The notes under the pieces were generated by a model. It made no database searches. It had not been told where the DNA came from and saw nothing but the letters and a program-made list of their open reading frames with translations. This document shows positions 1 to 51,123 of a DNA stretch of 51,123 bases, piece by piece. This DNA is from Bacteroidota bacterium (lineage in GTDB: Bacteria; Bacteroidota; Bacteroidia; Chitinophagales; Chitinophagaceae). Each line of letters begins with the position of its first letter. Position 1 is the first letter of the stretch. The DNA lies in the NCBI GenBank assembly GCA_029558715.1, contig JAKQEA010000073.1:1-51123 (forward strand), in the 5' to 3' direction. The translations under genes and the position numbers were made by a program.

Positions 1-407
1 CTGGCACCATAATTAATGAGTGCTTTTGATTGCCGGCTTGCATACCACTCCTTCAGATTTTCTATTCCCCACTCCAGTTCCAGTGCAGTTGTTACGCCAT
101 CATGCAATTGGTATTCCTGCTCCACATTGCTGCGGCCATGTACATGCAAGTCAATAAAGCCGGGAGATACTACGAGTCCGCTTACATCGATTGTTTGTTT
201 TCCTTTTAATGGTTCAGATGAAATCTGTGCAATGCGATTATTGATAATGCCAACATTCCGTATGGCATTCAGTTTTGTTTCGGGGTCAATTACCCGGCCG
301 CCGGAGAGTACAATATCATACTCAATAGTAGTTTGTGCAGTTGAGTTTATGCAAATGCAAAACAGTACTGCAAGCAGGGTGGCAGTCCGTACAAATTTAT
401 TTATCAT
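1..407 (-). CDS. Secreted amidohydrolase, D-aminoacylase-like (N-terminal part)
   Basis: Reading on the minus strand from the ATG at 407-405, the frame stays open to the window edge, so only the first ~135 residues are present. A signal peptide of about 24 residues (hydrophobic LLAVLFCICI, then STAQ) is followed by an N-terminal amidohydrolase beta-sandwich (VLSGGRVIDPE) and the metal-binding strand GFIDLHVHG with the HxH motif. This pattern fits the D-aminoacylase/N-acyl-D-amino-acid deacylase branch, which hydrolyses amide bonds in the periplasm; the substrate cannot be read from this part. It is the last visible gene of the minus-strand set running down from 5214 and lies 49 bases after the cupin-like gene. 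The start is well supported because the signal peptide begins there. The family is clear, the exact function is inference. Confidence 0.8.
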   Translation of the reverse strand, partial: MINKFVRTATLLAVLFCICINSTAQTTIEYDIVLSGGRVIDPETKLNAIRNVGIINNRIAQISSEPLKGKQTIDVSGLVVSPGFIDLHVHGRSNVEQEYQLHDGVTTALELEWGIENLKEWYASRQSKALINYGA

Positions 408-421
408 ACTTTATTTTTTAC

Positions 422-443
422 CACCGGAATTTAAACTCCGGTG
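422..443. other. Short intergenic hairpin
   Basis: CACCGGA (422-428) pairs with TCCGGTG (437-443) across an 8-base loop, in the 49-base gap between the cupin-like gene and the amidohydrolase. On the minus strand no T-run follows it, so it is not a standard terminator for the upstream gene. It could be a processing or stability element. Function unknown. Confidence 0.35.
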
Positions 444-456
444 AGGTGATGAAATA

Positions 457-1119
457 CTATTTAATTTCAAACAGCACCATATTTATTGCTGCATCTCCGG
501 TTGCGGAAAAGTAAAAAGCTGTGCCTGGTTTTATGTATACATACTTTCCTGCTCTCAGCCGGGAGAGTTCTTTACCATTTTTGTTATGAAGTTTTACTTC
601 GCTGCCAGTTACCAGTTCTGCAATCATTGGTCCCCGGCCTTTAATGATTTGATTATTGAACGCTGCTGCAGTTAGCCGGTAAGCAATTACTTTTTCGTTT
701 TCAAACAATACGATGAATGGCAGAGGTTGTAATTTTTTAGCTGGATTGTAAGGAGAAAGCAGCTCAACATCGGTTACATGAAAGGGAACCGTATCGCAAT
801 TGCTCACCCTATGTACCAATGTATCATTAACAAATGACCTGTACCAGGCATTGCCTGCTGTATTTTTAGCCGTTACCCATTCCTTGCCTTTTATTTGTGA
901 GCATACAACCGTTGTGGTAAAATGTACAAATACCGACGGTGTCGAATGAATATGAAACAAGCTGGTATCCCCCGGTTCTATATTTACATCCAGCAGCCGG
1001 ATATATTTATTTTCCAAAGTTTTTTTATGCCGTGGTTCTTTGCTTACCTGTACCTGGGCAGCAAGTACAAATGAATAACATAAGAGGAGCGTTAAAAGCC
1101 CCGTTTTTTTATTTTTCAT
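457..1119 (-). CDS. Secreted cupin-like protein of unknown function
   Basis: 220 residues. Residues 1-20 form a signal peptide ending LAAQ, so the protein is exported. An N-terminal beta-rich part contains FHIHSTPSVFVH (about residues 56-67), resembling the histidine-rich first motif of cupins. The C-terminal part (AGKYVYIKPGTAFYF) resembles the second cupin motif, so a one- or two-domain cupin fold is likely. I recognise no enzymatic family. It starts 7 bases after the stop of the DUF1624-type gene and is followed by the secreted amidohydrolase, which suggests one transcript and a periplasmic role. The fold assignment is inference from motif shape only. Confidence 0.65.
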   Translation of the reverse strand: MKNKKTGLLTLLLCYSFVLAAQVQVSKEPRHKKTLENKYIRLLDVNIEPGDTSLFHIHSTPSVFVHFTTTVVCSQIKGKEWVTAKNTAGNAWYRSFVNDTLVHRVSNCDTVPFHVTDVELLSPYNPAKKLQPLPFIVLFENEKVIAYRLTAAAFNNQIIKGRGPMIAELVTGSEVKLHNKNGKELSRLRAGKYVYIKPGTAFYFSATGDAAINMVLFEIK

Positions 1120-1126
1120 TTTATTT

Positions 1127-2359
1127 TTATAAATAACTCAGCCACCATTTTTCTTTATGTGCTGTTTTATACCGGTCATATTTTTTGCAGAGAGGAAATA
1201 ATAGGATTATTACGGCAATCCAAACTCCGTATACGACAAGTAACCCATATCCTTCACCCGGCGCCACATACATAAAAGGAAATTGCTGCCCCACATTTTT
1301 AGCATCGGAAAAACTGTGCCCTCGTACAAAAAAGAAAATGGCTGCCAGCAGGTGAATAAGATAAATATGCAGGATGTAATAGAAAAAAGCTGTGCGGCCA
1401 AATATGATCATGAAACGGGTAAACCAGTTTTTGATCTTCTCTGCCCAGGCGAGTAAAATAAGAGATGGCCCGATGGTAATACACAGGTACAATAATGAAG
1501 GCGGGTATTTATTTACTTTCATGAAAGAGAAAAAAGTATACAAACTGTTTTTCTGTTTTGTCCAGTCAACAGGATCGCCGTACAGGTTAGTGAAGCGAAG
1601 AAGAACAAAAAATAAGATCAGTCCCGTACCGGTGCGTAACAATATTTTTCTTCGCTGCTCCGCTGAATATGGAGGAGCAAAGAAAACACCGGCGCAATAC
1701 CCCAGCATCATCAGTCCTGTCCATGCCGGGAAGGGATAAACGAGTATAGCGAAATGATTACCGGTTATGCGGTATGGAGTAAAGACACCATGATGCAGCA
1801 AATCCCATATCAAAGTTGGCTGAAAACCGGGTTTTGATTCAGGTATGTCCAGCAGGTTATGCCCGGCAACAATGATAAAGCCCAGCAGCAATATTATTTT
1901 ATAAGGAATTTTTGCCAGCACCAGCAAGCCAAGTATAAACATACTGATACCGATAGCCCAGATAACCTGGAAAGGAATGAAGTTGAAATTGGTATTAAAG
2001 GTCCAGGCAAAAGCGATAATGGTCCATTCGGCAATGATGAGCCACAAACCTCTTTTCAAAAGAAAAGTGCCAAGCTCTTTTTTTGTTTTACGAAGGCTTT
2101 GCAGGTAAATGGACGTACCGGATAAAAAGACAAAGACCGGGGCGCAGAAATGGGTGATCCATCTTGTAAAATATAAAGCGGGGCTTGTCGTGGCCAGGTT
2201 CAGTGGGTCATCCAGGTTGGCACCGATATGAAAATAATCCCTGGTATGATCCAAAGCCATTATCACCATGGCGATTCCACGGATGATGTCGATGGATTCA
2301 ATTCGTTTTTGGTTGCCCGCCCGGATGACTCGGTCGGAAGAGGTTAAGTTTGGCTGCAT
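1127..2359 (-). CDS. DUF1624 / heparan-alpha-glucosaminide N-acetyltransferase-like membrane protein
   Basis: 410 residues with about ten hydrophobic helices. The N-terminus carries the family hallmark: RIESIDIIRG, then MALDHTRDYFH (about residues 19-45). The LDH histidine is the conserved residue of the DUF1624/HGSNAT-like transmembrane acyltransferases, which move acyl groups across the inner membrane onto extracytoplasmic sugars or polymers. Another conserved stretch is FCAPVFVFLSGTS (about residues 80-92). The gene lies between a one-helix protein and the cupin-like protein with gaps of 7 bases on each side, so co-transcription is very likely. A second acyltransferase-like membrane protein (DUF418) starts the same set. 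The acceptor is unknown. Confidence 0.8.
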   Translation of the reverse strand: MQPNLTSSDRVIRAGNQKRIESIDIIRGIAMVIMALDHTRDYFHIGANLDDPLNLATTSPALYFTRWITHFCAPVFVFLSGTSIYLQSLRKTKKELGTFLLKRGLWLIIAEWTIIAFAWTFNTNFNFIPFQVIWAIGISMFILGLLVLAKIPYKIILLLGFIIVAGHNLLDIPESKPGFQPTLIWDLLHHGVFTPYRITGNHFAILVYPFPAWTGLMMLGYCAGVFFAPPYSAEQRRKILLRTGTGLILFFVLLRFTNLYGDPVDWTKQKNSLYTFFSFMKVNKYPPSLLYLCITIGPSLILLAWAEKIKNWFTRFMIIFGRTAFFYYILHIYLIHLLAAIFFFVRGHSFSDAKNVGQQFPFMYVAPGEGYGLLVVYGVWIAVIILLFPLCKKYDRYKTAHKEKWWLSYL

Positions 2360-2366
2360 CGTAAAA

Positions 2367-3101
2367 CTATTTCAGGTGATATTCTTTTTTCAAAAATGAA
2401 ATCATATTTTTTGCTTTTCCATTTAAAAGCCCCAGCCTTCCTATTATCATGAAATTGCTGCCTTTCAACTGATGTACATAATAGGCAAGGTCAAAGTGAA
2501 GATTTTTGTCGTAAGACCTTAGTGGTGGATTATCGGTTGGCCTGTTTATGCCATCACTGGTTACCATTTTGTCATAAACAGCCGGATAAAAAATATGAGA
2601 TAATAAAGGGTCTGCTTCTCTTCTTTCAATACGGTCATCTTCCTGGTTATAATAAATATACTCTACCAATTTTTGATAGGATATCATACTGTCGGCCGCC
2701 TTTTCATTTCTTATCAACCTTAATGCCCCGGAATTTTTTAATTGTGTAATGGTTCTATCATTACTTTGAAACCGGACACCCCTCACAAAACTTCTGCTCA
2801 AATAATATAGATCATTTTCATACCCTTTGATTTGCTGGTTGTTTAAGAGAAACGTCAATGTGTCCATTGCTTTCATCTTTTTTTGCCGGAAAGCAATATT
2901 TTGCCTGATGGCAGCTGTATCCGATTTCAAATCTTCGATAAATGTTTTAATAAATTTTTTCTCCCGGTCTCTTTCTATTTTATGCTCCAGCTGATACTCA
3001 GCTAAAAAACCACAGAACACAGCGAGGAACAACATTAAAAACTCCCAGAAATAATGGGTCCATTTTTTTCGGGGGGTGTGTGAGTGTGCATGTACTTCCA
3101 T
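2367..3101 (-). CDS. One-helix membrane protein, paralogue of the next gene
   Basis: 244 residues. A short His-rich start (MEVHAHSHT) and a basic stretch lead into one transmembrane helix (FLMLFLAVFCGFLAEYQ, residues ~20-37). A highly charged helix (KIERDREKKF) and an alpha-helical soluble part follow. The topology suggests a single-pass protein with a long extracytoplasmic domain. It resembles the many Bacteroidota proteins with an N-terminal helix of the 'AEYQLEHKIERD' type, for which I know no function. It is paralogous to the 287-residue protein encoded just upstream: shared helix, NxxTxRxFEEMKSSGALRLIRN-like middle region and KKEYHLK C-terminus. It lies 6 bases from that gene and 7 from the DUF1624-type gene. 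Confidence 0.7.
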   Translation of the reverse strand: MEVHAHSHTPRKKWTHYFWEFLMLFLAVFCGFLAEYQLEHKIERDREKKFIKTFIEDLKSDTAAIRQNIAFRQKKMKAMDTLTFLLNNQQIKGYENDLYYLSRSFVRGVRFQSNDRTITQLKNSGALRLIRNEKAADSMISYQKLVEYIYYNQEDDRIERREADPLLSHIFYPAVYDKMVTSDGINRPTDNPPLRSYDKNLHFDLAYYVHQLKGSNFMIIGRLGLLNGKAKNMISFLKKEYHLK

Positions 3102-3107
3102 AATATT

Positions 3108-3971
3108 TTATTTCAGGTGATATTCTTTTTTGATTAACTCAATAAGTTTTTGTGCCGCTGTGTTTCTTTGGTTCCCAATCTTTTCTGCCAGAAAAAATGC
3201 GCCGTATAAGTATTGTGCGGTCGAAGCCAACTGGTTTAGTGTTATCCTGTTATCGGTAAGTAAATCTGCCGAAGCGGCAGGCTGCTCCGTTCTCTCTTTA
3301 ATTATTTTCAGCAACAATCCGGCATCAAATATTTCCCCCATTTTTTTTCCAAAATCAGTACCCCAGGTATAAGCGGCATCGTTGTATTTTTTTAGATCTA
3401 TTACCGAGTAATAGTAATGAGAAATACTGTTAGCTACTTGTTTATTCCTGATAAGCCGCAAGGCACCGGAACTTTTCATTTCTTCAAAAGTGCGGTCCGT
3501 TGTGTACAGCGCCTTGTAGTTAGGTAATATCATCCTTGCTGTAAAAGCAAGTTTAGCAATATGCTGTTTTATTTCGGGACTTTTTATTAATACTATCAAT
3601 GAATCAATGGATTGAAACAGAACTTTGTTATTTCTTGTATACTCACTGTAAATAGCCGTGTCAGTTTTTAAATCTTCCAGCAGATTTTGAACATAAATTT
3701 TTTCCTTATCCCTTTCAATTTTATGTTCTAACTGATACTCCGCCAAAAACCCGCAGAACACAGCGAGGAACAACATTAAAAACTCCCAGAAATAATGTGT
3801 CCATTTTTTCCGGGCGGTATGTGCATGATGATGTACTTCCATAGCTGTTTGATTGGGTTCTTTATGGTTGTCTGCCGCTGCCAGGCTAACCGTTGGAGCC
3901 GGCACCGCAACTGATGCTGTAGTTTCCTGTTGTTCTTTATTTGTTTTTTTCCTTTTATCTTTCTTGCCCAT
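3108..3971 (-). CDS. One-helix membrane protein with Lys/Ala-rich N-terminal tail
   Basis: 287 residues. It has the same architecture as its downstream neighbour (His-containing MEVHHHAHT, one helix, charged helix, soluble helical domain ending KKEYHLK), preceded by 43 extra residues rich in Lys, Gln, Ala and Pro. The start at 3971 overlaps the end of the DUF418 gene by 17 bases. The internal ATG at 3842 would give a protein aligned from residue 1 with the paralogue. I prefer 3971 because the rest of this set is packed with gaps under 10 bases, but the choice is open. A 44-base block covering the helix is identical between the two paralogues (3754-3797 and 3013-3056) while the flanks have diverged. 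Function unknown. Confidence 0.65.
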   Translation of the reverse strand: MGKKDKRKKTNKEQQETTASVAVPAPTVSLAAADNHKEPNQTAMEVHHHAHTARKKWTHYFWEFLMLFLAVFCGFLAEYQLEHKIERDKEKIYVQNLLEDLKTDTAIYSEYTRNNKVLFQSIDSLIVLIKSPEIKQHIAKLAFTARMILPNYKALYTTDRTFEEMKSSGALRLIRNKQVANSISHYYYSVIDLKKYNDAAYTWGTDFGKKMGEIFDAGLLLKIIKERTEQPAASADLLTDNRITLNQLASTAQYLYGAFFLAEKIGNQRNTAAQKLIELIKKEYHLK

Positions 3972-5214
3972 CTTTTCTTTTTTTCATAGGCTGCCATTTT
4001 TTATATGTAGCACTTCGCCATAGCCATTCCACAGGTCCATAATTAAAATACTTCAGCCAGGCAGTACTGATTATGATTTGACCAATAAATACCAGCACTC
4101 CAAAAATGGTATAATAAACAGGTCCAACCTTCCACATATAGCCAAGACCGGCACCCAGGAACACATAATTACCAATCAGAGACTGCATGATATAATTACT
4201 GAATGCCATTTTCCCGGCCGGCGCAAAAACAGCTAATATTTTTTTGCCAACAACGGTTTGAAAAGACAGCATAAAAAGCCCCACATAAGCCAATGCCAGT
4301 GGTGCTACTCCCAATGCATAAGCAATGGTCTGATACCAGCCATTCATTTTTAATCCGAAATAATCACCCATATGATCCTGCATCTGCCGGGCAAGAAAAT
4401 AATTGGCGGGTAAACCGATGAGCAGACCGGCAATAATAATTGCATAGACCAATTTTCTGTGCTGTGCAATATTTTTGTAAAAGTCAGATCGGCCCAATAC
4501 ATAACCGATCAGGAACATGCCCAACACTTTGGGAACACGGCTTACGAAAATCAGGTACTGGTATCGGAAGAAGAAGCCGCTGATATTCATTTTTAACTGA
4601 TCAAACCAGCTTCCTGTTTTCATCAGGCCCAGGAATTCTTCCTCGCTTTTAATATTCATGATGGCGCCATCCACTTTTATTCCTGTGTTGATAAGGAGTT
4701 TTGAAGGATAATTTAAAACCGGCCAGGTCATCTTCAGCCAGTATAAGAGGATAGGAGAAAGAACAAGAATGACACCTGTGATCAGCAACACTTTATTCGA
4801 AAACTTTCGTAATGGCAGTAACAGGAAGGCCAGCAAACCGTAGAAAAAAACAATATCACCCGGCCATATCAGTAAGTGAGCGGCGCCAAGCAGCAGCATG
4901 AATAAGAGCCTCCTTCTTACAGTGGGCAGTGCATTGATGCCATTGGCGGCAGCCCTTTTGAATTGCAATGCGATACCCCAGCCAAATAATAAGCTGAAAA
5001 TGGAGTAAAATTTTCCTTCTATGAACATGTGATGTAGAAAAGACATGCTCCGGTCTGCTTCCGGTAATAAATAAGGACCCGAAGCAGGAAGTCCTTCCCT
5101 GTACCAGCTGAATCCGTTGAGATTGGCAATAAAAATTCCGAGGATAGCAAAGCCCCGGAGCACATCCATAAATACCTCTCTTTCTTTGGCTTGAACAGGA
5201 GCTAAGGTCTGCAT
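3955..5214 (-). CDS. DUF418 family membrane protein (YeiB-like)
   Basis: 419 residues with about nine to ten membrane helices. The N-terminus VFMDVLRGFAILGIF and a WREG-like loop followed by a FYSIFSLLFGWG segment are typical of the YeiB/DUF418 family. The C-terminal signature GPVEWLWRSATY (about residues 393-404) is diagnostic of the DUF418 domain. These proteins belong to the broad acyltransferase-like membrane superfamily, and their substrates are unknown. It is the first gene of the six-gene minus-strand set that runs to the window edge. Its 3' end overlaps the one-helix protein gene by 17 bases, which points to translational coupling. Confidence 0.8.
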   Translation of the reverse strand: MQTLAPVQAKEREVFMDVLRGFAILGIFIANLNGFSWYREGLPASGPYLLPEADRSMSFLHHMFIEGKFYSIFSLLFGWGIALQFKRAAANGINALPTVRRRLLFMLLLGAAHLLIWPGDIVFFYGLLAFLLLPLRKFSNKVLLITGVILVLSPILLYWLKMTWPVLNYPSKLLINTGIKVDGAIMNIKSEEEFLGLMKTGSWFDQLKMNISGFFFRYQYLIFVSRVPKVLGMFLIGYVLGRSDFYKNIAQHRKLVYAIIIAGLLIGLPANYFLARQMQDHMGDYFGLKMNGWYQTIAYALGVAPLALAYVGLFMLSFQTVVGKKILAVFAPAGKMAFSNYIMQSLIGNYVFLGAGLGYMWKVGPVYYTIFGVLVFIGQIIISTAWLKYFNYGPVEWLWRSATYKKWQPMKKRKDGQER

Positions 5215-5283
5215 GGCTGGTTGGTTTTTAGTTTCGGTAGCAATCTTAGGGCGGGCAACAAAAGAGAGAAGGAAGTTACTAAT

Positions 5284-5299
5284 AGTAATTGATATTACT
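5284..5299. promoter_or_regulatory. Inverted repeat upstream of the DUF2892 unit (second palindrome)
   Basis: AGTAATTGATATTACT has 6-base arms (AGTAAT/ATTACT) around TGAT. It sits 46 bp (centre to centre) upstream of the Crp/Fnr-like palindrome at 5330-5345, in the 168-base gap between two divergent transcription units. It could be a regulator site for either side. No regulator is identified. Confidence 0.4.
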
Positions 5300-5329
5300 C
5301 GTTATGAAGCCCCCTGCAGAAAATGTTTA

Positions 5330-5345
5330 TGTGATTAATATCACA
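5330..5345. promoter_or_regulatory. Crp/Fnr-type palindrome upstream of the DUF2892 unit
   Basis: TGTGATTAATATCACA contains the TGTGA-N6-TCACA core recognised by the Crp/Fnr superfamily. Downstream, TACCTTTA at 5368-5375 is a one-mismatch version of the Bacteroidota -7 element TAnnTTTG. If that is the -7 box, the palindrome centre (5337.5) lies near -41.5, the class II activator position. Activation of the 5383-5686 unit by a Crp/Fnr-family protein is therefore plausible, but it is inferred from sequence alone. Confidence 0.5.
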
Positions 5346-5382
5346 GGCAGCCCAACGAATAACTATTTACCTTTATTAGTAA

Positions 5383-5463
5383 ATGAATAAAGGGATAAAA
5401 TTGGCCATTGCTTGTTTAGTATGCCTGGGGCTGGTTACAATTCTTGTCCTGCTATTTACCTAA
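5383..5463 (+). CDS. Possible 26-residue membrane peptide
   Basis: ATG at 5383, TAA at 5461. The peptide begins MNKGIKLAIACLVC, and nearly all of residues 6-25 are hydrophobic, so it would be a single membrane helix. It lies directly behind the proposed Crp/Fnr-type promoter and 16 bases before the DUF2892 start, so it would share that transcript. I recognise no family. The hydrophobic pattern and spacing favour a real small protein, but a chance frame cannot be excluded. Confidence 0.45.
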   Translation: MNKGIKLAIACLVCLGLVTILVLLFT

Positions 5464-5479
5464 AACTAAAACACACAAT

Positions 5480-5686
5480 ATGAAAAAGAACATGGGCAAT
5501 GTTGACCGTATCATGCGGCTATTACTGGCCGCAGTATTTGCGTATCTCTATTTCAGCAGTACCGTAACAGGTACATTGGGATTGGTGTTGGTAATATTAG
5601 GCGGTGTATTTGTATTAACCAGCCTGGTAAGTTTCTGCCCATTATATACGCTGGTGGGGCTGAATACCTGCCCGAAAAAGCAGTAG
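5480..5686 (+). CDS. DUF2892 (YgaP-type) membrane protein
   Basis: 68 residues from the ATG at 5480. A GTG further upstream (5444) would add 12 residues that overlap the 26-residue peptide and do not belong to the family. The protein has the DUF2892 pattern: NVDRIMR at the start, two hydrophobic helices, and a C-terminal CPLYTLVGLNTC motif with two cysteines. In other bacteria this domain is the membrane anchor of rhodanese-like proteins and is often found near sulfur or redox-stress genes; no rhodanese is adjacent here. The Crp/Fnr-like palindrome upstream suggests control by redox or carbon state. Confidence 0.8.
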   Translation: MKKNMGNVDRIMRLLLAAVFAYLYFSSTVTGTLGLVLVILGGVFVLTSLVSFCPLYTLVGLNTCPKKQ

Positions 5687-5708
5687 GGTAGTAATTTGAT
5701 AATTGTAA

Positions 5709-5731
5709 GTGCAGGTGTTTATTGCCTGTGC
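5709..5731. terminator. Weak hairpin between convergent genes
   Basis: GTGCAGG (5709-5715) can pair with CCTGTGC (5725-5731), with two G-U pairs and a 9-base loop, and TTTAT follows on the plus strand. It lies between the end of the DUF2892 gene and the end of the convergent MORN gene, where a terminator is expected. The stem is weak. Confidence 0.35.
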
Positions 5732-5732
5732 T

Positions 5733-7874
5733 TTATCTCCATCCTACTGTTTTACAAGAACCGCAACCGGTGGTTACTTCATAACTGTAGGCTGTGCTTG
5801 GTCTGTTATAAAATACATTATCGGTCCATTTTTCCCAGCCGCCTTTGTTGCCTCCGTGTACGGTGCCTGTTGTGTATCCGGTACCATTACAGGTAGAACA
5901 AATATGATACATCACGGGTTCTATATTGTATCGGGCTTCAATATCCTGTTCAGATAACCACACAATATCTGTTGCATCCTTACTGCCCTTGTAGTTGCCC
6001 GATTTGCCATATATGGGTTTAATAGTACCGGTACTTACTTTATACAATTGTCCATCGTAACTATAACCAGTAATTACTGAAACCAAATAACCACCATTTT
6101 TCAGCTTCATAGTTGTTCCTGCCGGGTATTTTATTTTTTTTACTGCATTTTGATAATTACTTACCAGGGTAACCGGAGGCGGCTGATTTTTGTACTCAGT
6201 CGCCATCTTTCTCGCATATAATGCATTGTTTTTTGCATCTTCAATGTATTTCTTTTTATCAGCTTCACTGATAAGCCCGCTGTTGCAGTCTTCCTGACCG
6301 GTAGCTATTTCTTTTAAAAAAAGTTCCACCTCTTTTTCATAATCAGTATACCGTTTTACCACATCACCAGAAGGCATATAGGGCATTCCGGCTAAAAGGT
6401 CCTGCTTCACTGCATAGGGAGATACCGGGTGATAAATAAAATACCCAAAGTATTTTCCCTTCCATTTATCATCCGGTTTTTTAAAAGGAAAATCAACCGT
6501 GGCCCAACCATGCAAGCCGCCATCTTTAAAACTACCAATCATAGTACAGGATAATTCTGTTTCGCTGCTCAGTCGTTTGTAAACGCTTTTTCCGCAACCA
6601 TCCAGGCCTTTTTTGTTAAAAGTACCTGAGAAAAAGTAACTGCTTTGCGGAATGTAGCCTTTTATATAATTAGGGTCTGAAGAACTGGTGTACCACATAT
6701 ACTCGTAGAGGTTTTTGTTGCCATACGTAAGCCAGTTATTGGTGAACAAACCAGAAAGCACAAGCTCTGATTGCCGCAGGCAGCAAGCCCAGGTTTCTGT
6801 TTTATATAAACTGTAAAAATACCCCAGGCCATTTGCCATTCCATTTTCAAAACGGCCATAAAAAAAAGTATTGGTGTTATTTGAGAACAAACCATGGCCA
6901 TCTGGCTTGCCATCTTTCCAATCTCCGGCATAACTACCGGTATAGGTTTTATCTCCAATAGTAATGCTCAATGGTTTTGACTCAGCCATCGCCGCATTAT
7001 TATAATCCCAAAGTGAAGAGGGAAGATTGACTTCCTGCGAATCTTTTAAAATACCGTTGTCCCAAAACCCCTGGATAATTTTACCATTTGGGTCAACCAG
7101 TTTACCGGGGCCATTGTACTTGCCATCATAAAAAAAACCTTCGTACCAGGTGCCATCTTTAAACTCCAGTTTTCCAACCAAAGGTTTGTTTTTAAAATTC
7201 ATTTTACCGGTAAAACTTTTTGCCGGAAAATTCTCCTGCACAATAATCTTTGCCATTTGTAATTGGCCGTTTTCATATTTGCCCTGCATCGATGCAGCGC
7301 CCAGCTCATACATTGCTTCTCTGCTGGCGCCAATACCATGAAGAGTATAATCGTATAGTGTTTTATTATCCCCCACTTTCATTTCTGTACGTACCGCTTC
7401 ACCTTCGGCAACAATATATTTACTCGCAGTAATAGATTTGTTTAAATCATCGGCCAGGTTTTCTGCTGTGAAAGGGGTAAATTTATTAGCGTAAAAATCC
7501 CTGTTTTTAGCGCCGCTACCCGATAGAGTATAATTGTACACCAGCTTTTTACCATTGAATTTTTTTCCATCTTCTGAAAAAATTCCTTTGTATAAATTAA
7601 TCGTTAGTTCCAAACTGCCATTATCCCTGAACTCCACTTTTCGGGATTTTGTACTGGCCCAAACACCTTCTCCGTTTTTGCAATTGCCTTCTATGCAATC
7701 ATTAAAAAGAAACTGGTAAATAATATCACCTTCGCTGGCCCTGTAGTTTAGGTGAAAATTTTTAATAGAAATATTGCTGGTTATGGGCCAGATGTTTTTT
7801 GCCTTTATCTGCGCACTGCTATGTTGATGGTAAAAGAAGGGTGAGCCTAAGAACAGAAAAAAAAGCTTACGCAT
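5733..7874 (-). CDS. Secreted MORN-repeat protein with C-terminal DnaJ-like cysteine motifs
   Basis: 713 residues. The N-terminus is a signal peptide (MRKLFFLFLGSPFF...SSAQ). The middle of the protein contains repeated MORN units, for example GTWYEGFFYDGKYNGPG, YTGSYAGDWKDGKPDGHG and FYGRFENGMANGLG (about residues 240-350), plus looser copies on either side. A soluble region near 520-650 is followed by a C-terminal CSTCNGTGY and a second pair GCGSC, resembling the zinc-binding CxxCxGxG units of DnaJ. MORN repeats act as scaffolds or membrane-contact modules, and the cysteine pairs probably bind one zinc ion. It stands alone between convergent and same-strand neighbours. Role unknown. Confidence 0.75.
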   Translation of the reverse strand: MRKLFFLFLGSPFFYHQHSSAQIKAKNIWPITSNISIKNFHLNYRASEGDIIYQFLFNDCIEGNCKNGEGVWASTKSRKVEFRDNGSLELTINLYKGIFSEDGKKFNGKKLVYNYTLSGSGAKNRDFYANKFTPFTAENLADDLNKSITASKYIVAEGEAVRTEMKVGDNKTLYDYTLHGIGASREAMYELGAASMQGKYENGQLQMAKIIVQENFPAKSFTGKMNFKNKPLVGKLEFKDGTWYEGFFYDGKYNGPGKLVDPNGKIIQGFWDNGILKDSQEVNLPSSLWDYNNAAMAESKPLSITIGDKTYTGSYAGDWKDGKPDGHGLFSNNTNTFFYGRFENGMANGLGYFYSLYKTETWACCLRQSELVLSGLFTNNWLTYGNKNLYEYMWYTSSSDPNYIKGYIPQSSYFFSGTFNKKGLDGCGKSVYKRLSSETELSCTMIGSFKDGGLHGWATVDFPFKKPDDKWKGKYFGYFIYHPVSPYAVKQDLLAGMPYMPSGDVVKRYTDYEKEVELFLKEIATGQEDCNSGLISEADKKKYIEDAKNNALYARKMATEYKNQPPPVTLVSNYQNAVKKIKYPAGTTMKLKNGGYLVSVITGYSYDGQLYKVSTGTIKPIYGKSGNYKGSKDATDIVWLSEQDIEARYNIEPVMYHICSTCNGTGYTTGTVHGGNKGGWEKWTDNVFYNRPSTAYSYEVTTGCGSCKTVGWR

Positions 7875-7940
7875 AGAGAAGGAATTTACCCTTAAAAATA
7901 TAAAGATACCTGCATCCGGAAATACGGGCTAGCGGGTATT

Positions 7941-8486
7941 TTAATCTTCTTTGGAACCTTTTTCTCCTACAAACCAGTGCTCTTTGTTTTTAAATAGTAC
8001 ATTGAAGGTGGTAAGGGAACCATAGCAGCGGGTAATGTATTGCTGGATATTTACTTTTTCTTCATCATTCAGTGTTTTGCTGCTGTTGATATTTTGTTCC
8101 AGTACTCTCAGGCGATCCCGCAGCATAACGATCTTGTGAAAGAAATCTTCAATCGGTATTTCTTTTGGCTTTAAGCTTTTATCAGCAGGCTGCAACAGCA
8201 TCATCCCTTTTATCCATTTATCGCCAAGCGGTACATTCTCAGAAATGCCTCCCCACATTTTTAGAATCTTCAGTAAAGATTTTTCTACTTCACTGGTGGT
8301 TTCTATTTCGGCAGATACATTTTCAGGAATGATTTCTTCCAGCTGTGTATCTGTCTTATCTATTTCCTTTATACCTGTATTGATAAATGAAATGATATAG
8401 GTGGCATATTTAATACCAACGATGACCCCAGGTCCATATTGAACATGCTGTAACCGGGTGCCTATGCCAAGTGTAGTTTGTTCCAT
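7941..8486 (-). CDS. Conserved hypothetical with N-terminal tudor-like segment
   Basis: 181 residues, no signal peptide, so probably cytoplasmic. Residues 8-40 (GTRLQHVQYGPGVIVGIKYATYIISF) look like the small beta-barrel seen at the end of UvrD/PcrA helicases and in other 'G-x-V-x-H-x-x-x-G-x-G' modules that bind nucleic acid or RNA polymerase. The rest is helical and charged, with a possible coiled segment (HKIVMLRDRLRVLEQNI). I know of Bacteroidota proteins of this shape but no function. It is flanked by same-strand genes with gaps of 66 and 71 bases, so it is not tightly coupled. Confidence 0.65.
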   Translation of the reverse strand: MEQTTLGIGTRLQHVQYGPGVIVGIKYATYIISFINTGIKEIDKTDTQLEEIIPENVSAEIETTSEVEKSLLKILKMWGGISENVPLGDKWIKGMMLLQPADKSLKPKEIPIEDFFHKIVMLRDRLRVLEQNINSSKTLNDEEKVNIQQYITRCYGSLTTFNVLFKNKEHWFVGEKGSKED

Positions 8487-8557
8487 ATACTATACTGATA
8501 GTTGAAAATGCAGTGAAAATTAGCTTTCTTTTCTTACTTATTAATAAGAAAAGTCAA

Positions 8558-9319
8558 TCATTGTTCTGCTTCCTCTTCTTTTAACCAGGCTTCAGGTGGT
8601 AGCCCTCTTTTGAAACGGTAAAGAGCTTGTTTGATGTATAGCCTGAATTCATAGTCGCCGGCCAGTTTGGTAAAAGTATAAGAGGGACGAAATACCCGCA
8701 TAAAACTATCCAGTTCAGTGCCATCAAGTAAGGTGAGACGACGAACCAATGCTTTGTTGAAACGGAAATCAACATATTTATCCTGTTCTTCCAGTAGTAA
8801 CCTTCGTTGAAAAGACGCCATACTCCGGTTTCGCCGTACCCGGAACATATTAATTATCTCATCAAGATCAAAACCAACAGCAGTACCGTATTGCGGCGTC
8901 ACAGTTTTTAGTTTTGGCTTTTCGTAATTAAAAATTTTAGCGTAGTCCTGCCGGTTTCGAAGTGAATCCAGCCGGTAATTCTTCGGTAATATTTTTACCT
9001 CTTTCATTACCGGTACATTTACCTGCAATGAAATATCAAATTGCATAGGATTGCTGATCTTCATCACCGGAAATTTGACCGTGGCCTTATTCAGGTAGCT
9101 GAACCAGATGGAATCTCTTTCTGTCACCTCGATCTCATAATAGCCTTCAGCATTAGTAACAGTACCTGTACCGGAAGTTGACAACACACTTACCGCTTCC
9201 ATCGGGTAATTTCTTGAACTGTCATACACCACTCCTTTTATCTTATAGGTTTGTGCAAAAGCTGAAGAAACAGTCAATAGCAGGGAGCTGATAAATAATA
9301 TATATATGATATGCTTCAA
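8558..9319 (-). CDS. Secreted protein with carboxypeptidase-regulatory-like domain
   Basis: 253 residues. The reading frame begins with TTG at 9319 followed by a good signal peptide (KHIIYILFISSLLLTVSSAFAQ); no ATG in frame offers a better start. Residues ~27-100 (IKGVVYDSSRNYPMEAVSV, TNAEGYYEIEV) form the beta-sandwich called CarboxypepD_reg-like, common at the front of TonB-dependent receptors and in free-standing periplasmic proteins of Bacteroidota. The remainder is charged and unassigned. There is no barrel, so it is a stand-alone version. Function unknown. It is followed upstream in the strand by purN with a 99-base gap. Confidence 0.7.
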   Translation of the reverse strand: MKHIIYILFISSLLLTVSSAFAQTYKIKGVVYDSSRNYPMEAVSVLSTSGTGTVTNAEGYYEIEVTERDSIWFSYLNKATVKFPVMKISNPMQFDISLQVNVPVMKEVKILPKNYRLDSLRNRQDYAKIFNYEKPKLKTVTPQYGTAVGFDLDEIINMFRVRRNRSMASFQRRLLLEEQDKYVDFRFNKALVRRLTLLDGTELDSFMRVFRPSYTFTKLAGDYEFRLYIKQALYRFKRGLPPEAWLKEEEAEQ

Positions 9320-9418
9320 ACGGAATTAATCAGCGGCAAGTAACAAAAGAAAATGCAAAGAGTTGGTTAATTGGTTAATTATCGGATCAGGAACGGGAAA
9401 TTCTTTCCTTCTAATATC

Positions 9419-9982
9419 TTAGCCAGCCAATTCACTAATCACTTTTGGATAATGCTCATGTTCCAGTTGTTGTACCCGGATAGCCAGTGAGGCGGGGGTA
9501 TCATTTTCAAAAACAGGACAAGTGGCCTGGAAGATGATTTGACCATGGTCATATTGTTCATCTACATAATGAATGGTGATACCGCTTTCTTTTTCTTTAT
9601 TATCAATAACGGCCTGGTGCACATGATGGCCATACATTCCTTTACCACCATACCTGGGGAGTAATGCAGGATGGATATTAATAATCTTACCGGGAAAAGC
9701 TTTTATCAGCGTGGATGGGATTTTCCATAGAAATCCGGCGAGCACAATCATATCGATTTTCATATCCAGCAATTCGTCTGCATATCCATTTCCCCGGTAA
9801 AACTTTTCTTTCCCGATAATGAGATGCGGGATGTGTTCTGTTGCAGCAACAGTAAGCACACCGGCGTCGGGTTTATTGCAGACAATTAATGAAACTCGGA
9901 CGGAATGATGATGACGAAACTGTTCTATTATTTTAGCAGCATTAGTTCCTGCTCCGGAAGCAAAAACAGCAATTCTTTTCAT
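9419..9982 (-). CDS. purN: Phosphoribosylglycinamide formyltransferase
   Basis: 187 residues starting MKRIAVFASGAGTN at 9982. It transfers formyl from 10-formyl-tetrahydrofolate to GAR in step 3 of purine synthesis, in the cytoplasm. Visible features are the SGAGTN phosphate loop, LAGFLWKIP, the catalytic Asn and His in INIHPALLP, and the catalytic Asp in HYVDEQYDHGQII. The length matches the family. A longer frame runs up to 10246, but it only reads through the DUF6787-like gene in another frame. The chosen start overlaps that gene's stop as ATGA (9979-9982), a typical translational-coupling arrangement. Confidence 0.95.
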   Translation of the reverse strand: MKRIAVFASGAGTNAAKIIEQFRHHHSVRVSLIVCNKPDAGVLTVAATEHIPHLIIGKEKFYRGNGYADELLDMKIDMIVLAGFLWKIPSTLIKAFPGKIINIHPALLPRYGGKGMYGHHVHQAVIDNKEKESGITIHYVDEQYDHGQIIFQATCPVFENDTPASLAIRVQQLEHEHYPKVISELAG

Positions 9983-10269
9983 TTTTTTTCTTTGATCACC
10001 CCCATTTTTAATCCCAATTTCCGGATATAAACGATAAAAAAGCGAAACTGGCCGAATGGAATGCTTATTAATATTACCATCAATGGCCAGAGCAGGGTAA
10101 CCAGTACTATATAAATAACCGCCCAAAGCCAATCTTGTCCGATCGCCAGTACATTCATTATCTTTTTGCCCACAAATCCTGTGACGCTGCCGCCGATGGC
10201 AAATGTGCAAAGGATCAGGGTCAGCTGAAGACCATTTACCTTCCATTTTTTCTGCAATCCTTCAAACAT
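9979..10269 (-). CDS. Small membrane protein, DUF6787-like
   Basis: 96 residues. LQKKWKVNG near the start, then a first helix with FAIGGSVTGFVGKKI and a second with WAVIYIVLVTLLWPLMVILISIPFGQF. The C-terminus is basic. The pattern matches a Bacteroidota family I recall as DUF6787; the function is unknown. It ends within the purN start codon (ATGA overlap), so the two are co-translated. purN and this type of protein have no obvious biochemical link. Confidence 0.7.
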   Translation of the reverse strand: MFEGLQKKWKVNGLQLTLILCTFAIGGSVTGFVGKKIMNVLAIGQDWLWAVIYIVLVTLLWPLMVILISIPFGQFRFFIVYIRKLGLKMGVIKEKK

Positions 10270-10459
10270 GACAGAGTTTTAAAAATTAGCGACGCAAAAG
10301 TCAGGAAAAAACAGGCAGAAATGCCGTCAATTTTCACATCTGTTGAACTTTATTGAAAGGTTGACTGATTTATGACAAACAATAATAACCACGATCAGGA
10401 AAACACCTTAAATCGGCTGAAATGCAGGCTGGTAGCGGATCAAAAAAAAGTTAAACCTC

Positions 10460-10492
10460 TTGGCGTTTTATACTCATACTAACTTATTTTTG
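10460..10492 (+). promoter_or_regulatory. Bacteroidota-type promoter of the actA-cox operon
   Basis: TTG at 10460-10462 and TATTTTTG at 10485-10492 match the -33 TTG and -7 TAnnTTTG elements, separated by 22 bp. A start site near 10496 would leave a leader of about 44 bases before the actA ATG at 10540. The 270-base gap upstream (10270-10539) shows nothing else convincing. Confidence 0.65.
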
Positions 10493-10539
10493 CGCCTGAT
10501 TAGAGCTATTTATCCACATTTTTCAGATCAATTGCGTCT

Positions 10540-11811
10540 ATGATTTCTTGTAAACCAATCGGCCAGAGACTGACAGCATTATTTCTATCTCTTTTTATTA
10601 TTTCTATAGTTAATACATCAGCGCAGGATATTGCTGCGGGCAAGGCTCTTTTCATGAGCAAATGTGCCGCCTGCCATAATGTGTTGAAAAAGGGTACAGG
10701 ACCTGCTCTTGCGGGCCTGGAAGAGAGAGGCAAATGGGCGGACCATAATGAACTGTTGAAATGGATCAATAATCCGGCTGCATATATGGCGAATGACCCT
10801 TATACACAGGGGTTGAAAAATGAGTATGGCTCCATGATGACCGGGTTTCCCGACGTTACATTGAAGGATGTAGATGATATGGTGGCGTATATCAATGACG
10901 CTGCCAAACCTAAGGTAGCAGAGGGTCCTGTAGTAACAGAAGAGCCAAAAGACAATCAAAATGCCCTGATCTTTGGTATCATATCTCTTATCCTGGGTAT
11001 TATTGCCCTGATCCTGATGCAGGTGAACAGCAACCTGAAGAAAATGTCTGATGACTCAGAAGGTATCGTTCGTCCTGACCCGGTTCCTTTCTACCGTAAT
11101 AAGGTATATATCGCCATGGCCTCAATCATCTTCTTCGTGTTTGGAGGTTATATGGTGGCAAAGGGTGCAATTGGTCTTGGTCGTCAAAAAGAGTATCAAC
11201 CTGAACAACCTATTTACTACTCACATAAAGTACATGCCGGCATTAACCAGATCAGTTGTTTGTATTGCCATGGCTCTGCCTGGGACAGTAAGCATGCGGC
11301 TATTCCTTCGGTAAATACTTGTATGAACTGCCATAAAGCTATCGTTACCTACGAAAAAGGGCCAAAGCTGTATGATGAAGCGGGAAATGAGATCAATGGT
11401 ACTGCTGAAATTGCCAAATTGCATGCAGCAGCAGGGTTTGATCCCAATAATGCAAACAAATGGGATCCATCCATGATCAAAAAGCCGATCGAGTGGGTAA
11501 AAATCCACAACCTGCCTGACCATGTTTATTTTAATCACTCACAACACATAAGAGCCGGTAATGTACAATGCCAGAGCTGCCATGGTGAGATCACCGCTAT
11601 GGATGAAGTGAAGCAGGTATCTGAACTCAGCATGGGATGGTGTATCAACTGTCACCGGGAGACCAAAGTGAATTTTAACTATGACAGCACTAAAGGAAAT
11701 AAATATTACAGTATATACGAGAAGTTTCACAATGATTTCAAGTCCGGTAAAATGGATAGCATAACAGTGAAAGATATTGGTGGACTGGAATGTCAGAAAT
11801 GTCACTATTAA
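10540..11811 (+). CDS. actA: Alternative complex III subunit A, multiheme cytochrome c
   Basis: 423 residues. The N-terminal signal ends about SAQ29. A first mono-heme c domain follows (KCAACH, residues ~41-46; a possible axial Met near GSMMTGFPD). Two membrane helices follow (~143-165 and ~187-207), then a C-terminal multiheme part with CLYCH, CMNCH, CQSCH, CINCH and CQKCH, the last three residues from the C-terminus. That makes six CxxCH motifs. The five-heme part is the conserved ActA core of ACIII, which passes electrons from the ActB Fe-S clusters toward cytochrome c or the oxidase. The extra N-terminal heme domain looks like a fused cytochrome c. First gene of the operon, 107 bases before actB. 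Confidence 0.93.
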   Translation: MISCKPIGQRLTALFLSLFIISIVNTSAQDIAAGKALFMSKCAACHNVLKKGTGPALAGLEERGKWADHNELLKWINNPAAYMANDPYTQGLKNEYGSMMTGFPDVTLKDVDDMVAYINDAAKPKVAEGPVVTEEPKDNQNALIFGIISLILGIIALILMQVNSNLKKMSDDSEGIVRPDPVPFYRNKVYIAMASIIFFVFGGYMVAKGAIGLGRQKEYQPEQPIYYSHKVHAGINQISCLYCHGSAWDSKHAAIPSVNTCMNCHKAIVTYEKGPKLYDEAGNEINGTAEIAKLHAAAGFDPNNANKWDPSMIKKPIEWVKIHNLPDHVYFNHSQHIRAGNVQCQSCHGEITAMDEVKQVSELSMGWCINCHRETKVNFNYDSTKGNKYYSIYEKFHNDFKSGKMDSITVKDIGGLECQKCHY

Positions 11812-11831
11812 AACAAATGAGTCAATGTGAG

Positions 11832-11916
11832 AATTTGAAAATGTGGCAATGAAGTAAGAACAATGATTGAGTAAGCACATTTTCAAATTGGCAAATTTTC
11901 AAATTTTCAAATTTTT
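11832..11916. repeat. Intergenic inverted repeat and AAATTTTC tandem
   Basis: AATTTGAAAATGTG (11832-11845) and CACATTTTCAAATT (11876-11889) are perfect 14-base inverted arms around a 30-base loop. Three head-to-tail copies of AAATTTTC (the last ending in T) follow at 11893-11916, up to the actB start. The composition suggests a dispersed intergenic repeat. As RNA it would form a hairpin between actA and actB. No T-run follows, so it is not a classical terminator. Confidence 0.6.
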
Positions 11917-11918
11917 CT

Positions 11919-14900
11919 ATGAGCCAAAAAAAGTACTGGCAAAGTTTCGGAGAGGTGAATGACAACGAAAACTTTCAAAAAAAGCAACAGGATGAGTTTA
12001 AGGAAGAGTTGCCATTTGAGGGTTTTGATGACAAAGGATTAATTGATGCCAAAGCTCCCCGCAGGGATTTTTTAAAGTATCTGGGTTTCAGTACGGCTGC
12101 AGCTACGCTGGCTGCCAGTTGTAAGATTCCTGTGAAGAAAGCAATACCATATGCCAACAAACCGGAAAATCTTGTTCCGGGGGTGGCTAAGTATTATGCC
12201 ACTACATATGTGCAGGATGGTGATGTAGTGCCGGTGGTAGCTAAAGTAAGAGATGGTCGTCCTATCAAAATAGAAGGAAATGATCTTTGTTCTTACACAA
12301 ATGGGGGCACTACAGCCCGTACTCAAGCTTCAGTGCTTGACCTGTACGACACACATCGCCTTCGTTTCCCCCAGCACAGAGTAGGCAAAGGAGCGGATGC
12401 AAAATTTGAAGAAGTTCCCACATTTGAGCAGTTTGATAAAATGGTGGGAGAAGCGATAAAAAATGCGGGAGGCACTACTGTATTACTGACCAGCACAATT
12501 GTTTCTCCATCTACTAAAGAAATAATTGCTAACTATCCCGGTATAAGGCATGTGCAGTATGATGCTGTTTCGTACAGCGGTATGTTGCTGGCCAACGAAG
12601 CCAGTGGTTTCGGAAGAAAAATACCATCTTATGATTTTGGCGCTGCTAAGGTAATTGTAAGTCTCGGTGCTGATTTCCTGGGAACCTGGCTCAATTCAGT
12701 TGAAAATGCGAAAGGATATACTGTTGGCCGCAAAATGGATGAGAAGAATCCTTCGATGAGCAAGCACTACCAGTTTGAAGGCTATTTAAGCCTGACTGGT
12801 GCCAGTGCCGACGAAAGATTTACCCACCGCCCTTCTGAAACAGGTTCCGTTGCATTAGATCTTTTAAATGCCATTAACGGAACAGGTGAGATCACAACAA
12901 AATCAATAGCAGCCGGAATTAAGAAAGTTGCTGAAGATTTAAAAGCTAATCCCGGTGCAGGCCTGGTGGTTTGCGGAAGCAATGATAAAAATGTACAGGT
13001 AATTGTTAATGCTATCAATAATGCCATAGGGGCTTATGGCAAAACAATTGACTGGAACAAACCCGTTAATTATCGCCAGGGCATCGATGCAGATTTTGCA
13101 CAGTTAGTGGCAGATATGGAAGCCGGCAGTGTTGGAACAATTTTGATAAGTGGCGCTAATCCGGCTTATAATTATCATGATGCTGCAAAATTTGTTGCTG
13201 CATTAAGCAAAGTAAAAGTGACTGTTTCTTTCAATGAAAGAATGGACGAAACAACAGAACTGTGTGAATATGTTGCTCCATCTCATCATTACCTGGAAAG
13301 CTGGGGTGATGCAGAACCTAAGACAGGTGTGTTGAGTTTCATGCAGCCCACTATCTATCCTTTATTCAAAACCCGTCCTTTCCAGACCTCATTGCTGAAA
13401 TGGAGTGGTAATAATACAGATTACGAAGTTTATTTTAAAAACTATTGGACTGGCAAGCTGGGTTCAGAAGGTGCTTTCAATAAAATTTTACAGGACGGTA
13501 TCAAAGAAGAAGCCCCTGCAGCTGCTGGTGCCGGTACCTACAACGGAGGAGCAGTTACTACAGCTATTTCCGCCATTGAATCTGCAAAGAAAGTTACAGG
13601 TGCTGAAGTGGTGTTATATCAAAAGACATCCATTGGTACTGGTACGGGTGCTACCAATCCCTGGTTGCAGGAATTGCCTGATGCTATTTCAAAAGCAACC
13701 TGGGACAACTATGCATTGATCAGCATGTCAATGGCTAAAGAAGTGCTTGGTCTTAATCTTATCGATGGGTCAGAGAAGGAAAGCAATAATTACGAATACT
13801 ATCCGCAAAAGCCGGTTATTAAATTAACGGTTGGTAAAAAAGAAGTAGAGTTGCCTGTATTGGTAATTCCGGGGATGCAGGCAAATACCATTGCTGTTGC
13901 TGTTGGATATGGAAGAGGAGAGAAGCTGGGAAAAACTGCTGCAGGTGTTGGTAAGAATGTTTATCCATTCTCTTCATTTGATGGCACCACAATTTCTTAC
14001 CATGCTGCCGTAACGGTTGCAGACGCCGGACGCAAAGAAAAGATTGCTCAGACACAGATACATAACTCTTACGAAGACCGGGTGGAGGTAGTAAGGGAAA
14101 CAACGCTGGCAACGCTGACGAAATATCCCAATACCATTCCTGATTATCGCCATCACCTGGAAGAAACTTATGGGAAAAGCCAGGATGGTAAAACAACCAG
14201 TTATGCCAAAGAGGGAACGTTGTATCCACAGCATGAGCAGCCCGGCATTAAGTGGGGGATGAATATTGATATGAATGCCTGCTATGGTTGTGGAGCCTGT
14301 GTGGTTGCCTGCCATGCAGAAAACAATGTGCCTGTAGTGGGTAAAAGTGAAGTGCTCCGTTATCATGACATGCACTGGCTGCGTATCGACCGCTACTTTG
14401 TAAGCGATGATAAAAATCCTGATGAGCTGAAAGGAGTAGTATTCCAGCCAATGATGTGTCAGCATTGTGATAATGCCCCTTGTGAAAATGTTTGCCCGGT
14501 TGCAGCTACCAACCATAGCGCAGAAGGGGTGAACCAAATGACTTATAACCGTTGTATCGGTACAAGATATTGTGCAAATAACTGTCCGTTCAAAGTACGT
14601 CGTTTTAACTGGGCTGATTACACCGGGGCTGACAGCTTTGGTGATAACCAGGATCAGCAGTTGGTTGGTAAACTCGACCCTGTTGTGTTCCAGATGAATG
14701 ATGATCTGACAAGAATGGTATTGAACCCGGATGTAACGGTTCGTTCGAGAGGGGTTATCGAGAAATGTTCTTTCTGCTTCCAGCGTTTACAGGCGGCTAA
14801 ACTGGAGGCTAAGAAGCAAGACAGGCCACTGAAAGATGGTGATGCAAAAACAGCTTGCCAAACAGCTTGTTCAGCCAATGCAATTGTGTTTGGTAATGTA

Positions 14901-15119
14901 CATGATAAAGACAGTGCTATAACGAAAGTAAGAGCTGAAAATACACAGCGTGGATTCTATGTGCTGGAACAATTGCATGTGTTGCCAAATGTGAGTTACC
15001 TGGCCAAAGTGAGAAATACGGCAGAGATCATTGAACCAGAAGGGCATCATGGGCCTGCTAAAACAGAACATGCTGCAGGGCAAAAAGAAGAAAAAAAAGC
15101 TGAAGAAGCACATCATTAA
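11919..15119 (+). CDS. actB: Alternative complex III subunit B, Fe-S protein
   Basis: 1066 residues, the large peripheral subunit that takes electrons from quinol sites to ActA. A twin-arginine signal (RRDFLKYLGFS, Arg 48-49) is followed by LAASC at Cys68, which also looks like a lipobox. Residues ~80-740 are a molybdopterin-oxidoreductase-like fold that in ACIII carries no cofactor. From Cys788 there are four ferredoxin-type cysteine groups: CYGCGACVVAC, CQHCDNAPCENVCP, CIGTRYCANNCP and CSFC...CQTAC. In the third, Thr replaces the second Cys (CIGT), as expected for the one [3Fe-4S] cluster among three [4Fe-4S]. The His-rich C-terminal tail is short. It is followed by actC after 67 bases. Confidence 0.95.
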   Translation: MSQKKYWQSFGEVNDNENFQKKQQDEFKEELPFEGFDDKGLIDAKAPRRDFLKYLGFSTAAATLAASCKIPVKKAIPYANKPENLVPGVAKYYATTYVQDGDVVPVVAKVRDGRPIKIEGNDLCSYTNGGTTARTQASVLDLYDTHRLRFPQHRVGKGADAKFEEVPTFEQFDKMVGEAIKNAGGTTVLLTSTIVSPSTKEIIANYPGIRHVQYDAVSYSGMLLANEASGFGRKIPSYDFGAAKVIVSLGADFLGTWLNSVENAKGYTVGRKMDEKNPSMSKHYQFEGYLSLTGASADERFTHRPSETGSVALDLLNAINGTGEITTKSIAAGIKKVAEDLKANPGAGLVVCGSNDKNVQVIVNAINNAIGAYGKTIDWNKPVNYRQGIDADFAQLVADMEAGSVGTILISGANPAYNYHDAAKFVAALSKVKVTVSFNERMDETTELCEYVAPSHHYLESWGDAEPKTGVLSFMQPTIYPLFKTRPFQTSLLKWSGNNTDYEVYFKNYWTGKLGSEGAFNKILQDGIKEEAPAAAGAGTYNGGAVTTAISAIESAKKVTGAEVVLYQKTSIGTGTGATNPWLQELPDAISKATWDNYALISMSMAKEVLGLNLIDGSEKESNNYEYYPQKPVIKLTVGKKEVELPVLVIPGMQANTIAVAVGYGRGEKLGKTAAGVGKNVYPFSSFDGTTISYHAAVTVADAGRKEKIAQTQIHNSYEDRVEVVRETTLATLTKYPNTIPDYRHHLEETYGKSQDGKTTSYAKEGTLYPQHEQPGIKWGMNIDMNACYGCGACVVACHAENNVPVVGKSEVLRYHDMHWLRIDRYFVSDDKNPDELKGVVFQPMMCQHCDNAPCENVCPVAATNHSAEGVNQMTYNRCIGTRYCANNCPFKVRRFNWADYTGADSFGDNQDQQLVGKLDPVVFQMNDDLTRMVLNPDVTVRSRGVIEKCSFCFQRLQAAKLEAKKQDRPLKDGDAKTACQTACSANAIVFGNVHDKDSAITKVRAENTQRGFYVLEQLHVLPNVSYLAKVRNTAEIIEPEGHHGPAKTEHAAGQKEEKKAEEAHH

Positions 15120-15186
15120 GAAAGAAGAAAGTTGACTAACTATATCCGGAGGTCCGGTAAGGATCAAAAGGACAAACAACCAGAAT

Positions 15187-16641
15187 ATGGCATTACTCAG
15201 ATACGAATCACAGGTAAGACCACCATTGGTAGATGGAAGCAAAGATTATCACCAGGTAACGGAAGATATTTGCCGCCCGGTAGAGGCTAACCCATCCAGG
15301 CTATGGTGGATTGGATTTTTAGTCTCCGTTGCGTTACTCATCTTCGGAATCATCTCTGTTACAATGGAGGTGATCTATGGTACCGGTCAGTGGAACCTGA
15401 ATAAAACAGTGGGTTGGGGTTGGGACATCACCAACTTCGTGTGGTGGGTAGGTATTGGTCATGCCGGAACCCTGATCTCAGCGATCTTGTTGCTATTCCG
15501 CCAGGGTTGGAGAACAGGTGTAAACCGTGCTGCAGAAGCAATGACCATCTTCGCGGTAATGTGCGCCGGTCAATTTCCGATTTGGCACATGGGTCGTGTA
15601 TGGAACGCATTCTTTGTACTTCCTTATCCCAATACAAGAGGTCCGTTATGGGTAAACTTTAACTCACCACTTTTATGGGACGTATTTGCGATATCAACTT
15701 ATTTCACTGTTTCACTTTTATTCTGGTATTCCGGGTTGCTTCCTGACCTTGCAACACTTCGTGACAGGGCAAAAGTGAAATGGAGAAAGGCATTTTATGG
15801 TGTGGCGGCATTCGGATGGACTGGTTCCACCAAGCACTGGCAACGTCATGAAGCATTGTCATTAGTGTTGGCCGGTTTGAGTACACCGCTTGTATTATCT
15901 GTGCATACAATAGTATCCTTTGACTTCGCTACTTCAGTTGTTCCCGGCTGGCATACAACGATTTTCCCGCCTTACTTCGTAGCAGGGGCCATCTTCTCTG
16001 GTTTTGCGATGGTGCAGACACTATTGGTGGTCACAAGAAAGGTATTGGGCCTGGAAGATTATATTACCATTGAGCATATTGATGTAATGAATAAGGTAAT
16101 CGTACTCACCGGTTCTATTGTGGGTATTGCTTACCTCACGGAGTTATTTATGGCCTGGTATTCAGCGGTGGGTTATGAAGAATTTGCCTTCTTTGAAAAC
16201 CGTTTGAATCTGAGCAGTCCTTATGGCTGGAGTTACTGGATCATGATGGGTTGTAACGTATTGTCGCCACAGATATTCTGGTTCAAAAAAATGAGAAGAA
16301 ACCTTTTTGTGACTTTCTTTATGTCCATCCTGGTAAATATCGGTATGTGGTTTGAGCGGTTTGTAATTATCGTTACATCCGTTTACCGCGACTATCTCCC
16401 ATCTGCATGGAGCACATATTATACTCCTACTATTTGGGAAGTTGGATTTTATATGGGCACATTCGGGTTATTCTTTACTTGCTATTTTCTTTTCTCTAAA
16501 TTCTTTCCGGTCATCGCATTGGCGGAGATCAAACATATCCTGAAGAAAAATGGTGAGAACTTTAAAGATAACATGGATGAGGTGGAGGAAGAATCGACGG
16601 AAGAATTTGGTGAGAAACACGGACACGACCACGGAGCATAG
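15187..16641 (+). CDS. actC: Alternative complex III subunit C, NrfD-like quinol-binding membrane protein
   Basis: 484 residues, about ten membrane helices, of the NrfD/PsrC family. After a soluble start (YESQVRPPLVDGSKDYHQV) come helices with WGIG/WGWDITNFVWWVGIGHAGTLISA, FPIWHMGRVW and SVHTIVSFDFATSVVPGWHTTIFPPYFVAGA, all conserved in ActC. It binds menaquinol on the periplasmic side and docks ActB. The C-terminus is acidic and ends in a His-rich EKHGHDHGA. The gene sits between actB and actD in the usual order; the following 106-base gap contains a short direct repeat. Confidence 0.95.
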   Translation: MALLRYESQVRPPLVDGSKDYHQVTEDICRPVEANPSRLWWIGFLVSVALLIFGIISVTMEVIYGTGQWNLNKTVGWGWDITNFVWWVGIGHAGTLISAILLLFRQGWRTGVNRAAEAMTIFAVMCAGQFPIWHMGRVWNAFFVLPYPNTRGPLWVNFNSPLLWDVFAISTYFTVSLLFWYSGLLPDLATLRDRAKVKWRKAFYGVAAFGWTGSTKHWQRHEALSLVLAGLSTPLVLSVHTIVSFDFATSVVPGWHTTIFPPYFVAGAIFSGFAMVQTLLVVTRKVLGLEDYITIEHIDVMNKVIVLTGSIVGIAYLTELFMAWYSAVGYEEFAFFENRLNLSSPYGWSYWIMMGCNVLSPQIFWFKKMRRNLFVTFFMSILVNIGMWFERFVIIVTSVYRDYLPSAWSTYYTPTIWEVGFYMGTFGLFFTCYFLFSKFFPVIALAEIKHILKKNGENFKDNMDEVEEESTEEFGEKHGHDHGA

Positions 16642-16710
16642 AAAAATGATTGGCTATCTGTGTTGTTAACGGGTAGCTATGAAAGATAAAAATTGATTTA
16701 AACGATAAAA

Positions 16711-16734
16711 GCTAGCAGCTATGGGCTAGCAGCT
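16711..16734. repeat. Short intergenic direct repeat between actC and actD
   Basis: GCTAGCAGCT occurs at 16711-16720 and 16725-16734, and AAAAGCTT follows. Similar AGCT-rich motifs occur in other Chitinophagaceae intergenic regions as far as I recall. A second copy of the pattern was not seen elsewhere in this window. Confidence 0.5.
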
Positions 16735-16747
16735 AAAAGCTTAAAAA

Positions 16748-17335
16748 ATGGCTGTAAAAAAATTTGTAGTCGGCAATTTTGATGATGAGGCAGTGCTTTT
16801 TCCAGCAGTGAAAAAAGTTCGCCGGGCAGGATATAAAATACACGATGTGTTTACTCCGTTTCCTATTCATGGATTGGATAAGGCCATGGGGCTTCGTGAT
16901 ACCAGCTTGCACACTGCCGGGTTTATTTATGGTATCTCTGGTACCGCCACTGCTGTTGGGTTTATTACCTGGGCATTAACCATTGACTGGCAAATCAACT
17001 TTGGTGGTAAGCCATTCTTTTCGCTTCCCGCCTGGATACCGGTTACATTTGAGCTGACCGTGTTATTTGCTGCAGTAGGTATGGTATTGACCTTTTGCTA
17101 TCTCTGTCAGCTGGCTCCTTTTGTAAAGAAGGATCATTTTAACCCCCGTTCTACAGATGACACATTTGTGATGGCACTAGAATGTACAGATAAAACAAGT
17201 GAAACAGAAGCGATGAGTTTCCTGCAAACTATCGGAGCTAAAGAAGTAAAGGTGGAGTATAAAGAAACAGGATGGTGGCTTGGCCGATATGACAAAGACA
17301 CAATGCGTTTTCAGAAAAAAGAAGCGGATCATTAA
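16748..17335 (+). CDS. actD: Alternative complex III subunit D (DUF3341)
   Basis: 195 residues. The cytoplasmic start KKFVVGNFDDEAVLFPAVKKVRRAGYKIHDVFTPFPIHG... is the DUF3341 signature (GLD and 'HDVFTPFPIHGL' near residues 33-44). Two membrane helices follow (~58-78 and ~98-120), then a ferredoxin-fold-like C-terminal domain. It is a structural subunit of ACIII without cofactors. The stop is 18 bases from the actE start, so the two are tightly linked. Confidence 0.93.
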   Translation: MAVKKFVVGNFDDEAVLFPAVKKVRRAGYKIHDVFTPFPIHGLDKAMGLRDTSLHTAGFIYGISGTATAVGFITWALTIDWQINFGGKPFFSLPAWIPVTFELTVLFAAVGMVLTFCYLCQLAPFVKKDHFNPRSTDDTFVMALECTDKTSETEAMSFLQTIGAKEVKVEYKETGWWLGRYDKDTMRFQKKEADH

Positions 17336-17353
17336 TCTTAATAAAAACTGGTG

Positions 17354-17977
17354 ATGAGAAAAACTTTGATCATAACAGGATGCCTGGCATTGGTGGTGGC
17401 AATGGTTAGTTGTAATAAAACCAGGCGAAATACAGGCCGTGCATATATGCCGGATATGGCTTACAGCAGAGCATATGAAACATATGCTTCTACCGAAGCA
17501 CTGGATAAGGCAGACATCCATTATACAGCAAAACCTGTTGACGGAACAATTGCAAGAGGGGAAATGGCAGCATATCCTTATAAGAATGATTCTATAGGAT
17601 ATGTAAAATCAGCCGAAGTGAAAAACCTGTTTGATTCTGCAGCAGTAGATATGAAAGAAGCGGAAAGGCTGTACCTGGTAAACTGTGCCATTTGTCACGG
17701 AACAAAACTGGATGGAAACGGACCTTTATGGAAAGATGGAAACGGACCCTTTCCTTCCAAACCGATTGCATTGGCTGGAGACGCAAAGTATGAAGCTATG
17801 GCAGCCGGAACAATGTTTCATTCTTTAACCTATGGCAAAAACGCCATGGGAAGTTATGCATCACAACTGAGCACCAAACAAAGATGGGAAGTAATTGCTT
17901 ATATTAAATCAAAACAAAAGAAAGTAGTTAGTCCGGCTCCGGCAGCACCCGTGGCTGATAGTGCTGCAAAAAAGTAA
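17354..17977 (+). CDS. actE: Alternative complex III subunit E, mono-heme cytochrome c lipoprotein
   Basis: 207 residues from the ATG at 17354. A GTG three bases earlier is in frame, but ATG-Arg-Lys is the more natural signal start. The lipoprotein signal ends LVVAMVSC, so Cys19 is probably lipidated and the protein faces the periplasm. One heme motif, CAICHG (about residues 116-121), and a probable axial Met in NAMGSYASQL. ActE is the mobile/terminal mono-heme subunit of ACIII. A low-complexity Pro/Ala tail ends the protein. actF follows after 33 bases. Confidence 0.93.
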   Translation: MRKTLIITGCLALVVAMVSCNKTRRNTGRAYMPDMAYSRAYETYASTEALDKADIHYTAKPVDGTIARGEMAAYPYKNDSIGYVKSAEVKNLFDSAAVDMKEAERLYLVNCAICHGTKLDGNGPLWKDGNGPFPSKPIALAGDAKYEAMAAGTMFHSLTYGKNAMGSYASQLSTKQRWEVIAYIKSKQKKVVSPAPAAPVADSAAKK

Positions 17978-18010
17978 AATAGTTTTTGAAGAAACAATAA
18001 ATAATAACTG

Positions 18011-19240
18011 ATGTCTATCCGGGAAAATTTTGTAGTGCCAAAACGATATAATACAATAGCCTTTGCCTTAATGGCTGTTGGTATTCTGGCGATCATTGGT
18101 TTGTATGTTACCAGCGGATCAAAAGATGATCCTAAAGAGCAGGCTCGTTTTTGGGCATCGCTCCTTCAAAACAGTGTTTTCTTTTTACTGGTGGTAAACG
18201 CATCCATGTTTTTTATTTGTGCCACTACATTGGCATGGGGTGGATGGCAGATGGCTTTTCGCCGGGTGCCTGAAGCTATCTCTGCAGTAGTACCCGTGAT
18301 TGGTGTTATCTGCGGAGCGATTTTATTAGCTATTGTCTTCGGGGACAATCATACTATTTATCATTGGACAGATACTCATCATGTGGCGGAAGACCCCATT
18401 CTGAATCACAAAAAAGGGTTTTTAAATAAAGGCTTTTTTGCTGCGGCTACTGTTCTTACAATCGTATTATGGTCTGTACTTGGATGGAAAATGAGACAGT
18501 TGTCCCGCAGTCTTGATGCCAGGCCACTTGCTACGGTAGAAGAAAGGAAAAAATATATCTGGAATAACACGGTATGGGCTGCGGTTTATATTGTTGTTTT
18601 TTCCCTGACAGTTATGTCTTCTATTCCCTGGCTGTGGTTAATGAGTATTGATGCACACTGGTACAGCACTATGTACAGCTGGTATACTTTCGCCAGTTCA
18701 TTTGTATCAGGTATGGCACTGATAGCTTTGTTTGTTGTGTTTCTGAAAAACAATGGCTACCTGGAATATACTAATAACGAACACCTGCACGATATTGGTA
18801 AATTTATGTTCGCTTTCTCTGTTTTCTGGACCTATCTCTGGTTTTCCCAATTCATGCTTATATGGTATGCAAATATTCCGGAAGAGACCATTTATTTCCA
18901 GCCCCGGGCTCATGGTATCTATAAAGGAATATTTTGGCTGATGTTTATAATCAATTTCATTGCTCCGTTGTTAATATTAATGACAAGGGATGCAAAGAGA
19001 AATTATGGAACTATTACATTTATGGCGTTGCTGATCATTTTTGGTCACTGGCTTGACTTTTACCAGATGGTGTTCCCGGCAGTATCTCCTAAAAAAGTAC
19101 CTATGATATTGTATGATTTTGGGGTGGCACTGGGTTTTGTAGGATTAATAATGTTTGTAACAGGAAGGGCCTTAAGTAAGGCGCCGTTGCTGGCAAAGAA
19201 CCATCCTTTTGTTAAGGAAAGCCTGATCCATCATACATAA
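18011..19240 (+). CDS. actF: Alternative complex III subunit F, NrfD-like membrane protein
   Basis: 409 residues with about ten helices. It is a shorter relative of ActC that completes the membrane core of ACIII. Helices carry WASLLQNSVFFLLVVNASMFF, MSSIPWLWLMSIDAHWYSTMYSWYTFAS, LWFSQFMLIWYANIPEETIYF and FGHWLDFYQMVFP, all typical of ActF. ActF is thought to contribute a proton pathway rather than a second quinol site. The stop lies 55 bases from coxB; this junction joins the quinol-oxidising and oxygen-reducing halves. Confidence 0.94.
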   Translation: MSIRENFVVPKRYNTIAFALMAVGILAIIGLYVTSGSKDDPKEQARFWASLLQNSVFFLLVVNASMFFICATTLAWGGWQMAFRRVPEAISAVVPVIGVICGAILLAIVFGDNHTIYHWTDTHHVAEDPILNHKKGFLNKGFFAAATVLTIVLWSVLGWKMRQLSRSLDARPLATVEERKKYIWNNTVWAAVYIVVFSLTVMSSIPWLWLMSIDAHWYSTMYSWYTFASSFVSGMALIALFVVFLKNNGYLEYTNNEHLHDIGKFMFAFSVFWTYLWFSQFMLIWYANIPEETIYFQPRAHGIYKGIFWLMFIINFIAPLLILMTRDAKRNYGTITFMALLIIFGHWLDFYQMVFPAVSPKKVPMILYDFGVALGFVGLIMFVTGRALSKAPLLAKNHPFVKESLIHHT

Positions 19241-19295
19241 AGAATAAACAGAGGCTTGAAAAATAAATTAGGTTAGAAAAATTGAATTATAGTTT

Positions 19296-20345
19296 ATGCA
19301 AACATTTTTCATAGTTGCCATTTTAGCGCTTGGATTTCTGATCACTTTCCAGATTGCCAAGGCCAGTGAGTATGTAGCGGTCTTGCGGGGTTATGAGAAA
19401 TCCCGTAAGCAAACCAATAAGTTAAATGGTTTTATGTTATTGGCATTTCTTATCCTGGGCCTTATTGGTGTTTATTATTGCAATGAAAGACTAAAAGGGA
19501 AAATATTAGGTGAACCGGCTTCAGACCATGGCGTATTGGTAGACAGAATGCTCTATGTTACTCTTGCGGTTACTTTTGTGGTGTTTATTATTACACAGGT
19601 GGCTTTATTCTGGTTTTCTTATAAATACCAGGAGTCTGATAAAAGAAAAGCCTTTTATTATCCTCATAATAACAAACTTGAATTGATTTGGACCGTAATA
19701 CCTGCCATTACTCTTACCGTATTGGTTGGATTTGGAATTTTCTACTGGTTTAAAATAACCGGTGATGCGCCTGATGATGCGATGCAGGTAGAAGTGGTAG
19801 GTAAACAATTCGGCTGGGAGTTCCGCTATCCCGGTAAAGATGGTGTTCTGGGAAAAAAATATTTTAAGAATGTAAATCCGGCTGCCAATAACCCCGTTGG
19901 CCAGATATGGGAGGACCGATATAATCATGATGATGTGTTTGTAGAACAGGAAATGCATTTAGTAGTGAATAAGCCGGTTAAACTGGTAATTGGCGCCAAA
20001 GATGTAATTCATGATGTGGGGTTAGCGCATTTCAGAATGAAGATGGATGCGGTCCCCGGAACACCTACTACTATGTGGTTTACACCAAAGTACACTACAA
20101 AGCAAATGAAAGAAAAAACAGGGAATCCTGATTTTGTATATGAAATTTCATGCGACCAGATGTGCGGGAAAGGCCACTGGAGTATGAGGGGAACGATCAT
20201 TGTGGAAACCCAGGAAGAATTTGATGCATGGCTGGCTTCTAAAAAGCCTCAATACTATGTAGCAAACCCTGACAAAGACCCGTCTGTTAAAAGAGATAGT
20301 GTGATAGCAAGTGCACCCCTTACAGGGGCTGTAATAAACAGATAA
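19296..20345 (+). CDS. coxB: Cytochrome c oxidase subunit II
   Basis: 349 residues. It has about four hydrophobic helices, two more N-terminal than the usual two-helix anchor (roughly 3-20, 45-61, 86-108, 130-152). The periplasmic cupredoxin domain carries the CuA site: His239 (VIHDVGL), Cys286, Cys290, His294 and Met297 in the segment SCDQMCGKGHWSM. The usual CxExC Glu is Gln288; it coordinates through its backbone, so CuA should still form. No heme c domain is fused to the C-terminus, so electrons must come from a separate cytochrome or directly from ACIII. coxA follows after 44 bases. Confidence 0.95.
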   Translation: MQTFFIVAILALGFLITFQIAKASEYVAVLRGYEKSRKQTNKLNGFMLLAFLILGLIGVYYCNERLKGKILGEPASDHGVLVDRMLYVTLAVTFVVFIITQVALFWFSYKYQESDKRKAFYYPHNNKLELIWTVIPAITLTVLVGFGIFYWFKITGDAPDDAMQVEVVGKQFGWEFRYPGKDGVLGKKYFKNVNPAANNPVGQIWEDRYNHDDVFVEQEMHLVVNKPVKLVIGAKDVIHDVGLAHFRMKMDAVPGTPTTMWFTPKYTTKQMKEKTGNPDFVYEISCDQMCGKGHWSMRGTIIVETQEEFDAWLASKKPQYYVANPDKDPSVKRDSVIASAPLTGAVINR

Positions 20346-20389
20346 TTGAATAAATACAACCACAGGCGTTGTTGTTAAAATAAAAGACT

Positions 20390-22201
20390 ATGAGCGAAGC
20401 AATGAATGTACATTCCGGAGTGGCCGCAGCACATGCAGTTCATCATGATGACCATGGTCATCATCATCATGAGCAATCCTTTATCTCGAAGTATGTGTTC
20501 AGTATGGACCACAAGACCATTGGTAAACAATTCCTGATTACGGGGATGGTGTGGGCCATCATAGGTGGTCTTTTTTCAGTATTGTTCCGTCTGCAACTGG
20601 GTTACCCCGATCAGTCGTTTCCGATCCTGGAAACTTTCTTTGGCAACTGGGCCAAAGGAGGCCAGATACAACCCGAATTTTATTACGGACTGGTAACCAT
20701 GCACGGAACAGTACTCGTATTCTTTGTACTGACAGCAGGCCTTAGCGGAACTTTTGCCAACTTACTTATTCCGCTGCAAATAGGTGCAAGGGATATGGCT
20801 TCTCCTTTTCTGAACATGCTCTCTTACTGGTTTTTCTTTATAGCGGGTATTGTGATGCTGGCTTCCATTTTTGTACATACCGGTCCTGCTTCAGGCGGAT
20901 GGACAATGTATCCGCCACTAAGTGCACTTCGCCAGGCCGGTGAAGGACAAAAGATTGGAACCGACCTGTGGCTTATAAGTATGGCCTTATTTATTGTATC
21001 GTCACTGCTCGGAGGTCTTAACTATATTTCTACCATTTTGAACATGCGGACAAAAGGTATGAGTATGACCCGTTTGCCACTTCCAATCTGGGCAATGTTC
21101 TTTACGGCGGTGTTGGGTGTGTTATCCTTCCCTGTATTATTATCTGGTGCTATCTTGTTATTATTTGATCGTAACCTCGGAACGAGTTTTTACCTCAGTG
21201 ATATTGTTATTAACGGAGAGATTTTGCCAAACGAAGGAGGAAGTGCCATTCTTTACCAGCACTTGTTCTGGTTCCTTGGTCATCCTGAAGTATATATTAT
21301 CCTATTACCGGCCATGGGAATGGTATCCGAAATATTGTCGGTAAATTCCCGGAAACCCATTTTTGGATATATGGCGATGCTGGGTTCACTGTTTGCCATT
21401 GCTATCCTCGCATTCCTGGTTTGGGCGCACCATATGTTTGTTACCGGGTTGAACCCATTCCTTGGATCTGTATTCGTACTGCTTACCTTACTGATCGCTG
21501 TTCCTTCTGCTATTAAAGTGTTTAACTGGCTTACCACATTGTGGAGAGGGAATATTCGTTTTACTCCTGCTACGTTGTTTGCAATTGGTTTTGTAAGCTT
21601 ATTCATATCTGGTGGATTGACTGGTATCTTTCTTGGCAACTCCACTATTGATATTCACCTGCATGATACCATGTTTGTGGTAGCTCACTTCCATATTGTA
21701 ATGGGAGTAGCCTCCTTCTTTGGCATGTTTGCAGGAGTGTATCACTGGTTCCCCAAAATGTTTGGCCGTTATCTTAATAATACACTTGGGTATATGCATT
21801 TCTGGGTTACCATGATCGGTGCTTACCTGATTTTCTGGCCAATGCATTACCAGGGTCTTGCCGGTATACCCCGCCGTTATCTTGATAAGAAAGGCTGGGT
21901 ATCATTCAACCAGTTCGGAGAACTCGATAAAATGATAACAGTTGTTTCAATAATTGTATTTGCTGTTCAGCTGATGTTTGTTTTCAACTTTTTCTATTCC
22001 ATATTTAAAGGCAGAAAAGTAACGACTCCAAATCCATGGGGAGCTAACACATTGGAGTGGACGACCAAGATCAATCCTGGTCATGGTAACTGGGAAGGTG
22101 AAATCCCGGAAGTGCATCGCTGGCCATATGATTACGGAAAAGACGGAAGAGAATTTATTCCGCAGACGGAGCCGGTGGGTGCTAATGAAAGCAAGCACTA
22201 G
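20390..22201 (+). CDS. coxA: Cytochrome c oxidase subunit I (A-type)
   Basis: 603 residues, twelve helices. The heme a and CuB ligands are all present: TMHG (His105), GHPEVY (His298, Glu300, Tyr302), the His pair 347-348 in WAHHMF, and HFH (His433, His435). The D-channel entrance Asp135 (ARDMASP), the GHPEVY Glu300 and K-channel Lys376 (SAIKVFNW) mark an A1-type proton-pumping oxidase. The N-terminal 30 residues are very His-rich (HHDDHGHHHHE). The family signature GWTMYPPLSAL lies at residues 170-180; an identical stretch occurs in the S9 peptidase at 43729-45936. ctaB follows after 54 bases. Confidence 0.97.
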   Translation: MSEAMNVHSGVAAAHAVHHDDHGHHHHEQSFISKYVFSMDHKTIGKQFLITGMVWAIIGGLFSVLFRLQLGYPDQSFPILETFFGNWAKGGQIQPEFYYGLVTMHGTVLVFFVLTAGLSGTFANLLIPLQIGARDMASPFLNMLSYWFFFIAGIVMLASIFVHTGPASGGWTMYPPLSALRQAGEGQKIGTDLWLISMALFIVSSLLGGLNYISTILNMRTKGMSMTRLPLPIWAMFFTAVLGVLSFPVLLSGAILLLFDRNLGTSFYLSDIVINGEILPNEGGSAILYQHLFWFLGHPEVYIILLPAMGMVSEILSVNSRKPIFGYMAMLGSLFAIAILAFLVWAHHMFVTGLNPFLGSVFVLLTLLIAVPSAIKVFNWLTTLWRGNIRFTPATLFAIGFVSLFISGGLTGIFLGNSTIDIHLHDTMFVVAHFHIVMGVASFFGMFAGVYHWFPKMFGRYLNNTLGYMHFWVTMIGAYLIFWPMHYQGLAGIPRRYLDKKGWVSFNQFGELDKMITVVSIIVFAVQLMFVFNFFYSIFKGRKVTTPNPWGANTLEWTTKINPGHGNWEGEIPEVHRWPYDYGKDGREFIPQTEPVGANESKH

Positions 22202-22255
22202 TGAATAGTGCCAGAAGAGACTTGAAGTTTTTTTGACAATATAGTGTGAAGGTGC

Positions 22256-23131
22256 ATGAATAAGATCAAAGATTATTTACTGTTAATAAAGCCTTCACTG
22301 AGTATCATGGTGGTTTTCAGCAGTGTGATCAGTTACCTGCTGGCACCCAAAGTTGTAGAATACAACATAGCAATGATACTCTTGCTCTTTGCAGGTGGGA
22401 TGTTGGTAACAGGCAGTGCCAATGCCATCAACCAGGTAGTAGAAAAGGATACAGATGCCCGGATGAAAAGAACTTCCAAAAGGCCCGTAGCGGCTGGAAG
22501 GATGAGTGTGCAGGAAGGATGGACCTTTGCGATTATCACCGGGGCTGTTGGGGTCTTTATTCTTGGTTACTATTTCAACTGGCTGGCGGCCGGATTGGCT
22601 GCTTTTAGTTTGTTTCTGTATGCATTTATTTATACGCCATTGAAAAAAGTAAATTCAATTGCCGTATTAATGGGTGCTGTTCCCGGAGCATTGCCTTGCC
22701 TGATAGGCTGGGCAGCCGGAGACGATCAGTTATCAACTGGTGGATGGATCTTATTTGCCTTCCAGTTTTTCTGGCAATTTCCCCATTTTTGGGCGATAGC
22801 CTGGGTGGCACATAAAGATTATTCATCTGTTGGGTTCAAGTTGTTGCCGGCTAACGAAGGACCAACAAAGTTTACGGCAATCCAGACGATTGCCTACTCC
22901 TTGTTGCTGGTACCTGTAACATTGCTGCCTTATTATACAGGCATGTGCAGCTATAAGGACACGGCCGGATTAATAAGTATTGGCCTTATTATTTTCGCAA
23001 ACCTGTTCATGATAGGACGATGTGTGGCTTTGTACAGGAATATGGATGTGGCTTCGGCAAGAAAAGTGATGTTTGGAAGTTATATGTACCTGCCGGTAGT
23101 AATGCTGGCACTATTATTAAGTAAAACGTAG
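22256..23131 (+). CDS. ctaB: Protoheme IX farnesyltransferase (heme O synthase)
   Basis: 291 residues, about nine helices, UbiA superfamily. It attaches a farnesyl group to heme b, the first step toward heme a. The polyprenyl-diphosphate-binding motif NAINQVVEKDTDARMKRT (about residues 62-79) has the NxxxDxxxD pattern with the conserved RPVAAGRM behind it. A second Asp-rich loop is KDYSSVGFK. The gene sits inside the oxidase operon, between subunit I and subunit III. No ctaA (heme A synthase) is in the window. The next start is 14 bases downstream. Confidence 0.95.
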   Translation: MNKIKDYLLLIKPSLSIMVVFSSVISYLLAPKVVEYNIAMILLLFAGGMLVTGSANAINQVVEKDTDARMKRTSKRPVAAGRMSVQEGWTFAIITGAVGVFILGYYFNWLAAGLAAFSLFLYAFIYTPLKKVNSIAVLMGAVPGALPCLIGWAAGDDQLSTGGWILFAFQFFWQFPHFWAIAWVAHKDYSSVGFKLLPANEGPTKFTAIQTIAYSLLLVPVTLLPYYTGMCSYKDTAGLISIGLIIFANLFMIGRCVALYRNMDVASARKVMFGSYMYLPVVMLALLLSKT

Positions 23132-23145
23132 TTATAAAAAGAGAG

Positions 23146-23718
23146 ATGGATATTGTGAGCAATCAACAAAAACAAAGAATGCATCCCCACAAGTTTACCC
23201 TGTGGGTGGCTATTGGCAGTCTTGTAATGATGTTTGCGGGATTGACCAGTGCTTTTATTGTAAAGAGCAACCAGGTAAACTGGAAGCCTGTAACACTGCC
23301 TAAAGTATTTTGGATATCTACGGCTGTTATTTTACTAAGCAGCCTGACGATCCAGCTGGCACTAAGATCTTTTAAGGACAGGGAGATGAGCAAATACAGA
23401 ATGCTTATAGGTATAACTGTTATTCTTGGTGCAGCATTTATCATATTGCAGTGGATGGGATTTCAAAACCTATGGGCGCAACAGGTAACATTTAAAGGAG
23501 CAGGAGCTGGTCAGTTCCTTTATGTGATATTCGGATTGCATGCTTTGCATGTAATAGCAGGAATAGTGGTATTGATAGTGATGTTTATCAAAGCTTTTTT
23601 CGGAAAGACAAAATTATACAGTTCAGTTCCTGTAGAGGTGGCAGCAACATATTGGCATTTTGTAGACCTGTTATGGGTCTACTTGCTGGTATTCTTCCTC
23701 GTAATCGGCGGGAACTGA
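23146..23718 (+). CDS. Heme-copper oxidase subunit III, short form
   Basis: 190 residues, five helices, cytochrome c oxidase subunit III family. Visible features are QWMGFQNLWAQQVTF and YVIFGLHALHVIAGIV, with AATYWHFVDLLWVYLLVFFLV at the C-terminus, the latter being the subunit III signature. It lies between ctaB and a second, longer subunit III gene. The pair is common in Bacteroidota oxidase operons; I cannot tell from sequence which contacts subunit I. Confidence 0.92.
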   Translation: MDIVSNQQKQRMHPHKFTLWVAIGSLVMMFAGLTSAFIVKSNQVNWKPVTLPKVFWISTAVILLSSLTIQLALRSFKDREMSKYRMLIGITVILGAAFIILQWMGFQNLWAQQVTFKGAGAGQFLYVIFGLHALHVIAGIVVLIVMFIKAFFGKTKLYSSVPVEVAATYWHFVDLLWVYLLVFFLVIGGN

Positions 23719-23753
23719 TGAATAATAAAAACAAGTAAAACCTTACAACTGAC

Positions 23754-24626
23754 ATGGCGACAACAGCAACAGCACATCAGACCAAATGGTGGAGTGGCGG
23801 TAAAAGCCCCTTCAACATGGAGTACGGCAAACTGATGATGTGGTATTTTCTGATGAGTGATGCCTTCACCTTTGGTGCATTTCTTATTTCTTACGGAAGC
23901 ATACGCTTTAGCCAGAACTTCTGGCCTGATCCAAACGTAGTGTTCAACGCCTTTCCGGGAGCAGGGCATGCTAATCTTCCCCTAGCATTTGTGAGTGTAA
24001 TGACATTTATCCTGATCATCAGCTCCGTGACGATGGTGCTGGCTGTACATGCAGGACATAAAGGGGATAAACAAGGTGTTATCAAATGGCTGGCCTGGAC
24101 AATTGTAGGGGGCCTCGCTTTTCTTGGTTGCCAGGCATGGGAATGGCATCACCTGATTACGGGTGAGCATGCAGTGCTGGTAGATGGACAGATTGATATC
24201 ATTGGACAAACAACCGGAGGAAATCCATGGGGTGATCTGGTAAGTCATGATGCTGCTTTAGCCGCTTTGCAGAAAACACCTCATGAAACGTTGATAAGCC
24301 TGGCTCACCAAAGTAATCATGCTTTAACGCATGAACAACTGGCAGCAATGACAGACCAGCAATTGATCAAGGAAATAAAGCTGGATGAGCTTCATATCCG
24401 CGAAAAAGGACCTATTGCATTTGGGGGCTATTTCTATGGTATCACCGGTTTCCATGGCTTCCACGTATTTTCCGGGGTTATCATAAATATTGTTATGTTA
24501 TTGATGACGAAAAAAAATGTATTCCAGAACAGGGGTCATTACCTGATGATTGAGAAAGCGGGATTGTACTGGCACTTTGTTGATCTGGTTTGGGTATTTG
24601 TATTCCTTTGTTTCTATTTGATCTAA
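23754..24626 (+). CDS. coxC: Heme-copper oxidase subunit III, long form
   Basis: 290 residues. The N-terminal helices (KLMMWYFLMSDAFTFGAFLISY) and C-terminal ones (FYGITGFHGFHVFSGVIINIV, LYWHFVDLVWVFVFLCFYL) are those of subunit III. Between them, residues ~143-205 are a hydrophilic, loop-like insertion (roughly GEHAVLVDG to the segment before GPIAFGGYF) that the short form lacks. It could be a docking site for other subunits such as ACIII. The gene is 35 bases behind the short subunit III and 20 before the subunit IV gene. Confidence 0.93.
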   Translation: MATTATAHQTKWWSGGKSPFNMEYGKLMMWYFLMSDAFTFGAFLISYGSIRFSQNFWPDPNVVFNAFPGAGHANLPLAFVSVMTFILIISSVTMVLAVHAGHKGDKQGVIKWLAWTIVGGLAFLGCQAWEWHHLITGEHAVLVDGQIDIIGQTTGGNPWGDLVSHDAALAALQKTPHETLISLAHQSNHALTHEQLAAMTDQQLIKEIKLDELHIREKGPIAFGGYFYGITGFHGFHVFSGVIINIVMLLMTKKNVFQNRGHYLMIEKAGLYWHFVDLVWVFVFLCFYLI

Positions 24627-24646
24627 TAACTGTAATCTAATTTGAT

Positions 24647-25108
24647 ATGCAACATCCGGCTTTTGAAGAAGTGACCATTCATCATGAACATACTGATGAT
24701 GCCACGTTTAAGAAGAAAGTAAGAAAGACAACCATATTGCTGTCGGTAATTACCGTCATCGAACTGGGTATTGGCCTTTTGATCTACACAATGCACAAAG
24801 GGGAGAACCCGAATGAGTTACTGGTTTTAATGTTTAAGGGAATGGTTTGTATTCTCACCCTTGCCAAAGCATATTATATCGTTTCGGTTTTTATGCACCT
24901 GGGCGATGAGATCAGAAATATGATCATGACCATTGTGGTGCCGCTGTTACTTTTTATCTGGTTCATTACTGCATTTATCTGGGATGGCAACTCCTATAAA
25001 AATTTGCGCAACACTTATGACAAGCATTTCCAGGAAACAACCATGCCAGCAAAGCACCAGCATAAGGAAGAGACTAAACCGGTTGAAAAACCAGCCGGGA
25101 AGGAATAA
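24647..25108 (+). CDS. Cytochrome c oxidase subunit IV (CoxD/CyoD-like)
   Basis: 153 residues, three helices: TTILLSVITVIELGIGLLIYTM, LLVLMFKGMVCILTLAKAYYIVSVFMHLG and MIMTIVVPLLLFIWFITAFIWDG. The order and the AKAYYIVSVFMHLG segment fit the bacterial cytochrome oxidase subunit IV family. A charged tail with HQHKEETKPVEKPA ends the protein. It is the last gene before the strong terminator at 25133-25181, so it closes the main transcript. Confidence 0.9.
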   Translation: MQHPAFEEVTIHHEHTDDATFKKKVRKTTILLSVITVIELGIGLLIYTMHKGENPNELLVLMFKGMVCILTLAKAYYIVSVFMHLGDEIRNMIMTIVVPLLLFIWFITAFIWDGNSYKNLRNTYDKHFQETTMPAKHQHKEETKPVEKPAGKE

Positions 25109-25132
25109 ACAGCTCTGTAATTCTCATAATCG

Positions 25133-25181
25133 AAACCATTAAACCGGCTGCCAGCTGAACAAGGAAGCGGTTTAATGGTTT
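25133..25181 (+). terminator. Rho-independent terminator after the cox operon
   Basis: AAACCATTAAACCG (25133-25146) pairs perfectly with CGGTTTAATGGTTT (25168-25181) around a 21-base loop, and TTACTTTTAT follows. It lies 24 bases after the subunit IV stop. The SCO gene begins 19 bases downstream, so read-through or a separate promoter must supply it. Confidence 0.75.
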
Positions 25182-25200
25182 TACTTTTATACTTAGTATT

Positions 25201-26022
25201 GTGAATAAAACAGCTTTATATGCAGTGATGATTGCCTTACTGGTTCCCCTTATCTCCTATTTTATTGTAAAGGGAAAAAGTGAGCATACCATTTTAATGC
25301 CCCGGCATTATCTTCCTGATTCTGTTATTACGGGTACTGAAAAGGGGAAAAGAATAACCGATACTATTTGGCACAAAGCAGGGGATATTTCACTAATCAA
25401 CCAAACAGGAACGACCATAACATGGGACAGCCTGAAAGGCAAGATCATCATAGCCGATTTTTTCTTTACCCGTTGTCCTACCATTTGCCCGGGAATGACG
25501 ATGAATATGAAACGACTGGCATCATCCATTCACAACGGGAAGAGAGTAGGTGATAAAACGAATAAGCTGGTTCATTTCCTTTCTTTCAGCATTGACCCGG
25601 AAAGAGATTCCGTAGAGCGGTTAAAATACTGGGCTGACAGGTTTCAGATAGACCCGGAGCAATGGTGGCTGCTTACCGGGGATAAGAAATCTATTTATGA
25701 TTTTGCATTGAACGAAGTAAAGCTGGGGCTTATTGATGGAGAAGGGGTAGACAGCAATTTTATACATAGTGATAAATTTGTACTGATAGACAGTAACCGG
25801 CATGTGAGGGGTTACTACAGCGGGTTAGATTCTGCTTCATTATCAAAATTATCCAACGACCTGGTGATGCTGACTATGGAAAAGGACCCTAATCGTAAAA
25901 GTTTTTTTGCCGGCAAGTTGCAAATCATGGCTGTTTCTTTTTTACTCGCTATACTGGGGGTATTCTTATTGCTATTCTTCTTACGAAAAAACAAAAAAAA
26001 TGCTGAAAGCGGTATTGGTTAA
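25201..26022 (+). CDS. SCO1/SenC copper chaperone for CuA assembly
   Basis: 273 residues from a GTG start at 25201; the first ATG in frame is inside the signal anchor. Residues ~5-23 form an N-terminal membrane anchor. The thioredoxin-fold domain carries the copper ligands Cys92 and Cys96 in FTRCPTICPG and His189 in NFIHSDKFVLID, a complete SCO set. A second hydrophobic helix lies near the C-terminus (~243-265), which is unusual: most SCO proteins have only the N-terminal anchor. It overlaps the next gene by 23 bases. It delivers copper to the CuA site of coxB. Confidence 0.93.
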   Translation: MNKTALYAVMIALLVPLISYFIVKGKSEHTILMPRHYLPDSVITGTEKGKRITDTIWHKAGDISLINQTGTTITWDSLKGKIIIADFFFTRCPTICPGMTMNMKRLASSIHNGKRVGDKTNKLVHFLSFSIDPERDSVERLKYWADRFQIDPEQWWLLTGDKKSIYDFALNEVKLGLIDGEGVDSNFIHSDKFVLIDSNRHVRGYYSGLDSASLSKLSNDLVMLTMEKDPNRKSFFAGKLQIMAVSFLLAILGVFLLLFFLRKNKKNAESGIG

Positions 26023-26542
26023 GAATGATAGAAAAGCAAGAACCTTAGTTTATCTTTTCTCGTTTATTGTTTTCACGGCAGTGGTATTACTGAGCCGGGT
26101 AAAACTAAATGTTGATCTCGGGTTTGATGTGCACCTTTTTGCACAGGCTAATGCCATAATTAATTCAACTGTGGCAGTATTGCTGGTTGCAGCATTGGTA
26201 GCAGTGAAAACAAAGAAATACCGGGTGCATAAGAACCTGATGATCGCCGCTATGCTATTGTCTGTTCTTTTTCTGATCAGCTATATCTGCCATCATCTCT
26301 TTGCAGGAGAAACAAAGTTTGGTGCAGAAGGAATCAGTAAGACTATTTATTATATCATTCTCTTCACCCATATCCCGTTGGCAGGGCTGATACTCCCCTT
26401 TATTTTATTTACGGCCTACAGGGCACTGATAGGGGAGTGGCCGCAACATAAGAAGCTGGCAAAAATAACCTGGCCCATTTGGTTCTATGTGGCTGTTACA
26501 GGAGTTGTAGTGTACTGGATGATCAGCCCCTATTATGTCTAG
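26000..26542 (+). CDS. DUF420 / CtaM-like oxidase assembly protein
   Basis: 180 residues from the ATG at 26000. A longer frame from 25907 reads through the SCO gene and is rejected. Five membrane helices. Conserved His and Asn positions are VHLFAQANAIINS, YRVHKNLMI, CHHLF and THIPLAGL. The DUF420 family includes CtaM (YozB), needed for assembly of heme-copper oxidase in Bacillus and Staphylococcus, and the position behind SCO and cox genes supports that role. It ends tail-to-tail with the alkyltransferase-like gene, with a 4-base overlap at CTAG. Confidence 0.88.
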   Translation: MLKAVLVKNDRKARTLVYLFSFIVFTAVVLLSRVKLNVDLGFDVHLFAQANAIINSTVAVLLVAALVAVKTKKYRVHKNLMIAAMLLSVLFLISYICHHLFAGETKFGAEGISKTIYYIILFTHIPLAGLILPFILFTAYRALIGEWPQHKKLAKITWPIWFYVAVTGVVVYWMISPYYV

Positions 26543-26928
26543 AATCCTAACTCTTTAGCAGGGTCCCAAAAGAGCTTTTTAAATTCAACTACCTGCTCAT
26601 TTTTTACTTTAACCCCTTCTTTCTTCAGTAGTTGTTCCATTAAACCGGGTGGAGAAAAATAATACTTACCAGTGAGCATTCCAATTCGATTAACGACCCG
26701 GTGAGCCGGTACTTTCGGTTTAACCCTTCCCGCTCCATTCATAGCCCAGCCAACCATTCGGGCGGATGATTTGGCGCCTAGACAGGCAGCTATAGCACCA
26801 TAGCTGGTTACTCTTCCTTTTGGAATTTGCCGGGCCACTTCAAAAACCAATTCAAAGAAACTCTCTTCTTTTTTTCCGGAAGGTCTTATTGCTTTTGGCT
26901 TTTCGGGAGACTTCTTTTTAACAGTCAT
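26539..26928 (-). CDS. Alkyltransferase-like (ATL) DNA-binding protein
   Basis: 129 residues. The fold is the C-terminal DNA-binding domain of O6-methylguanine methyltransferase: FFELVFEVARQIPKGRVTSYGAIA (recognition region) and GYGAIAACLGAKSSARMVGWAMN-like helix with the Arg finger. The active-site PCHR of MGMT is PAHR here (VPAHRVVNRIG, about residues 84-94), so it cannot accept an alkyl group. ATL proteins bind O6-alkylguanine and pass it to nucleotide excision repair. The N-terminus is basic. It shares a transcript with the next genes (15 bases). Confidence 0.88.
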   Translation of the reverse strand: MTVKKKSPEKPKAIRPSGKKEESFFELVFEVARQIPKGRVTSYGAIAACLGAKSSARMVGWAMNGAGRVKPKVPAHRVVNRIGMLTGKYYFSPPGLMEQLLKKEGVKVKNEQVVEFKKLFWDPAKELGF

Positions 26929-26943
26929 GTTATGAAGATAAAT

Positions 26944-27132
26944 CTATTTTGACTTGCCCTTTTCTTTCAGCAGGACCGATCTTTTTGGTTCCGGTACGTT
27001 TTCATATTGAAAAGGGCAATGTTTACAACCATTACCACAACAGTAACCTTTTTCCAGGTGATATTGCTCTGTTAATACCACAAAGCCTTCTTCATTGATA
27101 TAATAATGAGTACCCTCAATCAAGTCCTTCAT
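26944..27132 (-). CDS. DUF5522 small cysteine protein
   Basis: 62 residues. HYYINEEGFVVLTEQYHL is followed by GYCCGNGCKHCPF (about residues 29-41). The four cysteines (CC-x3-C-x2-C) probably bind zinc or an Fe-S cluster. This is the DUF5522 pattern, a family of unknown role. The start overlaps the 3' end of trmB by 17 bases, so translation is coupled with a tRNA modification gene. Confidence 0.85.
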   Translation of the reverse strand: MKDLIEGTHYYINEEGFVVLTEQYHLEKGYCCGNGCKHCPFQYENVPEPKRSVLLKEKGKSK

Positions 27133-27826
27133 GCTGCATCAGTTTTTCTTTAAGCTTCATGTCCGTTTCTTTACCCGGTAGTTGCGTCGGTAAAGAGAAA
27201 CACAGGTAATGTATGCGGTTGCTTCCTGCAATATCGAGTGATTCGTAATGTGTTTTAATTTTTAGTTCATCACCTATGGTATCTTCTTTATAAACGTCGG
27301 CAGAATCATAGTGTATTAGACAATCATACATCTCAATCACAGTTTTTGTAAAATGATACAGATCCGGACTGTCAGTTTTCAAATGAATTAAACCACCGGG
27401 AGCAAGAAATTGTTGATACAGGCGTAAAAATTTTGGATGCGTCAGCCTTTTTTTTGCTTTTGAAAGCCGAAGTTGAGGATCTGGGAAAGTGATCCATATA
27501 GCTGACACTTCATTGGATCCAAAATATTCGGCTATCTGGTCTATCTGTGTTCGCAGAAAAGCCACATTGAGAAGATTATTTTGCAATGCTTTTTTGGCGC
27601 CTACCCAGATGCGATTTCCTTTCAGATCAACCCCAACAAAATTTTGACCAGGATATAATTGGCCGAGTCCAACTGCATACTCTCCCTTGCCACAAGCTAA
27701 TTCCAGTGTTAGGGGATTCTTATTGCCAAAGAATGATCCCCATTTTCCGGCCATATTCTTGGGAAACTGGAGGACGTTGCGAAAGGTTTCCAGTTCAGCA
27801 AAACGAATTAATTTCTTCTGACCCAT
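27116..27826 (-). CDS. trmB: tRNA (guanine-N7-)-methyltransferase
   Basis: 236 residues. It methylates G46 of tRNA with S-adenosylmethionine. The SAM site is LELACGKGEYAVGLG (about residues 40-54) with the acidic VGVDLKGNR strand. The family signature is WITFPDPQLRLSKAKKRLTH (about residues 110-129). The length is usual. It starts 58 bases upstream (in strand sense) of the DUF3078 gene end; the two are probably separate transcripts. Confidence 0.95.
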   Translation of the reverse strand: MGQKKLIRFAELETFRNVLQFPKNMAGKWGSFFGNKNPLTLELACGKGEYAVGLGQLYPGQNFVGVDLKGNRIWVGAKKALQNNLLNVAFLRTQIDQIAEYFGSNEVSAIWITFPDPQLRLSKAKKRLTHPKFLRLYQQFLAPGGLIHLKTDSPDLYHFTKTVIEMYDCLIHYDSADVYKEDTIGDELKIKTHYESLDIAGSNRIHYLCFSLPTQLPGKETDMKLKEKLMQHEGLD

Positions 27827-27883
27827 AAGCGGTCAAAGATAACTTAATTGTAAGTGACGTTCTGCAGACGATAGGTAATGGTA

Positions 27884-28813
27884 TCAGATCTTTACTTGCA
27901 ACCCTACCCCAATGATTGATTTAAATTGCAGGGCCGGGGAGGAGTTTGTTTTTCCAAACAGCTGAACATCGTTATCATATATCATATCAATATTCCAGCT
28001 AAAAGCAATGATCCTGGCAACTTTAGCTGATAAGATATTGGTCATGAAAATATCAATATTCTGCGGATCCTTTTTATAGTTAGAGAATATATCCAGCCTG
28101 CTTTTATAGGAAACAAACTTATTAAATGACTTTTGATATCCTATAGTGGCAAAAGCGCCGTTTTGATTGATACTATGAGTGCCGTGAGCTACTCCATACT
28201 CACCTTTTTCTGACAAAACACTATCCCTTACAAATACCCAACGGGAAGTAACAGGTGAAAGAAATATAGAGAGGTCCTTATTAGGTTTATAATCGATGCC
28301 CTGGCTGATTACTGCATAAGCGGGTGATAAAAAGGCTGAAGCAAAAGTTTTTACATTGTCAGGATATGTATAACCCTTTAAAAACTGGGAGCGGAAATTA
28401 CCAAGTGTAGCAAGGTTGAATTTTTTATTTAATGCAAATCCATATTTTGACAAGAGATCAAACCGATCATCATTCTTGCGGCTACCCAGGCTGGTGGTAT
28501 TTATATAACCAAAATTTACATCAAAAGTATTGTCCCAGCTGTGCTTTCCATTTTTATAAAACCCAAACAAGCGAAATGAGGTATTGGCAGTAAAGGAGAA
28601 ATCATCGCCTCCGGCCGCCCAGTTACTTTGGCTGCCCTGTCCTATACTCAGGCTAAACGCTCCGCCTGTTTTCCATTTTCTCCACCCGGTATCGGGAATA
28701 TCTTTTTTTACCTGGCGAAGAGATTCCACTTGTAACTTTTTAACAATAGCGTCCTGCGAAAAAGCAATTAGTGGAAGTAAAAACAATAGAAATGATAAAA
28801 CTTTCCTGTTCAT
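27884..28813 (-). CDS. DUF3078 outer-membrane beta-barrel protein, copy 1
   Basis: 309 residues from the ATG at 28813; a GTG one codon earlier is in frame but less likely. The signal peptide (VLSFLLFLLPLIAFSQ) is followed by GWRKWKTGGAFSLSIGQGSQSNWAAGGDDFSFT, the SQSNWAAGG signature of DUF3078. The rest alternates like amphipathic strands, and the C-terminus ends with a hydrophobic strand (KSIIGVGLQVKI) as in outer-membrane barrels. The ligand is unknown. A close paralogue lies 211 bases away on the same strand (29025-29948). Confidence 0.85.
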   Translation of the reverse strand: MNRKVLSFLLFLLPLIAFSQDAIVKKLQVESLRQVKKDIPDTGWRKWKTGGAFSLSIGQGSQSNWAAGGDDFSFTANTSFRLFGFYKNGKHSWDNTFDVNFGYINTTSLGSRKNDDRFDLLSKYGFALNKKFNLATLGNFRSQFLKGYTYPDNVKTFASAFLSPAYAVISQGIDYKPNKDLSIFLSPVTSRWVFVRDSVLSEKGEYGVAHGTHSINQNGAFATIGYQKSFNKFVSYKSRLDIFSNYKKDPQNIDIFMTNILSAKVARIIAFSWNIDMIYDNDVQLFGKTNSSPALQFKSIIGVGLQVKI

Positions 28814-28974
28814 CACATTGGTTCGTTTACTTTAGAAAAGGGGTTGTACAGTGCACTAGTTTTCAGCAGGGTTCGGCAAAGATATATGGACAAAGAAACA
28901 ACAGAAAGAGATTATTTATTTTATACAGAATGTTAAAACATAGCAGATGCTAATGAGTGTTTGTATACTAAAAA

Positions 28975-29006
28975 AAACCACATTCAGTAGATACTGAATG
29001 TGGTTT
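28975..29006 (-). terminator. Rho-independent terminator of the upstream DUF3078 copy
   Basis: AAACCACATTCAG and CTGAATGTGGTTT form a perfect 13-bp stem around TAGATA (two more pairs are possible). On the minus strand seven T's follow directly. It lies 18 bases after the stop of the 29025-29948 gene. The remaining 28817-28974 shows nothing I can name. Confidence 0.8.
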
Positions 29007-29024
29007 GTGATACTAAGAAACAAA

Positions 29025-29948
29025 TCAGAATTTAAGCAGAAACCCAATACCAATCAGGGACTTGACCTGCAAGGCGGCCGACCGCTGATTTTTACCAAAT
29101 AATCTTACATCATCGTCATATATAAAATCCAAACTCCAGGACACGGATAATACTTTACCCAGTTTTGCATTCAGGATGTTTGACATAAAGAGGTCAATAT
29201 TCTGAGGGTTATGCTTGTAATTGGAAAACAGGTCAAGCCTGCTTTTATAGGTAATAAACTTGTTGAATTCTTTCAGGTAGTTAATGCTCGCAAAAGCACC
29301 GAATTCTAAATTAGATTTTTTTCCGGGTGTTACTCCATACAAACCTTTATTGGCAAGAGCTGTATCCCTTACGAAAACCCAGCGGGCCGTTACAGGTGAA
29401 AAAAAGATAGAAAGATTTTTAGCTGGTTTATAATCGAGACCAATACTGGTTAATAAATAACCCGGCGCCATGAAAGCAGACGAAAAGGTTTTCATATTAT
29501 CAGGATAGGTATATCCTTTAAATAATTGTGAACGAAGACTGATAAGTCCCGAAAGATTAAGCTTGGGATTTAATGCATAACCATATTTTGAAAGCAGGTC
29601 AAAACGGTCATCATTCTTGCGGCTGCCCAGGCTGGTTGTATTTACATACCCGATATTAAAATCAAATGTATTATCCCAGCTATGTTTATCTTTTTTGTGA
29701 AATGCATAAAGGCTGAGTAATGAATTTACAGAAAGGGAAAAATTATCACCACCAGCCGCCCAGTTGCTCAGGGAGCCTTGTGATATATTGATCCCATAGA
29801 GTCCGCCTTTTCGCCATAATTTCTTTGTAGTGTCTTCTTCTTTTTTAATTATTCTATCCGCCTCAGCACGGAGTGCTTTAACAGTTCCATCCTGTGCAGA
29901 TACAAGCAGGGGAAGGATTAGAAGTGTAAGGGGTATAAACTTTTTCAT
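29025..29948 (-). CDS. DUF3078 outer-membrane beta-barrel protein, copy 2
   Basis: 307 residues. It has the same layout as copy 1: signal peptide (FIPLTLLILPLLVSAQ), a helical linker (LRAEADRIIKKEEDT), SQ/SLSNWAAGGDNFSLS, the conserved TTSLGSRKNDDRFDLLSKYG block and a terminal strand IGIGFLLKF. The two copies share most residues of the barrel, so they arose by tandem duplication. It is terminated by the hairpin at 28975-29006, so the paralogues are expressed from separate units. Function unknown. Confidence 0.85.
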   Translation of the reverse strand: MKKFIPLTLLILPLLVSAQDGTVKALRAEADRIIKKEEDTTKKLWRKGGLYGINISQGSLSNWAAGGDNFSLSVNSLLSLYAFHKKDKHSWDNTFDFNIGYVNTTSLGSRKNDDRFDLLSKYGYALNPKLNLSGLISLRSQLFKGYTYPDNMKTFSSAFMAPGYLLTSIGLDYKPAKNLSIFFSPVTARWVFVRDTALANKGLYGVTPGKKSNLEFGAFASINYLKEFNKFITYKSRLDLFSNYKHNPQNIDLFMSNILNAKLGKVLSVSWSLDFIYDDDVRLFGKNQRSAALQVKSLIGIGFLLKF

Positions 29949-29983
29949 ACTATTACTTTTAATTTTGCCGGGTCAAATAATGG

Positions 29984-31135
29984 TTAATCTCCAAAAGTTA
30001 CCCCGCTTCTTATTCTGTTCAGGAGCTGGTTATAACAATTATTAATAAGGCGCTCAGCAATCTGGTTGCGTCCCGGGGCATTGAATCCGGAGTTATTATT
30101 GATAAGTGCCCAATCGGAAGGTTCAAGAGCACGGCTGTCACCAGTATATCTTGCTCTTTCTTCTCTCCAGGTATAATTGTCAGGGAAACGGTCAGATAAA
30201 TAATTGCGGCCCGTGGCCCAGTCATAAATACGGCATTCGAGAGAAGCCCTGCTTTGCAGTACTTGTCTTGTTACATAAACAGTTGCATACACGGTTTCGT
30301 AAATTGGCTGTGGCGGGTTTGATTTGGTTTGCCCCGTTTTGATTTTTTTTGAGCGTTGTATAGTGTATTCATCCCGGTAGACAGGACTAATATACAAGTC
30401 ATTAAAGTTTAGTTCTACAATTCGGTCGGCCCGGATACGTTGCGCATCTGCATCTCTGTCCGTATAAAAACGCAGATGCTGGTACGAGGAAGAACTATTA
30501 AGATCCTGCACCATTTTATACTGAAGATAATCCCGGTCAAATCCCCAATAGGTCCATCCGAAGTTGTAATAATTTACCGGCCGCACCACTACTTTAATTG
30601 TAGCCATTTCTTTAGCCTGTTGCATCAATGATCTTATATTTTTATAGCCAGGATAAGCGTTGTTAGATTTTACAAATAAATCATAAGCTTTTCTTGCATA
30701 AGGCCGGTTGTTATAATTAAGATAGCTTATTCCTTCATTGTAATATTCTTCTGCAGCATTCAGTTTGGCTTCCCGGATTCGTTGCTCAGGGTTCCACGGA
30801 TCAGGAATGATTTTACTTAGTACAGCACTGCCTTTGATTTCAATATACAGTTTTTCGGCTACTCCCAGCTGTTTAGATATTTCGATCCAGCGGTCACCTT
30901 CATTCATATTGTTATAAGTGTCTTTATTTATATTTTTTCTTGTTTCTGCAGCTTGCTGGTAAGCCTGGGGTAATAGCTTAGCAGCTTCGGCATCATTGGC
31001 ATTTTTCTTTAACCGTTCAATCAGCTCAAAGACAATTTTATCATCAGCAGTGTACCTTTTTTCAATTTTAGCCCCGGGAGAGCAACTAATATATAGTGTA
31101 AGAACAAGTAACCATGCAGTAATTTGTAGATTCAT
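29984..31135 (-). CDS. Conserved lipoprotein of unknown function
   Basis: 383 residues. The signal ends LTLYISC, a lipobox with Cys18. Residues ~30-185 are helical with a repeat-like pattern (NAAEEYYNEGISYLNYNNRPYARKAYDLF), resembling TPR units. The C-terminal part (IKVVVRPVNYYNFGWTYWGFDRDYLQYKMVQDL onward, in short segments) is beta-rich and holds many aromatic residues. It is probably anchored in the outer or inner membrane leaflet on the periplasmic side. A likely -7 box lies at 31193-31200. I know Bacteroidota relatives only as hypotheticals. Confidence 0.75.
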   Translation of the reverse strand: MNLQITAWLLVLTLYISCSPGAKIEKRYTADDKIVFELIERLKKNANDAEAAKLLPQAYQQAAETRKNINKDTYNNMNEGDRWIEISKQLGVAEKLYIEIKGSAVLSKIIPDPWNPEQRIREAKLNAAEEYYNEGISYLNYNNRPYARKAYDLFVKSNNAYPGYKNIRSLMQQAKEMATIKVVVRPVNYYNFGWTYWGFDRDYLQYKMVQDLNSSSSYQHLRFYTDRDADAQRIRADRIVELNFNDLYISPVYRDEYTIQRSKKIKTGQTKSNPPQPIYETVYATVYVTRQVLQSRASLECRIYDWATGRNYLSDRFPDNYTWREERARYTGDSRALEPSDWALINNNSGFNAPGRNQIAERLINNCYNQLLNRIRSGVTFGD

Positions 31136-31192
31136 AAGAAGAGTTTAATAAAAACAAAGGTCGGTTCCTGCCTTAGGCGAAATGAGGTAGTG

Positions 31193-31200
31193 CAAAAATA
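31193..31200 (-). promoter_or_regulatory. -7 element for the lipoprotein gene
   Basis: TATTTTTG on the minus strand matches TAnnTTTG. A start near 31189 would give a leader of about 54 bases. It lies just after the terminator of the RNA gene (31205-31227); a clear -33 element was not found. Confidence 0.4.
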
Positions 31201-31204
31201 AAAA

Positions 31205-31227
31205 AGCCCCTGTTAAAAACAGAGGCT
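31205..31227 (-). terminator. Rho-independent terminator of the tRNA-like RNA gene
   Basis: On the minus strand AGCCTCTGTT pairs with AACAGGGGCT (one G-U) around TTT, followed by five T's, A and five more T's. It begins 19 bases after the CCA of the RNA at 31247-31421, so the RNA has its own end. Confidence 0.8.
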
Positions 31228-31246
31228 AAAAAATCGCATATGAGAA

Positions 31247-31421
31247 TGGCTGTAGGGGGAGGGATCGAACCTCCACGGAGCAGTTAGTTGTAGCACAAAG
31301 TTCAGTGGTCGACCCTGGTCGCTCCTGCATTGCTGCAAAAGCGGCTCTATGCTATATTTATCCTGTTATCTCCACCCCCGAGACAAGAGGGCATGTCTGC
31401 CAAAAATTTCATCACCCCACA
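31247..31421 (-). ncRNA. Unidentified structured RNA with tRNA-like ends
   Basis: The 3' end on the minus strand is a perfect T-arm, GGAGG-TTCGATC-CCTCC (31274-31258), then CCCTACA, G and CCA (31257-31247). TGTGGGG at 31421-31415 pairs with CCCTACA with a single G-U, giving a seven-pair acceptor stem about 175 bases apart. Behind it come TG, a D-arm-like loop with GG, and CCCTC-TTGTCTC-GGGGG (31391-31375), which looks like an anticodon arm reading GUC, though U follows the anticodon where a purine is expected. About 100 bases lie between that arm and the T-arm. They hold a ten-pair hairpin with a GCAA tetraloop (31320-31343). An alternative stem AGACA/TGTCT (31398-31381) excludes the GUC arm. 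It could be a reduced tmRNA, a tRNA with a giant variable arm or a new tRNA-like RNA. No tag peptide or tmRNA core was seen. Confidence 0.65.
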
Positions 31422-31444
31422 GTGTTAATAAGAACTTGATGAGA

Positions 31445-31477
31445 CAAATGTAGGGTGATTTGGCAATATGTTCCAAA
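31445..31477 (-). promoter_or_regulatory. Promoter of the tRNA-like RNA gene
   Basis: On the minus strand TTTG (31477-31474) and TACATTTG (31452-31445) are 21 bp apart and match both Bacteroidota promoter elements exactly. Transcription would start near 31440, about 20 bases before the acceptor stem. Beyond it, 31478-31560 is very A/T-rich leader sequence of the Lrp gene. Confidence 0.65.
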
Positions 31478-31560
31478 TTTTCTAATAAAAATTTTAAAAT
31501 TATAGATAATATTTAATAAATTGCTATTTATAGTAAAAAATATCAAAATTCTATTTAAAA

Positions 31561-32025
31561 ATGGCCTCAAAATTAAATCTGGACAAACTCGATCTGCAGA
31601 TCATCCATCATATGATGGAGAATGCGGAGATATCATATGCAGACCTTGGTAAAAAATTATTTGTGTCGGGAGCTACGATTCATGTACGTATCAAAAAATT
31701 ACAGGAGGCCGGAGTGGTTAAAGGTACGAGGTTAAAGGCAGACCTCAGGCAACTGGGATACGATGTTATTGCATTCATAGGAATATACCTGAAGGAAAGC
31801 TCTCTTTATGATACGGTAGCAAAAGACCTGCAGAAAATTCCGGAGATAGTCCGATTGAATTATACTACCGGTAACTACAGCATGTTTGCAGAAATTGTTT
31901 GCAAGGACATTACACAGCTTAGATTTGTATTGCACGACCAGTTGCAGAAGATAAAAGGAATCGAACGTACAGAAACTTTTATTTCGCTGGAGGAGAGTTT
32001 CAGCAGAAATGTGAAAGTAATATAA
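31561..32025 (+). CDS. Lrp/AsnC family transcriptional regulator
   Basis: 154 residues. The N-terminal winged helix reads KLDLQIIHHMMENAEISYADLGKKL, then SGATIHVRIKKLQEAGVV (recognition helix, about residues 38-55). The C-terminal part is the RAM/ACT-like ligand domain (FIGIYLKESSLYDTVAKDL, GNYSMFAEIVCKD). Lrp-type proteins bind amino acids and act as octameric regulators. It is divergent from the RNA gene and lies 38 bases before a flippase gene, so it could regulate either; targets are unknown. Confidence 0.93.
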   Translation: MASKLNLDKLDLQIIHHMMENAEISYADLGKKLFVSGATIHVRIKKLQEAGVVKGTRLKADLRQLGYDVIAFIGIYLKESSLYDTVAKDLQKIPEIVRLNYTTGNYSMFAEIVCKDITQLRFVLHDQLQKIKGIERTETFISLEESFSRNVKVI

Positions 32026-32063
32026 TCCCTGCATTACCCGATTGAACTTATTAATGCTGATAC

Positions 32064-33512
32064 ATGAAAGAATCTTCCCGTTTTTATTCTTCATTGGGTT
32101 TACTGATACTGCTTAATGTTATCATTAAACCTTTTTGGATTTTCGGGATTGACAGGCAGGTGCAGAATATTGTAGGTACTGAAACCTATGGAACTTATTT
32201 TTCCCTGCTTGGATTTTCTATTGTATTCAGCTTTTTACTGGATTGGGGATTTACCAGCTTCTTTAACCGGGAGCTGGCAGCTAACAAGACGGCTTATATA
32301 AATAAAGCAGGCAGTTTTTTTTTAGTGAAACTATTATTTTCTGTTTTCTATGTACTGGTAGTTTTTGTCGCTGCCTGGTTTGCAGGGGTTGATCATTGGG
32401 ATATTGCAGGATATGTGGTATTGATACAGGTGTTAACGTCCTTATTCTTGTTTGTAAGAAGCATTATCACGGCAGAACAATGGTTCATTACTGATGCGTG
32501 GCTATCTGTAATGGATAAACTGCTTATGATTCTTGTTTGTGGAAGTTTTCTTGTTTTTCCTTCAGTGATTGGCACTATCAGTATTCAGGTTTTTTTAGTA
32601 ACCCAGGTGGCTTGTACTGCAATGGCCCTGATAATTAGCTCCCTGGTACTGTATAAAAACGGGTATTCATTTTCTTTTCACAAATTCTCTTTACCTGATG
32701 CAGGGCTAATAAAATCAGTTCTTCCATTTGGAATGATAGTATTACTGATGTCGGCTCATTACAGGCTGGATGGGTTTTTACTGGAACGATTACATCAGAA
32801 TGGAGCTTATGAGGCAGGTATATATGCCGGTGCTTACCGGTTGCTGGATGCTGCCAATATGATTGGTTTCCTCCTGGCATCTTTCCTGCTGCCTTTTATA
32901 GCCAGGCAGTATAGCCGGGGTAAAAGCATAACAACAGTAGTAATAAACAGCCGTAACCTGCTATTGCTATTTTCCCTGGGAATAAGTATTGTGGTATTTA
33001 TACTTGCTCCCTGGGTGCAGGAAAAACTGTACCACAATCAAAATGAAACAGCTATAACTGTATTGCAATACTGTTTACCTGCTTTAGTTGGTTATTCGTT
33101 GGTACAGGTTTATGGAACAGTGCTGACCGCGACTGGCCATATAATGCCATTTTGCTTTATCGTATTTGTATCGGTCATCATTAATGTTTTGTTGAACTTA
33201 TTCCTGGCACCATCTTTAGGTGCTTTGGGTAGTTGTTATGCAGCTTTAATCAGTCATTTTTTTTGCGGTATTACGACATTGATTTATGCCAGTATAAAAG
33301 AGAGTATCAGGATCGATTTCTTTTCTTTCTTTCTGAATGTTGTCATTGCAGGTATAATGGCCGTTTTTCTTTACTTTGGACAACAATATATAAGGAACAA
33401 CTGGCTTCTTTTGGCAGGGTTGGCACTAATTATTTTTATTAGTTCGGCAGCTTCAAAATTAATTGTTGTAGATAACTGGAAAATTATTTTTAAACAAACT
33501 GATCAATCATAA
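32064..33512 (+). CDS. Polysaccharide flippase (Wzx/MATE-like)
   Basis: 482 residues, about 12-14 helices. GTETYGTYFSLLGFSIVFSFLLDWG near residues 37-61 is typical of the oligosaccharide flippase family, which moves lipid-linked sugar units across the inner membrane. The second half contains the usual HYRLDGFLLERL...YEAGIYAGAYRLLDAANM region. No glycosyltransferase lies in this small cluster. The gene starts 38 bases after the Lrp gene and ends 6 bases before the Wzz-like gene. Confidence 0.85.
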   Translation: MKESSRFYSSLGLLILLNVIIKPFWIFGIDRQVQNIVGTETYGTYFSLLGFSIVFSFLLDWGFTSFFNRELAANKTAYINKAGSFFLVKLLFSVFYVLVVFVAAWFAGVDHWDIAGYVVLIQVLTSLFLFVRSIITAEQWFITDAWLSVMDKLLMILVCGSFLVFPSVIGTISIQVFLVTQVACTAMALIISSLVLYKNGYSFSFHKFSLPDAGLIKSVLPFGMIVLLMSAHYRLDGFLLERLHQNGAYEAGIYAGAYRLLDAANMIGFLLASFLLPFIARQYSRGKSITTVVINSRNLLLLFSLGISIVVFILAPWVQEKLYHNQNETAITVLQYCLPALVGYSLVQVYGTVLTATGHIMPFCFIVFVSVIINVLLNLFLAPSLGALGSCYAALISHFFCGITTLIYASIKESIRIDFFSFFLNVVIAGIMAVFLYFGQQYIRNNWLLLAGLALIIFISSAASKLIVVDNWKIIFKQTDQS

Positions 33513-33518
33513 AAATCT

Positions 33519-34322
33519 ATGCCTGATATTTTTGACCTCATAAAAAACTGGTGGAAACAGGTGCTCCTTGTAGTAGTTGTTTCATTGATTGTTGTTGGTA
33601 TTATTGTTTATGCCAAACCACTGCAATACGTTTCTGTTACCACGGCAGTACCGGCAAGTACTTATTCATCAGATAAAGCAAAAATATTTAATGACAATGT
33701 GCAGCAACTATACACAGCGTTAGGCACACCCGACGATCTTGATGTGATCGTAGGTACAGGCAACCTTGACACTGTCTATACTGTAGTTGCTCAAAATTAT
33801 AACCTGTGGGATCACTATAAAATGGGCGAAAAAGAAGCTGCTGCCATTTCTAAAGCAGCTTCAATACTAAAAAAGAATTCCAAAGTAATGAAGAGTGAAT
33901 ATGGGGAACTAAAGGTTAAGGTTTGGGATACGGATAAAGAACTGGCTCCCCAGCTGGCTAATTCAATAATGGATCAGTTGCAATCGATTCACCAATACTT
34001 ACAGGGTGCAGGTAATGAAGCAACACTGAAGGGATTAACATCGGGCCGGGAGCGTTTAAAGGCAAAATCAGATAGTGCCGCACAAGAGAAAAAAATTTTG
34101 CTGGAGGAAAAGCTGAAGCAATATGATAACCTGATTACAGAATACCAACTGGTGGTTGACAGCAAACCGCCTGTACTGGTTATAGTGGAAAAAGCCAAAG
34201 TTTCTGACTGGCCTGACAGGCCCAGGAGAATACAAGTGCTCATGGCAACAGCTGTACTTGCATTTATTTTTTCTTTATTCCTTGCTTTGATACTAGAAAA
34301 AAGAAAAACGACCCGTAAGTGA
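33519..34322 (+). CDS. Wzz-like chain-length/export protein
   Basis: 267 residues. Two membrane helices at the ends (~14-32 and ~240-260) enclose a periplasmic domain with a coiled-coil region near residues 170-210 (ERLKAKSDSAAQEKKILLEEKLKQ). Before the second helix is a Pro-containing VSDWPDRPRR, comparable to the proline-rich segment of Wzz/GumC proteins. The layout fits a small Wzz-type protein controlling polysaccharide chain length, but the sequence is divergent. The stop overlaps the start of the ligase gene (GTGA). Confidence 0.7.
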   Translation: MPDIFDLIKNWWKQVLLVVVVSLIVVGIIVYAKPLQYVSVTTAVPASTYSSDKAKIFNDNVQQLYTALGTPDDLDVIVGTGNLDTVYTVVAQNYNLWDHYKMGEKEAAAISKAASILKKNSKVMKSEYGELKVKVWDTDKELAPQLANSIMDQLQSIHQYLQGAGNEATLKGLTSGRERLKAKSDSAAQEKKILLEEKLKQYDNLITEYQLVVDSKPPVLVIVEKAKVSDWPDRPRRIQVLMATAVLAFIFSLFLALILEKRKTTRK

Positions 34323-35770
34323 TATTTTTTTCTGAAAAAAAGGAAAATGGGCTTTTTGCTTTGTTTACCGGATTGTTTATCCTGGTAATACTTCTTGCTT
34401 TTCTTTCAGATTTGCTTTGGCTGATAGCTATTCCATTAGCCGCATTATTTTTATACGCAGGTTGGCAAAACCGGGATACAGTTTTCTTTTTATTATTGCT
34501 GACGCTGCCACTTTCTTTCGAGTATAATTTTTCACCCACGTTAGGAACTGATATTCCGGATGAATCTTTAATGTTGCTGACATGCTTTTTCTTCTTTGCC
34601 TACTGGCTTTACACTCCCCAATCAGTTTCCGGAAAAGCATGGGCACATCCATTGTTTTTTTTACTCTTGGGTATGCTTGGCTGGATGTTGGTGACGGTCA
34701 TATTCTCCACTGATTCGTTTGTGTCAATAAAGTTTTTGCTGGCGAAGGCCTGGTATGTTGGTGCCTTTGTACTGGCTCCTTTAATAGTGTTTCGAAATAA
34801 AGAAAGAATTGTGATGGCCGCTAAACTGATTATCTGCTCTATGCTTTTGGTCACAATCATTGCCTTGATAAGGCATAGTAACAACAGTTTCAGTTTTGCA
34901 ACTATTAATGAATCAGTTTCCCCTTTTTTCCGTAATCATGTGAATTATTCTGCGATGCTGGTCTGCATAGTGCCGGTATTGATTGCCTTTTGGAAGCTTA
35001 CAAAAACAGCTACGTTGAAATGGTTATTTGCAGTAGCTATTATGATTTCGCTATCAGCATTGTTCTTTTCTTATGCAAGGGGTGCATGGCTGGCTCTTAT
35101 TAACGGGATTATTACTTATTGGTTGATTGAAAAGAAAGTTTTGGCGTTCGCTTATGTGGTGTTTATAATAACTGCCATAGCTACTGTTTTTTGGCTGAAA
35201 AGTAATGACCGCTATCTCCGTTATGCCCACGATTACCAGACAACCATTTTCCATAAGAATTTTAGTGAACACCTGGTAGCTACCTATAAATTAAAAGACG
35301 TTTCTACGGCAGAACGCTTCTATCGCTGGATTGCAGGAGTGAGGATGATAAAAGATAAGCCGTTAACCGGCTATGGCCCAAATACATTTTATGATAATTA
35401 TAAACCCTATGCAGTACCGGCTTATAAAACATGGGTAAGTGACAATAAGGAACACTCAACGATACATAATTATTTTCTGCTAACAGTTATTGAGCAGGGC
35501 TATCCCGGTTTGGTTTTTCTGGTACTTCTTTTAGGAGCGATGCTTTATTATGCCCAGTTTTTATTTCACAGGATAAAAGATGAATTTTATAGAACAACAG
35601 CTTTAACAATCGGGGTAATAATTGTTATGATTATTACAGTGAATTTGTTAAGCGACCTGGTAGAGACAGATAAAATCGGAAGTCTTTTCTTTTTGTGCCT
35701 TTCTATTTTGATTATGACTGATATTAATACACGATCAGATTCTCCCCCTGACATTCAGCGCATCTCTTAA
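34319..35770 (+). CDS. O-antigen ligase / polymerase family protein (WaaL/Wzy)
   Basis: 483 residues from a GTG at 34319 that overlaps the previous stop as GTGA. About 12 helices. The Wzy_C/ligase core shows as FSYARGAWLALINGIITY (about residues 244-261), then a large periplasmic loop with RFYRWIAGVRMIKDKPLTGYGPNTF and HSTIHNYFLLTVIEQGYPGL, where the conserved Arg and His of O-antigen ligases are found. It is the last gene of the flippase-Wzz-ligase trio. Its 3' end overlaps the convergent permease gene by 36 bases. Confidence 0.85.
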   Translation: MIFFSEKKENGLFALFTGLFILVILLAFLSDLLWLIAIPLAALFLYAGWQNRDTVFFLLLLTLPLSFEYNFSPTLGTDIPDESLMLLTCFFFFAYWLYTPQSVSGKAWAHPLFFLLLGMLGWMLVTVIFSTDSFVSIKFLLAKAWYVGAFVLAPLIVFRNKERIVMAAKLIICSMLLVTIIALIRHSNNSFSFATINESVSPFFRNHVNYSAMLVCIVPVLIAFWKLTKTATLKWLFAVAIMISLSALFFSYARGAWLALINGIITYWLIEKKVLAFAYVVFIITAIATVFWLKSNDRYLRYAHDYQTTIFHKNFSEHLVATYKLKDVSTAERFYRWIAGVRMIKDKPLTGYGPNTFYDNYKPYAVPAYKTWVSDNKEHSTIHNYFLLTVIEQGYPGLVFLVLLLGAMLYYAQFLFHRIKDEFYRTTALTIGVIIVMIITVNLLSDLVETDKIGSLFFLCLSILIMTDINTRSDSPPDIQRIS

Positions 35771-36838
35771 ACCATTTCCTAAAAGGTTAAAGGCAAGAAC
35801 TAATAGCATAATGGCAAATCCCGGGGCTAAAGCCAGCATAGGATTTTGGGTGATAATGAAATTATAATTCTCCTTTATCATCAGCCCCCAGCTGGGCATA
35901 GGTGGTTGTACTCCCACACCTAAAAAACTAAGACCGGCTTCAATAACAATGGCGGATGCGAAATTAGAGGCGGCGATTACCATTACCGGACCCATAATAT
36001 TCGGCCAGATATGTCTTACTATTGTTCTGAAGTTGGAAAAGCCAAGAGCTCTGGTTGCTTCAATATATTCCAGTTCCCTTACTCCAAGTACCTGGCCTCT
36101 TACCAGCCGGGCCACATTTACCCACATAGTTAGTCCTACAGCAATAAATACCTGCCAGAAACCTTTGCCCAGTGCTAAAGTGATGGCAAATACCAAAAGT
36201 AAAGTAGGTATGCTCCAGATGACATTGATAAACCACATGATCACATCATCCACTTTGCCACGGTAAAATCCGGCCAGTGAACCCAGGATCAAACCAATGC
36301 TCAGTGAAATAATAACGGTGATCAAGCCTACACTTAAACTTACCCTTGTACCAACGATAATACGACTCAGAATATCCCTCCCATATTTATCGGTTCCTGT
36401 GATGAATTTTTTTGTAATAACAGGTGTTGACGCCGTTTGGGAAATATGATAGGCCAATCTTTCGCTTACGCCTTCATCAATATATTTCTGAACAATGATG
36501 CTGTCTGCTTTTTGTTCATGACTTACAACCGGAATATAGTAGTAAACATCTTCCTTACCCGAAACCAGTTGATGCACAAAACCGGTAGCGACAACATCTT
36601 TTTCTTTTTTTACTTTGATAAAATCCTGTTGATATCCCGGTTTTTCGCCACCAATTTCTAAAATGATACGATTGGCATAGGGAGAGGAATCGGAAGCAAT
36701 AAAATAGGCGAAAATGGCGATCAGCACAGCCAGTATAATTATAATCAATCCAAAGATGGCGCCTTTGTTCTTCTTCAGTCTTCGCCATGCAGCAGCCTGG
36801 AATGATTGGGATTGGCTCATACGGGGAAAGATACTCAT
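35735..36838 (-). CDS. ABC transporter permease, OppC/DppC type
   Basis: 367 residues. The N-terminal part matches OppC_N (AWRRLKKNKGAIFGLIIIILAVLIAI). It is followed by a long periplasmic insertion (~residues 45-135), then the permease core TDKYGRDILSRIIVGTRVSLSVGL. The EAA loop is EYIEATRALGFSNFRTIVRHIWPNI, and the end is SFLGVGVQPPMPSWGLMI. Such permeases import peptides or nickel with a partner permease, ATPases and a binding protein; none is nearby. The start overlaps the stop of the glycosyltransferase gene (ATGA). The 3' end overlaps the ligase gene tail-to-tail by 36 bases. Confidence 0.9.
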   Translation of the reverse strand: MSIFPRMSQSQSFQAAAWRRLKKNKGAIFGLIIIILAVLIAIFAYFIASDSSPYANRIILEIGGEKPGYQQDFIKVKKEKDVVATGFVHQLVSGKEDVYYYIPVVSHEQKADSIIVQKYIDEGVSERLAYHISQTASTPVITKKFITGTDKYGRDILSRIIVGTRVSLSVGLITVIISLSIGLILGSLAGFYRGKVDDVIMWFINVIWSIPTLLLVFAITLALGKGFWQVFIAVGLTMWVNVARLVRGQVLGVRELEYIEATRALGFSNFRTIVRHIWPNIMGPVMVIAASNFASAIVIEAGLSFLGVGVQPPMPSWGLMIKENYNFIITQNPMLALAPGFAIMLLVLAFNLLGNGLRDALNVRGRI

Positions 36839-37950
36839 TTTACTTTTCTTTCTTTCCAGTCATACTTACCAAACTGGCCAAAAAGACCGGAGCTGATAGT
36901 GTATAGGATATGAAGAGGTTGAAAGAAAAAGAAATACTTCATTAGTGATTGCTTCTTGTAGAATCTGGCAACAGCCGCAACAAAAGTGAATTCAATCATA
37001 GTTTTTGCAATCCACAGACCTGCCAGGTACAACCAATAATGCCAGCACCAAAATCCGGCAATTGCCAATGCCGGAAATGAAAGATTGAAAAGGTAAACAA
37101 GCAGCAGTACTGCAATAATCCTTTTATCATCATAATTTTTGGCTTTACTGGCCCAGCGGATACGCTGATTGAAAAATGTTTTCCATGTTTTCATCGGCTG
37201 TGTGGACACGACAGCGGCTTCTGATTTCAGGTAATGTACTTTACCGGGGTATAGCTTCCATATTTTGTGCATCAACAGCATATCATCTCCTGAAGCGATA
37301 GTGTCAATACCGGAAAAACCATTTACTTCATAAAAGGCCTTTCTTTCATAAGCAAGATTCGCCCCGTTGCACATAGAATGAATATTTCTATATACAGAAG
37401 CAGCTGTAATTCCCTGGAGCACTAAAAAGTCCAGCGCCTGGAAAATTTGTAGTATCGAGTTGTTGTTGACGAATACAACAGGGGCTGCAATAAAAACAGA
37501 GTTCTTTTCCTGTTTAAATGCTGACAGCCCTGATAGCCATCCGGGACCAGGAATACAATCTGCATCCGTGGTAACAATCATCTCACCTGTTGCTGCAGCA
37601 ATTCCTGTTTCAATCGCTTTCTTTTTATAGGAATTGATATTGTTTTCTTTCAAGAGTATCAGCTTAGCAAATAAGAATTGCTGAACAACACTTGACGTTC
37701 CATCTGTCGAATGATCATCTACTACAATTATTTCCGTTAAGTGTTCCGGGTAATTTTGTTGTTGTAATGCTTTCAGCAGCAGGCCTATATTTTCTTTTTC
37801 ATTTCTTGCCGGAATAATAACACTGATCCTTGTTTGAGGAGAAGGATTGGCAGAGGTATAATCAGGAATAGATCTCCAGGCCAGCCAATAATAAACTATA
37901 AGGCAGCCATAAATAATAAATAACAGTATGGCGGTATACAATAAGGTCAT
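36835..37950 (-). CDS. Membrane glycosyltransferase family 2
   Basis: 371 residues from the ATG at 37950; a TTG four codons upstream is less likely. An N-terminal helix precedes the GT-A domain: ISVIIPARNEKENI, then VVDDHSTDGT, the TTDADC metal-binding motif, GDDML and QRIRWASKAKN (the QxxRW motif). Two to three C-terminal helices follow. The order is that of processive or lipid-linked GT2 enzymes. It overlaps the permease gene downstream by four bases and lies 20 bases after the hydrolase. The product is unknown. Confidence 0.9.
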   Translation of the reverse strand: MTLLYTAILLFIIYGCLIVYYWLAWRSIPDYTSANPSPQTRISVIIPARNEKENIGLLLKALQQQNYPEHLTEIIVVDDHSTDGTSSVVQQFLFAKLILLKENNINSYKKKAIETGIAAATGEMIVTTDADCIPGPGWLSGLSAFKQEKNSVFIAAPVVFVNNNSILQIFQALDFLVLQGITAASVYRNIHSMCNGANLAYERKAFYEVNGFSGIDTIASGDDMLLMHKIWKLYPGKVHYLKSEAAVVSTQPMKTWKTFFNQRIRWASKAKNYDDKRIIAVLLLVYLFNLSFPALAIAGFWCWHYWLYLAGLWIAKTMIEFTFVAAVARFYKKQSLMKYFFFFQPLHILYTISSGLFGQFGKYDWKERKVK

Positions 37951-37970
37951 GCAGTTGAACAAAGCTAATA

Positions 37971-38777
37971 TCAGTGCAGCAAAGCCGGCAGAATTTCTTC
38001 TATGTGCTTTTCATGTAGTACCTGGTGCCCGGAATGGATAACCGAAAGTGTACAATACTGTTCGATCCCTTTTCTGAATTTCTCACCTACTTGTGAAAGA
38101 ATGATACGATCATGCTGGCCATATATTAATCGCACAGGCGTTTTATTTGCCCGGATATAATTTTTTATGCTGTGCAGATCAGGTTTTATTTTTCTCAAGG
38201 TTGTCCATCTTGTATAAAGTAATCGCCGCACTTCTTTATCTCCTATATAATAATTGACGAACTTAAAAATACTGGTATTTACAAGTTTCAACCGGTTCAT
38301 CAGCTTTAGTAACCCAAAAAACCAACCCGGTTTTTTCATAGTAAAGGCAAAGAACTTATTGCCGGCCCATGTTTGTGTGGCCAACCAATACCAGAAGTTT
38401 ACTTTAAGCCCGTCAGGGGCAAGCAGGACAAGTTTTTCTATCCTTTCGGGGGATGCCTGGTACAAGCTCAGGGCCATCCTTCCTCCCAGGCTAAAACCAA
38501 TAAGCGTAAGAGCAGGATTGCGATTACCGGTAATTTCCTGAATGATTTGCAGAAGATCAGCATGAGTGAAGATGAACCCCTCTTTCCATTCTGTTTTACC
38601 ATGAAAGGGCAGGTCTACCGAATAGAAAGTATATTGATTACCAACGTATTTTGCCATAAAGCTGAACATTGTTGCATCTTCTCCATAGCCATGAAAGCAG
38701 ACCGCTGTTTTCGGTCCGGAGCCAAAACGGTAAAACCGGATAGTAGAATTTTTATAGCTATGCAGCTGGAGTTCCAT
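37971..38777 (-). CDS. Alpha/beta hydrolase
   Basis: 268 residues, no signal peptide. Features: oxyanion region FHGYGEDATMF, DLPFHGKTEW, the nucleophile elbow GFSLGG with Ser96, a likely acid in YGQHD (about residue 223), and His251 in HSGHQVLHEKH. The length is typical of esterase-like and lysophospholipase-like members. It is the first gene of a hydrolase-glycosyltransferase-permease unit. Its promoter overlaps that of the divergent MarR gene and contains the operator described at 38845-38864. Confidence 0.88.
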   Translation of the reverse strand: MELQLHSYKNSTIRFYRFGSGPKTAVCFHGYGEDATMFSFMAKYVGNQYTFYSVDLPFHGKTEWKEGFIFTHADLLQIIQEITGNRNPALTLIGFSLGGRMALSLYQASPERIEKLVLLAPDGLKVNFWYWLATQTWAGNKFFAFTMKKPGWFFGLLKLMNRLKLVNTSIFKFVNYYIGDKEVRRLLYTRWTTLRKIKPDLHSIKNYIRANKTPVRLIYGQHDRIILSQVGEKFRKGIEQYCTLSVIHSGHQVLHEKHIEEILPALLH

Positions 38778-38813
38778 TTTATAGGGACAACAAAGATTTT
38801 AAAGAAAATTAAG

Positions 38814-38843
38814 TTGGCCATTCCAAATATAATATTAATTTTG
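38814..38843 (+). promoter_or_regulatory. Promoter of the MarR gene
   Basis: TTG at 38814-38816 and TAATTTTG at 38836-38843, 19 bp apart, fit the Bacteroidota pattern. The transcript would start near 38847, inside the operator palindrome, and reach the ATG at 38865 with a leader of about 18 bases. Confidence 0.65.
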
Positions 38844-38857
38844 GATAGTTGCACAAA
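38824..38857 (-). promoter_or_regulatory. Promoter of the alpha/beta hydrolase operon
   Basis: On the minus strand TTTG (38857-38854) and TATATTTG (38831-38824) are 22 bp apart. The -33 element lies inside the inverted repeat 38845-38864, so a protein bound there would block this promoter. The leader to the start at 38777 would be about 43 bases. Confidence 0.6.
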
Positions 38858-38864
38858 CAACTAT
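38845..38864. promoter_or_regulatory. Inverted-repeat operator, probably for the MarR protein
   Basis: ATAGTTG-N6-CAACTAT is a perfect palindrome with 7-base arms, ending one base before the MarR ATG. It covers the expected start site of the MarR transcript and the -33 box of the divergent hydrolase promoter. Size and shape match MarR-family sites, so autorepression plus control of the divergent operon is likely (inference). Confidence 0.65.
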
Positions 38865-39305
38865 ATGCCAAACAACCAATTTAAAAAGGGAGAGCTATAC
38901 AGCTTTATTACCGGGAAAGCTTCCACTGCTATTGCCAGAAGATTGCAAAAAAAATTCAATACCGCAGGATTGAATATCACGATTGAACAATGGAGTGTGT
39001 TGTATCATTTATGGAAACAAGAGGGTATCAGTCAGCAGGAATTATGCAATGCAACTTTCCGTGACAAGCCAAGTATTACCCGTTTAGTAGATAATCTCGA
39101 AAAGCTTAACCTGGTTAAACGGGTGGCTTCTGAGCATGACAGGCGAATTAATTTGATATACCTCACTAAGCAGGCACAAAAACTGCAGGAGGAAACCATG
39201 GCATTGGCGGATGAAACATTAAACGAGGCACTGGAGACCGTGCCAACAGATAAAGTAGATATCTGTAAAGAGGTATTGCAAATCGTATATGACAACCTTA
39301 AATAA
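38865..39305 (+). CDS. MarR family transcriptional regulator
   Basis: 146 residues from the ATG at 38865. A longer frame from 38373 only runs antisense through the hydrolase gene. The winged helix is WSVLYHLWKQEGISQQELCNATFRDKPSITRLVDNLEKLNLVKR in short form: helix ISQQELCNA, recognition helix PSITRLVDNLEKL, wing with DRRINLIYLT. MarR proteins bind palindromes as dimers and are released by ligands. It precedes the acyl-CoA dehydrogenase by 38 bases, so it may sense an acyl or aromatic compound. Confidence 0.93.
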   Translation: MPNNQFKKGELYSFITGKASTAIARRLQKKFNTAGLNITIEQWSVLYHLWKQEGISQQELCNATFRDKPSITRLVDNLEKLNLVKRVASEHDRRINLIYLTKQAQKLQEETMALADETLNEALETVPTDKVDICKEVLQIVYDNLK

Positions 39306-39343
39306 TATTCAACTGTATTAATAAAATTTTAAACCTATTCATT

Positions 39344-41137
39344 ATGAGTACTGCAGCAGATGTAAAAAAGGCACTGAAAGGGGGTGAATGGCTGATCAAA
39401 GAATCATCTTCTTTTGAAACCTTTATTCCGGAAGATTTTTCAGAAGAGCAGCTGATGATCCGTGATATGTGTAACCAGTTTCTTGATGCGGAAATCTATC
39501 CTAACCTGGATCGTATTGATGCACTGGAGCAGGGACTGATGAAATCTTTGGTTACAAAGGCTGGTGAACAAGGGCTGCTGGCCACTTCATTTCCTGAACA
39601 ATATGGCGGGCTGGGAAAAGATTTTGTTACATCAACTATTATTAATGAATACCTCGGGGCAGGTCATTCTTTTTCTGTAGCTATTGCCGCACACACCGGT
39701 ATCGGCACATTGCCCATATTATATTTTGGTACTGATGCACAAAAAGAAAAATATATTCCAAAGCTGATAACAGGAGAATGGGCAGGGGCTTACGGTCTTA
39801 CAGAGCCTAATAGCGGAAGCGATGCTTTGGGCGCAAAAACTACGGCGAAGCTGAGTGATGATGGAAAGTATTATATACTCAACGGACAGAAATGCTGGAT
39901 CACCAATGGTGGTTTTGCACAGATATACACAGTGTTTGCCAAAGTGGATGGTGATAAATTTACCGGTTTTATTGTAGATCGGGGAACAGAAGGATTTACG
40001 CAAGGTCCCGAAGAGAATAAAATGGGTATCAAGGGTTCTTCTACGGTTCAGTTATATTTCCAGGATTGTAAAGTACCGGTAGAAAATTTGTTAGGGGAAA
40101 TAGGGAAAGGACATAAGATCGCTTTTAATATTTTAAATATCGGCCGTTTGAAATTATGTGCTGCGGCCCTGGGTGGTGCAAGAAAGTCCTTGAGCGGAAC
40201 AGTGGAGTATGCCAAAACAAGGGAACAGTTCAAACAACCGATCTCAAATTTTGGTGCTATTAAACATAAGCTGGCAGAAATGGCTATTAAGGTTTTTGTC
40301 GCAGAATCTGCCTTGTATCGTACAGCTAAATGGATTGATGAAAAGGAACATGAATTACTATCAGCAGGAAAGCCTTTCAGTGAGGCACTACTTGGTGGCG
40401 CAGAAGAATATGCCATCGAATGTGCTATGCTGAAAGTGTATGGCAGTGAAGTATTGGATTATGTAGTGGACGAAGGGGTGCAGGTGCATGGAGGTAATGG
40501 GTTCAGCGCCGAGTATAATATTTCTAGGGCTTACCGTGATAGCCGGATCAACCGTATTTACGAAGGAACCAATGAGATTAACCGGTTGCTGGTTTTAGAT
40601 ATGACACTAAAGAGGGCAATGGGAGGCCGTTTAGACCTGATGGGTCCGGCCATGGCTGTTCAAAAAGAACTGATGAGCATTCCTGATTTTGGTGCAGAAG
40701 ATGAAACGGCATTTGCGAAAGAAAGAAAACTGGTTGCCAATCTTAAAAAAGCCATCCTGATGACATCCGGCGCTGCTGTACAAAAGTTAATGATGAAAAT
40801 TGAAAATGAACAGGAAGTGCTGATGAATATTGCTGATATGGCAATTGAAACATTTAATGCAGAGAGTGTGTTGTTGCGTGTAATGAAGCTGGTGGAGCAA
40901 AAAGGCGAAACTGCCTGCCAGGATCATTTGGATATAATGAGAACTTATCTGTATGATGCAGCTGATAAAGCAAATAAATCGGGTAAGGATGCTGTTAATT
41001 CTTTTGCTGACGGAGACGAACAAAGAATGATATTGATGGGTTTAAAGCGGTTTACAAAAGCAGAGCCTTTCAACGGCAAAGATGCGAGAAGAAGGATTGC
41101 TGATAAGATGATCGCAGAAGGGAAGTATTGTTTTTAA
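39344..41137 (+). CDS. Acyl-CoA dehydrogenase, long form
   Basis: 597 residues, about 200 longer than short-chain family members because of a C-terminal extension as in VLCAD/ACAD9. Substrate/FAD regions: GAYGLTEPNSGSDALGAKT, WITNGGFAQIYTVFAKV, FKQPISNFGAIKHKLAEMA. The catalytic base is probably Glu in RIYEGTNEINRL (about residues 405-416). It oxidises acyl-CoA to enoyl-CoA with FAD and an electron-transferring flavoprotein; the chain length is unknown. It sits behind the MarR regulator and ends tail-to-tail with a membrane-protein gene (overlap at TTAA). Confidence 0.93.
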   Translation: MSTAADVKKALKGGEWLIKESSSFETFIPEDFSEEQLMIRDMCNQFLDAEIYPNLDRIDALEQGLMKSLVTKAGEQGLLATSFPEQYGGLGKDFVTSTIINEYLGAGHSFSVAIAAHTGIGTLPILYFGTDAQKEKYIPKLITGEWAGAYGLTEPNSGSDALGAKTTAKLSDDGKYYILNGQKCWITNGGFAQIYTVFAKVDGDKFTGFIVDRGTEGFTQGPEENKMGIKGSSTVQLYFQDCKVPVENLLGEIGKGHKIAFNILNIGRLKLCAAALGGARKSLSGTVEYAKTREQFKQPISNFGAIKHKLAEMAIKVFVAESALYRTAKWIDEKEHELLSAGKPFSEALLGGAEEYAIECAMLKVYGSEVLDYVVDEGVQVHGGNGFSAEYNISRAYRDSRINRIYEGTNEINRLLVLDMTLKRAMGGRLDLMGPAMAVQKELMSIPDFGAEDETAFAKERKLVANLKKAILMTSGAAVQKLMMKIENEQEVLMNIADMAIETFNAESVLLRVMKLVEQKGETACQDHLDIMRTYLYDAADKANKSGKDAVNSFADGDEQRMILMGLKRFTKAEPFNGKDARRRIADKMIAEGKYCF

Positions 41138-41916
41138 TTCCACTGGTCTCTGTCAAAGTCAAGAATGGCTGTTCTTAAAGGGGCAGCCCTTTTTGTTTCT
41201 GTATATATTGTTGAAAGCTCTTTACGGGTCACCTTCAACTCCTGCAACTTTTGTATACGTTTTCTTTCAATAGTAAGCCCTATACACATGATTATCGACG
41301 ACAGAGAGGCCGCAATAAAATAGATCAGGAAGGTATCATTCATATATTGTTCATTTACTTTTCCGTCAGCCCCGATATGGGCTTTGAAAATGTAATACAT
41401 GAGATAAATGATGGTGTAGCAGCCATATCCGAATAACAATGAAGAGATGATAACAGCTTTTCCTGTCGCTTTGCGGTTTTCAATAGCCAGCTTCGCATGA
41501 CGGATAAAAAAGTACATACATAACGCAAAAACGATAAGCAAGCCGGGTCCCATAGTAATTGTTACAGCATCAATATTAAGACCGATCGTTACCAGTACTA
41601 TTATTTCAAATAAAACGAAAACCGAAGCAAGCACTTTCATTTTTTGGGTAAAGGCTTTTGAAGTGCTGAAATAAGTCAGAAAAATAATCATCAGCGGGGC
41701 GTCCATTATATTGTTGAATAGGCCCCAGTAATATTCAACAGACTGACTTGCATTAATATAGTTTTCAGTTAGTAAATTATATATTAATACAGAGCTGTAA
41801 TAAAACAATAATACGGGGAAACTCCTGTAACCACCCAGCCGAAGGATGAGAATTAAAATTATCGGGGCAAGCAGGGCAAAAGAAGAAACAAAGCCCATAA
41901 TGGAATTCCAGGTCAT
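41134..41916 (-). CDS. Seven-helix membrane protein of unknown function
   Basis: 260 residues with about seven hydrophobic segments and a charged C-terminal tail (IERKRIQKLQELKVTRKELSTIYTE, coiled-coil-like, then DFDRDQW). The topology recalls sensor-type membrane domains of Bacteroidota, but no kinase or other effector is attached. It overlaps the acyl-CoA dehydrogenase gene by four bases at the 3' ends. No function can be assigned. Confidence 0.7.
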   Translation of the reverse strand: MTWNSIMGFVSSFALLAPIILILILRLGGYRSFPVLLFYYSSVLIYNLLTENYINASQSVEYYWGLFNNIMDAPLMIIFLTYFSTSKAFTQKMKVLASVFVLFEIIVLVTIGLNIDAVTITMGPGLLIVFALCMYFFIRHAKLAIENRKATGKAVIISSLLFGYGCYTIIYLMYYIFKAHIGADGKVNEQYMNDTFLIYFIAASLSSIIMCIGLTIERKRIQKLQELKVTRKELSTIYTETKRAAPLRTAILDFDRDQWN

Positions 41917-42112
41917 AGTCTATTGGTTTTTTCTTAGGATACAGGTTCAGCTGGTAATCGCCTGGTTGCGATTCCGTCTGCAATATTAACGAGACTTGAA
42001 TACATATAGTGCTTACATAGAAGTCTTTGTGCTAAAATTCAGTAAAACTGGTATAGGGTCTCGTATTATTACGGAGCAGTCATTAAGAGGGTTTTTATGT
42101 TATCTTTCTGGT

Positions 42113-43285
42113 ATGATACGATTTTGCTGTTTAATCTTCTTTTTTGGATTGCTTTCGGGTTATTCTCAACCTGTACCAAATAATTTTATAACAGGGAAAA
42201 CAACCGGGACTTTACCATTCCTGGAGTATGGGTTGGGTATTGACCGGCTTGGTGGTGCTAAAATGACTTATCTCGATACAGGCATCCTTATCAAGGTGGT
42301 GGACAGTACAGTTATTAATTACAAAGTGCAATTGTCCAGAGATCATTTTGCTTATTTACCTAAATTAAATTTCCGCAGAGAAAATGGGATAAAGATGCTG
42401 CCATACTATCTGTCGAATAGCTGGAGAGTTTCAGGAGACGATACTTATGATTATGTAACTGTTACCCTCGATGAACGACTTCCCTATAAAAGCATGCAAC
42501 AGATTAATCCATCTAAGATCGTTGTTGACATCTTTGGTGTTACCAGCAATACTAACTGGATTACCCAATTATCGACTACAGAAGAAGTGAAGAATGTGTA
42601 TCATGAACAAACTGAAGATGATGTTTTCAGGGTAATAATAGAACTAAAGAATAAGCAGCATTGGGGATATAGTATTTATTACCAGGAAAAAAAGCTGGTG
42701 ATCAGGGTGAAAAGACAACCAGCAGAACTGGAATTAAAAAATCTGAAGGTAGCTGTAGATGCCGGACACGGAGGCGATAATAATGGCGCCACGGGAGTTA
42801 CAACAAAAATCCTTGAGAAAAACTATACTTTGCTTTTTGCCAGGCAACTGGAAAGATTGCTACTGGATGAAGAAGCGAATGTTTTTATGACCAGGGATAA
42901 GGACACTTCACTCAGTATGCCTGACAGGATCATGATGCTGCAAAAAGAAGACCCTCATTTTTTGATAAGTATTCATCTTAATTCTTCTGCAAAAGACAGT
43001 ATAAAAGGTACCAGCACTTACTACAGGCACATAGGTTTCCGGCCCTTATCCCAATTTATTTTAAAAGACCTGCTGGAGTTAGGATTGAAAGAATTTGGAA
43101 ATATCGGCAGCTTCAACTTTGCATTAAGCGGGCCAACGGAGTACCCTAACTGTCTTGTTGAGGTGGCATTTCTTAGTAATAAGGAAGACGAGCAATTGAT
43201 CCTTGACCCGGAATTTCATAAAGCAGTAGCAGTCCAGATTGTTGCAGGTATAAAAGAATGGCTGAAGTATTGTAAGAATGATTAA
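42113..43285 (+). CDS. N-acetylmuramoyl-L-alanine amidase (Amidase_3)
   Basis: 390 residues from the ATG at 42113. A longer frame from 41996 adds 39 residues ahead of an obvious signal peptide (MIRFCCLIFFFGLLSGYSQ), so it is rejected. The N-terminal half is a beta-rich AMIN-like region. The C-terminal catalytic domain has the zinc ligands in VAVDAGHGGDNNGA (His), EKNYTLLFARQL (Glu) and SIHLNSS (His), and the catalytic Glu in LVEVAFLSN. It cleaves peptide side chains from peptidoglycan in the periplasm. The gene ends tail-to-tail with the diheme cytochrome gene (4-base overlap). Confidence 0.92.
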   Translation: MIRFCCLIFFFGLLSGYSQPVPNNFITGKTTGTLPFLEYGLGIDRLGGAKMTYLDTGILIKVVDSTVINYKVQLSRDHFAYLPKLNFRRENGIKMLPYYLSNSWRVSGDDTYDYVTVTLDERLPYKSMQQINPSKIVVDIFGVTSNTNWITQLSTTEEVKNVYHEQTEDDVFRVIIELKNKQHWGYSIYYQEKKLVIRVKRQPAELELKNLKVAVDAGHGGDNNGATGVTTKILEKNYTLLFARQLERLLLDEEANVFMTRDKDTSLSMPDRIMMLQKEDPHFLISIHLNSSAKDSIKGTSTYYRHIGFRPLSQFILKDLLELGLKEFGNIGSFNFALSGPTEYPNCLVEVAFLSNKEDEQLILDPEFHKAVAVQIVAGIKEWLKYCKND

Positions 43286-43677
43286 TCTTCCGGTGGGAAA
43301 GGCTCGCCACGGTGACAGGTTTTACAAGTAATGGTATTCAGGTATTCAGGTTTTATGTTCTTGTCAAAATAAAAATGCTTTTTGTTTATCTCGATGGTCA
43401 TCAGCATCATTTCTCTTGCATTTTCTTTCATCGGCTCAGCGTCAGATGCATAATCAAAATCTCCGGGGAAGACTTTTTGTTTAACGTGACAGAAATCGCA
43501 TTTTACACCAAGCGCTTTGTTATAAGTTTGCATAATGCTGTCAAGTTTTTCATCGCTGATATCTTTGGGCAGTACTTTCAGGTTCCTTTCTTTTTGATGA
43601 GGAGCCTGTACCGCTGCTACTCCAAGCAGAACAAATATTGAAAGGCCCGTAATTGCTATTATTTTATTCCTGTACAT
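43282..43677 (-). CDS. Diheme c-type cytochrome (reaction-centre cytochrome family)
   Basis: 131 residues. An N-terminal hydrophobic signal/anchor (IIAITGLSIFVLLGVAAV) is followed by two heme motifs: KCDFCHVKQ (about residues 59-67) and CKTCHRGEPFPP near the C-terminus. This two-heme pattern and the TCHRG end match the small cytochromes of Bacteroidota related to the photosynthetic reaction-centre cytochrome subunit. They are common in non-phototrophs; their partners are unknown. It lies upstream of no oxidase gene, but the cox operon is in the same window. Confidence 0.88.
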   Translation of the reverse strand: MYRNKIIAITGLSIFVLLGVAAVQAPHQKERNLKVLPKDISDEKLDSIMQTYNKALGVKCDFCHVKQKVFPGDFDYASDAEPMKENAREMMLMTIEINKKHFYFDKNIKPEYLNTITCKTCHRGEPFPPED

Positions 43678-43728
43678 ATTATTACCGGTTTGACGCTTTT
43701 ATAAGTGTATAGGTGGTATCTGAAAAAA

Positions 43729-45936
43729 TTATTTTTTGATCCATCGTTCAAAAAACTCATAGGTTCTCAGCATCTGATCTATCCGCTGCCGGTTATTACC
43801 GCTCCTGGTGAGCTCATGAGTAGCGGCAGGATGACGTATATACTCTACCGGACGCCCCAGCACTTTTAAACTCTTGTATAACATTTCACTTTGAACGAAA
43901 CCGGTTCGCCGGTCATTATCTCCATGAAAAATGATGTAAGGGGTTTTAATGTTTTGTACATAATTAATCGGGGATTCTCTTTCTAGTGTTGCCCTTGTAG
44001 TTGCATCCCAGGGGTAACCTCCAAAATAGTTAGGGACTAGTCTCCATGCATTACCCTCTCCAAAAAAAGTGGCCAGGTCGTACACACCACGCTGCGAGCA
44101 GGCTGCAGCAAAACGCTGATCATGTGCAATGATCCATGCCACAAGATAACCGGCGTATGAACCTCCTGTAACCAGCAGTTTTGTTGTGTCTGCCCAGCCT
44201 CCGGCAACAGCTTTATCCAAAGCCTTCAATACATCACTGGTGGGGCCAGCACCCCAATCATTAATATTACCTCTCAAAAAATCTAACCCATAACCGCCGC
44301 TGCCACGGGGATTGCAATACACCACTCCATAACCTTTACTGCAGAAATACTGGTATTCGTGCCACATACTGCTTTCGCCAGGTCCCCACATAGCCGAAGG
44401 GCCTCCGTGAATTTCTAACAACAGCGGATATTTTTTCCCCTGCTCATAGTTGGCTGGTTTCATAACCCAGTATTCGATCTCCATTCCTTTCTCATTTTTG
44501 AAGGTATATTTTTCAGGGAAGCTTAGTTTTTTATTTACAATCCATTCTGTATTGAAATTGCTGATTCGTTTTTGATTTTTGGCTGTTGCATCTGCCACAT
44601 ATATTTCAAAAGGATTGGCTACTTCTGTTTTAACAAATACCAGTTTATTTCCTGTTATATCAAAACTTCCAATGCCCTCATTATAATCGGTAAGCCGATC
44701 TATTCTTATATTCTTGTCTCTTTCCTTGAGTGCACTTAACGGAGGATACATCGTCCATCCGCTACTCAAGTCAACTCTGTACATTGGTTGTCCGCCGTTA
44801 CTTTGTGTAGTGAAATAAATATACTTTTCATCATTGCTCCAGGTGATATTTCCCTTGTTTCTGTCGAATGGGATATCAAATTTATCCTTTACAGTACCAT
44901 TAAGAGGAATAATTGCCATTTGAGGAACACTGACAAATGAGGTATTACCATATTGAAAGGCCAGCCATTTGCCCGATGGTGATATTCTTGGCGAATTGAA
45001 GTTCTTGTCTTTTTCTCCTAATACTTTTCTGAAATGGGTGCCGTCGGTATTCACCATGTATATTTCACTTTCTAGTGCCCGGTCAGGATGTTGTAATGAA
45101 TCCATATTGCCTGTAAGGATCAATTGTTTGCCATCCGGCGAGAAATCTGCAGAGCTATAGCGATAAAAACCTTTAGTAACAGGAACTGGTTTTGCGTCAG
45201 GCTTAAGATCAATAAGGAAGTAGTGATTAAAGCTCATTTCTGCATTGATGTCCATTTCATCCAGGAAATTCAATTTATTAAATACCCGGGCTTTTTTATC
45301 AGCGGTATTATTCTCCAGGTAAGCCCTGATTTCTTCTAAACTTCCATCCGGATCAGCTTTAGCTCCTGTGGGAGTCAATTGCTGGTTCTTGTCAAAACCT
45401 GGTTTTTCAAATGGCCATTTGGGTATTTCTTTATTAGCATTGAGCAGAGAATCTTTCAGGAGTTCTTTGAAAGGAATGCTGGCTGCAAACAAGATTTGTT
45501 TTCCATCCGGACTCCATTTCGGACTACCTGCCCCGTATTTATATTTTGTAAGCTGCATAGCTTCACCGCCATCCAGTGGCAGGAGAAATATTTGTGACTT
45601 ACCATCAACTGAACGAACAAATGCAATTTGTTTTCCATCAGGGCTGAATACCGGTTGAGAGGAATTCTCTTTTGCAGTTAATTGTTTGGGATATGAATGA
45701 CCATCTGTATTTACCATCCAGACATGGTTTACATATTTATGTTCCAGCTTATTGTCTCCATCAGGTTCTATTGAAGTAACGGTGAAAACTGCTTTATTGC
45801 CATCTTTGCTCATGTTAACACCAGCAATAGATTTTATCTTCAGCATATCAGTTACCTTAACCGGCTCTTTTCCGTTTTGGGAAAAAGAAACAATCGCTGG
45901 TAAAAAAATTATAAGGAAGACCATTAATTTTCTCAT
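43729..45936 (-). CDS. S9 family peptidase (DPP IV/acylaminoacyl-peptidase-like)
   Basis: 735 residues from the ATG at 45936, where a signal peptide begins (RKLMVFLIIFLPAIVSFSQ). A longer frame to 46065 is rejected. The N-terminal propeller has WD40-like PD40 repeats (QPVFSPDGKQIAFV, SPKWSPDGKQILFA, SADFSPDGKQLILT, SPRISPSGKWLAF). The C-terminal alpha/beta-hydrolase domain has Ser593 in GGSYAGY, Asp675 in HGDNDRRTG and His707 in AATHEL. It cleaves peptides in the periplasm. Residues 393-403 (44728-44760) read GWTMYPPLSAL, the signature of cytochrome oxidase subunit I, which is unexpected in this family. Confidence 0.93.
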   Translation of the reverse strand: MRKLMVFLIIFLPAIVSFSQNGKEPVKVTDMLKIKSIAGVNMSKDGNKAVFTVTSIEPDGDNKLEHKYVNHVWMVNTDGHSYPKQLTAKENSSQPVFSPDGKQIAFVRSVDGKSQIFLLPLDGGEAMQLTKYKYGAGSPKWSPDGKQILFAASIPFKELLKDSLLNANKEIPKWPFEKPGFDKNQQLTPTGAKADPDGSLEEIRAYLENNTADKKARVFNKLNFLDEMDINAEMSFNHYFLIDLKPDAKPVPVTKGFYRYSSADFSPDGKQLILTGNMDSLQHPDRALESEIYMVNTDGTHFRKVLGEKDKNFNSPRISPSGKWLAFQYGNTSFVSVPQMAIIPLNGTVKDKFDIPFDRNKGNITWSNDEKYIYFTTQSNGGQPMYRVDLSSGWTMYPPLSALKERDKNIRIDRLTDYNEGIGSFDITGNKLVFVKTEVANPFEIYVADATAKNQKRISNFNTEWIVNKKLSFPEKYTFKNEKGMEIEYWVMKPANYEQGKKYPLLLEIHGGPSAMWGPGESSMWHEYQYFCSKGYGVVYCNPRGSGGYGLDFLRGNINDWGAGPTSDVLKALDKAVAGGWADTTKLLVTGGSYAGYLVAWIIAHDQRFAAACSQRGVYDLATFFGEGNAWRLVPNYFGGYPWDATTRATLERESPINYVQNIKTPYIIFHGDNDRRTGFVQSEMLYKSLKVLGRPVEYIRHPAATHELTRSGNNRQRIDQMLRTYEFFERWIKK

Positions 45937-46013
45937 GCTGTAGATTTTGGTTGCTGAAAATACGATTTGATCATGGTTTCCGGTAATGGTAAGTGATGAA
46001 AGGCTATCTTCTC

Positions 46014-46021
46014 TACATTTG
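46014..46021 (+). promoter_or_regulatory. -7 element deciding the AhpD-like start
   Basis: TACATTTG matches TAnnTTTG. A start near 46026 supports the ATG at 46040 and excludes the in-frame upstream start at 45986. No good -33 element was seen. Confidence 0.45.
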
Positions 46022-46039
46022 GGGACTAAAAGTCTATAT

Positions 46040-46390
46040 ATGAGTACAATGGTAAAAGAATTCAATGATTATCGCACCAGGATGAACGAGGTTATTCTAA
46101 GTAAGAATAATCTTGTTATTAAACGATTGTGGAACCTTGATACGAATACTTATGCAGAAGGGGTGCTGGATGTAAAAACTAAAGAATTACTTGGCCTTGT
46201 GGCCAGCATGGTACTTCGCTGTGATGATTGTATCAAATATCACCTGGGTAAAAGCCACGAACTGGGGGTGACCACAGAGCAGATGTACGAGGTTTTTGCG
46301 GTAGCCAATATTGTTGGGGGTACTATCGTTATCCCTCATACCCGGAGGGCAGCAGAGTACTGGGAAGAGCTGGCAAATGATAAGAATTAG
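46040..46390 (+). CDS. AhpD-like / carboxymuconolactone decarboxylase family protein
   Basis: 116 residues from the ATG at 46040; another ATG is at 46049. The active region is VASMVLRCDDCIKYHLGKSHELG with a CxxC (CDDC) and nearby His, as in AhpD-type peroxidase/disulfide reductases. The helices before and after fit the small all-helical CMD fold. It probably acts as a thiol antioxidant enzyme, but many members are uncharacterised. It is divergent from the peptidase gene and lies 80 bases before korB. Confidence 0.88.
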   Translation: MSTMVKEFNDYRTRMNEVILSKNNLVIKRLWNLDTNTYAEGVLDVKTKELLGLVASMVLRCDDCIKYHLGKSHELGVTTEQMYEVFAVANIVGGTIVIPHTRRAAEYWEELANDKN

Positions 46391-46423
46391 CCTTTTGGAG
46401 TATAAAAATCATGAATTTCCGTT

Positions 46424-46454
46424 CAGTATCCGATACTGATATTCATTAAATTTG
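46424..46454 (+). promoter_or_regulatory. Promoter region of korB with an inverted repeat
   Basis: TAAATTTG at 46447-46454 matches the -7 element. Upstream, CAGTATC-C-GATACTG (46424-46438) is a perfect 7-base inverted repeat that would lie between the -33 and -7 boxes, a place where a repressor would act. No regulator gene is adjacent. Confidence 0.5.
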
Positions 46455-46470
46455 CCTGAATCTATTTTTT

Positions 46471-47499
46471 ATGAGTGAAGTAACGATAGCTCCTGCCCTG
46501 ACTGCTAAAGATTTTGCCACCGACCAGGAAGTTCGCTGGTGCCCCGGATGCGGGGATTATTCCATATTGGCACAGGTACAAAAAGTAATGCCCACACTAG
46601 GAATACCTAAGGAGAACATTGTGTTTATTTCAGGAATCGGTTGCAGCAGCCGCTTTCCTTATTATATGAATACCTATGGGATGCACTCTATACATGGCCG
46701 TGCAGCCGCAATTGCTTCCGGGTTGAAAGCATCAAGACCAGAGCTAAGTGTATGGATCGTTACAGGTGACGGGGACAGCCTGAGTATCGGGGGTAATCAT
46801 ACTATTCATATTCTGCGGAGAAATTTTGATGTCAATATTTTACTGTTTAATAACCAGATCTACGGATTGACTAAAGGACAATATTCTCCCACTTCGGAAG
46901 AACATAAGATCACCAAGAGCACACCGATGGGAAGTATCGATCACCCATTCAATCCGGCCGCTTTGGCACTTGGTGCTGATGCCACTTTCGTAGCCAGGAC
47001 AATGGACCGGGATCCCAAACATCTGCAGGCTATGCTGCTGAGAGCAAACGGACATAAAGGGGCTTCTTTCCTGGAGATATACCAGAACTGCAACATCTTT
47101 AATGATGGCGCATTTGAGATCTTTACAGAGAAGGGAACTAAACTGCAGGAAACACTTTTCCTGGAGCAGGGCAAACCACTAGTGTTTGGTGCTAATAATG
47201 ATAAAGGAATAAAACTGGATGGTTTCAGACCTGTAGTGGTGGATCTTTCTGCCGGCCAAAGTGCAGATGAACTATGGGTGCATGATGAACAGGATATTTA
47301 CAAAGCACAGATACTAACCCGCATATTTGATGATCCTCATAAAGATGGTCATTTACCAAGACCTTTTGGAGTGTTCTATCAAACAAACAGAACCTGCTAT
47401 GAAGATGCAATGGCCGCACAAATAGAAGAGGCAAAATCAAGAAAACCGGCAGATTTGGATAAGCTGCTAAAGGGAAATGAAGTGTGGACGATTAATTGA
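46471..47499 (+). CDS. korB: 2-oxoacid:ferredoxin oxidoreductase, beta subunit
   Basis: 342 residues. Features: WCPGCGDYSIL (Fe-S or redox cysteines), GIGCSSRFPYY, HSIHGRA, and the thiamine diphosphate site GDGDSLSIGGNHTIHILRRN...NNQIYGLTKG. It is the beta subunit of a two-subunit 2-oxoglutarate-type enzyme that oxidatively decarboxylates 2-oxoacids and reduces ferredoxin. The alpha subunit (korA), usually next to it, is not in the window. A strong terminator (47521-47550) follows. The length is normal. Confidence 0.94.
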   Translation: MSEVTIAPALTAKDFATDQEVRWCPGCGDYSILAQVQKVMPTLGIPKENIVFISGIGCSSRFPYYMNTYGMHSIHGRAAAIASGLKASRPELSVWIVTGDGDSLSIGGNHTIHILRRNFDVNILLFNNQIYGLTKGQYSPTSEEHKITKSTPMGSIDHPFNPAALALGADATFVARTMDRDPKHLQAMLLRANGHKGASFLEIYQNCNIFNDGAFEIFTEKGTKLQETLFLEQGKPLVFGANNDKGIKLDGFRPVVVDLSAGQSADELWVHDEQDIYKAQILTRIFDDPHKDGHLPRPFGVFYQTNRTCYEDAMAAQIEEAKSRKPADLDKLLKGNEVWTIN

Positions 47500-47520
47500 G
47501 TATTAAAATAGGTTATATGG

Positions 47521-47555
47521 AATGGGTTGTACCGAAAGGTATAACCCATTTTTGA
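47521..47555 (+). terminator. Rho-independent terminator after korB
   Basis: AATGGGTTGTACC (47521-47533) pairs with GGTATAACCCATT (47538-47550), one G-U pair, around a GAAA loop, followed by TTTG. It ends the korB transcript 22 bases after the stop. Confidence 0.85.
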
Positions 47556-47618
47556 TTTCCGTTAACTTTATATAGAATAAAGCATTTTTATTAAAAAGGG
47601 GATTTAATTTTTTCCATA

Positions 47619-48293
47619 GTGATATACGTTTTATTAATTGCAAAATATTTGGTAAACCTTACCAAGGATAACCTGCCTATAAAAAAGTTTCTTTTTGTTG
47701 TTATTGCTCATATAAGCCTTACTTTATATAGTCAGACAAGCATGCCAATTTCAGTACAAAAGGCAATAAATCATGAGTTAAAGAGTTGGATATCCTGCTT
47801 ATCTGGATGTACTACAAGTAGTTTTCATATTTCAGATACGACTCAAATGAGACAGGCTAACGGTGAAGAGTTCGCTGAGTTGGATTCCTTTTTTGCCATA
47901 TACAAGCCCCTTATCAATTTTTCCCCTGACAAGAGGTATTTTGTTGATAGTTATAGCTACCAGTTAAACTTGGAGAGAAAGGGGGATCATTTTGCGGCTA
48001 ATGTTGAAGTGGATCAGCAGGTTTTTTTATACGACACGAAAAATGAGTTATCCTATTCTCTTTTTTTTGGAGGTACTGAAAGATGGATTGATGAGGAAAT
48101 CTGGCTGGGTAATGATACCCTGGTATTAGCTGGAATCGAAAAAGATGAGAAGGCTACCCGGCACCCTATTTTCTATATAGTAAATATTTCGACTGGTGAA
48201 ATTATTCAGTATTCCTGCACAAACCTATTGTGCATCCAGCGTATTGATTATGGATCACCTCGGTTGAAAAAAATGAAAATTGAAGGTTTGTGA
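47619..48293 (+). CDS. Hypothetical protein, probably exported
   Basis: 224 residues if translation begins at the GTG at 47619; this start is uncertain and no ATG precedes the hydrophobic stretch FLFVVIAHISLTLYSQ (about residues 24-39), which looks like a signal peptide. The mature part is beta-rich with several short aromatic strands and a CLSGC pair (about residues 59-63). No family is recognised. It ends directly against the convergent JmjC-like gene, with adjacent stop codons. Confidence 0.6.
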   Translation: MIYVLLIAKYLVNLTKDNLPIKKFLFVVIAHISLTLYSQTSMPISVQKAINHELKSWISCLSGCTTSSFHISDTTQMRQANGEEFAELDSFFAIYKPLINFSPDKRYFVDSYSYQLNLERKGDHFAANVEVDQQVFLYDTKNELSYSLFFGGTERWIDEEIWLGNDTLVLAGIEKDEKATRHPIFYIVNISTGEIIQYSCTNLLCIQRIDYGSPRLKKMKIEGL

Positions 48294-49172
48294 TCAGGCT
48301 TTAGCCATTTCTTTTCCAGCATTTGCAAACACTTTCTTTTCTTTCCTCTCGTACCACCACTTCGGGACAGTTTTTTTCATCATTGTATCAATGCTGCGCA
48401 TACCCAATAAATTCCAGGCGCCCTGTAGTTTTCCGCCCAGAGATGGCTGCATGGCGCGGAGGCTCATAGCAAAGCCACTGTCGAGGTATTCCATATGATG
48501 CCAGTAACCAGCAGGCATAAACAAGGTATCCCCGGGCTGTAATATAAAATCAAGCCCTTCAGCCAGTTTTAATGCCGGGAACTTTTCGTAATCAATGCTT
48601 CCGTCTACATAATAGTTTGAAAAATCGGCAAGGCTCAGCACTTCCCAGGGTTTGCGGTATAATTTGTATTGCTCTTTGAATGGAAACATCAATACCCGTT
48701 TACGTCCGCCGAACTGGGTGTGCAGTATATGCGACATATCAATATCAAAATGCATGTGTGTAATGCTGCTGGCGCCACCGGTAAACAGCATCGGGTATTT
48801 TTTTACAAAACCCTTCATCAGGTGCTCGGGCCAGGTAAAATCATTGATCAACTGCGGGGCATGATCAAAGATATTGAACAGGAAAATCCGCCATGCAGCA
48901 GGGCCACTGCTGATCATGTCTATATATTCGCCGAAGGTTTTGTAATCGTCAGCTGTGTTAATGGGGGTGTAGGCGTCGCTTTTTACATTGTTATACAGCG
49001 GTACTTTTTTCTGACCGACCAGTTGCTTGAAATAACTCCAGTTCCATTTGGTATAAGCGGGCCATTCTTTGGCAAGGTTTCTTATAACAACGGGGATACC
49101 GGGTTCATAAAATTCTTTTTTGAATACCTCAGGTTCAATAGAATCAAAAAAGACAACCGGTTTTAATTGCAT
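48294..49172 (-). CDS. Cupin-like (JmjC-type) protein
   Basis: 292 residues from the ATG at 49172; an in-frame codon at 49226 would add an unlikely hydrophobic leader. PVVIRNLAKEWPAYTKW near the start and GGASSITHMHFDIDMSHILHTQFGGRKRVLMF are typical of the Cupin_8/JmjC group of Fe(II)/2-oxoglutarate dioxygenases. The metal ligands are HxD (HFD) and the distal His in PAGYWHHME. It may hydroxylate a protein side chain in the cytoplasm. It is divergent from the TsaC/Sua5-like gene by 99 bases. Confidence 0.88.
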   Translation of the reverse strand: MQLKPVVFFDSIEPEVFKKEFYEPGIPVVIRNLAKEWPAYTKWNWSYFKQLVGQKKVPLYNNVKSDAYTPINTADDYKTFGEYIDMISSGPAAWRIFLFNIFDHAPQLINDFTWPEHLMKGFVKKYPMLFTGGASSITHMHFDIDMSHILHTQFGGRKRVLMFPFKEQYKLYRKPWEVLSLADFSNYYVDGSIDYEKFPALKLAEGLDFILQPGDTLFMPAGYWHHMEYLDSGFAMSLRAMQPSLGGKLQGAWNLLGMRSIDTMMKKTVPKWWYERKEKKVFANAGKEMAKA

Positions 49173-49271
49173 AATCAGCGGCTTAATTATCGGCCAAATT
49201 ACAAATTGTAAGGCAAATACCAACAAGCTGGAAATATTTGTTAAACACAGTTTTTAAAAGAACGATTGCTA

Positions 49272-49883
49272 ATGTTATTAAAGATTCATCCTGTCAACCC
49301 ACAACCCCGCCTCATTAAGCAAATTGTTGAAAGTTTGCAAGAGGGAGGTATAATCATTTATCCCACTGATACGGTCTACGGGTTAGGCTGTGATATCTTA
49401 CAACAAAAGGCCGTGGAGAGAATTTGCCGCATCAAAAAGGTAGACCCCAAAAAAGCACAACTGTCTTTTGTATGCAGCGACCTGTCTCACCTCAGTGATT
49501 ATGCTAAACCATTGTCAAACCCTGTCTACCGGCTGCTGAAAGACCATTTGCCAGGGCCCTATACTTTTATTTTACCTGCCAGTAAAATGGTTCCTAAAAT
49601 CTTACAAAGTAAAAAAGACACTATCGGGTTAAGAATTCCGGCAAATACTATTGCGATGGCCATCATTAAAGAACTGGGTCGCCCAATACTCAGTGCATCG
49701 TTGCCCGGAGAAATGGTAGAAGACTATACTGACCCTGAAGTGATGTATGAGAATTTCAGGAATGAAGTAGACTATGTGATTGATGGTGGTATCGGCGGAA
49801 TGACCCCCTCTACTGTTGTTGATTGCACAGGAGATGAACCAGTGCTGATACGAGAAGGGCTGGGAGAGTGGGCAGAACAGTAA
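49272..49883 (+). CDS. L-threonylcarbamoyladenylate synthase-like protein (TsaC/Sua5/YciO family)
   Basis: 203 residues from the ATG at 49272; a TTG two codons upstream (49266) is less likely. Family signatures: GGIIIYPTDTVYGLGCDI, RICRIKKVDPKKAQLSFVC, LLKDHLPGPYTFILPAS, GLRIPANTIAMAII and PSTVVDCTGDEPVLIREG. It binds ATP, threonine and bicarbonate in t6A37 tRNA modification, or is the YciO-type relative, whose role is less clear. There is no C-terminal Sua5 domain. It ends just before the bidirectional terminator. Confidence 0.88.
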   Translation: MLLKIHPVNPQPRLIKQIVESLQEGGIIIYPTDTVYGLGCDILQQKAVERICRIKKVDPKKAQLSFVCSDLSHLSDYAKPLSNPVYRLLKDHLPGPYTFILPASKMVPKILQSKKDTIGLRIPANTIAMAIIKELGRPILSASLPGEMVEDYTDPEVMYENFRNEVDYVIDGGIGGMTPSTVVDCTGDEPVLIREGLGEWAEQ

Positions 49884-49893
49884 AGGGAATAAA

Positions 49894-49928
49894 AAAGACT
49901 GCTGTTGCAATTATCAACAGCAGTCTTT
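49894..49928. terminator. Bidirectional Rho-independent terminator
   Basis: AAAGACTGCTGTTG (49894-49907) pairs perfectly with CAACAGCAGTCTTT (49915-49928) around a 7-base loop. T's close both sides: TTTG on the plus strand, and six T's on the minus strand. It serves the TsaC-like gene and the convergent T9SS protein gene. Confidence 0.85.
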
Positions 49929-49942
49929 GCAAATCTCTTCTT

Positions 49943-51123
49943 TTACTGTTTTACAAAAGAACTTTTATATTCCCATTGACCACATTGAATTTTTAAATGA
50001 TACATACCGCTGCTAATCACCGGCAGCTGAACCTGCTGTGATTGATAGGACATTGTTTTCTGCATAATTAGTTTTCCCGCCATGTCATGAATGGTTATAG
50101 TGATTTTATCCAACGGGGCATTACCAACCTGTATATTCAGCTGGCTTTGCACTATCGTGGGATATACTTTATTAATAAATAGCAGCATGCCATCTGGAGT
50201 AATGCGTATAGTATTTGAAAAAGTGAACCGGCTATCAATATCTGTCTGCCGTATACGATAGAATACTGATCCAAGTGAAGACGAAACTGCCGAATCAAAA
50301 TAATCATAGGAAGTAGTATGGGTGGAATTACCGCCAATATGCTGTGTGGGTACAGTTGCCACATCGGTAAACTGCTGTTGACCGGTTTGATAATAACGCT
50401 GTATGGTGAAATGATCGTTATTAATTTCTGTTTCTGTTTTCCAGCTAAGCTTTGCGCCGTTATTCTGCCATTGACCACTGAGTACAAATCCTGTAACTGG
50501 CAGTGGATTACCTGGTGAAGACAATGTCCAGCGGGAAAAATCAGTGATTCCGGTTTTTTCTATATAATTGTTTATGTCATCCCTTGCGGTAAAGCCCTCA
50601 TTGTTCCAGCTTGTGGTATTATCGCTTTTCCATAACATTAAAATATTCTCAGCTAATCCGTTCAGCTCCGCGTCAAAGTATTGAAATCGTAAAGTAGCAT
50701 TCAGTCCTGTATTGTTCGCCGGGGAAATATCGTAGTAGCGCTGGATACTGTTGCCGGCGCCAGTTCCGTTTGTTTGTGACAGGTGCCCGCGGCGAATAGT
50801 TGTTGTACCAAGGTTTGTGCCGCTTGTAATAATGGCGCCCAGATTACCGGCATTAATTGCGGAGGGTGCATTTAATGTATTGGTAGTTTCTACATAACCG
50901 CCAACAGGCCCGATGATGCGACTGGTTTCCGATTCACCATTAAGCAAAGCTGTTGGCTGAAGAAAGATATTATTATTGTTTAAATCAATAAGACCTGAGG
51001 TAAATGTAATGCCCGAGCCAATTGCAATATTTTGCTGCAGAGAAATTTTGGCAACTCCGGTTTTGGCAATTTGAAGAATATCAAACAAAGGGGCATTAAC
51101 TCCTGAAATAGTATTATTGGCAG
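49943..51123 (-). CDS. T9SS-secreted protein (C-terminal part)
   Basis: The frame is open from the window edge to a stop at 49943, so the protein is at least 393 residues and its N-terminus is missing. Beta-rich repeats without a recognised domain precede a fibronectin-like or Ig-like part (VTGFVLSGQWQNNGAKLSWKTETEIN). The last ~75 residues (FINKVYPTIVQSQLNI, VTIHDMAGKLI-like, SSGMYHLKI, SSFVKQ) are a type A T9SS sorting domain, cleaved during export across the outer membrane. The protein is probably a large surface or secreted adhesin-like or pectate-lyase-like protein; the rest is outside the window. Confidence 0.85.
   Translation of the reverse strand, partial: ANNTISGVNAPLFDILQIAKTGVAKISLQQNIAIGSGITFTSGLIDLNNNNIFLQPTALLNGESETSRIIGPVGGYVETTNTLNAPSAINAGNLGAIITSGTNLGTTTIRRGHLSQTNGTGAGNSIQRYYDISPANNTGLNATLRFQYFDAELNGLAENILMLWKSDNTTSWNNEGFTARDDINNYIEKTGITDFSRWTLSSPGNPLPVTGFVLSGQWQNNGAKLSWKTETEINNDHFTIQRYYQTGQQQFTDVATVPTQHIGGNSTHTTSYDYFDSAVSSSLGSVFYRIRQTDIDSRFTFSNTIRITPDGMLLFINKVYPTIVQSQLNIQVGNAPLDKITITIHDMAGKLIMQKTMSYQSQQVQLPVISSGMYHLKIQCGQWEYKSSFVKQ

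Follow-up and report, generated by a model that had tools for sequence, protein, structure and literature searches.

The window (the whole 51,123-nt stretch of DNA that was analyzed) encodes on its minus strand a tRNA-like RNA of 173 nt (31249..31421, from U1 to C74), which is probably a non-decoding tRNA specialized for the tRNA-dependent synthesis of asparagine. The fold of this RNA, its conserved marks, its gene neighborhood and its co-occurrence with GatB were observed, and from them we infer that it is charged, amidated and relieved of its product. If so, an amino acid would be made by a tRNA that is dedicated to this task and does not decode, and phages would carry a metabolic RNA. This would also explain the asparagine supply of many Bacteroidota without E. 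coli-type AsnB and the retention of GatCAB beside AsnRS and GlnRS.

Architecture of the RNA Gene

Judged by its sequence, the RNA body is a type II tRNA of the tRNA-Leu type whose variable arm is tipped with a large domain. In order, it has the acceptor stem, UG, a D-stem of 3 bp that carries a Leu-type D-loop, then G26, an anticodon-like stem of 5 bp that closes a loop of 7 nt, the variable arm and the T-arm. The initial annotation had described a T-arm, a seven-pair acceptor stem, a D-arm-like loop and a GUC arm on this strand, and all four are present. The acceptor stem, defined by comparison and covariation, pairs a 5′ strand with invariant U1 and G2 (31415..31421) to a 3′ strand (31251..31257) that is followed by G73 (31250) and C74 (31249). 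The D-arm (31393..31412; same evidence) has G18, G19 and an A at 20a. Alignment and covariation define the anticodon-like arm CCCUC UUGUCUC GGGGG (31375..31391), with GUC at 31384-31382 and C38 at 31380, as well as the T-arm GGAGG UUCGAUC CCUCC (31258..31274). The variable arm begins and ends as in tRNA-Leu. The insert at its tip comprises two stems identified by covariation, V1 (GGAG at 31370..31373 with CUCC at 31277..31280) and V2 (CAG at 31363..31365 with 31281..31283), an internal loop in which the motif GAUAAA (31357..31362), conserved in the alignment, faces CUAA (31287-31284), and a variable domain (31288..31356) that is much shorter in the short members of the family. By comparison and predicted fold, the latter domain contains a stem (31354-31345 with 31300-31291), a GCAA hairpin (31343-31320) and the motif GGUCGACCAC (31314-31305). 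In the long forms, both chromosomal and phage, this last motif is conserved as GGGUYGACCAC or GGGGUWGACCACC.

Compared with four tRNA-Leu of the window genome, the RNA shares the seven-pair acceptor stem, UG, the 3-bp D-stem, the Leu-type D-loop and the canonical T-arm, and its variable arm likewise sits between U44 and GU. Unlike tRNA-Leu it has G73 instead of A73, U1-A72 and a GUC loop with U37 (NNNUCNC, which holds no Leu anticodon), and insertions in the variable arm and sometimes the D-loop bring it to 91–244 nt (77 nt in one case). The 128 distinct bacterial members measure 111–244 nt, apart from a 77-nt variant (L105), and phage members go down to 91 nt. Some members have an extra D-loop hairpin: a far longer D-loop insert at L018:1501-1744(-) reads as a long hairpin, and others have short GCGNAAGC-type hairpins at this place.

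Taken alone, the window sequence folds moderately better than its shuffles (z -1.92; 11 of 200 shuffles as good), and therefore the case for the RNA rests on comparison. The single-sequence prediction includes the acceptor, variable and T arms, and the D-stem is absent from it. It also includes the ten-pair GCAA hairpin of the initial annotation, but that region varies among members and is missing in the short ones.

The signals proposed for an independent gene were found where the initial annotation had placed them. The Bacteroidota-type promoter (31445..31477) consists of TTTG (31477-31474) and TACATTTG (31452-31445); of 126 members, 70 have TAnnTTTG no more than 130 nt upstream, whereas random stretches of 130 nt from the loci contain it in 7.1% of cases. 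The leader contains a boxA-like GTTCTT (31430..31435), a sequence that 55 of 126 members have in the 70 nt before the RNA (background 2.5%). The intrinsic terminator reads at 31199..31226.

The RNA may be matured like a tRNA with addition of CCA, and the encoded 3′ end is consistent with this. It consists of the discriminator and a C, rarely CA, as in 22 canonical tRNAs of the window genome that were compared. A CCA end is encoded in the window (31249-31247), as had been claimed, but it does not extend to the family, which ends at C74 and encodes CA at 75-76 in 9 of 128 distinct members.

Family Conservation and Covariation

Homologs of the window RNA were found by blastn in 25 of 58 relatives. 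In an alignment of 18 sequences, pairing was complete (100% of cells) in the six core helices and reached 80.8% in a seventh helix further inside. The covariance model R1 gave 130 matches from 97 loci, corresponding to 128 distinct sequences. In this set 99.4% of 3441 cells pair (97.6–100% for each of the six core helices), both partners have changed in 20 of the 27 pairs and all six core helices covary. None of 500 shuffles reached the observed paired fraction, number of double changes or covariation score, and 10 of 500 reached the number of pair types. The members form a cloverleaf with GG in the D-loop and UUCRA in the T-loop (UUCGA among the members listed). The GUC loop and the conserved GAC of the variable-arm motif could form a candidate pairing, and both sides hardly vary. 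A short reading frame from an AUG before the CCCUC stem to TAG or TAA, which is found in many members, was set aside since, judged by eye, it changes at all codon positions and follows the stem.

In the window, ARAGORN reported no gene and Rfam 15 no match at gathering score. The seven Rfam matches up to E = 10 in the window were all sub-threshold and all include the terminator region. There is thus no significant match to a known tRNA or tmRNA model, and the absence of a tmRNA tag or core, noted at the outset, held in both searches. Two of the options left by the initial annotation, an insert-bearing tRNA and a novel family of tRNA-like RNAs, both describe what was found, namely a type II tRNA body with a variable-arm domain and covariance-model members across genomes without an Rfam 15 family. 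No description of the RNA was found in the literature searched, a search that left most subscription papers and all bioRxiv preprints outside. For genome annotation this means that short members get called tRNA-Asp and that the long member of the window is missed by ARAGORN.

Identity Elements

Across the 128 distinct bacterial sequences, four marks never change: U1-A72, G2-C71, G73 and C74. Acceptor pairs 4–7 vary by compensation while U1-A72, G2-C71 and G73 stay fixed. The loop consensus is NN-G-U-C-U-C, with U35, C36 and C38 in 128 of 128 members, G34 in 124, U37 in 121 and U33 in 96; a purine at position 37 occurs in one. A fixed U33 and a purine at 37 are features of decoding tRNAs. The Asp-type marks G73, GUC and C38 that had been pointed out in the window are thus family features, and so are U1-A72 and U37, which had been held against a normal tRNA-Asp.

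According to the accessible part of one source, the elements recognized by E. coli AspRS are GUC, G73, G2:C71, C38 and G10 (PMC6523644). U1-A72 is required for the amidation of Asp-tRNA, which G1-C72 and U20a prevent, and G1-C72, strictly conserved in bacterial tRNA-Asp, positions the 3′ end in AspRS, as stated in the consulted sections of PMC9976931. In the RNA, position 20a is an A in 126 of 128 bacterial members (simple parse), G10 is present in 11 of 128, most having A10, and G1-C72 is absent. Like tRNA-Asp, it has G73, G2-C71, G34, U35, C36 and C38, with an intact GUC in 124 of 128 members; unlike tRNA-Asp, it has U1-A72 instead of G1-C72, mostly A10, U37 and a long variable arm. On these marks, the RNA combines most AspRS determinants, without G10 and G1-C72, with the GatCAB mark U1-A72.

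Phage members for the loop statistics were retrieved by the variable-arm motif without the loop, so that the loop was not preselected. Among the 62 stretches found, 42 had an R1 match of at least 76 bits, three were cut at an end and 17 were not counted; in the latter the motif probably occurs by chance. GUC and C38 are present in 34 of 34 distinct members retrieved in this way, and U1-A72 in 33 of 34. Sets retrieved by the loop pattern (named bacterial and IMG/VR phage) were left out of the loop statistics. At their ends, all members have G2-C71 and G73, and U1-A72 is shared by 102 of the 103 named bacterial sequences and by 57 of the 60 from phages.

Position 34 deviates in four loci, L095 (U), L100 and L106 (C) and L105 (A). 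The C34 and A34 members (L100:4001-4116(-), L106:4001-4116(-) and L105:4001-4077(-)), which include the 77-nt form without long variable arm, lie in genus g134, and its three sampled genomes (G434, G649 and G346) gave no GlnRS match. A changed carried amino acid is conceivable for these sequences.

Distribution in Bacteria

Membership was counted at E < 1e-20 with R1, and at most 7 or 11 candidates per genome were scored, which makes the counts lower bounds. R1 members occur in at least 140 of 248 genomes of the order, also in other orders, and in at least 40 of 395 genomes of the phylum sample, in addition to the 77-nt variant of G346. The scores in bacteria are bimodal, with members at 92 bits or more, shorter matches at 59 bits or less and the 77-nt variant at 66. 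The raw tallies of 192 of 248 and 314 of 395 were set aside, since they include weaker, shorter matches that were taken as ordinary type II tRNAs (not checked singly). R1 confirmed 80 of 80 loci listed from named carriers (at least 80), which include, among the matches listed, Chitinophaga, Niabella, Terrimonas, Ferruginibacter, Pedobacter, Mucilaginibacter, Dyadobacter, Spirosoma, Cyclobacterium, Algoriphagus and one Ignavibacteriales MAG. Tandem copies are common, with more than one copy at 23 of the 80 named loci. Plasmids gave no match to the RNA.

AsnC-Type Neighbor

In the window, a gene for an AsnC-type regulator (31561..32025, plus strand), assigned by neighborhood, profile and identity, is divergent from the RNA gene and starts 140 nt from its 5′ end. 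A divergent upstream gene for a regulator of about 155 aa is found in 76 of 97 loci, with its start 97–237 nt from the RNA; the other 21 have no AsnC neighbor within the stretch examined. Among the named loci it was found at 56 of 80, and three more are cut off. The best NCBIfam model for the regulator is AsnC at 161 bits, below its cut-off of 227, followed by a model at 65 bits, and identity to E. coli AsnC is 41% without gaps. Within the genus of the window, the RNA occurs in 19 of 35 genomes and the regulator is whole in 17 of these 19; in the other two (G004 and G020) the RNA is near a contig end on the regulator side. None of the 16 RNA-negative genomes of the genus has an AsnC ortholog, with no match in 15 and one match of 23% in G030. 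In G036, a genome from outside the genus that has AsnA, the regulator is found without the RNA. The arrangement resembles asnC-asnA of E. coli, where asnC is divergent from the adjacent gene and the starts are about 151 nt apart, with the difference that here an RNA gene occupies the place of asnA.

Co-occurrence With GatB and Asparagine Synthetases

In the class part of the phylum sample, GatB is present in all 37 RNA-bearing genomes and in G346 with its 77-nt variant. Three genomes (G316, G424 and G469) have GatB without the RNA, and at least 50 have neither. Outside the class, the three RNA-bearing genomes of family f68 all have GatB, and in other families GatB is usual without the RNA. Joint absence of RNA and GatB is seen in the genus (G023), in the family (G068 and G246) and in family f23 (G281, G394 and G622), and four of these six genomes have E. 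coli-type AsnB.

A targeted set compared 43 RNA-bearing genomes (38 of the class sample, including G346, and five more of the order) with 43 RNA-negative genomes that we chose. GatB was found in 43 of 43 against 10 of 43 (two of these ten at 32–33% identity and one partial), and E. coli-type AsnB (full length, 63–68% identity) in 0 of 43 against 18 of 43, with one more RNA-negative genome at 38% (G328); the genomes are related and not independent tests, Fisher values overstate the significance of this contrast and the RNA-negative group may include false negatives. AsnB-like proteins of RNA-bearing genomes were partial or had 29–45% identity among the matches listed. GlnRS was found in 39 of 43 against 37 of 43 and AsnA in 5 of 43 against 3 of 43. 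Among GlnRS-bearing genomes, GatB is present in 39 of 39 with the RNA and in 4 of 37 without it. The latter four (G173, G238, G424 and G469) are misfits, and the other six RNA-negative genomes with GatB gave no GlnRS match and may therefore need GatCAB for Gln-tRNA. Neither GatB, E. coli-type AsnB nor AsnA was found in 14 RNA-negative genomes (G023, G068, G185, G230, G250, G262, G267, G275, G037, G044, G056, G057, G320 and G328), which are possibly asparagine auxotrophs or use another route.

AsnRS scored over its cut-off in 56 of 58 relatives, including the window genome, and being nearly everywhere among the relatives, it indicates that Asn-tRNA can be made without GatCAB. In 45 of 58 relatives, AsnB-like proteins of putative function passed the TIGR01536 cut-off, most of them about 600–660 aa long. 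The accessible part of the GapMind paper (PMC7311316) has nothing on the asparagine or RNA question.

Proposed Role in Asparagine Synthesis

We propose that the RNA is matured as a tRNA that has a type II body and no decoding role left. AspRS would load it with aspartate by reading G73, G2-C71, GUC and C38, and GatCAB would then read U1-A72 and amidate the RNA-bound aspartate to asparagine. Used on the ribosome, asparagine on a GUC tRNA would misread Asp codons; the Asn-RNA would be kept off the ribosome because the need for U33 and for a purine at 37 is lost and the variable arm is bulky. The asparagine would subsequently be hydrolyzed off the RNA or handed on, which would make the RNA a renewable cofactor of asparagine synthesis in Bacteroidota without E. 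coli-type AsnB. The divergent AsnC-type regulator would control this RNA, which holds the place that asnA has in E. coli. The chances are about even that in a branch of the Bacteroidota an RNA cofactor, namely a tRNA without decoding that acts via GatCAB under AsnC control from the asnA position, has in this way taken over from asparagine synthetase, and that the copies which phages carry beside or within tRNA arrays serve them as auxiliary metabolic RNAs.

The closest known system is tRNA-dependent asparagine synthesis from Asp-tRNA-Asn by GatCAB, as in Deinococcus, Thermus and Bdellovibrio, where, in the part of a survey available to us, GatCAB is kept beside AsnRS and GlnRS while AsnA and AsnB are lacking, a pattern that the RNA-bearing genomes show in part, and U1-A72 is the amidation mark (PMC4206432). 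The same part names Bacteroidetes among the genera with AsnRS, GlnRS and GatCAB without Asn synthetase (PMC4206432). In that system a decoding tRNA-Asn is used with a relaxed or second AspRS, whereas the RNA proposed as substrate here is distinct from it, has GUC in its loop and a body of Leu type, and bears a large domain in the variable arm. With such a GUC-bearing substrate of its own, the route could use the normal AspRS.

Several observations count against this role. Firstly, G10 is rare, G1-C72 is absent and four of 128 members lack G34, and the large variable arm might hinder AspRS. Secondly, four RNA-negative genomes have GatB together with GlnRS, AsnA occurs in 5 of 43 RNA-bearing genomes and 21 of 97 loci are without AsnC neighbor. 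Lastly, there are the AsnB-like proteins in 45 of 58 relatives and the 14 RNA-negative genomes without GatB, E. coli-type AsnB and AsnA.

An RNA charged with aspartate (or asparagine) could instead act as a sensor, with its charging state or its complex with AspRS or AsnC regulating asparagine metabolism and without being a biosynthetic cofactor. The frequent divergent pairing with the AsnC-type regulator and the co-loss of both within the genus are as expected for such a sensor. However, by itself it accounts neither for GatB being retained in the presence of AsnRS and GlnRS nor for the exclusion of E. coli-type AsnB, and AsnC was not found in 181 phage stretches (tblastn, 1e-5), which makes a sensor rather unlikely. 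Also unlikely is a route as in Bdellovibrio, in which a non-discriminating AspRS charges the ordinary tRNA-Asn and GatCAB forms asparagine on it; the RNA would then have another function, and its co-occurrence with GatB would reflect descent. U1-A72 is indeed present in the tRNA-Asn of the RNA-bearing genome G140 (found in the 36% of the chromosome that was examined), and the consulted portion of the survey reports it for the tRNA-Asn of all 18 genera, Bacteroidetes included, of the group with AsnRS, GlnRS and GatCAB and without Asn synthetase (PMC4206432). Yet this route gives no account of the fixed U1-A72, G2-C71, G73 and GUC-C38 in the RNA, nor of the coincidence of RNA and GatB inside a genus, a family and family f23.

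Ribosome-independent aminoacyl transfer from tRNAs is known in general, and an Asp- or Asn-RNA that feeds such a transfer to a peptide, lipid or wall component would keep charging marks and relax decoding marks, as is seen here. We regard a donor function as quite unlikely, since neighbor clusters other than AsnC reach at most 17 of 97 loci each within flanks of 1.5–4 kb, and the AsnC and AsnB pattern points to bulk asparagine.

Occurrence in Phages and tRNA Arrays

In IMG/VR, 91 stretches match the loop-arm pattern, and R1 matches at 66–132 bits in 80 of 80 among the matches listed. Annotated phages gave no match for the window RNA or one short form; one long form was matched by one 636-kb uncultured phage. 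A tRNA scan of 32 IMG/VR phage stretches revealed five with arrays of 19–26 tRNAs (L298, L311, L325, L343 and L363), three of which also have a tmRNA; the remaining stretches have fewer or no tRNAs within the stretch examined. GatB, AsnA and GlnRS were, like AsnC, without a match in the 181 phage stretches, and one AsnB-like match of 30% was obtained there (tblastn, 1e-5). In phages, the RNA may replace host tRNAs, or it may help to supply asparagine.

The position beside tRNA genes in phages and the ARAGORN label tRNA-Asp for the short phage forms and L105 would fit a decoding tRNA, either a spare tRNA-Asp or a mistranslating tRNA that places another amino acid at Asp codons. Against this, the tRNAs of the window genome cover the 20 amino acids, with a tRNA-Asp(GUC) among them, an ordinary tRNA-Asp(GUC) is also present in each of the five largest phage arrays bearing the RNA, and U33 is not kept while U37 is nearly fixed, so that decoding is very unlikely. 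A degenerate tmRNA, an option in the initial annotation, or a pseudogene, suggested by tRNA-like ends with 100 extra bases, has a negligible probability given the conservation and covariation. Like tmRNA, the RNA would be a stable RNA with tRNA-like ends and both occur in some phage arrays, but it has a D-stem, an anticodon-like arm and the architecture of a type II tRNA, and no tag frame or tmRNA core was detected (ARAGORN, Rfam). Moreover, the best tmRNA-model match of the window genome lies elsewhere (G000:C194; 42 bits, cut-off 47), where it runs into a contig end.

The window genome itself contains an array of 11 ARAGORN tRNAs (L157, G000:C14:27686-29091), with a 75-nt tRNA-Leu CAG and a tRNA-Asn with G1-C72 as odd members, and this array is probably mobile.
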